The notes under the pieces are model-generated. The model was not told the origin of the DNA. It made no database searches and worked only from the letters and a program-made list of their open reading frames with translations. The translations under genes and the position numbers were made by a program. A stretch of DNA of 34,274 bases from Candidatus Cacconaster merdequi (GTDB taxonomy: Bacteria; Bacteroidota; Bacteroidia; Bacteroidales; UBA932): contig JAGHVK010000030.1 in assembly GCA_018064345.1 (NCBI GenBank), forward strand, positions 1 through 34,274. The letters are read 5' to 3'. Positions 1-34,274 of the stretch are shown one piece after another (position 1 is the first letter of the stretch; every line of letters starts with the position of its first letter).

Positions 1-91
1 ACAAAAACAGGACACCTGTTCAAAATGAATCAAATGTCCTGTTGTACTTAGAGCACGAGAGCTTGCCTCCTCTCGACTTAAAATCGCCTTA
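1..91 (-). ncRNA. Candidate small RNA or attenuated leader
   Basis: The leftward promoter at 98-128 would produce an RNA of about 90 nt. It contains a hairpin CGAGAG/CTCTCG (75-70 with 61-56) with GGAGGCAA exposed in the loop. It ends in a 9-bp stem AACAGGACA/TGTCCTGTT (43-35 with 14-6) running into a T tract, which is the form of an intrinsic terminator. It could be a free small RNA or the regulated leader of a gene left of the window. I do not recognise the family. On the plus strand one frame is open from position 3 to a TAA at 120-122 (about 39 codons), so the 3' end of a rightward gene is a weaker alternative. Confidence 0.4.
2..43 (-). terminator. Intrinsic terminator of the leftward RNA
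   Basis: Minus-strand stem AACAGGACA (43-35) pairs with TGTCCTGTT (14-6) around a 20-nt loop and is followed by a run of T. The T run continues to position 3. Confidence 0.5.
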
Positions 92-97
92 CGAGGG

Positions 98-128
98 CAA
101 AGTTACGAACATTTTTAATTAATGCAAA
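98..128 (-). promoter_or_regulatory. Leftward Bacteroidetes-type promoter
   Basis: On the minus strand a TTTG box (128-125) is followed 19 bp later by TAACTTTG (105-98). This fits the Bacteroidetes housekeeping promoter pattern TTTG-N19/21-TAnnTTTG. Transcription would start near position 91 and run left, out of the window, away from the lipoprotein operon. The match is one of the two best in the window. Confidence 0.7.
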
Positions 129-132
129 TTTT

Positions 133-169
133 TCCCATCCGGGCCTGAGCGCCCGACCGGGAGCCAATT
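133..169 (+). promoter_or_regulatory. GC-rich leader hairpin, copy 1
   Basis: Nested stems TCCC/GGGA (133-136 with 159-162) and CGGGC/GCCCG (140-144 with 151-155) enclose a CTGAGC loop. The hairpin is preceded by a T run and followed by CCAATT. A related hairpin with the same blocks (GGGCCTGA, CCGGGA, CCAATT) lies at 2746-2783 before the second lipoprotein gene. The T run is upstream, so it is not a plus-strand terminator. A role in mRNA stability or translation of the lipoprotein genes is inference. Confidence 0.5.
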
Positions 170-213
170 GAAACAAAACAAATAATATTCATTAATTTAT
201 TAATATCATTATC

Positions 214-2736
214 ATGAAAAAGTATCTATTGCTTCTTTCCTTTGCCGCACTGTTGTTTGCAGGATGCGACAAAGAACAGTTCGAGGCCAGGACCGCCACA
301 GATGGCGAAATGGTTGAGGCAAGCTTCACTGCTGCCACTACAGATGCAGTGATTTCAAAAGCGACCATTGACAACGATGGCCAGGGCGCATTCATCAAGC
401 GCTGGATTATGGAGGTACGCGACGCATCCGGAGCCGTTTATTCAAGAAAGGTTGAAAACGAAACCGCCGGGACTCTTCAGCACACTTTCAAAGTAAAACT
501 CTTCAAGAACCAGCAGTACACATTTGCATTCTGGGCTGACAACGGAGGCGAATATTTCGATGTAACTGACTTGAGAGCCGTTACATTCAATGACGCAACT
601 GCCAACTTGGACGAAAAAGACGCGTTCTCTGCCGTTGAGAAAAACCTCACTTTCACTGAATCATTCTCGAAGACAATAATTCTTTACCGTCCGTTCGCAC
701 AGCTGAATGTAATCACCACAGACCTTAACGACCTTTTCCTCGATGCACTTAACGCTGGTGCATACAATGCTTTCAAACCAAAGAATTTCAAGGCCACACT
801 CACATTGCCATCCAAGTTCAATGTGCTGACAGAAGAAGCCAGTGAAGAAGGTGAAGTCGAACTGACTGCCGGACAATTCTATGGCAAGGGCGAGCAGAGT
901 TATGAAAATCACCCGTCAATGGCAACTATGTTCATGGCATACGTGTTCGCCAGCAAAGATGAAAAAGACCCAAGGGATATCAAGTTCAAGTTCGAAGTTG
1001 ATTCTCAGGCAGGAAGCAATGAATATGAGTTCACTGCTGTCCCTCTCCAGCGCAACTACCGCACTAACATCATAGGTAACTTACTCAGCGGCAACGCAGA
1101 ATGGAATGTAATCATCAATCCTGACTGGGAAGATGAATATATATTCGAGCGTTGGAGCGAAGGAATGATTACTGCCGTAACTCCGGACAACGATGGAATC
1201 TACAACATCGCACGTCCTTCAGAACTGGCTTGGATTGCACAGCAGGTTAATTCCGGCAATACATTCGCTGGCAAGACCGTTAAACTCCTCGAAGACATTG
1301 ACCTCAACAATGGTGCGTGGACTCCTATCGGAAAGAGTGACGTTCTCTCATTCAAGGGAACATTCGACGGTAATGATAAGATTATCAAGAACCTTAACGT
1401 GAACCTTGGCAACTCTGACTTGAATGCAGGACTATTCTCATTCGTAAGCAACGCTGTAGTCAAGAACTTCACCATTGATGGAGCAAAAGTTTCAGTTGTA
1501 GGTGGAGCTGCAGGCGTTGTTGCCGGCAAGATGTTCCCAGGTGGTCTCATTGAAAACGTCGGCGTAAAGAATGCAGAACTGGCAGGATGCCGCCAGATGG
1601 GAGGAATCATCGGTTCAATTTACGGAAAAGTAAAGAACTGCAAGGCTGAAAATATTGAAATCACTGCAGTTCCTAATTGGACAGGTAGCGAATATGACAA
1701 CGGTGACAAGTGTGGCGCTATCGTTGGTTTCAGCGCTTTTGACAATGATGGCGGCGAAATCAGCAATAGCATTGCAAAGAATGTGGTTATCAAGGGATAC
1801 CGTGACCTCGGTGGTATTGTTGGCGCAGCTGACTGCAGCAAAACAACAATTAAAGATAATCAGGTTCTCGGTGCAGAAATCACTGCTGACCAGACAATCA
1901 ATTCTTACGGCAAGAAAGACTACAACGTAGGTGCAATCGTAGGTCGTGTAAATGCCGGCTCAATCGATGCAAGCAACACCTCAGAGGGTGTGATTACAAA
2001 GACCATCGGCAATGCAGTTGAGAAGGCACTCTCTGAAGCTGCTGAAGGTGAGACTGTAACTATAACTGAAAATACAAGCAACATTACTATTCCTGCAACA
2101 CTCGCAGAGAACGTCACCTTGAAGCAGGCGGAGAATGTGGTTGTGGAAAAGATTTCCATTCCTGCAGGAGCTGACATCAAGGGACTTGTTCTGGAGGAGT
2201 TCACTCCGAATATTGCCGCGATAGACAACTACGATTTCAGCAACGGATTCGTAGATATCAGCAAGGATGCAAAGGTTGAGAATCTTCTCATCAAGAATTG
2301 CAGTTTCACAGGTCCAAATTCCAAGAACAGGACTGCCATTTTCATCCAGCCTTCAGAAACAGCGCAGCCTAAGACAATCGAAATCGAGAATTGCACGTGC
2401 CAGGATATCAGATACTTCATTTACACAAACGGCCAGATTCCAGGAACAACCATCAAGGTTACTAATTGCGAGGTTACAAATATGTACTCCTGGGCAATAA
2501 TGATCAACAATGGCAATATTGCTGGAATTGACGTTCAGAATTGTACATTCTCAGGCGGAGATATCGTCAAGGCACTTGATGGTAACAAGGACCCTGATTT
2601 CAAATTCACTTTCAAGAACAATACTATTACCGGCAACACTGCCAATTTCTCTCTGAAAGCGAAGGCTGAAAACACGTTCATTTCGGGCAACACGAAAGGC
2701 GGCACAGATTGGAATCCAACCATTGGAGTATTATAG
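214..2736 (+). CDS. DUF6562-type lipoprotein with C-terminal GLUG/beta-helix region
   Basis: An 840-residue predicted lipoprotein. The signal peptide ends in a lipobox LFAGC (Cys18) followed by DKE, a charged stretch compatible with surface export of Bacteroidetes lipoproteins. Residues ~30-315 match the two downstream paralogues block by block (KRWIMEVRD, FAFWAD, RPFAQLNV, RNYRTNIIGNLLSG, EWNV), which I assign to the DUF6562 family. The paralogues end there. This protein continues for ~520 residues with GLUG-like units (GTFDGNDKIIKNLNV, AGLFSFV, MGGIIGSI), then short strand-turn repeats rich in Asn and Ile, typical of a right-handed beta-helix. It is the first gene of a likely three-gene operon. 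A structural or adhesive surface role is inference; no enzymatic motif is seen. The start is the ATG giving a clean signal peptide. Confidence 0.8.
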   Translation: MKKYLLLLSFAALLFAGCDKEQFEARTATDGEMVEASFTAATTDAVISKATIDNDGQGAFIKRWIMEVRDASGAVYSRKVENETAGTLQHTFKVKLFKNQQYTFAFWADNGGEYFDVTDLRAVTFNDATANLDEKDAFSAVEKNLTFTESFSKTIILYRPFAQLNVITTDLNDLFLDALNAGAYNAFKPKNFKATLTLPSKFNVLTEEASEEGEVELTAGQFYGKGEQSYENHPSMATMFMAYVFASKDEKDPRDIKFKFEVDSQAGSNEYEFTAVPLQRNYRTNIIGNLLSGNAEWNVIINPDWEDEYIFERWSEGMITAVTPDNDGIYNIARPSELAWIAQQVNSGNTFAGKTVKLLEDIDLNNGAWTPIGKSDVLSFKGTFDGNDKIIKNLNVNLGNSDLNAGLFSFVSNAVVKNFTIDGAKVSVVGGAAGVVAGKMFPGGLIENVGVKNAELAGCRQMGGIIGSIYGKVKNCKAENIEITAVPNWTGSEYDNGDKCGAIVGFSAFDNDGGEISNSIAKNVVIKGYRDLGGIVGAADCSKTTIKDNQVLGAEITADQTINSYGKKDYNVGAIVGRVNAGSIDASNTSEGVITKTIGNAVEKALSEAAEGETVTITENTSNITIPATLAENVTLKQAENVVVEKISIPAGADIKGLVLEEFTPNIAAIDNYDFSNGFVDISKDAKVENLLIKNCSFTGPNSKNRTAIFIQPSETAQPKTIEIENCTCQDIRYFIYTNGQIPGTTIKVTNCEVTNMYSWAIMINNGNIAGIDVQNCTFSGGDIVKALDGNKDPDFKFTFKNNTITGNTANFSLKAKAENTFISGNTKGGTDWNPTIGVL

Positions 2737-2745
2737 AATCTCTTT

Positions 2746-2783
2746 TTCCCGGGCGGGCCTGACCGCCTTCCCGGGAACCAATT
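2746..2783 (+). promoter_or_regulatory. GC-rich intercistronic hairpin, copy 2
   Basis: An 8-bp stem TTCCCGGG/CCCGGGAA (2746-2753 with 2770-2777) plus an inner CGG/CCG pair, followed by CCAATT. It sits between the first two lipoprotein genes, 21 nt before the second ATG. It shares its block order with the hairpin at 133-169. It has no T run after it on the plus strand, so read-through into the second gene is expected. Confidence 0.5.
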
Positions 2784-2798
2784 ATTACTATTAGGAAT

Positions 2799-3722
2799 AT
2801 GAAACAGTTTCTCATAGTGGTTTCAGCTGTGGTACTGTTGTTTGCAGGCTGCAGCAAGGAACTGGAAAAATCTTCAGACAACAGGAAAGACCTGGTGGAG
2901 ATTGACGTGACCGCATCACTTCCAAACGCGGCCTTGATTTCAAGGGCCGTCTGGGACAATGACGGAAAAGCCGCTGGGGTCAATCACTGGATAATGGAGA
3001 TATACGACAATGGCGGAATCCTTTACAACCGTCAGGAGAAGGATAACCAGAGCGGCCTTACAAACACCTTCAAGGCCACCCTCGTCAAGAACCAGACTTA
3101 CAGATTCGTATTCTGGGCAGACACCAAAGGGTCGTATTCTACCGCCAGCCTGAAGTCAATCAAGGCCACGGACAAAATATCCGGCAAGGATTCCCGTGAT
3201 GCATTCTTCTGCATGAAAGAGTACAGGTCCACCGCGAGCGGAAGTGTTTCGGCTGAACTTTACCGCCCGTTCGGACAACTGAACATAGTGACCCTCGATG
3301 CCGGGAAGGTGTATGAAGAGATTGGCAATGCAGCCGAATACGCCAAGTTCGAGCCAAAGGATATCAAACTCAAGGCAAAACTTTACAGCGAATTCAATGC
3401 CCTTACCGGAGCCCTGTCAGGCAAGAGTGACGTCACGCTGACCGAAGGGAATTGCTACGGCAAAGGCAATTACTCGTATGCTTCCGCCAGCGATTCGACT
3501 ACCATCTTCATGGATTATGTGTTCGTTGGCACGGAACAGGAGCTCTACGATGTCGATTTCGAATTCAAGTCAAATGGAGAAAAGATAGCATACTCTTTCG
3601 CCTCAATCCCGATGCAGCGCAATTTCCGAACGAATGTCTTCGGCAACCTGATGAGCGGTGATGCTGAGTGGAACGTAGTGATAAAGCCTGAATGGAATGA
3701 ACCTGATTTTACAGAACAATAA
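2799..3722 (+). CDS. DUF6562-type lipoprotein
   Basis: A 307-residue predicted lipoprotein, paralogous to its two neighbours. The lipobox is LFAGC (Cys18) followed by SKE. Conserved family blocks include HWIMEIYD, FVFWAD, LYRPFGQLNIVT, FMDYVF and RNFRTNVFGNLMSGDAEWNV. Unlike the gene before it, it ends directly after this domain, so it defines the minimal domain length (~290 residues after the Cys). It lies 62 nt after the first gene, separated by a hairpin, and 10 nt before the third. The start is preceded by AGGAAT. A surface-exposed or fimbrillin-like structural role is plausible but unproven. Confidence 0.8.
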   Translation: MKQFLIVVSAVVLLFAGCSKELEKSSDNRKDLVEIDVTASLPNAALISRAVWDNDGKAAGVNHWIMEIYDNGGILYNRQEKDNQSGLTNTFKATLVKNQTYRFVFWADTKGSYSTASLKSIKATDKISGKDSRDAFFCMKEYRSTASGSVSAELYRPFGQLNIVTLDAGKVYEEIGNAAEYAKFEPKDIKLKAKLYSEFNALTGALSGKSDVTLTEGNCYGKGNYSYASASDSTTIFMDYVFVGTEQELYDVDFEFKSNGEKIAYSFASIPMQRNFRTNVFGNLMSGDAEWNVVIKPEWNEPDFTEQ

Positions 3723-3732
3723 GCAAAGGAAT

Positions 3733-4698
3733 ATGGTCACTTCTCATAAATTATCAATTATCCTGCTGTCCGCCATACTGTTATGTGCAGGGTGCGCGAA
3801 GATTGAAGCGAACCTTTCAAACGATGTCGGGAGAGTGACTGCAAGAGTCGAATTGGACGCATTGCAGAGCAAGGCCGTTTCTGACGGGGACGGAGCAGCC
3901 GCCAACATCGACCGATGGATAATTGAAGTAAGGGATATCCTTCAGCAGGATGCCGTGTATTACCGCGAAGTGAAAGCATCTGAAAAAGGCGTCAGGACTC
4001 AGACTTTTGAACTAACCCTCGTAAAGAACCACACATACGCCATCGCATTCTGGGCTGACAAGAGCGGAAGCTACGACGTAAGCAACCTGCAACGGGTAAA
4101 ATTCACCAATATCGCCAAAATCGGCAATTCAGACACTTTCGACGCATTCTTTGCAGGGATACAGTTCACATACGACGGGACACCTGCAATGAACGTGAAA
4201 CTATACCGTCCGCTGGCACAGGTAAATGTCATCACCACCGACCTTCCTGACCTGAAAGCCGGCTCGACTGCCGCATCCTACGCTTCATACGAGCCGAAGA
4301 AGTTTTCATTCAGGACTAATCTGCCAACCGCGTTCAACGTTTACAACGGGGAAGCATCCGAGGAGCAGGAGGTGACGATAACACCGGAAGCGGCTGTGGA
4401 CAAATGCTATGCATCATACGCTGCCGCAGCTGACCCGACTACAATCTTCATGGTATATGTGCTCGGTAACAAATATGCCAATGAACAGGAGAAGGATATC
4501 CGCAACATCGGCTTTTCAATGAAGCCGGGAGGTGTTCTGATTGATTGCCAGTTCAATTCGATTCCTGTCAAAAGAAACTACCGCACCAATATCATAGGGA
4601 GTTTCCTGACCAATTCCACAATCTGGACGGTTGAAGTGGTACCGTCATGGAAGAGTGGTGACGAGGGCGAGGGAGACCTGAAAGCAAGCCTCAACTGA
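3733..4698 (+). CDS. DUF6562-type lipoprotein
   Basis: A 321-residue predicted lipoprotein, third member of the paralogue set. I chose the ATG at 3733 rather than the upstream one at 3697, because it gives a normal signal peptide (VTSHKLSIILLSAILLCAGC), is preceded by AAAGGA, and avoids overlap with the previous gene. The mature part shows DRWIIEVRD, IAFWAD, LYRPLAQVNVITTDL, IFMVYVL and RNYRTNIIGSF. Its acidic C-terminal tail is longer than in the second copy. The gap to the previous stop is 10 nt, so co-transcription is likely. Function unknown; same family inference as its neighbours. Confidence 0.8.
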   Translation: MVTSHKLSIILLSAILLCAGCAKIEANLSNDVGRVTARVELDALQSKAVSDGDGAAANIDRWIIEVRDILQQDAVYYREVKASEKGVRTQTFELTLVKNHTYAIAFWADKSGSYDVSNLQRVKFTNIAKIGNSDTFDAFFAGIQFTYDGTPAMNVKLYRPLAQVNVITTDLPDLKAGSTAASYASYEPKKFSFRTNLPTAFNVYNGEASEEQEVTITPEAAVDKCYASYAAAADPTTIFMVYVLGNKYANEQEKDIRNIGFSMKPGGVLIDCQFNSIPVKRNYRTNIIGSFLTNSTIWTVEVVPSWKSGDEGEGDLKASLN

Positions 4699-4731
4699 TC
4701 CGGACATCCAATCAGTCAACAATCTGACCGG

Positions 4732-4753
4732 TTCCGCCATCGGAATGGCGGAA
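4732..4753. terminator. Hairpin between convergent genes
   Basis: A perfect 9-bp stem TTCCGCCAT/ATGGCGGAA around CGGA lies between the lipoprotein operon and the convergent DUF362 gene. There is no long T tract on either side, so it may terminate weakly or act as a 3'-end stabiliser. Confidence 0.5.
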
Positions 4754-4759
4754 TACTGC

Positions 4760-5887
4760 CTACATCTTTATAAGTTCGTACTCTCTTGAGCCGAGACCGA
4801 TTTTCTCGGCCTGTTCAAGGCAGGAGCGCCATTCGCTCTCCGGTGTCGAATTCTTGAAGTGGTCGTGATGGTCCACGAAACCTTCACTGTGGATATTGTT
4901 GTAAAGTTGGCTGCCCGGCATAGGTTCAAGTTTCAGGCAGGCATCCACACAAGCCCAATCAAGAGCGAGAGGGTCGAAAGAGGCGAACATCCCGACATCA
5001 GGAAGTATTGGGATATCGTTCTCAGAGTGGCAGTCGCAATTCGGGGAAATGTCCAGAACAAGTGAAATATGGAATGACGGGCGGCCGTCAATCACAGCCT
5101 TGGTGTATTCGGCTATCCGGCGGCTGAGCATCTCATTGGCATTGTTCTCCAAGAAACAGATAGCATCGAAATTGCAGGCGCCCAGGCATCTGCCGCATCC
5201 GACACAATTCTCGCTTATTGTCATTTTCTTCTTTGTCCCATCAAATACGAGACCACCGTTAGCACACTCTTTCTGGCACTTACGGCAACCACGGCACTTC
5301 TCTTCATTGATAGTGGCCTTCCCGTGGCTGTGCTGGTCCTTCTTTCCGGCACGCGAACCACATCCCATTCCGATATTCTTCAGGCAACCTCCGAAACCGG
5401 TAGCCTCGTGGCCCTTGAAATGAGTGAGGCTTATGACTATGTCGGCATCCATCACAGCCCTGCCTATCCAGGCCTCTTTCACATACTCTCCACCTGCAAC
5501 AGGAACGGCAACATCGTCAGTACCCTTCAAACCGTCTCCAATGATAATCGGACATCCTACAGTCAAAGGGGTGAATCCGTTTTCCCAAGCGCAATAGAGG
5601 TGTTCGAGAGCATTTTTCCTTTTGCCCGGATACATAGTGTTGCAATCGGTCAAAAACGGCTTTCCGCCCAGTTCCTTGACCACATCAACAACTGCACGGG
5701 CATAGTTCGGACGGAGGAAGCTGAGGTTGCCCTGTTCTCCGAAATGCATCTTGATAGCTACGAACTTGCCGTCCATATCTATGTTGCCAATCCCGGCGGC
5801 CTTTATCAATTTCTTGAGTTTTACCGCAGTCCCTTCACCATACGCAACAGTATGGAAATCCGTGAAGAATACCTTTGACTTTTCCAT
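4760..5887 (-). CDS. DUF362 domain protein with two 4Fe-4S clusters
   Basis: A 375-residue cytoplasmic protein. The N-terminal ~180 residues and the C-terminal ~110 match the DUF362 family (KMHFGEQGN, LTDCNTMYPGKR, SLTHFKGHEATGFGGCLKNIGMG). Between them sits a bacterial ferredoxin pair with the motifs CRGCRKCQKEC and CVGCGRCLGAC, expected to bind two [4Fe-4S] clusters. DUF362 proteins are widespread in anaerobes, but their substrate is not known to me; a redox role is inference. The gene has its own promoter at 5904-5935 and is convergent with the lipoprotein operon. The ATG follows the promoter at a normal distance. No key residue seems lost. Confidence 0.85.
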   Translation of the reverse strand: MEKSKVFFTDFHTVAYGEGTAVKLKKLIKAAGIGNIDMDGKFVAIKMHFGEQGNLSFLRPNYARAVVDVVKELGGKPFLTDCNTMYPGKRKNALEHLYCAWENGFTPLTVGCPIIIGDGLKGTDDVAVPVAGGEYVKEAWIGRAVMDADIVISLTHFKGHEATGFGGCLKNIGMGCGSRAGKKDQHSHGKATINEEKCRGCRKCQKECANGGLVFDGTKKKMTISENCVGCGRCLGACNFDAICFLENNANEMLSRRIAEYTKAVIDGRPSFHISLVLDISPNCDCHSENDIPILPDVGMFASFDPLALDWACVDACLKLEPMPGSQLYNNIHSEGFVDHHDHFKNSTPESEWRSCLEQAEKIGLGSREYELIKM

Positions 5888-5903
5888 TTCTTTATATTTT
5901 TCT

Positions 5904-5935
5904 CAAATATACCATTATTTATCATTCGATTGAAA
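5904..5935 (-). promoter_or_regulatory. Promoter of the DUF362 gene
   Basis: Minus-strand TATATTTG (5911-5904), with TTTC 20 bp upstream (5935-5932), close to the Bacteroidetes consensus. It lies in the 50-bp gap after the LOG gene and would start transcription about 10 nt before the DUF362 ATG. Confidence 0.6.
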
Positions 5936-5937
5936 TA

Positions 5938-6495
5938 TTACTTGCACAAGTGCTGCATAAGTTCCTCGACACTTGAGCAGAATATCATCATATCATTCAG
6001 ATGGGGTTTGAGGAAACCAGCCTTGGCCATATTTGCGACCAATTGTTTCAAAGGCTCGTAATAGCCATCGTAGTCAAGCACATATACAGGTTTTGAATGT
6101 TTGTCGATGGAACGGTTGCAAGCATACGTGAAGAGTTCATCTAGTGTACCGAAACTGCCGGGAAGAGTCACACTGCACTCTCCGAGTTCCTCCATAACCT
6201 TTTTCCTTTCGGCAAAATCTTCAACCTCAATCATTTCTGAAACATCGGAGCGCTGTACCTCGATTCCACGGCTCCAGATATCACGGGTACCACGGAATGA
6301 GCGGGGAAACACTCCGATTACCTTGCCGCCTGCTTCCAGGGCACCATCGGCAAGATCCTTCATAGTGCCTACATTCGAGCCTCCATAGACAATGGTATGT
6401 CCGTTCTCAGCCAGAATGCGGCCGAAATTGCGTGCAAGGGTGTTGTATTTCGAATCGCAATGGATTGATGAGCCAAGATAGATTGAGATGTTCAT
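5938..6495 (-). CDS. LOG family protein (TIGR00730-type)
   Basis: A 185-residue Rossmann-fold protein of the LOG/TIGR00730 family. Plant LOG and some bacterial members are cytokinin riboside 5'-monophosphate phosphoribohydrolases; many bacterial members act as general nucleotide 5'-monophosphate nucleosidases. Visible motifs are VYGGSNVGTMKDLADGAL near the N terminus, AERKKVM, and LPGSFGTLDEL. The last corresponds to the family's PGGxGTxxE signature, with the second Gly replaced by Ser and the Glu retained. The start overlaps the stop of the Cys-rich peptide gene by ATGA, so it is the last gene of the LysE-feo transcription unit. Its link to iron uptake is unclear. Confidence 0.85.
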   Translation of the reverse strand: MNISIYLGSSIHCDSKYNTLARNFGRILAENGHTIVYGGSNVGTMKDLADGALEAGGKVIGVFPRSFRGTRDIWSRGIEVQRSDVSEMIEVEDFAERKKVMEELGECSVTLPGSFGTLDELFTYACNRSIDKHSKPVYVLDYDGYYEPLKQLVANMAKAGFLKPHLNDMMIFCSSVEELMQHLCK

Positions 6496-6638
6496 ACTTT
6501 CATATTTTTATTGCAGTCAGCGGAATGCGGACATCCGTCACAGCCCGTAGAGCATCCCCTGCCCTTTATAATCTTTCTGAGAGCAAGGACTGCGGCGAAC
6601 ACCACGACAAGAAGCACTATCACCGATGCAAGATTCAT
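6492..6638 (-). CDS. FeoB-associated Cys-rich membrane peptide
   Basis: A 48-residue peptide with one N-terminal membrane segment (residues ~3-20) followed by a basic stretch and the Cys cluster CSTGCDGCPHSADC. This architecture matches the small FeoB-associated Cys-rich membrane proteins found directly after feoB in anaerobes. The start is the ATG 4 nt after the feoAB stop; an earlier in-frame ATG would lie inside feoAB. Its stop overlaps the LOG start by ATGA. It is presumed to work with FeoB at the inner membrane, perhaps binding metal through its five cysteines. Confidence 0.8.
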   Translation of the reverse strand: MNLASVIVLLVVVFAAVLALRKIIKGRGCSTGCDGCPHSADCNKNMKV

Positions 6639-6642
6639 TCTG

Positions 6643-8988
6643 TCAAATAAAAAGCATAACTGCCGAGTGTACGGCAAAAGCTACAAGCCAAGCCACCAGA
6701 CACTGTCCCACTACCATAAAGAGAGCCCATTTGCGTCCAAGTTCCCTCTTGACGGCTCCGATGGCAGCTATGCAAGGGGTATAAAGAAGGATGAACACAA
6801 GCAGGGAGATTGCAGCAGCAGGCGTGATGAAGGAGGCTATTGCAGCAGTTCCACCACCAAGAAGGACGGTAAGAGTGGATATCACGCTCTCCTTAGCCAT
6901 AAAGCCAGTGATAAGCGCAGTGGATATCTGCCATGAACCGAAACCGAGAGGACTGAAAACAGGTGCGATGAAGCCGGCTATCAGTGCGAGAATGCTCTGC
7001 TCAGGATCGTCCACGACATTGAGCCTTATATCGAACTTCTGAAGGAACCATATCACTATTGTTGCCACGAATATCACCGTGAAAGCACGCGACACAAAAT
7101 CCCTCGCCTTCTCCCAAAGCAGACGGAACACATTGCCTATGGCCGGAAGCCTGTAGTTCGGAAGTTCCATCACAAAAGGTACCGGCTCGCCACGGAAGAG
7201 AGTCTTCCGGAAAGCGAATGCCACACAGAGGCCTACGGCTACACCTCCCACATAGAGGGAGATTATGGTCAAAGTACTGTTCGCAGGGAAGAATGCAGCT
7301 GCAAGCAGGGCATAAATCGGAAGTTTGGCTGAGCAGCTCATATATGGAGTGAGCAGTATTGTCATCTTCCTGTCTCTTTCTGACGGAATCGTACGGGAAG
7401 CCATCACTGCAGGAACGGTGCAGCCGAAACCTATCAGCATCGAGACGATGCTGCGTCCGGAGAGCCCTATCTTTCTGAGAAGCTTGTCAGTGACGAAGGC
7501 TACCCTTGCAAGGTATCCGCTGTCCTCAAGCAACGAAAGGCAGAAGAAGAGCACGATTATGTAGGGCAGGAACGAAAGGACCGTCCCCACACCGGAGAAT
7601 ATACCGTCAATCACAAGCGACTGAACCACAGGATTCAGTCCATATGCCGTCAGTCCCCTGTCCACGAGATTTGTGAGGCTTTCAATCCCCGTTTCAAGCA
7701 TTCCTGAGAGAGTGGACCCGAACGGGCCGAAAGTAGCCCAGAACACAAACGCCATAATCAGCAGGAAAGACGGGATTGCGCTCCACTTGCCGGTAAGGAT
7801 TCTGTCAATCTTCGAACTTCTGATATGCTCGCGGCTCTCCTTAGGCTTGATGACAGTGGATTTGCATACGTCAGTTATGAACTTGAAACGCATATCCGCA
7901 ATGGCTGCGCTTCTGTCAAGCCCACGTTCCGCCTCCATCTGTTCCAGAAGGTGCTCGAGGCTCTCAAGTTCATTCTTGTCAAGATGCAGGGCGGCAAGTA
8001 TGGTTTCATCACCTTCAGCAACTTTCGATGCCGCGAACCTGAGCGGTATGTCCGCTCTTTTTGCGTGGTCCTCAATAAGGTGCATTATGGCATGCAGACA
8101 TCTGTGTACTGCACCGTTGTGGTCTTCCACAGAGCAGAAGTCAGTTCGGCCGGGTGCTTCCTGATAGTGCGCCACGTGTACGGCGTGGTCCACAAGCTCG
8201 TCAATGCCTTCGTTCCGGGCAGCGGACACAGGTATCACAGGTATTCCCAACTGCCTTTCCATCTCGTTCACGAGAATCGAGCCTCCGTTCTCCACAACCT
8301 CATCCATCATATTGAGAGCAAGCACCATAGGAATATTCAACTCCATAAGCTGCATTGTCAGGTAGAGGTTCCGCTCAATATTCGTGGCATCCACTATATT
8401 GATTATTCCCTTCGGCTTTTCACGCAGCAGGAAATCACGCGTCACTATTTCTTCATTGGAATATGGTGACAACGAATATATGCCAGGCAGGTCGGTGACA
8501 AGAGTGTTGGAATGCCTCTTTATCACCCCGTCCTTACGGTCCACTGTCACGCCGGGAAAATTGCCTACGTGCTGGTTAGACCCGGTAAGCTGGTTGAAGA
8601 GAGTGGTCTTTCCGCAGTTCTGATTGCCGGCAAGAGCGAAAGTGAGTTTCGCTGAGTCCGGAAGAGGATTCTCGCCTTTATGGACGTGATAAACGCCTCC
8701 CTCGCCGAGTCCGGGGTGTGGTGCGTCTATCTTCTTTTCAGCAGAGGCCGTATTCTGTTCGAGACGCACGTCACATACCTCTATCTGTGCAGCATCATCC
8801 TTGCGGATTGTCAGTTCGTAACCGTGGATATGGATTTCCATCGGGTCCCCCATAGGCGCAAGCTTTACCAGCGTAGCAGCAGCTCCGGGGATTACTCCCA
8901 TATCGAGAAAGTGCTGCCTCAGTGCCCCTTGACCACCGACGGACTCTATTGTTGCCGTCTGTCCTATATTCAGGTCTTTGAGAGTCAT
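6643..8988 (-). CDS. feoB: Ferrous iron transporter, FeoA-FeoB fusion
   Basis: A 781-residue fusion. Residues 1-75 form the SH3-like FeoA domain (MTLKDLNIGQ, HFLDMGVIPGA). A linker of ~40 residues leads to the FeoB GTPase domain: G1 GNQNCGKTT at 121, then GNFPGVTVDRK, DLPG (G3) and NMMD (G4). The C-terminal half has about ten membrane segments with the FeoB Gate and core motifs (GFGCTVPAVMASRTI, LTPYMSCSAKLPIYAL). It transports Fe(II) across the inner membrane with GTP-driven regulation. The FeoA-FeoB fusion is common in Bacteroidetes. It lies 13 nt after the LysE-type gene and 4 nt before the Cys-rich peptide. No Fur-box-like operator was identified with confidence. Confidence 0.95.
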   Translation of the reverse strand: MTLKDLNIGQTATIESVGGQGALRQHFLDMGVIPGAAATLVKLAPMGDPMEIHIHGYELTIRKDDAAQIEVCDVRLEQNTASAEKKIDAPHPGLGEGGVYHVHKGENPLPDSAKLTFALAGNQNCGKTTLFNQLTGSNQHVGNFPGVTVDRKDGVIKRHSNTLVTDLPGIYSLSPYSNEEIVTRDFLLREKPKGIINIVDATNIERNLYLTMQLMELNIPMVLALNMMDEVVENGGSILVNEMERQLGIPVIPVSAARNEGIDELVDHAVHVAHYQEAPGRTDFCSVEDHNGAVHRCLHAIMHLIEDHAKRADIPLRFAASKVAEGDETILAALHLDKNELESLEHLLEQMEAERGLDRSAAIADMRFKFITDVCKSTVIKPKESREHIRSSKIDRILTGKWSAIPSFLLIMAFVFWATFGPFGSTLSGMLETGIESLTNLVDRGLTAYGLNPVVQSLVIDGIFSGVGTVLSFLPYIIVLFFCLSLLEDSGYLARVAFVTDKLLRKIGLSGRSIVSMLIGFGCTVPAVMASRTIPSERDRKMTILLTPYMSCSAKLPIYALLAAAFFPANSTLTIISLYVGGVAVGLCVAFAFRKTLFRGEPVPFVMELPNYRLPAIGNVFRLLWEKARDFVSRAFTVIFVATIVIWFLQKFDIRLNVVDDPEQSILALIAGFIAPVFSPLGFGSWQISTALITGFMAKESVISTLTVLLGGGTAAIASFITPAAAISLLVFILLYTPCIAAIGAVKRELGRKWALFMVVGQCLVAWLVAFAVHSAVMLFI

Positions 8989-9001
8989 TCCGGTTTTCAG
9001 T

Positions 9002-9652
9002 TTAATTGATGAACAGCATCTGGAAGAGTCCCTCTGTCACGGAAATCAGGCCGAACACTGCAATCGCTATTCCCGAGACTCTGTTTACCGTAATCAGCTG
9101 CCGGAGCCGGAACCTCTTCCTGAACAGGCTTATGGTTCCGCTCAATATGAACCACCACGTCGCAGTACCTATGAATATTCCGGAAAGGACTACGGATACG
9201 GCGTACGGCTTGTATCCTACACTTCCCAGATCAAGATGAAAATAGGCGAACAAGGCGAGCATCAGCACTATTGCGCCAGGATTGGTCATCGTCATCAGAA
9301 AGCCCGTACCGACGTCCTGCAGATGCTTCGTGGCATTGATTGTCTTTGTCTGACGTAGATCCTTGATAGGGTTCTTCATAGCTATCATCAAACCGATGAA
9401 GAAGATGATTGCACCGCCTATGACCATTACCCAAAGCCGGTTGTTATCAAGGAATTCGCTGACGAAAGCAATTGAGAAGAGAGCTATCGCTGCGTAGATG
9501 GTATCGCCAAGAGAAGCCCCCAGCCCGACGGAGAATCCTGACCACCGCCCTTTGCTGAGAGTCTTCTGTATGCACATTATACCCAACGGACCGAGAGGTA
9601 TGGATGCCCCCAGTCCGATAAGTATAGCCCGTACGAAACTCGCGATAATCAT
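9002..9652 (-). CDS. LysE family translocator
   Basis: A 216-residue inner-membrane protein with about six hydrophobic segments. The N-terminal signature GASIPLGPLGIMCIQKTLSKGRWSG and the later MTNPGAIVLM are typical of the LysE/RhtB export family. These proteins export amino acids or related small molecules; the substrate cannot be read from the sequence. It begins the transcription unit that continues into feoAB after 13 nt. Its promoter at 9673-9680 faces away from lnt. Confidence 0.85.
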   Translation of the reverse strand: MIIASFVRAILIGLGASIPLGPLGIMCIQKTLSKGRWSGFSVGLGASLGDTIYAAIALFSIAFVSEFLDNNRLWVMVIGGAIIFFIGLMIAMKNPIKDLRQTKTINATKHLQDVGTGFLMTMTNPGAIVLMLALFAYFHLDLGSVGYKPYAVSVVLSGIFIGTATWWFILSGTISLFRKRFRLRQLITVNRVSGIAIAVFGLISVTEGLFQMLFIN

Positions 9653-9672
9653 CTGATATTGTTTTCAACCTG

Positions 9673-9680
9673 CAAAGATA
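9673..9680 (-). promoter_or_regulatory. Promoter of the LysE-feo operon
   Basis: Minus-strand TATCTTTG matches the TAnnTTTG box. It would give a leader of ~15 nt before the LysE ATG. It is divergent from the lnt promoter 20 bp away. No clear -33 box was seen. Confidence 0.5.
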
Positions 9681-9700
9681 GCAATTTGTAAAATATGTCC

Positions 9701-9708
9701 TAACTTTG
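9701..9708 (+). promoter_or_regulatory. Promoter of lnt
   Basis: TAACTTTG matches the TAnnTTTG box and lies 21 bp before the ATG chosen for lnt. This supports the start at 9730 rather than the one at 9706, which would sit within the promoter box. Confidence 0.55.
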
Positions 9709-9729
9709 TATAGACTTGAAATTGCAATA

Positions 9730-11352
9730 ATGAAACGAATCCCAAAGTTGAATCTGTGGCTTGCCATAATTGAGTTCGCGGCACTTGCCTCGTTACCGTT
9801 TCTCGCAGAGGGCTGCGGTTTGATCTCACTCGTTGCGTTCGTACCCCTCCTGCTGCTCGACAAGATGCTCTGCGAAAACAAAGTACGCGGAGCCTGGCTC
9901 TACCTGTATGCAGCATTCCTGCTGTTCAACGTCGGTACAACCTTCTGGATCTGGTTCGTTTCCCCGGCAGGAGCCGTGGCGGCACTATTGCTCAATGCTC
10001 TTCAGATGACCATCATCTTCCTGCTTTTCGGAGTTTTCAGGAAAATCATCTCAAGAAGATGGCCGGATTCACCTCGCGTCCTTCCCTATCTTTTCCTTGT
10101 AGTTCTGTGGCTCGCGTGGGAACACATATACTTCGAAATCGAGCTTTCCTGGCCATGGCTCGTACTCGGAAACGCACTTGCGACATCCACTTACGCTGCA
10201 CAGTGGTACGATGTTACCGGAACGCTCGGAGGCTCTTTGTGGATTCTCTTATGCAACATATCGGTTTTCCTGGCAATAACCGCCCGTGAGAAGAAAGCCT
10301 CCCGCCGCGCGGCAGCCTTGTCGCTTGCCTTGGTCGTCATACCTCTGTGCCTGTCAGTCATACGTTATGCTTCCTACAAGGAGACAGACTCGCCTTGTGA
10401 GGTGGTGGTTGTCCAGCCCAACATTGACCCGTTCGCAAAATACGGTATAACTCCGCAAGTGACTTTGGACGAGAAACTCATAGCTCTTGCCGAAGGTCAG
10501 ATGACGGATAACACAGAATATGTCATTACTCCGGAGACATTCACATACGCAGTGGACATCGACAGCCCTGCCGGCAACCCGTCAATGGAGCGTTATGCTG
10601 AATTCCTCGACAGACATCCATCTGCGGAACTTATTCTAGGCGCTCTCACCTACAGGACATACGATTCACGGCTCAGGCCTTCACGGAGTGCAAGGCTGCA
10701 AGGAGGCGTTTGGCTTGACAGTTTCAACACCGCAATGATAACAGACGGCCGCGAAGTCAGCAGCTACTACTTCAAATCGAAACTCGTTCCTGGCGTTGAG
10801 ATAATCCCTTACGGCAATGTTCTCACTTTCCTCGGCCCTCTGGTAGAAAAGTTCGGCGGCTCACCCAACACCTACGGGACCCAGGATGAGATGGGAGTGC
10901 TGCACGGAAAGAAGCAGGGTCCCTCAGTAGGTGCATTCATCTGCTACGAATCAATCTACGGAGATTTTTCAAGGATGGCAGCAAAGAAAGGAGCTGAAAT
11001 ACTTGCCGTTATGACCAACGATGGATGGTGGGGCGACACCCCGGGCTACCATCAGCATTTCAGATTCGCAAAACTCAGGGCCATCGAAAACAGACGCGAC
11101 CTGATACACGCCGCAAATACCGGAACCTCCGGAATCATCAACCAGAGGGGCGATGTCGTTCTCAGCACTCCGTGGTGGGAAGAGACATCCTTCCGAAGTG
11201 AGGTCAACAGGAACACTGCCATCACGCCGTTCGTGCGCTGCGGGGACATCATCGGAACCGTCGCAGCGTGGGCGGCTCTTCTCAGTCTTTTATGTATGTC
11301 TTTACATTTCTGCGTTTCGGGTAAGCGACGCGCGAGTGGTAAATCTGCATAA
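9730..11352 (+). CDS. lnt: Apolipoprotein N-acyltransferase
   Basis: A 540-residue inner-membrane enzyme that adds the third acyl chain to the N-terminal Cys of lipoproteins. The N-terminal ~210 residues contain the expected hydrophobic segments, and the periplasmic part is a carbon-nitrogen hydrolase domain. The catalytic triad can be read as Glu269 (ITPETF), Lys349 (FKSKLVPGVE) and Cys405 (FICYES), in family order. The C-terminal membrane segment is present (AALLSLLCMSLHFCV). The start at 9730 was chosen from the promoter position. The last 71 nt overlap the convergent 7TM-HD gene. The gene suits a genome rich in lipoproteins, including the three in this window. Confidence 0.92.
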   Translation: MKRIPKLNLWLAIIEFAALASLPFLAEGCGLISLVAFVPLLLLDKMLCENKVRGAWLYLYAAFLLFNVGTTFWIWFVSPAGAVAALLLNALQMTIIFLLFGVFRKIISRRWPDSPRVLPYLFLVVLWLAWEHIYFEIELSWPWLVLGNALATSTYAAQWYDVTGTLGGSLWILLCNISVFLAITAREKKASRRAAALSLALVVIPLCLSVIRYASYKETDSPCEVVVVQPNIDPFAKYGITPQVTLDEKLIALAEGQMTDNTEYVITPETFTYAVDIDSPAGNPSMERYAEFLDRHPSAELILGALTYRTYDSRLRPSRSARLQGGVWLDSFNTAMITDGREVSSYYFKSKLVPGVEIIPYGNVLTFLGPLVEKFGGSPNTYGTQDEMGVLHGKKQGPSVGAFICYESIYGDFSRMAAKKGAEILAVMTNDGWWGDTPGYHQHFRFAKLRAIENRRDLIHAANTGTSGIINQRGDVVLSTPWWEETSFRSEVNRNTAITPFVRCGDIIGTVAAWAALLSLLCMSLHFCVSGKRRASGKSA

Positions 11353-13300
11353 GGTCGTGCTTGAAAGCGGACTTGATAGTTTCAATGTCCTTGATGGAGA
11401 TGTCTGATTCATCGAATTGAGAGCGTTTGCCCGACACTATTCCCTCAACGAGTTCTGAAACGCTTTCCTCGGTATAGGTTTCCAGAGAACGGGCGGCCGC
11501 CTCAATCGAATCCGCTGCCATAAGCACAGCCTGCTCCTTGGTGTGCGGTTTCTGTCCGTGGTATGTGAAAGGAGCAGTGTTGTTCGGATCACCGCCTTCC
11601 TTGCAATACGTGCCGTAAAAGAATCCTGTCAGGGATGTACCGTGATGCGTCAATATGAAATCCGTCACCACCTTCGGCAGCTTTGCCTTTTCAGCCAGAG
11701 CAAGTCCGTCGTCCACGTGACGGATTATTTCAGCGGCGCTCTCAGTGTATGGCATTCCTTTGTGGTAATTCATTCCTTTCGGCTGGTTCTCGGTGAAGCA
11801 GAGAGGGTTTTCGCTCTTTCCGATATCGTGGTACATCGCGCCCACTCTTACCAGCATTGCGTCAGCGCCGATGGCGCGTGCCGCATTCTCTGCAAGATTG
11901 GCCACCTGCAAAGAGTGCTGGAATGTACCCGGAGCCTTCATCTGAAGCATACGCAGAAGTTTGTTGTTGGTATCCGAGAGGTCCCACAGACGCGAGTATG
12001 ATACAAACGAGAATATCTTTTCGATGATGAACACGAAAGGATACATCATCACCACAAGAAGCGAGTTGATACCCACAAGCATAAGTTCCCTTTCGCTGAA
12101 AAATACAGCCTCCGACTTGGCAACGTGGAACGATGAATATATGAGTCCCATTGCAATGAAGAGGAAAATTATGTTGACGAACTGCATCCATCCACGGTTG
12201 AAGCGCTGGTAAGCGAACTGGAGCACGGCGCCGGCCGTCATATTCATCATAAAGAGTTCCAGACCGTTATCCGGAATCATCAGCAGCGGAAGCAGTGACA
12301 CGGTATATGTGGCTGCAACGACTGAAGGACGGAAGAATGCACCGATGAAAAGTGCGAGGACAGAGTACGGGACAATATAGAGATACCCCGGATTGTACTT
12401 GAACATCAAGGCCGTAACCAGGAAAGAGACGAATAGCAGAGATGCGAAGAAGATAACTTTCCTGATATCGTCCAGCACTTTCTCTTCAAGGAAGAAGAGC
12501 ACGAAGAAGAGCAGGAGGACCATCGCGAGTGCCTGGATAAGATGGCTCATCAGCAATGAGAAATACGAGCCCTGATAGCCGAAGCTCAGTTTGTACTCGG
12601 CTTTGTAGGAGTCAAGCATCTCACAGATGTCAGAGGTGACTGTCTCCCCTTTCGTGACTATAAGCTGACCGGCGTAAACCACTCCCTTGGTCGGAGATAT
12701 GAAATTGACCGCCTCCCGGTGCGCCAGTTGGGTGAAGTTCTCATCGAAGAGAAGGTTAGGAACAATGAAATCCTTGAGCCCGACTCCGTCCATCAGTGAG
12801 TCTATCGGCTGGTCCGGAAAATCATATCTGAGGGAGGATTTCAGCGTCATATACAATGTCGGGACATCTTTCACCTCACTCTCAGGAATTTCCGAGAGAC
12901 GTTTGTCGCGTTTGACCATAATCACGCCATCTCCCGAGCCATTGAATTCAGAAAGCACACCCACCCGGTATGCATCTCCAAGCTTTCCTGCCACATATTT
13001 GACAAGGCTCTCTTCAAGGCCGGCATCAGCAGCCGCAGCATAGAATTGTTCCAACTGCACCTTCGCTACCGAAGCATCATAGTTGTAGTAGTCGATGAAC
13101 TGGTCCGACTTCTCCTCTTTCTCCCGCAGCATCTCGGCTTCGCTCTTAAGCAGAGGGAAATCTATCGGAGCGATGAGAGTCTCGTATATCCAAGGCCTTC
13201 CTTTCTGATACTCGTATGGAAACTTCCCCTCTTTCGGAAAAAATAGAGTAATCAGAACGACCAATATGGCTAATACCGGATATATCCTGATATTTTTCAT
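11282..13300 (-). CDS. pgpH: 7TM-HD domain phosphodiesterase, PgpH-like
   Basis: A 672-residue membrane protein with the architecture of PgpH/YqfF: one N-terminal membrane segment, a long extracytoplasmic 7TMR-HDED domain (to ~residue 260), about seven membrane segments, and a cytoplasmic HD domain. The HD motifs are visible: FQHSLQVANLAE, MYHDIGKSENPLCF and DFILTHHGTSLTGFF. Characterised members hydrolyse cyclic di-AMP; that activity here is inferred from family. The start is the ATG at 13300, which gives an anchor-like N terminus; the longer frame uses a non-conserved extension. The conserved C-terminal YHSRVAYPKR is encoded within the region overlapping lnt, so the overlap seems real. Confidence 0.88.
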   Translation of the reverse strand: MKNIRIYPVLAILVVLITLFFPKEGKFPYEYQKGRPWIYETLIAPIDFPLLKSEAEMLREKEEKSDQFIDYYNYDASVAKVQLEQFYAAAADAGLEESLVKYVAGKLGDAYRVGVLSEFNGSGDGVIMVKRDKRLSEIPESEVKDVPTLYMTLKSSLRYDFPDQPIDSLMDGVGLKDFIVPNLLFDENFTQLAHREAVNFISPTKGVVYAGQLIVTKGETVTSDICEMLDSYKAEYKLSFGYQGSYFSLLMSHLIQALAMVLLLFFVLFFLEEKVLDDIRKVIFFASLLFVSFLVTALMFKYNPGYLYIVPYSVLALFIGAFFRPSVVAATYTVSLLPLLMIPDNGLELFMMNMTAGAVLQFAYQRFNRGWMQFVNIIFLFIAMGLIYSSFHVAKSEAVFFSERELMLVGINSLLVVMMYPFVFIIEKIFSFVSYSRLWDLSDTNNKLLRMLQMKAPGTFQHSLQVANLAENAARAIGADAMLVRVGAMYHDIGKSENPLCFTENQPKGMNYHKGMPYTESAAEIIRHVDDGLALAEKAKLPKVVTDFILTHHGTSLTGFFYGTYCKEGGDPNNTAPFTYHGQKPHTKEQAVLMAADSIEAAARSLETYTEESVSELVEGIVSGKRSQFDESDISIKDIETIKSAFKHDLMQIYHSRVAYPKRRNVKTYIKD

Positions 13301-13307
13301 AACTTTG
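13300..13307 (+). promoter_or_regulatory. Promoter of the esterase gene
   Basis: TAACTTTG matches the TAnnTTTG box. It overlaps the start codon of the divergent 7TM-HD gene and would give a leader of ~40 nt before the esterase ATG. Confidence 0.5.
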
Positions 13308-13324
13308 TCATTACATAGAATCTG

Positions 13325-13332
13325 TAAAAGTA
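13325..13332 (-). promoter_or_regulatory. Possible promoter of the 7TM-HD gene
   Basis: Minus-strand TACTTTTA differs from TAnnTTTG at the last base. Its position would give a leader of ~18 nt. The match is weak. Confidence 0.3.
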
Positions 13333-13351
13333 ACAAAAAAATATTTATAGT

Positions 13352-14182
13352 ATGAAAAAATTACTCCTTACGCTGGCCATCGCCATGGTATGCCTGACAG
13401 CAAGAGCGCAGCAGCTGATTGTCATTGATTCACAGCACCTGCACTGCCACGATTCGATTCTGGTATTCATTCCGAATCAGAATGCCGACAATTACAAAGA
13501 GGCCTCCCTTCCTGCACTGTACCTTCTCCACGGATGGTCCGGATGCTATCGGAACTGGGCGGACAAGAGCGACATACAGAAAGCCGCTGACGAAAGCGGA
13601 TTCATAATCATCTGCCCTGACGGATTCTATAACAGCTGGTACGCCAATGACTCCAACCCTTCCGGAATGCAGTACCGCTATTTCTTCCACCGCGAGCTCT
13701 ATCCTGATATGGCAATCAAGTACAATCTCGTACCCGAAAAAACCTTCATCACCGGTCTCTCCATGGGTGGAAACGGATCTATGAACATCTTCTTCGACGA
13801 CCCGTCAAAGTTCGTTGCGGCAGGCTCGATGAGCGGAGCCCTCAACCTCCACAACAGCAAGAGCCTGGCAGAAAACTGGATGTCGAAGGTTCTCGGCCCT
13901 TACACTCCTGACAACAAGAGATATGACGAAGAATCTTCAGTGAACCGCATAGCCTGCGCCAAGGGGACAGGCAAACTTCTTCTCGTATCCTGCGGCTATG
14001 ACGACAGCCTCTTCAAGGGCAGTGTCCAGTTCGTGGAGAACTGCAGGAAAGAGGGAGTTCCTTACGTTGCACTCTTCTCACCGGGCAACCACTCCTGGAC
14101 CTTCTGGGATTACTCCCTCCAGCTCCATCTCTGGTACTTCAAGCGTATCCTCAACGGCGAAAACCTCGGATACAAGAAATGA
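13352..14182 (+). CDS. Secreted alpha/beta-hydrolase esterase
   Basis: A 276-residue protein with a signal peptide ending at ARAQ. It belongs to the putative esterase family (esterase D / S-formylglutathione hydrolase / tributyrin esterase type). The oxyanion region is LLHGWSG, the nucleophile is Ser137 in GLSMGG, the likely acid is Asp217 or Asp218 in CGYDDSLF, and the His is His247 in PGNHSW. The expected location is periplasm or surface. Substrates may be short acyl esters, including those on polysaccharides; this is inference. It stands alone between a promoter at 13300 and a terminator at 14261. Confidence 0.85.
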   Translation: MKKLLLTLAIAMVCLTARAQQLIVIDSQHLHCHDSILVFIPNQNADNYKEASLPALYLLHGWSGCYRNWADKSDIQKAADESGFIIICPDGFYNSWYANDSNPSGMQYRYFFHRELYPDMAIKYNLVPEKTFITGLSMGGNGSMNIFFDDPSKFVAAGSMSGALNLHNSKSLAENWMSKVLGPYTPDNKRYDEESSVNRIACAKGTGKLLLVSCGYDDSLFKGSVQFVENCRKEGVPYVALFSPGNHSWTFWDYSLQLHLWYFKRILNGENLGYKK

Positions 14183-14260
14183 ATGGCGGCAGGGGTCAGG
14201 AATCTGTCTTGAAATGGAATCTCCTGACCGTCGCAGGTTTGTGACCTCCAACATCCAATG

Positions 14261-14292
14261 AAAACTGCCGGGCTTTCCAGTCCGGCAGTTTT
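14261..14292. terminator. Bidirectional terminator between esterase and gyrB
   Basis: A 14-bp hairpin (AAAACTGCCGGGCT with AGTCCGGCAGTTTT, one G-T pair) around a TTCC loop. It has T runs on both strands and lies between convergent genes. The 8-bp inverted repeat GGTCAGGA/TCCTGACC at 14194-14201 and 14222-14229 lies just upstream and may be a second, weaker structure. Confidence 0.8.
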
Positions 14293-14315
14293 AATTGAGC
14301 ATCAAGTTGTTGCCT

Positions 14316-16310
<1,995 letters not shown>

Positions 16311-16328
16311 TCAATTTCAATAAACAGA

Positions 16329-16359
16329 CAAAGATAACAAAAATTCAAGAAGAAAGAAA
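16329..16359 (-). promoter_or_regulatory. Promoter of gyrB
   Basis: Minus-strand TATCTTTG (16336-16329), with TTTC 19 bp upstream (16359-16356). It is located between the barrel gene stop and gyrB and gives a leader of ~20 nt. Confidence 0.6.
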
Positions 16360-16368
16360 GCCTGCCCG

Positions 16369-17994
16369 TCAGAAATTGAAGCAGACTCCGCCTCCGAAAT
16401 TCCTGCCGGGCTCAACGTAAAGAGGCATATACTGGTTCCTCTGATTGAAGAGGTTCCCGCACTTGAGGAAGAACGACATATGCCTGTTGAGTAGGAAGTC
16501 CACGTTCACATTGGCATCGACAATAGCCGGTACTTCGTATTCGCCGTATGAAGAGCCCGAAGTCTCACCGGAATAATTCACATCCAGGGAAGCGATGATT
16601 CTCTCCTTGAAGCTGTAACGGAAGAAAGCACTGCCCGAGAAGGCCGGAAATTCGGTGGCCACCTCTTTCGTGGTCCTGTCCGTGAACCTGTTGTAACGGA
16701 ACTGGCCACCCATCGTCACGTCGCTTGATTTCCAGAAGATCTCGGCGCCGAAGAAGATGTTGTCCACATCTTTGTACGCAGTCTTGATACCTTTGATTCC
16801 AGGGTCGTCAAGAACTGGCGCACAGATGAGTTTGTCGTCATTTATCACATAACCGCCGACGGCATTGAGTCCGAACCTGCCGGATATGACGCTCTCAATG
16901 GAGAGTTTCGAATCAATGAGGCGTTTCCCTGCCTTGAAGAGAGAACCGGGACCCAGGACGGGGCATCCGGCCACAATATTCGAGAAAGGATTGAGGTCAT
17001 TTCCGCCCGTGACTATGGCGTGAATCCACAAAGACTTCGGAATCAAAGTGAGACGGGCATCCACATCCGGGAATATGCTGGTCTGTGCCCCCGTCACATC
17101 TTCATTCACCACCCCGTCGGAAGTGAAGCCGAAGCTGCTTCCGAACTTGGCTCCCAGCTTGGCGTTGAACGATTTGCGGTCGTATTCGTATATCGGGGAG
17201 AACTCCACTATACCGGAAGAATATTCCTTGAGACCGGAATACGACGCAAACTCGATGTTCATATCCACATATATGCGGTGAATCTCGAAAGATGCCCCGA
17301 CATAGCCGTCAACGTGCAGATACGATTCTTTAAGAAGCGAAGATGAATCGCACTCGTGGCTGAACGAGCCATTCTTATACAGGCAAGTGATATCGTAATA
17401 GAGGCTGTTGTCCTCCTGATAAGCCGAATTGATGTTCGCCGAAAGAGTAAAGGCCTTGGTTCCGTGGGATGTCCTGCTTTCTCCAAGTTCATAGGAATGC
17501 CAGTTGTAGTCGTAAGACGCGTCGAGCATGAATTCCCCGGTTGCCCAGTCATACGTAAGACCTGCGCCGACACTGTTGGAAGTATTGCCCACTCCTATCT
17601 TTTCATCTTCCAGGAGCACATCGGGCACTTTCCCCACGAAAGAGTCGTGCATTGCATGCATACCGAAGCAGAAGCCGTTCTTCGGACGGGACTGAAGGTA
17701 CAGTTCTCCTGAAGGCATGAAAGGATACTGGGCGCCCAGTTTGGCATAGAATATCGGAGCCCTGTTCGGCCCTACGGTTTCAAGACTTATGGATTCGTAC
17801 GGATTGAATTCATAGAGGTCCGAATACGGGCGGTTGAAGATGGAGTAGTCGAAAGTCACATCGAATCTCTGCAGGGAATCCGGTACCGATGACGGAATCA
17901 CCGGTTTATGAAACTCTCTCGTCAAATCCGTCTGTGCGGACAGCGGCATCACCGATGCCACTGCAAGTGCAATTGTCAAGGCTGCTCTCTTCAT
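16369..17994 (-). CDS. Outer-membrane beta-barrel protein, TonB-dependent-receptor-like
   Basis: A 541-residue exported protein. The signal peptide ends in MPLSAQ. The rest is made of alternating amphipathic strands with aromatic girdles, and the C terminus ends in FGGGVCFNF, a terminal Phe typical of outer-membrane barrels. No plug domain or TonB box is visible, so it looks like a receptor barrel alone or a related porin. The start at 17994 is 1 nt after the stop of the TPR gene, and an AGGAGG lies within the last codons of that gene. This is a rare clear Shine-Dalgarno here. Coupling to the TPR protein suggests they act together in the envelope. Confidence 0.75.
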   Translation of the reverse strand: MKRAALTIALAVASVMPLSAQTDLTREFHKPVIPSSVPDSLQRFDVTFDYSIFNRPYSDLYEFNPYESISLETVGPNRAPIFYAKLGAQYPFMPSGELYLQSRPKNGFCFGMHAMHDSFVGKVPDVLLEDEKIGVGNTSNSVGAGLTYDWATGEFMLDASYDYNWHSYELGESRTSHGTKAFTLSANINSAYQEDNSLYYDITCLYKNGSFSHECDSSSLLKESYLHVDGYVGASFEIHRIYVDMNIEFASYSGLKEYSSGIVEFSPIYEYDRKSFNAKLGAKFGSSFGFTSDGVVNEDVTGAQTSIFPDVDARLTLIPKSLWIHAIVTGGNDLNPFSNIVAGCPVLGPGSLFKAGKRLIDSKLSIESVISGRFGLNAVGGYVINDDKLICAPVLDDPGIKGIKTAYKDVDNIFFGAEIFWKSSDVTMGGQFRYNRFTDRTTKEVATEFPAFSGSAFFRYSFKERIIASLDVNYSGETSGSSYGEYEVPAIVDANVNVDFLLNRHMSFFLKCGNLFNQRNQYMPLYVEPGRNFGGGVCFNF

Positions 17995-17995
17995 T

Positions 17996-20900
17996 CTACC
18001 TCCTTGTTGATTTAACATCCTTCAATCTGTCACGTAACTGTTCAAGTACGTCATCTCCATCCCCGGATGGCTCGTATCCGTCGCGGAGTGTTTCAAATAT
18101 CGAACGTGCCTGGAGTGCATCGTCCCTATCAAGATATGAATCGCCGAGCACTATCACGCTCTTAGCCACCCAATATTGATGTGGAGTACCCGATGATGCG
18201 AAATCATATACAAGATTCTCCACCGAAGCGAAATCTCCCCGGTCGTATGCCGCTCTGATGAGAAGGTACTTGCTTTCCGCGCCGAACTCATCGTCAAGGT
18301 CGTTGGCCAACGTCTCAAGGATAGGCTTGGCATAGTCCCTCTCACCGACAAACAGGTACGACTTGGCAAGCCGGAATCTTGTCTCCCTGACGGCTATATC
18401 GGGCAAGTCTGAGGCGTTGAGCAGATATGTCGCGTCCTTTATTGCATCTTCATACTTTCCTGCGCCAAAGAGAGCCTTCAGCCTTCCAAGATAAGCTGCT
18501 GTCTTCTGAGACTGTGTCTCGACCGCTATCAGTGCGGTGTAGGAATCTATGGCATCCTGATACTTGCCCAAAGAGTACGCTATCCTCGCATAATTGGATG
18601 TCGCCGCCCTTCCGTACCGGTCACTGCCGCTCTGCATCAATTTCCTGTAAATGTCAGAAGCAGTCTCGAGTCTCCCGGTCTGTTCAAGGCAATCGGCCAT
18701 CAGGAAAGTTGCCTGACGTGAGAGCGAACCGTCGGGATACTGTGACAGGAATCTCTGAAGAGATGACAGAGCAGAGCTGTACCGGTGATTCTGATACGAC
18801 CGTTCCGCGGACTTGAACAGCATCGATTCCTTCTCGCTCTCCGTCTTGAGGTCGGACATACCCATATTGTCGATGTATGCGAGGAACTCCTCAGGACGGT
18901 TCAAAGTGCCGTACACGCTTTCAAGCCCCTGTATTGCATCCTGAGCCTCAGGTGCATACGGAGTCTCGGACACTATCGTCTTGTAATACTCTATGGCTCT
19001 GTCGTATTTCCGGGTCGTCACGCAGATAGAAGCAAGTTCGAGCAGGGACTTCGCATAGAAGGTGCTGTCGTTCTCCATACCGAGGATGGTGAAGAAACAG
19101 CCGGAAGCCTCGTCGCTGCTGCCATTCTGGACATATGCGCACCCCAGCTCATACATAGCCTGAGGGTAGAGCGGAGATGTCCTGTTGTTTCGGGTGACAA
19201 GTTTCAGTATAGAAATCTTTTTCTGAAGATCTCCCGTCAAACCGTGGGCACGGGCAGCCTGAAGAGCAGGATAAGCATCATTTGTAAGGTAATCCTTCGC
19301 ATAAATCTCTTCATACATAGGGGCGGCGGAAGCATAATCTTCAAGCAGGAAATAGGAATCAGCCAGCCTCACCCGAGCATCGTGTTCATACTGCCGCTTC
19401 GAGAAGGAGCCTGCGGCGATATATTCGGAAAAGAAATGCTTCGCACTCTCATAATCCTTCGACTTCAAGCAGGCGTATCCTTGGTTGTAAAGAGTCATCG
19501 GATATTCCGGGCTCCGGTGGAAATCTTCATCAGCGATAAGGCTGTTGTTCAGAGCAATTGCAGTTTCGAAGTCATCTCCGCGGTAGCAGCACTCCGAAAG
19601 CCAGTACCTGACGAGATTGTTCATCGGCTGGTTGGAGCCGGCATTGTCCGCAGCAATCTTGAGATAGTCCAGAGCAGCACGGTAGCCTTTGTTGTCCACA
19701 AGTTGCATCGCACTGAAAAATGCCGCCTTCTGGAGGTTGCCGGAAGATTCGTTCGTATGTTTCTTGATTTTGGAAAGGGCATCCACCGCAGCACGATAGT
19801 TTTTGGAACGAAGGAAAGATGCTGCCACATAGTTGTTTATGATATCCTCCTTCCCACTCTTAGGGAATGTCTTGATATACTCGTCGAACTGGGAGATATC
19901 GGAATTGACATCGAACGAAAGCTTGGCGAAATTGAACCAGGCATCTTCCTTGATGACATTGTCGAAGTCCATATCGGCTGCCTTTCGGAAAGAGTTGAGA
20001 GCCTCTACTTTATTGCGGTTCTGAAGGTAGCTGTGCGCGGTGTAGTAGCAGGCGTTCTGGCTCAGTTCATCCTCTTCTCCCATAACTTTCGAGAAGGATT
20101 CCAGAGCAGAGTCGTATCTTCCCATATTGTAGGAAAGGATTCCTGCAAAATAGTAATCCTTCCGCGAAAGGTCCGCCCCGCTGTTGCGGTAGTAATCCAG
20201 ATAATACTGTGCCTGTTCGTTCTGCCTTCCGATGTAGAAGGATTCGGAAAGGATACGCGCAAGACTGACTTTCAAGTCATTTTCCAAAGAAGGGAAGAGC
20301 TTTGTGCCATTCTTTATGACATAGTCGTAATCCTTGAGCATAAACATCGACTCCACTGCATAGTATCTCGACATCAATTCAAACCGGCTGTCATCCACAA
20401 CCTGCTCGAAAAGAGGAACGGCCTTTTCGAACTGCTTGAGGCTGTAATAGACATATCCGCGGTAATAGGTGCTCGGGACAGTATATCTGGAATAGCTGCC
20501 GTCCAGAATACGCTGATAGCCCTCTCCAGCCTCATCAAAATTACCGACACGCATATTGCAGTACGCTTTCCTGAACTCGTAATCATTCCTCTGCGGACGG
20601 TACACGTGGCCACGCTTTATGGTGTTGAACACGTCAAGAGCCTCCTTGTACTTGCCAGTGTCGAAAAGCCTTGATCCGAGCGCATATTTCACCATACCCT
20701 GCTGTGGCGAGTTAGGATATTTGTCACAGAACACCTTCACCATACCCACCACGTTCACCTTGTCAAGAGCGATGGCACAAAGCACCTTGTACGCCTCAAC
20801 TTCCGTCTTGACGAAATCGTCTTCATTACCGAGAGACTCCCCGAGTTCCATAAAAGCCTTCTCAGCAGCAAAATATGAGCCGTTTATGTACAGTTTCCTC

Positions 20901-21016
20901 GCCGATTCTATCCTGCCACGGAATTCAGAATCCTTGGGCTGAGCCAAGGCCGGCATCGTGCAGGCAAAGAGAAGCACAGCGAAAAGCAGCGATCTGGCGG
21001 TTGTCTTCATTCTCAT
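17996..21016 (-). CDS. Large exported TPR-repeat protein
   Basis: A 1006-residue protein with a signal peptide ending near PALAQ. The mature part is almost wholly helical tetratricopeptide-type repeats from ~residue 35 to the end, with many pairs of the form YxxALxxF and YPxxxxAxYxLGxxY. Such periplasmic or outer-membrane-attached TPR proteins act as scaffolds; no catalytic motif is visible. The stop is 1 nt before the start of the barrel gene, so the two are translated as a pair. The leader contains the hairpin at 21027-21049 and the promoter at 21062-21069. An ATG two codons downstream (21010) is an alternative start. Confidence 0.8.
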   Translation of the reverse strand: MRMKTTARSLLFAVLLFACTMPALAQPKDSEFRGRIESARKLYINGSYFAAEKAFMELGESLGNEDDFVKTEVEAYKVLCAIALDKVNVVGMVKVFCDKYPNSPQQGMVKYALGSRLFDTGKYKEALDVFNTIKRGHVYRPQRNDYEFRKAYCNMRVGNFDEAGEGYQRILDGSYSRYTVPSTYYRGYVYYSLKQFEKAVPLFEQVVDDSRFELMSRYYAVESMFMLKDYDYVIKNGTKLFPSLENDLKVSLARILSESFYIGRQNEQAQYYLDYYRNSGADLSRKDYYFAGILSYNMGRYDSALESFSKVMGEEDELSQNACYYTAHSYLQNRNKVEALNSFRKAADMDFDNVIKEDAWFNFAKLSFDVNSDISQFDEYIKTFPKSGKEDIINNYVAASFLRSKNYRAAVDALSKIKKHTNESSGNLQKAAFFSAMQLVDNKGYRAALDYLKIAADNAGSNQPMNNLVRYWLSECCYRGDDFETAIALNNSLIADEDFHRSPEYPMTLYNQGYACLKSKDYESAKHFFSEYIAAGSFSKRQYEHDARVRLADSYFLLEDYASAAPMYEEIYAKDYLTNDAYPALQAARAHGLTGDLQKKISILKLVTRNNRTSPLYPQAMYELGCAYVQNGSSDEASGCFFTILGMENDSTFYAKSLLELASICVTTRKYDRAIEYYKTIVSETPYAPEAQDAIQGLESVYGTLNRPEEFLAYIDNMGMSDLKTESEKESMLFKSAERSYQNHRYSSALSSLQRFLSQYPDGSLSRQATFLMADCLEQTGRLETASDIYRKLMQSGSDRYGRAATSNYARIAYSLGKYQDAIDSYTALIAVETQSQKTAAYLGRLKALFGAGKYEDAIKDATYLLNASDLPDIAVRETRFRLAKSYLFVGERDYAKPILETLANDLDDEFGAESKYLLIRAAYDRGDFASVENLVYDFASSGTPHQYWVAKSVIVLGDSYLDRDDALQARSIFETLRDGYEPSGDGDDVLEQLRDRLKDVKSTRR

Positions 21017-21026
21017 AAAGGTTATA

Positions 21027-21049
21027 AGAACCAGTTTCGAAATGGTTCT
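21027..21049. repeat. Palindromic leader motif, copy A
   Basis: A 7-bp stem AGAACCA/TGGTTCT (21027-21033 with 21043-21049) surrounds GTTTCGAAA, which itself contains the palindrome TTTCGAAA. It lies about 7 nt after the expected transcription start of the TPR gene. A copy identical at 19 of 21 positions occurs at 25325-25345. Confidence 0.6.
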
Positions 21050-21061
21050 GAATCATAATTG

Positions 21062-21069
21062 CAAATTTA
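21062..21069 (-). promoter_or_regulatory. Promoter of the TPR-barrel operon
   Basis: Minus-strand TAAATTTG matches TAnnTTTG. It forms the left arm of the 10-bp inverted repeat GCAAATTTAC/GTAAATTTGC at 21061-21070 and 21082-21091. Transcription would start near 21055. Confidence 0.6.
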
Positions 21070-21082
21070 CTTAAAATAATCG

Positions 21083-21090
21083 TAAATTTG
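21083..21090 (+). promoter_or_regulatory. Promoter of the ftsE-nth-xerD operon
   Basis: Plus-strand TAAATTTG is the mirror image of the divergent promoter 13 bp away. It would give a leader of ~60 nt before the ftsE ATG. Confidence 0.6.
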
Positions 21091-21155
21091 CAGAGCCGAC
21101 GCATCAAATCGGCAATAGTCTCCGACAAGGTGCGCCTACAGTGTCAATACCTCAA

Positions 21156-21827
21156 ATGGAACAGAGAATCAGGCCGATAGTAGAATTCCGCAACGCCGAT
21201 GTGTCAAACGGAGAAATTGCAGTGGTGGAAAACCTCAACCTTGAGATTTTCCCCGGGGAATTCGTGTATCTAACAGGAAAGGTCGGCAGCGGCAAAACCA
21301 CCATAATCCGCACCATCATTGGAGAGAATCCTTTAGCCGGTGGCTATGGCAGGGTCGGCAACTTCGAACTTTCAGGTCTCAGACTCAAGCAGATTCCATT
21401 TCTGAGAAGGTCCGTAGGCGTGGTGTTCCAGGATTTTCAGCTGCTGATGGACAGAAGCATTGAAGAGAACATGGAGTTTGTCCTGAAAGCCACCGGATGG
21501 CGGAGCGGTGAGCGTATGCAAAGACGTATCTTTCAGGCTCTCAAACTGGTAGGCCTCGCATCCAAGGGTCACAAGATGCCACACCAGTTTTCCGGAGGTG
21601 AGCAGCAGAGAGCCGTAATAGCGCGCGCACTCCTTAACGAGCCGAAGCTCATTCTGGCCGATGAGCCTACGGGAAATCTTGACGACGAGACCGCGCACGG
21701 AATAATGAAGCTTCTTTTCGACATCAACCGCGCCGGAACGGCAATCATAATGGTGACCCACAACCAGTCCATCCTGAAGGATTATCCGGCCAGAGTCCTT
21801 ACCGTAGCCGACGGAACTTGCAAATGA
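21156..21827 (+). CDS. ftsE: Cell-division ABC transporter ATPase FtsE
   Basis: A 223-residue ABC ATPase with Walker A GKVGSGKTT, signature FSGGEQQRAVIARALL and Walker B LILADEPTGNLD. Length and motifs fit FtsE, the ATPase that with FtsX regulates peptidoglycan hydrolysis at the septum. No ftsX is present in the window. A lipoprotein-export ATPase (LolD) has a similar ATPase, but the FtsE call is favoured by overall similarity. The start is the ATG at 21156; an in-frame GTG at 21141 is possible. The stop overlaps nth by ATGA. Confidence 0.8.
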   Translation: MEQRIRPIVEFRNADVSNGEIAVVENLNLEIFPGEFVYLTGKVGSGKTTIIRTIIGENPLAGGYGRVGNFELSGLRLKQIPFLRRSVGVVFQDFQLLMDRSIEENMEFVLKATGWRSGERMQRRIFQALKLVGLASKGHKMPHQFSGGEQQRAVIARALLNEPKLILADEPTGNLDDETAHGIMKLLFDINRAGTAIIMVTHNQSILKDYPARVLTVADGTCK

Positions 21828-22486
21828 GCGGGAAAGGAGATCTCAACATCAAGGAAAGATACCGCCTGATTGTAGAGTGGTTCAGGGAGAATATGCCGCA
21901 GGCGCAGAGCGAGCTCAAGTTCAACTCCCCATATCAGTTGCTTGTAGCCGTGATGCTGTCCGCCCAATGTACGGACAAGAGAGTCAATATGACCACCCCC
22001 GCACTGTTCGAGAGATACCCTTCCATACGGGAACTTGCTGCAGCTTCCGAAGATGATGTATTTTCCGTCATCCGCTCCATATCCTATCCCAACAGCAAGG
22101 CAAACCATCTTTGCAGAATGGCAGAAATGGTTGTCTCAGAATTCGGTGGCGAAATTCCGTCCGAACGGGACCAGCTCGTCAGATTGCCAGGGGTGGGGAT
22201 AAAGACTGCGAACGTGGTGACTTCCATAATCTATGACAAGCCCTTCATAGCCGTGGACACCCACGTCTTCCGCGTCGCACACCGCACCGGACTCTCTGAC
22301 GGCCGTACCCCTGTTGCCGTGGAGAAGGACCTCGAATCAAACATAGATGAGGAATTGCGGTCCAGAGCACACCACTGGCTGATACTGCACGGCCGCTATG
22401 TCTGCACAGCCCGCAATCCCAAATGCGACTCCTGCGGCATAGCCCGATATTGCCGCGAACACACCAACGCAAAGAACCTGCCCTGA
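21824..22486 (+). CDS. nth: Endonuclease III
   Basis: A 220-residue DNA glycosylase/AP lyase for oxidised pyrimidines. The helix-hairpin-helix motif LPGVGIKTANVV carries the catalytic Lys127, and the catalytic Asp145 is in AVDTHVFRV. The C-terminal iron-sulphur loop is C-X6-C-X2-C-X5-C (CTARNPKCDSCGIARYC). The start at 21824 overlaps the ftsE stop by ATGA; an in-frame TTG two codons upstream is not needed. It lies in an operon with ftsE and xerD. Confidence 0.93.
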   Translation: MSGKGDLNIKERYRLIVEWFRENMPQAQSELKFNSPYQLLVAVMLSAQCTDKRVNMTTPALFERYPSIRELAAASEDDVFSVIRSISYPNSKANHLCRMAEMVVSEFGGEIPSERDQLVRLPGVGIKTANVVTSIIYDKPFIAVDTHVFRVAHRTGLSDGRTPVAVEKDLESNIDEELRSRAHHWLILHGRYVCTARNPKCDSCGIARYCREHTNAKNLP

Positions 22487-22503
22487 AATGATTCAAAGGC
22501 TTG

Positions 22504-23403
22504 ATGAAAGGCATTTTTGAAGAGACATTCCTTGAATTCAGGAGCTACCTGAAACTTGAACGCGGGCTTTCAGCCAACACGGTGGAAAGTTACTGCAAGG
22601 ATGTCATCGGGTATCTTGACTATCTGGAAGACAAGGCCGTGCCGCCCGTAGAGGCATCAGTCGAAGACCTTTCTGGATTCATTACAAAACGGGTGAAGGA
22701 GGCCCGGCTCTCCGAACGTTCACAGGCAAGACTCACCAGTTCCATAAAGGCTCTTTACAAATACCTCGCAGCGGAAGGAAGGATTACCGACAACCCCTGC
22801 GACAGGATTTCTGCACCTAAGATTGCCCCGCATCTTCCCACGGTACTCTCCATCGAAGAGGTTGTCAGGATTATTGATGCGGTCGATCTCTCCAGACCTG
22901 AAGGCGAACGCGACAGATGTATTCTGGAGGTGCTTTATTCCTGCGGATTGCGGGTAAGCGAACTGACCGGCCTGAAAATATCCGACCTCTTTCTCAAGGA
23001 GGGGTTCATAAAGATATTCGGCAAGGGCAGCAAGCAGAGGCTTGTCCCTGTCGGTGAGCCGGCTGTCAAAGCAATAAAGATGTATCTTTCCACAAGAGCT
23101 GTCCATCCTGTCAGAAAGGAGGCGGAGGACGCGCTTTTCCTCAATTCCAATGGAGGGAGGATTTCGAGAGTCGCCGTTTTCAACGTTGTCAAGGAATACG
23201 CGCTTGTGGCAGGAATCCGAAAAGATATTTCGCCCCACACTTTCAGGCACAGTTTCGCCACTCATCTCATTGAGAACGGGGCGGACTTACGCGTTGTGCA
23301 ACAGATGCTTGGGCACGAAAGCATTCTCACGACCGAAATATACACCCACGTTGATTCGAGAAAATGGCAAGAAAATATCTTAAAATTTCATCCGAAAAGA
23401 TAG
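22504..23403 (+). CDS. xerD: Tyrosine recombinase XerD
   Basis: A 299-residue site-specific recombinase that resolves chromosome dimers at dif with XerC. The N-terminal SAM-like core-binding domain (RGLSANTVESYCKD) is followed by the catalytic domain with Arg150 (CGLRVSEL), Lys174 (FGKGSK), His245 and Arg248 (HTFRHSFATHL), His271 (MLGHES) and Tyr280 (IYTHVD). The spacing matches Escherichia coli XerD within one or two residues. The ATG at 22504, preceded by AAAGG, is chosen over the TTG one codon upstream. It lies 17 nt after nth and just before tRNA-Leu. It is a housekeeping recombinase, not evidence of an integrated element. Confidence 0.9.
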   Translation: MKGIFEETFLEFRSYLKLERGLSANTVESYCKDVIGYLDYLEDKAVPPVEASVEDLSGFITKRVKEARLSERSQARLTSSIKALYKYLAAEGRITDNPCDRISAPKIAPHLPTVLSIEEVVRIIDAVDLSRPEGERDRCILEVLYSCGLRVSELTGLKISDLFLKEGFIKIFGKGSKQRLVPVGEPAVKAIKMYLSTRAVHPVRKEAEDALFLNSNGGRISRVAVFNVVKEYALVAGIRKDISPHTFRHSFATHLIENGADLRVVQQMLGHESILTTEIYTHVDSRKWQENILKFHPKR

Positions 23404-23422
23404 CATATTAAAAATAAGTTTG

Positions 23423-23430
23423 TATATTTG
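23423..23430 (+). promoter_or_regulatory. Promoter of tRNA-Leu
   Basis: TATATTTG matches TAnnTTTG and ends 14 bp before the tRNA 5' end. Confidence 0.6.
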
Positions 23431-23444
23431 CAGTCCAATTCCAA

Positions 23445-23530
23445 GCCCAGGTGGTGAAATTGGTAGACACGCTAGCTTGAGGGGCTAGTGCCCGCTATAG
23501 GGCGTGCAAGTTCGAGTCTTGTCCTGGGCA
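23445..23530 (+). tRNA. tRNA-Leu(GAG)
   Basis: Acceptor arms GCCCAGG/CCTGGGC pair fully and A is the discriminator base. The anticodon arm CTAGC-TTGAGGG-GCTAG places GAG at 23479-23481. The long variable arm (TGCCCGCTATAGGGCG) is typical of leucine tRNAs, and the T-loop TTCGAGT is present. The CCA end is not encoded. It reads CUC and CUU codons. Confidence 0.96.
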
Positions 23531-23533
23531 CAG

Positions 23534-23560
23534 AAAAACCGGCTTTCCAGCCGGTTTTTT
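23534..23560 (+). terminator. Terminator of tRNA-Leu
   Basis: Hairpin ACCGGCT/AGCCGGT with a TTCC loop, extended by A-T pairs and ending in a T run. It has the same loop and inner stem as the terminator at 14261-14292. The remaining ~80 bp to the DUF2207 stop show nothing clear. Confidence 0.85.
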
Positions 23561-23640
23561 TATGTATCATGTAAACAGTTTCTATACTGTCTCCTTCAAA
23601 CAAATTGACCGTGGCAGTTTCCTTCAAGAGCACATTGCGG

Positions 23641-25296
23641 CTATCTCGCTCCACCTCCAAAGCCACCGCCACTGAAACCGCGGCCGCCACCGAAAGATGC
23701 AGAACCCCCACGGCCGGCCACAGAAGAAGCAGTCTGAACTCTTGCCACAGAATTGACGACACTGGAGCCCATGTTGTTTGAGAAATACAGGACTCTGTTC
23801 ATCACCATATAGTCGTATCCGAATGTATCTTTGAACGCCTTCGGGTCAATATCCTTCAACTCTTTCGCGACTTTCTTGGCTATACCGTACAAAGAAGCGA
23901 AGATAAGATAGTCCTGCCAAAGGATAACCTCAGATGACTTACGCTCTTCTGAAAGGGTGAAATCGCTGAGGAATTTCTTGAATCCGATGACATTGCGGGC
24001 CTGTCTCCTGCCCTGCTCGGTGAACTCGCTGCTGCCAACGAATCCTCCCTTCTGGAGGCGGCTGATACCGGTTGCATTCAAATTCTCAACCCAATTGCTG
24101 ACTCTCCGGGCATTGGCTTTCCGGGAAGACCAGCGGGAAAATTCCTTCTCCTGCAGGATATGGTCCTCACCGCTTGCCTCATAAAGCATATCATAGAAAA
24201 CTTTCTCACCTCCTTCGAGTGATTCCGCCTTCTGGGAAGAAGTGAACGAAATAAGCAGCTTCTGGCGGGAATCAGTGGACACAGAAAGAATGCCCTCTTT
24301 TATCATCTTCAGTATCAAGGCACTGGCAAAATTGGCCTCAGACCCCATCTTGCCACATTTCGAAAGGACATATCGGCTTGGGAAAAGATCACCATCGAAA
24401 GGCACTTCGCGGCTGTAACCTATCCGATTGAGCTTCATAACTCCGAACATATTCTGGTTGCGGCGGCGTACGGAGGTCATCAAGCCACCCACAAGTAAAG
24501 CAAACATTGCGGCAGTGAAGGCAAGCAGGCCACGGTTGCGGCGTCTCTCATTCTCAAGGAACGTGTCGTAATCACTCTCTTCAAAAGCTATCTTGCGTTT
24601 CTCTTCGAAAGTTCCCGGAAGAGTGCTGGTGGTCGAGAAGATTCCCTTATTGAATCTCGCCATCACAATCACGGACGCGAAATCATCCACAAAAGGTTCC
24701 TCGGTATCAGCCACAATCCTGCCATTGTCGAAAAGCACGCTGCCATGATAGCCGAAACCCCAAATGGCAGAATTGTCAGCGTCAAACGAAAGGGAATCAG
24801 CAAGAATGGTCACCCTTGCGTGCTGCGGATATGGGTTGATGCCAGGGGAAACGAACTGCATATGAAGACAGTCGTAATCGTCAAGAGACTTGACAACATT
24901 CGTCATCGTGTATTCCACGGTGAAGAGATGGTTGCCATAGCTGCCGAGTCCCCAGCACAATTCGCAGCCATCCCGCTTGTAAAGGATTCCGCAGCGTCCT
25001 TTCTTCCAGTCAAAGGAGCGGTCGGTGTCCCAGAAATCTTCCGTCAGGAACTCCTGACCGTTTTCAAAGACACGCAGATCCTTGATGACAATGTCGCCAA
25101 GATTTTCCCGTACGAGATACCATTCCGTCCCTTTGTCCACACTCAAATCCCACACTTCCTTCACAAAGGCGGAACCATCTTCCGAGAGAGTTACGGTCAC
25201 GTCTATATCACGCACCACATGTTCCTGTGCGAAAGACAGTGTCGCACATACCGTCAGGAAGAGTACGACAAGAAATATCCTTGAATAATGTTTCAT
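23641..25296 (-). CDS. DUF2207 family membrane protein
   Basis: A 551-residue protein. The signal peptide ends in LSFAQ. An extracytoplasmic beta-rich DUF2207 domain spans ~residues 22-230 and leads to a membrane segment near 250-275 (LLAFTAAMFALLVGG). A cytoplasmic region follows, ending in a Gly-rich tail (GGGRGFSGGGFGGGAR) characteristic of the family. The function of the family is unknown to me; it frequently neighbours LemA, as here. The ATG at 25296 is chosen because it gives a proper signal peptide, with AGGAT before it. It is the last gene of the six-gene run; the hairpin at 25326-25367 lies in its leader. Confidence 0.82.
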   Translation of the reverse strand: MKHYSRIFLVVLFLTVCATLSFAQEHVVRDIDVTVTLSEDGSAFVKEVWDLSVDKGTEWYLVRENLGDIVIKDLRVFENGQEFLTEDFWDTDRSFDWKKGRCGILYKRDGCELCWGLGSYGNHLFTVEYTMTNVVKSLDDYDCLHMQFVSPGINPYPQHARVTILADSLSFDADNSAIWGFGYHGSVLFDNGRIVADTEEPFVDDFASVIVMARFNKGIFSTTSTLPGTFEEKRKIAFEESDYDTFLENERRRNRGLLAFTAAMFALLVGGLMTSVRRRNQNMFGVMKLNRIGYSREVPFDGDLFPSRYVLSKCGKMGSEANFASALILKMIKEGILSVSTDSRQKLLISFTSSQKAESLEGGEKVFYDMLYEASGEDHILQEKEFSRWSSRKANARRVSNWVENLNATGISRLQKGGFVGSSEFTEQGRRQARNVIGFKKFLSDFTLSEERKSSEVILWQDYLIFASLYGIAKKVAKELKDIDPKAFKDTFGYDYMVMNRVLYFSNNMGSSVVNSVARVQTASSVAGRGGSASFGGGRGFSGGGFGGGAR

Positions 25297-25325
25297 ATCC
25301 TGCAAAAAGATGCCCGATGCCTTGG

Positions 25326-25367
25326 AACCAGTTTTGAAATGGTCCTTGGACCCCTTCAAAACCGGTT
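25326..25367. repeat. Long hairpin between lemA and the DUF2207 gene (includes motif copy B)
   Basis: AACCAGTTTTGAA (25326-25338) pairs with TTCAAAACCGGTT (25355-25367) with one mismatch. An inner stem GGTCC/GGACC (25341-25345 with 25348-25352) lies inside. The left side repeats the motif of the TPR leader at 21028-21048. No T tract follows on the minus strand, so it is more likely a processing or stability element, or a partial attenuator, than a terminator. Confidence 0.65.
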
Positions 25368-25380
25368 TTCAGGACAGGTT

Positions 25381-25929
25381 CTATATTTTCATGGAAGGCA
25401 TTTCGCTCTTGCCTGCATTTTCAACAAGATAATCCTTTACAGCAAAGCCAAGGATACCTGCAACGATGGAGCTTGGGAACTGACGGACGACACGGTTGTA
25501 AGAAGTAACGCTGTCGTTGAACACCATACGGCTCATTCGCACCTGATTCTCATACGTATTGATACTGTCCATGGTTTTGACATAAGTATCACTGGCTTTG
25601 AGTTGTGGATATTGCTCTGCGACTACGTTGATGTGATTCATAGCAGTGGACATAAGCTTTTCCTGTTCGTTGGCATCAGCGACTGAACTTGCACCTGTTA
25701 TGGTCTTGCGCTGTGCAATCACGTCCGTGATAGTCTTGTATTCGTAATCAGAGTACGACTTGGTCATTTCGGCCAGAGCCTTGAGTGCATCCCAGCGGCT
25801 TGCCTGCTGGACACCGATCTGGCTGAGTGAATTCTTGCAGATTTCCTCTTTGCTGACAAGATTTCTCTGAACGGAAATCATCCAGAGCACGATTATCGCC
25901 AATATGGCGATTACAATAATAAGTGTCAT
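25381..25929 (-). CDS. lemA: LemA family protein
   Basis: A 182-residue protein with an N-terminal membrane segment (residues ~2-19) followed by a helical LemA domain. Recognisable parts are VQRNLVSKEEICKNSLSQIGVQ, the AEQYPQLKAS block and the RVVRQFPSSIVAGILGF segment near the end. LemA proteins are membrane-anchored with a helical bundle on one side of the membrane; their molecular role is not established. It lies 17 nt after the soluble kinase and 84 nt before the DUF2207 start, with no promoter of its own seen. This links it to the signalling genes upstream. Confidence 0.88.
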   Translation of the reverse strand: MTLIIVIAILAIIVLWMISVQRNLVSKEEICKNSLSQIGVQQASRWDALKALAEMTKSYSDYEYKTITDVIAQRKTITGASSVADANEQEKLMSTAMNHINVVAEQYPQLKASDTYVKTMDSINTYENQVRMSRMVFNDSVTSYNRVVRQFPSSIVAGILGFAVKDYLVENAGKSEMPSMKI

Positions 25930-25946
25930 TTCTTTATTTATTACAA

Positions 25947-26846
25947 TTACATTCTTACTAGGCTTCCTTTCAGGACAGGTATCTTGAATGTCAGAGTCGT
26001 ACCCACTCCGGGAGCTGTATCGACAAGCAGTTCGCCCTTATGCTCTTCCGTAATGATTGAGCGTATGATTCCCATGCCGAGGCCGGTCCCCTGTCCTATT
26101 GGCTTGGTGGTGAAGAAATTGTCGAACAGCTTCTTCTTTATTTCATCTGTCATTCCCATTCCGTTGTCACTTATGCTGATGGCAAGGCCTTCGGACTCCG
26201 CAAAAGTAACTTTCACTGAGATGGTAGGCTGATAGTCCTGCTCGCCACCGGCTGCTCTTTCCTTCACGGTATAACAGGCATTGTTCATCACATTGAGGAC
26301 AGCACGGCTCAGGTCCTGAGGCACCGTCATCAACTTTGGAATGTCAGGCTGGTAATCTTCCTGAATCGAGATATTGAAGCTCTTGTCGTTGGCACGCATG
26401 GCGTGATAGCTGAGCCATACATATTCGTGGACGAGCTGCTGGATATCGGTAGGCAGGAATTCACCCTCCTTGCCGCGGCTCTGAAGAAGGATTCCACGTA
26501 TGATACTGATTGCCCTTTCACCATGTTCCTGGATCTTTCCAAGATTTTCCTTGAGATCGTCGGCAATGTCGCGGATATCATCGGCATCATCTTCATCAAG
26601 ACTGTCAGCACAGTCATCTATCACTTCGCTCAAACTGCCAAGAAGGGTTGTGGACAGCTTGCTGAAGTTTATCACGAAGTTGAGAGGGTTCTGAACTTCG
26701 TGAGCGATACCTGCGCTCAACATACCGAGGGAAGCCAGTTTCTCCTGCTTCTCCAGTTTGCCCTTCATATCGGCGAGTTCTTCGCTGAGCCGGGCTATTT
26801 CATTTTGTAAATCATTGACATTCTGCTCCATTTCCACAAATAGCAT
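25947..26846 (-). CDS. Soluble sensor histidine kinase
   Basis: A 299-residue kinase without membrane segments. An N-terminal coiled coil (~residues 8-38) leads to the H box GIAHEVQNPLNF with phosphoacceptor His49. The ATPase domain shows the N box NNACYTVKE, G1 DNGMGM, F box FFTTKP and G2 GTGLGMGI. The start at 26846 forms a TGATG junction with the kinase gene upstream; the ATG at 26831 (His would be residue 44) is an alternative. The likely phosphate acceptor is the REC-PP2C protein of the same operon (inference). With no sensory domain of its own, it may receive its signal through the neighbouring propeller kinase. Confidence 0.88.
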   Translation of the reverse strand: MLFVEMEQNVNDLQNEIARLSEELADMKGKLEKQEKLASLGMLSAGIAHEVQNPLNFVINFSKLSTTLLGSLSEVIDDCADSLDEDDADDIRDIADDLKENLGKIQEHGERAISIIRGILLQSRGKEGEFLPTDIQQLVHEYVWLSYHAMRANDKSFNISIQEDYQPDIPKLMTVPQDLSRAVLNVMNNACYTVKERAAGGEQDYQPTISVKVTFAESEGLAISISDNGMGMTDEIKKKLFDNFFTTKPIGQGTGLGMGIIRSIITEEHKGELLVDTAPGVGTTLTFKIPVLKGSLVRM

Positions 26847-29488
26847 CAAATAGTGATAATAAATTCAGTATATTCATCCTTGACTGAACGGACAGTAATG
26901 TTGCCATTCATATCCTGGATTATCTGCTGGCCGAGATAAAGGCCGATTCCCGGAGCCTCAGCGGTAGGCTTCGTAGTGAAGAACGGGTCGAATATCTTGT
27001 CCTGTATGCTTTCCTCAATGCCAATGCCGTTGTCATAGACGGACAACTTGACCGGTTCCCCGTTTCCACCGGCCAGGGAGAGTCGGACGGCAGGTGTGTA
27101 TCCGGCATTTCTGCCCACCTTGTCCATCTTCTTCTTCACGGCATAGAAACTGTTCGCCAGCATCGACATTATCACCTTGTTGAACTGTTCCGCCACAAGG
27201 TCAATCGTTATCGGAGACTCAGGCGCATCCAGCTCGAGTTTGATACCCATAGATGAGATGTCATCGGCATAATACTTGCCCGCCACTTCGATATCCTTCT
27301 GACACAAGGCATTGAGATTCACGCTTTCTGTATTTCCGGAGCGTTCCTTGAGCAGTTCCTCCATTGCCTTGAGGATTCTGGTGGTGGATACGCCGTGAAC
27401 CTCTATCTTGGCAAGATTGGTGTTCATCATATCCAGAACATCCATTGAATCCTCGTAATTATCCTCTTCCATATTATCCTTCTCATCTTCAAGATTAGCC
27501 TGAAGATCTTTCGTAAGGCCGATGGAAAGGTGTGAGAAATTGTTGATATAGTTCAAAGGGTTGAGGATTCGGTCGATGAGTCCCTTTGTCAGTTTTCCTA
27601 CCGTCGCCTCCCTTTCCTGCCTGAGCAACTGGCTCTGGGCATCCTTCAATTCGCGTGTACGCTCGTCAACGAGAGTTTCCAGACGCGCCTGCTCCTGACG
27701 AGCACGAATCATCCTTATGCGGAAGAAAGATGCAATACCGCCTGCGATAATCAGGATATAGAAGAGGAGAGCATACCAACTTAAATAGAACGGCACGGGT
27801 ACGGAGAAGCTTATCGGCTCGGATTCGGCAATCTGGCCGTAGGCATCCATAGAACGTGCTGAAAAATGATATTTACCAGGAGTCAGATGGCTGAAAGAAA
27901 GTTCCTGAGACTCGTTCCAACGGGACCATTCGGCATTGTCGTTCAGGCGGTAGCTATACTTCGCCGACCCTATCGGGTCCAGCTTGTCACCGGCTATCAC
28001 AAAACTTGTGTAATCCTCTTCCATTTGGCTGGAGCGCACATAAAGAGCATTCCCGTAAGGTTTCAGGGAGAGCATCCTTTCACGGTCCATGCGGATAAGG
28101 CCGAAACTTCCGCCTACCCAGATCTGACCCTCATTGAGTTCCATCGCTTGAATATTGTATCCGGACAGAGGCTCACACCACAATCTTTCATTATCGGACA
28201 GGTTGTCGCAGATAAGACCCATATTGTCGGAATCGGAATGCCAGTATGAACCGTCGCTTCCCTCAAATTCGAAAAGAAGCGACATATCCGAAGCCTCATC
28301 TATCTTGGCAAACTTGCTGCCACTGGCATTCATAAGATACGTTTCCCTGCCAAGGGTAATGGCCCTGACAGCGCCATCATAGGACTTGAATTTGACAACA
28401 TTCGCAACATCGGCAAGTTTTTCGCTTCTTCCGTCCAGATAGTACCTGTAAATACCGTTCACTTCGCCGGCCAGCACGGATGATGCCGATTCTACGAAAA
28501 CGCTCAAGGTGTGGCGTTCGGTCAGTTGTTTTACGGAAGAGCCTATGCTGAAAAGGCCTTCCGCCGTAGCGGCAAGAGTTGTTGCACCGTCATCGGCCCG
28601 CGCCAGTTGCCAGCAGGCAAGGCTTATCTCCTTCACCGGCTGGAAGCGGTCATTCTCATCCAAGCGGAAAAGGCCCTGCAGGGTACCGACGTACAGAGGC
28701 CCGTTCTTCAGAATGCAGGTAACCTGTCCATCAAGGCCATCTGTAGCGGAGTAGTGGGTATAGACAGGAACGAGGTTCACGACAAAGAGCCCGTTGTCGG
28801 TGGCTCCCCATACACTTCCGCGACCATCGTACGACAAATCATTTACGGTATTGCTGCACAAACCGTCATCGGTTGTCAGTCCGTACAATAGGGTACCGTT
28901 CTCTTTCTCATTGACAGTCAGACCTTCTCCGACTGTTGCATACACCGTGAGTCCTATGTCCGGAACATCCTCTGAAACGGAATTGCCGGAATCGGCCTCA
29001 TTTCCGCCTCTCGCACCGGCAAGAGCAATCTGATTACCGCTTACAGAATAGTCGTTGCCATCTGCGGCAAAGAAACACAGGACACCATTCTTCTCATATA
29101 TCCCGAGAACTTCACCGAATGCCTGCTTCACGTCAAGGTCGCTCGCAATGTATTCAGCTTCCTCTGAATCGCCTGTAGGAAGATACCCCAACAGGTTGTC
29201 GCCGCCGAACCATATCTTCCCGTCAGAAGCCGGATAAACGCTTGTAACTCGCGAAATGGCGGGGGTATGGATTATCCGCCACCGGGCCCCGTCATAAATC
29301 ACAAGACCTTCGAAATTGGCCACGAACACACGTCCTTCACCATCACATTCCACAGCGAAGTTACGGTTGTGCCCCCTGTATTCCAAGGCAGACCAGTTAC
29401 GGAAGAACGGCTTGCCTCCGTCTGAAGCAATCGCTTGAGGCAGAAGGCCTATCAAGCAAAGCAGCAATATTGGTATCTTCTTAGTCAT
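26846..29488 (-). CDS. Two-component propeller histidine kinase lacking the H-box His
   Basis: An 880-residue protein. The signal peptide (TKKIPILLLCLIGLLPQAIA) is followed by a periplasmic region of two-component-regulator propeller type to ~500, then a Y_Y_Y domain (~500-560, with SYRLNDNAEWSRWN and LTPGKYHFSARS). A membrane segment lies at ~566-590, then a coiled coil and the kinase core. The H box reads GLIDRILNPLNYINNF, so the position of the phosphoacceptor His holds Asp639. The ATPase domain is retained: NSFYAVKKK, DNGIGI, DPFFTTKP and PGIGLYLG. It may therefore bind ATP without autophosphorylation on His. The start at 29488 overlaps the upstream stop by 8 nt; the longer frame would run far into that gene. 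Confidence 0.85.
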   Translation of the reverse strand: MTKKIPILLLCLIGLLPQAIASDGGKPFFRNWSALEYRGHNRNFAVECDGEGRVFVANFEGLVIYDGARWRIIHTPAISRVTSVYPASDGKIWFGGDNLLGYLPTGDSEEAEYIASDLDVKQAFGEVLGIYEKNGVLCFFAADGNDYSVSGNQIALAGARGGNEADSGNSVSEDVPDIGLTVYATVGEGLTVNEKENGTLLYGLTTDDGLCSNTVNDLSYDGRGSVWGATDNGLFVVNLVPVYTHYSATDGLDGQVTCILKNGPLYVGTLQGLFRLDENDRFQPVKEISLACWQLARADDGATTLAATAEGLFSIGSSVKQLTERHTLSVFVESASSVLAGEVNGIYRYYLDGRSEKLADVANVVKFKSYDGAVRAITLGRETYLMNASGSKFAKIDEASDMSLLFEFEGSDGSYWHSDSDNMGLICDNLSDNERLWCEPLSGYNIQAMELNEGQIWVGGSFGLIRMDRERMLSLKPYGNALYVRSSQMEEDYTSFVIAGDKLDPIGSAKYSYRLNDNAEWSRWNESQELSFSHLTPGKYHFSARSMDAYGQIAESEPISFSVPVPFYLSWYALLFYILIIAGGIASFFRIRMIRARQEQARLETLVDERTRELKDAQSQLLRQEREATVGKLTKGLIDRILNPLNYINNFSHLSIGLTKDLQANLEDEKDNMEEDNYEDSMDVLDMMNTNLAKIEVHGVSTTRILKAMEELLKERSGNTESVNLNALCQKDIEVAGKYYADDISSMGIKLELDAPESPITIDLVAEQFNKVIMSMLANSFYAVKKKMDKVGRNAGYTPAVRLSLAGGNGEPVKLSVYDNGIGIEESIQDKIFDPFFTTKPTAEAPGIGLYLGQQIIQDMNGNITVRSVKDEYTEFIITI

Positions 29489-31133
29489 AGGCCTCTTTGA
29501 ACAATGTTTCGTAAGGGATGGCCGAGCCGATGTAATTTGCCCATTCATCCTGTGTAAATTCTCTTGTTGCACGGCTGCGGATTGAAGCCGCCATATCGTC
29601 AACGGCAACGTTCATTCTGAGAATCTGACCGTTGCTGCCTCCGCATAGAATCTCCGAACTGCCTGTACGGCAGGTAGAAAGCGGCCAGCCTGTTTCAAAA
29701 TAATATTCAGCCGGTTCCAGATATTCGAACAGTTCCGTTTCAAGTCTGCTGTGAGTTTTCCGACCGGAAGCAGGTTCTGTAAGGTTATACTCCTTGACAG
29801 CCGGGAGATTCCAAATCGACAACGACCTGTCGTAGGATCCGGAAATGAGAACCTCTCCCACCGTGACAAGATTGATTATCCTGCTCGTGTGCCCTGACAA
29901 CAGAACTTCCGTGCCTTCCGCATTGAGCCATACCAGACTGCCATCTGCACACCCAAGGAAAGTCTCGTCATACTCCTTGTCGTAATATGCGGCAGTGACT
30001 GTCTTGCTGACAAGAGGCGTTTTCCGACTGAGGATTCCAGCATTGGAAAGTTCATAGTAGGATCCGTCCTCAAAGAAGAGCTGAACATAGCCGGGCCTGC
30101 GCATGGCTGCCGACAACTTGCCAGGGAGCGCAGACGGTTCTGATGCAGTCTTCATCGACAGATTATACCAGCAATAAGATTTCTCTCCCAGAACGAGCAG
30201 AACCTTTCCATTGATGTTGAACACATATCGGTAAGAATCTTCCGGCAGCTCAACCAGTCTTGTCTGACGGTTATAATCCACGACACACAGCGGTCCGTGG
30301 AGGGAAAGTGCATAGACAGATTCCTTGTCAGCATAAACGGCCCTGAAATTATAGGCGCTGTTCTGCAGCAGGACTTTGTCACCACGTCCCTGCAAGTCGC
30401 GCAGTTCTATCTCGCCATAATCGGAAACAGCGACATACTTGTCGTCATCCAGAGTCTGGAGGGCCGTCACACCGCCCCTCTGCTGCATAGTCGTCAGCCG
30501 CTGGGCTCCGGAACTCGTGGAGAGAGCGTTGAAAAGGTCGTACTGATATGTATTGCCTTTATACCGTTTCATAAAGTGCCAGCCGGCATACGCCAGCATC
30601 GATGCAACTTCAGTATGGTTGCCCTGATGCTGGACAGAAGAAGAATAGCCCAGCGTACGGCCGAGCGCCCTCATACTCAAGGTATCGGTCATACTCTTCG
30701 CACGAGTGGCCTCGTCTCGCTGGATTTCAGCCTCTTTCTGATGAGCGAGCGCCATCTCTCTCTGAATCTGGGCCTCTCTGGCGGAAGATTCAGCCTGCTG
30801 CGCCCACTGGACAGCCTTGCTCTCCGCCTCCCTGGCAGCCCGGCTTTCCTGCTCCGCCCTGTCCCTCATAAGAAGTGCAAGCTGAGACTGCTCTTCAGCA
30901 CGGTCCCTCTGCCTGTCGGATATAGCTTTCTGCTGATAAGCAATGGCTTCCATCTGCTGGCTCACTCTCTTTACTACCGCAGCATCGGATTCGTTGCTCC
31001 GCAACTCCTCCATAAGTTCCGCATTGTCTCCTTTTGCGGAACTGCGGCCGATAAAGAAAGCCCCGGCAAGAACTGCAACACCGACAGTTCCTCCAATCAG
31101 CCAATTTCTGTACTTATTGAAGAAAGAGGTCAT
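29481..31133 (-). CDS. Membrane-anchored coiled-coil beta-propeller (WD40-like) protein
   Basis: A 550-residue protein with one N-terminal membrane segment (~residues 12-29). A long charged coiled coil rich in Ala, Glu, Gln and Arg (~37-150, with repeated EAEIQRDEA-type units) follows. The C-terminal ~350 residues form WD40-like blades, the clearest being LSGHTSRIINLVTVGEVLISGSYDRSLSIWNL. The N-terminal anchor with no cleavable signal and the short basic start suggest either orientation; a cytoplasmic propeller is my guess from the NKYR start. It begins at a TAATG junction with the REC-PP2C gene. A scaffold or sensor role for the phosphatase and kinases is inference. Confidence 0.75.
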   Translation of the reverse strand: MTSFFNKYRNWLIGGTVGVAVLAGAFFIGRSSAKGDNAELMEELRSNESDAAVVKRVSQQMEAIAYQQKAISDRQRDRAEEQSQLALLMRDRAEQESRAAREAESKAVQWAQQAESSAREAQIQREMALAHQKEAEIQRDEATRAKSMTDTLSMRALGRTLGYSSSVQHQGNHTEVASMLAYAGWHFMKRYKGNTYQYDLFNALSTSSGAQRLTTMQQRGGVTALQTLDDDKYVAVSDYGEIELRDLQGRGDKVLLQNSAYNFRAVYADKESVYALSLHGPLCVVDYNRQTRLVELPEDSYRYVFNINGKVLLVLGEKSYCWYNLSMKTASEPSALPGKLSAAMRRPGYVQLFFEDGSYYELSNAGILSRKTPLVSKTVTAAYYDKEYDETFLGCADGSLVWLNAEGTEVLLSGHTSRIINLVTVGEVLISGSYDRSLSIWNLPAVKEYNLTEPASGRKTHSRLETELFEYLEPAEYYFETGWPLSTCRTGSSEILCGGSNGQILRMNVAVDDMAASIRSRATREFTQDEWANYIGSAIPYETLFKEAYD

Positions 31134-32296
31134 TATTTCCTTCTGATTACAAGTTGAGTCACGTCATCGCTCTGTTCAGCCTCTCCGGCAAACTCCTTCA
31201 CTTTCTCATTGATTTTGTCCACAATCTCCTTGCTCGTGCATCCTTTCAGTGAAGCAAGCGTCTCTTCCAGCCTAGGCTCACCGAACTGGCCGTGATTGAT
31301 ATCTTCCGCCTCAGTGACTCCGTCCGTGAACATCACAAGCGCATCACCGCTGCCAAGCGTCAGGGTATTGCTCTTGTATGGCATACCACCCATCGCACCA
31401 AGCGCGATGTTCCGCTCCTTAGGAAGACATTCCACAGTACCGTCCGCTCTCAGGATATATGGAGGGTTATGACCGGCATTGGTATAGTCGATGACTCCGG
31501 ATTCCAAGTCGTACACTCCGTAGAAGGTCGTGACGAACATTGAGTTGAGGCTCTCTTCGCTCAAAAGGTCGTTCACTTTGACGATACAGTCCGCCGAATG
31601 AATGTCGCGGGTACCGTATGCCTTTATCATAGTACGGCTTACAGCCATGAAGAGGGCAGCAGGGACACCCTTGCCGCTCACGTCCGCCAGTGTGAATCCG
31701 AAATGAGTGTCATCGATAGGGAAGAAATCGTAGAAATCGCCTCCGACCTCCTTGGCCGCCATCATACTTGCATAGATATCGACGCTGCCGCTGCGTTCCA
31801 TACCCAAATCGAATGAGCGCGGCAGAATGGCGTGCTGTATCGCTCTTGCTGCAGAGAGGTCGCTCTGTATGTCGACGAGCTGCTTGTGCTCCTTCTGGGT
31901 GCTGCGCACGAACTCAATCTGGGCGATGGCGTTGTCTATCGTCCGCTGAAGGTCGTCCAGGTCTATCGGTTTGGTGGCGAAATCGAAGGCACCGTTGTTC
32001 ATTGCGGTGCGTATGTTGTCCATATCGCCGTATGCGCTGACCATAATGCATTTCTGGGCAGGATTCCTCATTTCGTTGATCTTGCTCAGGAGAGTCAGAC
32101 CATCCATCTCAGGCATATTTATATCGGAAAGTACAATATCGATATCCGGATGTTTAACGAGCTCCTTCAAAGCCTCCAGCCCATTGTGGGCAAAGAAGAA
32201 TTCATATTCACCGTGACGTATCTTTCTGCGGAAATACTGAGTCAGGAGGACCTCCAGATCCAACTCATCATCAACACTTAAAATTTTAACTGCCAT
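31133..32296 (-). CDS. Response regulator with PP2C (SpoIIE/RsbU-type) phosphatase domain
   Basis: A 387-residue cytoplasmic protein. The N-terminal REC domain (residues 1-120) has acidic Asp9/Asp10 (SVDDE), phosphoacceptor Asp58 (SDINMPEMDG) and the conserved KPID. A helical linker (~125-180, QSDLSAARAIQHAILP) connects to a SpoIIE-type PP2C domain with metal-binding motifs GGDFYDFF, DVSGKG, FTDGVTEA and SDDVTQLV. Such proteins dephosphorylate anti-sigma antagonists in the partner-switching systems known; no STAS or anti-sigma gene is in the window. The ATG at 32296 is chosen because it begins the REC domain and lies ~27 nt after the promoter start. It is first in the operon. Confidence 0.92.
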   Translation of the reverse strand: MAVKILSVDDELDLEVLLTQYFRRKIRHGEYEFFFAHNGLEALKELVKHPDIDIVLSDINMPEMDGLTLLSKINEMRNPAQKCIMVSAYGDMDNIRTAMNNGAFDFATKPIDLDDLQRTIDNAIAQIEFVRSTQKEHKQLVDIQSDLSAARAIQHAILPRSFDLGMERSGSVDIYASMMAAKEVGGDFYDFFPIDDTHFGFTLADVSGKGVPAALFMAVSRTMIKAYGTRDIHSADCIVKVNDLLSEESLNSMFVTTFYGVYDLESGVIDYTNAGHNPPYILRADGTVECLPKERNIALGAMGGMPYKSNTLTLGSGDALVMFTDGVTEAEDINHGQFGEPRLEETLASLKGCTSKEIVDKINEKVKEFAGEAEQSDDVTQLVIRRK

Positions 32297-32329
32297 ATCT
32301 CTGTTTCTAAAGATTATTTTCCAAAAGTA

Positions 32330-32361
32330 CAAATATACCTTAATTTGAAAGAACGGCCAAA
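32330..32361 (-). promoter_or_regulatory. Promoter of the six-gene signalling operon
   Basis: Minus-strand TTTG (32361-32358), 20 bp, then TATATTTG (32337-32330): with the leftward promoter near 100, one of the two best matches in the window. It gives a leader of ~27 nt before the REC-PP2C ATG. Confidence 0.75.
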
Positions 32362-32451
32362 TATTCGAGCATCTATTTGAGAACCAATGCCAATGCACTG
32401 ACAGAACAGCAAAAAAGCGATTACAAATATGGATAGAATGCAAGAAAATTG

Positions 32452-32459
32452 TAAATTTG
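32452..32459 (+). promoter_or_regulatory. Promoter of the TonB-dependent receptor gene
   Basis: TAAATTTG matches TAnnTTTG. Transcription would begin near 32465, almost on the first in-frame ATG (32466), favouring the second ATG at 32487 as start. It is divergent from the promoter at 32330-32361. Confidence 0.5.
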
Positions 32460-32486
32460 TAGTTTATGACTACAAAACGAACAACG

Positions 32487-34274
32487 ATGTCAAGAGCCAA
32501 ACTATACGCACTTATTCCATTATTTGTATTGCTTTCAACAGCACCGATGAACGGACAGTCATCCGCCGGGCTTTATCAGGAGGCTGAAAGAGCGTACAAT
32601 ATGGGACGTTTCGAACTGGTGGATTCGCTCCTTTCGGGTCAGGCGGCCCTGATGAAGGGAGATGACGGAGTCAAGGCATACCGTCTTCTGGCTCTCAGCC
32701 GCATATATCTGGATGACATTCCCGGCGCCGAAAACTACATCCGCAGCCTTCTGACTGCAAACCCATATTATACGCCCTACGGCGACACCCCACGGTTCAC
32801 CGAACTGGTGAACGTCATAAAGAGAGGAAGTTCCACAACCATCACCACTGCATCACAGCAAGCCGAAACCATAGAGGAGGCCCCTGTGCCCGTCACTATC
32901 ATTACAGAAGAGATGCTCAGAAGCATCGGGGCCAGGAACTTGAAAGAGGCTCTTATGGCTTTCGTGCCCGGTATGACAGACGTAGCCAACAACGAGGAGA
33001 TGAACGTGGCTATGAGAGGAATCTACTCTTCCGGACAGGAGAAGATTCTGATTCTGCTGAACGGTCACAGGATGAACAGTTACTCCACCAACGTAGCCGC
33101 GCCTGACTTTTCTCTGTCGCTTGAGAAAGTGAAGCAAATAGAGGTGCTCCGTGGCCCGGCCTCTTCTATCTACGGAGGAGTCGCACTTACGGGCGTGGTG
33201 AACTTGATTACGAAGGATGGAGGTGACATCGATGGCATGAGCGCCAGGGCCTCTGTCGGAAACTACGGCCAGGTCAAAGGGGACATACTCTTCGGCAAGA
33301 CATATATGGACATCAACGTCATGGCCTGGGCGAGCGTCTACAGCAGCGCCGGTGAGAAGATTCATCTGAAAGAGTCTGAACAGCCATACGCGACCCAGCC
33401 CGTCGAAGGAGACATCATCATAGGAGGTTACAACCACCAGCCTTCATACGATGGCGGCATAAGCCTGAAGTCGGGCAAAGTATCCGCCTTCTTCAACCGA
33501 CGTTTTTCCAAGGCGGTTGCTCCTTATTCCCTGAGTTTCTTCTTCGCCCCTTATTCGTACGACAGATACCGCAAGTGGAACAGCAATACCCCGGGATACG
33601 CTGTCACATCAGACAATGCCGAGGTGTCCTACGCCTCAAAAGCCGGCAGACTGTCCTGGCAGGCCAAGCTGTTCTACGACCATCAGGTGCAGCAGCGATA
33701 CCAAGTCAGCGGTGACGTGGTGCCGGAGGTAGGATTCAATGACATCATCCCGAACGGAGTGGAGGATGTAGTGGTGAAGATGTACAACGGAGGCTTCCAG
33801 AGCGTGAACTGGAGCGAGAATATGGTCGGCGCGAAATTCCAGGGCGGACTCGACTACAAGTTGGGAGAAAACCATTCCGGCAACATAACTTTCGGTGCTG
33901 ACGCAGGTTTCTTCAGCCTGCTCGATGCCACCTATATGGAAGGAATCGACTATGACCTGCTCATCAAGACGTACAACGATGAGAAAGTGCTCAATACGGG
34001 CAAGGAGAAAAGCGCTGACGCATACGTACAGGTAAAGCACAAGGCAGGCAGTCATTTCATCCTGAACGCCGGCTTGAGATACGACTTCAAGCCCCGCAAG
34101 AACGGAATGACCATAAATGACTTCTCACCTCGTCTGGCATTGATCTACATCAATCCGAGATTCGACTTGAAGGTCAGTTACGCAAAATCATTCGTAGATG
34201 CACCGTATTTCTACCGCAACAACACCCTTGACATAAACTTCGGCGACGAAAGTATGCGTCCGGAATATATGAAC
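32487..34274 (+). CDS. TonB-dependent outer-membrane receptor, 3' end beyond window
   Basis: A partial protein of 596 codons, open to the window edge. The signal peptide ends near APMNGQ. An N-terminal helical region of ~100 residues (GLYQEAERAYNMGRFELVDS, reading like a TPR pair) precedes the plug domain, which contains APVPVTIITEEML, NVAMRGIYSSGQEKILILLNGHRMN, IEVLRGPASSIYGGVALTGVVNLIT. Barrel strands follow (LNAGLRYDFKPR, LKVSYAKSFVDAPYFYR). It resembles the family that imports metal-chelates or cobalamin-type ligands, but the substrate is unknown. The first ATG (32466) would be almost leaderless given the promoter, so 32487 is preferred. No stop codon is present in frame. Confidence 0.88.
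   Translation, partial: MSRAKLYALIPLFVLLSTAPMNGQSSAGLYQEAERAYNMGRFELVDSLLSGQAALMKGDDGVKAYRLLALSRIYLDDIPGAENYIRSLLTANPYYTPYGDTPRFTELVNVIKRGSSTTITTASQQAETIEEAPVPVTIITEEMLRSIGARNLKEALMAFVPGMTDVANNEEMNVAMRGIYSSGQEKILILLNGHRMNSYSTNVAAPDFSLSLEKVKQIEVLRGPASSIYGGVALTGVVNLITKDGGDIDGMSARASVGNYGQVKGDILFGKTYMDINVMAWASVYSSAGEKIHLKESEQPYATQPVEGDIIIGGYNHQPSYDGGISLKSGKVSAFFNRRFSKAVAPYSLSFFFAPYSYDRYRKWNSNTPGYAVTSDNAEVSYASKAGRLSWQAKLFYDHQVQQRYQVSGDVVPEVGFNDIIPNGVEDVVVKMYNGGFQSVNWSENMVGAKFQGGLDYKLGENHSGNITFGADAGFFSLLDATYMEGIDYDLLIKTYNDEKVLNTGKEKSADAYVQVKHKAGSHFILNAGLRYDFKPRKNGMTINDFSPRLALIYINPRFDLKVSYAKSFVDAPYFYRNNTLDINFGDESMRPEYMN

Follow-up and report, generated by a model that had tools for sequence, protein, structure and literature searches.

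In the HsbR–HsbA and CrsR–CrsA systems of Pseudomonas and Shewanella, two-component input reaches a STAS anti-sigma antagonist by way of a response regulator that combines REC and PP2C domains (PMC6482189). HsbR carries a third domain of the kinase/anti-sigma type and receives its input from the HptB phosphorelay. A fusion of REC and RsbW, distinct from the module considered here, is described in another report (PMC12826045). The pseudo-histidine kinases that we found in the open-access literature are single cases. DivL of Caulobacter has the DHp–ATPase fold with tyrosine in place of the phosphoacceptor histidine, works beside a true kinase, binds an ATP analogue weakly and is described as having neither kinase nor phosphatase activity (PMC4211667). 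ChrS of Corynebacterium, a pseudo-kinase made in the laboratory by a mutation that disables its ATPase domain, forms a heterodimer with another kinase, HrrS (PMC9491836). The locus analysed here differs from all of these, and gene order and residue conservation make it probable that its signalling genes form a split two-component/partner-switching cassette of Bacteroidales, in which the neighbouring LemA and DUF2207 proteins are not involved. The earlier view that such a system had not been described is supported by searches of the open-access literature, which gave parallels only and no account of the cassette; most subscription papers lie outside that scope.

The window, which is the whole stretch of DNA analysed, is contig C52 (34,274 nt) of the Candidatus Cacconaster merdequi assembly (about 1.9 Mb, 84% complete). 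A sequence-only reading had proposed that six genes, from a REC–PP2C phosphatase to DUF2207, form one signalling and envelope module (Table 1). All six genes exist, all on the minus strand, and the junctions are as described: the phosphatase and anchor genes are joined by TAATG, the anchor and propeller protein genes by an 8-nt overlap, and the propeller protein and soluble kinase genes by TGATG, followed by a 17-nt gap to LemA and a hairpin between the LemA and DUF2207 genes. The range given for the module, 25296..32296, stops at the ATG of DUF2207 (25296) and leaves its coding sequence (23641–25296) outside. The element TTTG-N20-TATATTTG before the phosphatase gene is a promoter-like site of the Bacteroidales type; two such sites occur in the window against 0.36 expected, and at least two were obtained in 5 of 100 shuffles. 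The hairpin has a z value of −4.3, with an equally stable structure in 0 of 200 shuffles, and it is perhaps an attenuator or a processing site. As a dispersed repeat it was rejected, since its genome matches are its own two arms only and it is a single copy.

Table 1. Features of the module and its neighbours in the window.
Feature	Positions	Strand	Remarks
REC–PP2C (SpoIIE-type) phosphatase, output protein	31133..32296	-	Pfam Response_reg, SpoIIE
Anchor: TM helix, coiled coil of about 105 residues, WD40 propeller	29481..31133	-	no nSTAND NTPase
Propeller sensor with pseudo-kinase tail	26846..29488	-	Reg_prop, Y_Y_Y, TM, DHp (Asp for His), HATPase
Asp639 codon, phosphoacceptor position	27572..27574	-	GLIDRILNP
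Soluble HisKA–HATPase histidine kinase	25947..26846	-	His49 present, without sensor domain
TonB-dependent receptor, TPR-like N-terminus	32466..34274	+	divergent; truncated at contig end 34274
LemA	25381..25929	-	neighbour outside module
DUF2207 protein, partner of LemA	23641..25296	-	neighbour outside module
Promoter-like site TTTG-N20-TATATTTG	32330..32361	-	33 nt before phosphatase ATG
LemA/DUF2207 hairpin	arms 25326-25345 and 25348-25367		without T-tract

To compare the locus with its relatives, the tail of the propeller protein was searched against the named genomes, which gave 358 relatives; the best 80, including Bacteroides fragilis Q1F2 and Prevotella ruminicola, were kept, and their genes were recognised by profile searches of the locus ORFs. 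In addition, 31 hand-picked stretches (8 + 14 + 9) served for neighbourhoods beyond the window's own genome. Among the best 80 of 358 loci, all from Bacteroidales, 74 contain the phosphatase, anchor, propeller sensor and kinase genes, which supports the four signalling genes as one conserved unit, and 70 contain a fifth gene as well, that of a TonB receptor. The five-gene order is contained in 68 of these 80 loci, and in 59 only the phosphatase, anchor, propeller protein, kinase and receptor genes were recognised within 9 kb, in that order and on one strand. The median junctions along the five genes are −4, −8, +5 and −4 nt, measured from the first possible ORF starts, so that overlaps may come out too large. 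A receptor gene is found within 9 kb at 75 of the 80 loci; it is the last module gene in most relatives and divergent in the window; L093 shows a different rearrangement with the set retained. At least one of the five genes is missing from the available DNA in seven of the 80 loci. L046, L056 and L061 are truncated by contig ends and L065 is without the receptor. L098, L104 and L112 have the sensor with neither the soluble kinase nor the phosphatase nearby, which counts against our preferred explanation.

The conserved unit thus comprises five genes, with the TonB receptor in and LemA and DUF2207 out: the envelope partners had been sought in the wrong pair, and the receptor had been overlooked. 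In the profile search, LemA and DUF2207 genes were found in none of the best 80 of 358 module loci, where at least 6 kb of DNA downstream of the soluble kinase is available in 64 of the 76 kinase-bearing loci. This gene-neighbourhood comparison is the check that had been suggested for the six-gene order, which is not conserved in related genomes. Within the genus, LemA occurs in 37 of 40 genomes, and DUF2207 follows it in 29 of 30 loci, the window counted, the remaining one being truncated by a contig end. In the three other genomes of the genus where both were found (G517, G522 and G529), the contig with LemA is not the one with the module, and the module was found upstream of LemA in none of the seven relatives examined. 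The upstream neighbours could be identified in five of these seven (not in L214 and L216): TypA lies close upstream of LemA in L211, L212 and L217, whereas L213 and L215 have a gene resembling D-2-hydroxyacid dehydrogenase there. The window's own genome has a typA-like fragment and the dehydrogenase on contig C113. Beyond DUF2207, L211 and L212 carry genes that match those of the window, among them XerD, endonuclease III and an FtsE-like ATPase. Judged by these neighbourhoods, LemA and DUF2207 are a separate core pair, independent of the module. A single six-gene module including both could draw on the 17-nt gap and the shared strand, with which co-transcription in the window's lineage is possible; since the pair is absent from the related loci and resides apart from the module as a core pair of the genus, this reading is extremely unlikely, and as a general six-gene system it is refuted. 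The differing neighbours of LemA indicate that its contact with the module is local to the window's lineage. In the tree of pseudo-kinase tails the window stands beside Candidatus Egerieousia, though support is not strong (87/77), and outside a 16-row clade (100/99) that holds four genus-mates; this separation makes separate acquisition or loss likely.

Of the two kinases that had been proposed, one is phosphorylatable, the soluble protein, and the propeller protein is an Asp-for-His pseudo-kinase. In the alignment, from which L034 was excluded as a duplicate of the L054 contig (identical length and scores), the phosphoacceptor histidine of the propeller protein is replaced by aspartate in 82 of 82 proteins, the surrounding GLIDRILNP is invariant (82/82), and so are the ATP-site residues (82/82). 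The propeller protein therefore lacks the H-box histidine of a classical sensor histidine kinase, and it has no REC or AraC domain, in contrast to a hybrid two-component system (HTCS), whose single chain combines a propeller sensor, a kinase, REC and AraC. The soluble kinase keeps its histidine in 78 of 78 rows and has complete N, G1 and G2 motifs in 77 of 78, one row being gapped at G2, as in a classical histidine kinase. The most surprising feature of the locus is that the exchange of His for Asp in the sensor is fixed and that a soluble kinase accompanies it; this had escaped the sequence-only reading.

The fold of the pseudo-kinase can be read in two other ways. The best fold matches include DivL, and the propeller protein has a DHp–ATPase fold with a replaced phosphoacceptor, as in DivL, with aspartate rather than tyrosine; a DivL-type protein is further defined by the lack of kinase activity and by binding of a phosphorylated regulator. 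The pseudo-kinase may thus be a non-enzymatic docking sensor that attaches to phosphorylated REC–PP2C or to the soluble kinase and adjusts its activity allosterically, for which the inactive DivL offers a precedent. We regard this as rather doubtful: DivL binds its ATP analogue weakly, whereas the ATP site is invariant here, which suggests that nucleotide binding is used. The chains of pyruvate dehydrogenase kinase are also among the fold matches, and the ATP site is retained without a phosphoacceptor histidine, so the protein could alternatively be a GHKL kinase of the Ser/Thr type, comparable to RsbW or to the dehydrogenase kinases of mitochondria, with STAS or another protein as its direct substrate. 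Ser/Thr-type GHKL kinases use a glutamate four residues before the N-box asparagine. In the propeller protein this glutamate is absent and the position is serine in 74 of 82; furthermore, many clusters have a separate RsbW-like gene, and such an activity is very unlikely.

To place the Asp-type sensor among wider families, a profile of the pseudo-kinase tail was used (E ≤ 1e-40, His-type kinases included in the matches). It matched 25 of 299 genomes in the family, 14 at 288 bits or more and 11 at 174–196 bits only, of which the one examined (G224) is His-type; the extreme rarity indicated by a single-sequence anchor search (2 of 149 family genomes) is corrected by this result. The order-wide search matched 50 of 393 genomes, and a class-wide search at E ≤ 1e-55 matched 5 of 395, four of the five, own genome counted, from the same order. 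From the family and order searches we compared 39 wider loci (L128–L166, L148 and L165 each with one shortened flank); the window itself is one of them, and five are also among the 80. A soluble histidine kinase lies within 1.5 kb in 18 of the 21 Asp-type loci and beside none of the 18 His-type propeller kinases (Fisher p 2.7e-8, uncorrected for kinship). For two of the three exceptions, G016 (L147) and G645 (L154), the genome encodes a soluble kinase of the His type on a different contig; the third, G036 (L146), is truncated at a contig end and has a short kinase-like match on another contig, without a match to the H-box pattern. The simplest reading of this contrast is that one sensor kinase was divided in two, the sensor part losing the phosphate site and the kinase part the sensory domain. 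All 21 Asp-type loci have aspartate at the phosphoacceptor position. A decaying kinase, retained in the operon by chance, would explain the lost histidine and the three loci where the sensor has no soluble kinase nearby, but a decaying H-box would drift, whereas GLIDRILNP and the aspartate are fixed, and decay is very unlikely.

The undivided His-type version occurs in sister clusters and thus provides a natural control. In L218–L223, an anchor-like protein of about 1040 residues, a TonB receptor, a HEAT-repeat permease, REC–PP2C and STAS are found in six of six clusters, with an RsbW-like gene in five. L222 goes against the rule and against the preferred explanation: besides its His-type propeller kinase it has another kinase, about 10 kb away. 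L177 is an Asp-type cluster with the same partners. The permease-like protein, of about 1000 residues, lies between the TonB receptor and the propeller kinase in L218–L223, L177 and L036, and in L177 it matches Pfam MFS_1 and HEAT_2. In another family, L172:6984-10847 and L174:7797-11679 combine STAS, RsbW, a short Asp-type pseudo-kinase without propeller, a soluble kinase and REC–PP2C; these compact clusters are perhaps the minimal core.

On the output side, the acidic residues of the REC and PP2C domains (phosphoacceptor aspartate and metal-binding residues) are invariant in 77 of 77 proteins. In B. fragilis, STAS and RsbW-like genes sit between the phosphatase and the anchor; the STAS gene matches the NCBIfam anti-sigma factor antagonist over the cut-off, and RsbW models match the other gene below it. 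Both genes adjoin the cluster in several other families. Near the module in the best 80 of 358 loci, STAS was found in five and RsbW in three, which counts against the preferred explanation. The window has neither gene; its genome has both, unlinked to the module: C113 carries an RsbW-like gene and a STAS gene, C119 has a STAS gene directly after a second PP2C, and a 596-residue frame gives the third STAS match. The C113-type RsbW occurs in 31 of 40 genus genomes, namely all five with the module and many without a detected module, which again counts against the preferred explanation. A partner switch in trans is likely in the window's genome. The C113 cluster (L127:5537-10483) consists of STAS, an antiporter-like membrane protein and the RsbW-like gene, resembles a partner switch, and adjoins two genes that by inspection resemble ppGpp synthetase and HD hydrolase. 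On C119 (L041:645-9826), the membrane-type second PP2C and STAS lie beside a 2442-residue ORF of NRPS-like appearance.

These components suggest a path for the signal in the split cassette. First, the pseudo-kinase and the soluble kinase, whose DHp helices match, would pair by way of these helices, and the signal read by the propeller would control phosphorylation of the partner's histidine, possibly in trans by the pseudo-kinase's own ATPase domain. The phosphate would then pass to REC and switch PP2C, which would dephosphorylate a STAS protein and thereby alter the binding choice of an RsbW-like partner. Finally, the periplasmic N-terminus of the receptor and the anchor propeller might inform the sensor about conditions at the outer membrane.

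The structure predicted for the anchor (mean pLDDT 85.1) is a TM helix, a coiled coil and a WD40 propeller, homologous to the C-terminal half of nSTAND1–TM–coiled coil–WD40 proteins. The nSTAND1 NTPase domain is absent from the window anchor and present, by Pfam, in the relatives L036 and L039. A basic stretch precedes the TM helix in nine of nine nSTAND1–WD40 relatives, from which we infer that the NTPase is inside and the propeller outside; the window anchor's own charges give no decision, a point against the preferred explanation. If the anchor's propeller is periplasmic as well, it would share one compartment with the Reg_prop propeller and the receptor N-terminus. The receptor N-terminus is conserved and TPR-like: TPR_4 is over the cut-off in B. 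fragilis (28.2 bits), and the TPR match is weak or absent in the other five tested N-termini; the low score in the window (11.8 bits) also counts against the preferred explanation. On the basis of a shared compartment, a trans-envelope machine, different from the cell-surface signalling described so far, can tentatively be proposed. In it the receptor's periplasmic TPR-like domain would contact the WD40 propeller tethered to the inner membrane and the periplasmic Reg_prop, the sensor would signal solely within an obligate mixed pair, in which its ATPase phosphorylates the histidine of the soluble kinase, and the phosphatase would give a partner-switch output; it would have arisen by the splitting of an ordinary propeller kinase in an nSTAND-linked ancestral cluster. 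We consider this full version possible rather than probable. Of 78 receptor-bearing loci, 34 have a one-module NRPS-like ORF no more than 3 kb behind the receptor, e.g. L109:14241-16670 and L167:12897-15335, with AMP-binding and PP-binding domains and, in L109, also a thioesterase; none is seen in the window.

Compared with HsbR and CrsR, the module phosphatase has the same REC and PP2C domains with intact acidic residues. It stops after PP2C, the window protein ending with the SpoIIE domain at residue 387 without a C-terminal kinase/anti-sigma domain, and RsbW-like proteins are separate; the input would come from a pseudo-kinase and a soluble kinase instead of HptB. DivL is not in a linked gene set with a propeller sensor and a PP2C output, and in contrast to the ChrS mutant the module sensor is found in nature in this fixed form, having lost the histidine but not the ATPase. 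In the module the Asp-for-His exchange is both widespread and invariant, and the sensor's cluster also encodes a dedicated partner kinase; with the undivided His-type version of the sister clusters as a control, the general question of how a kinase without a phosphate site relays a signal becomes directly testable. The module also supplies a candidate sensory input to the partner switches of gut and rumen Bacteroidales. The nSTAND1–WD40 clusters of Bacteroidota (L036 and L039) likewise contain a TonB receptor, a propeller kinase, REC–PP2C and usually RsbW and STAS; the window differs in the missing NTPase domain and in having no HEAT-repeat permease gene, and many of those clusters, unlike the module, have an undivided His-type propeller kinase. 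Lastly, FecA-type transducers are outer-membrane TonB receptors with an N-terminal STN domain that signal through FecR and an ECF sigma factor cascade. In the module, too, a TonB receptor of the outer membrane is genetically linked with a signalling cascade. However, Pfam found no STN domain in six receptor N-termini or in three receptors, the N-terminus is TPR-like, and the cascade is of the two-component/PP2C type; the module is possibly an alternative to FecA-type receptor signalling.
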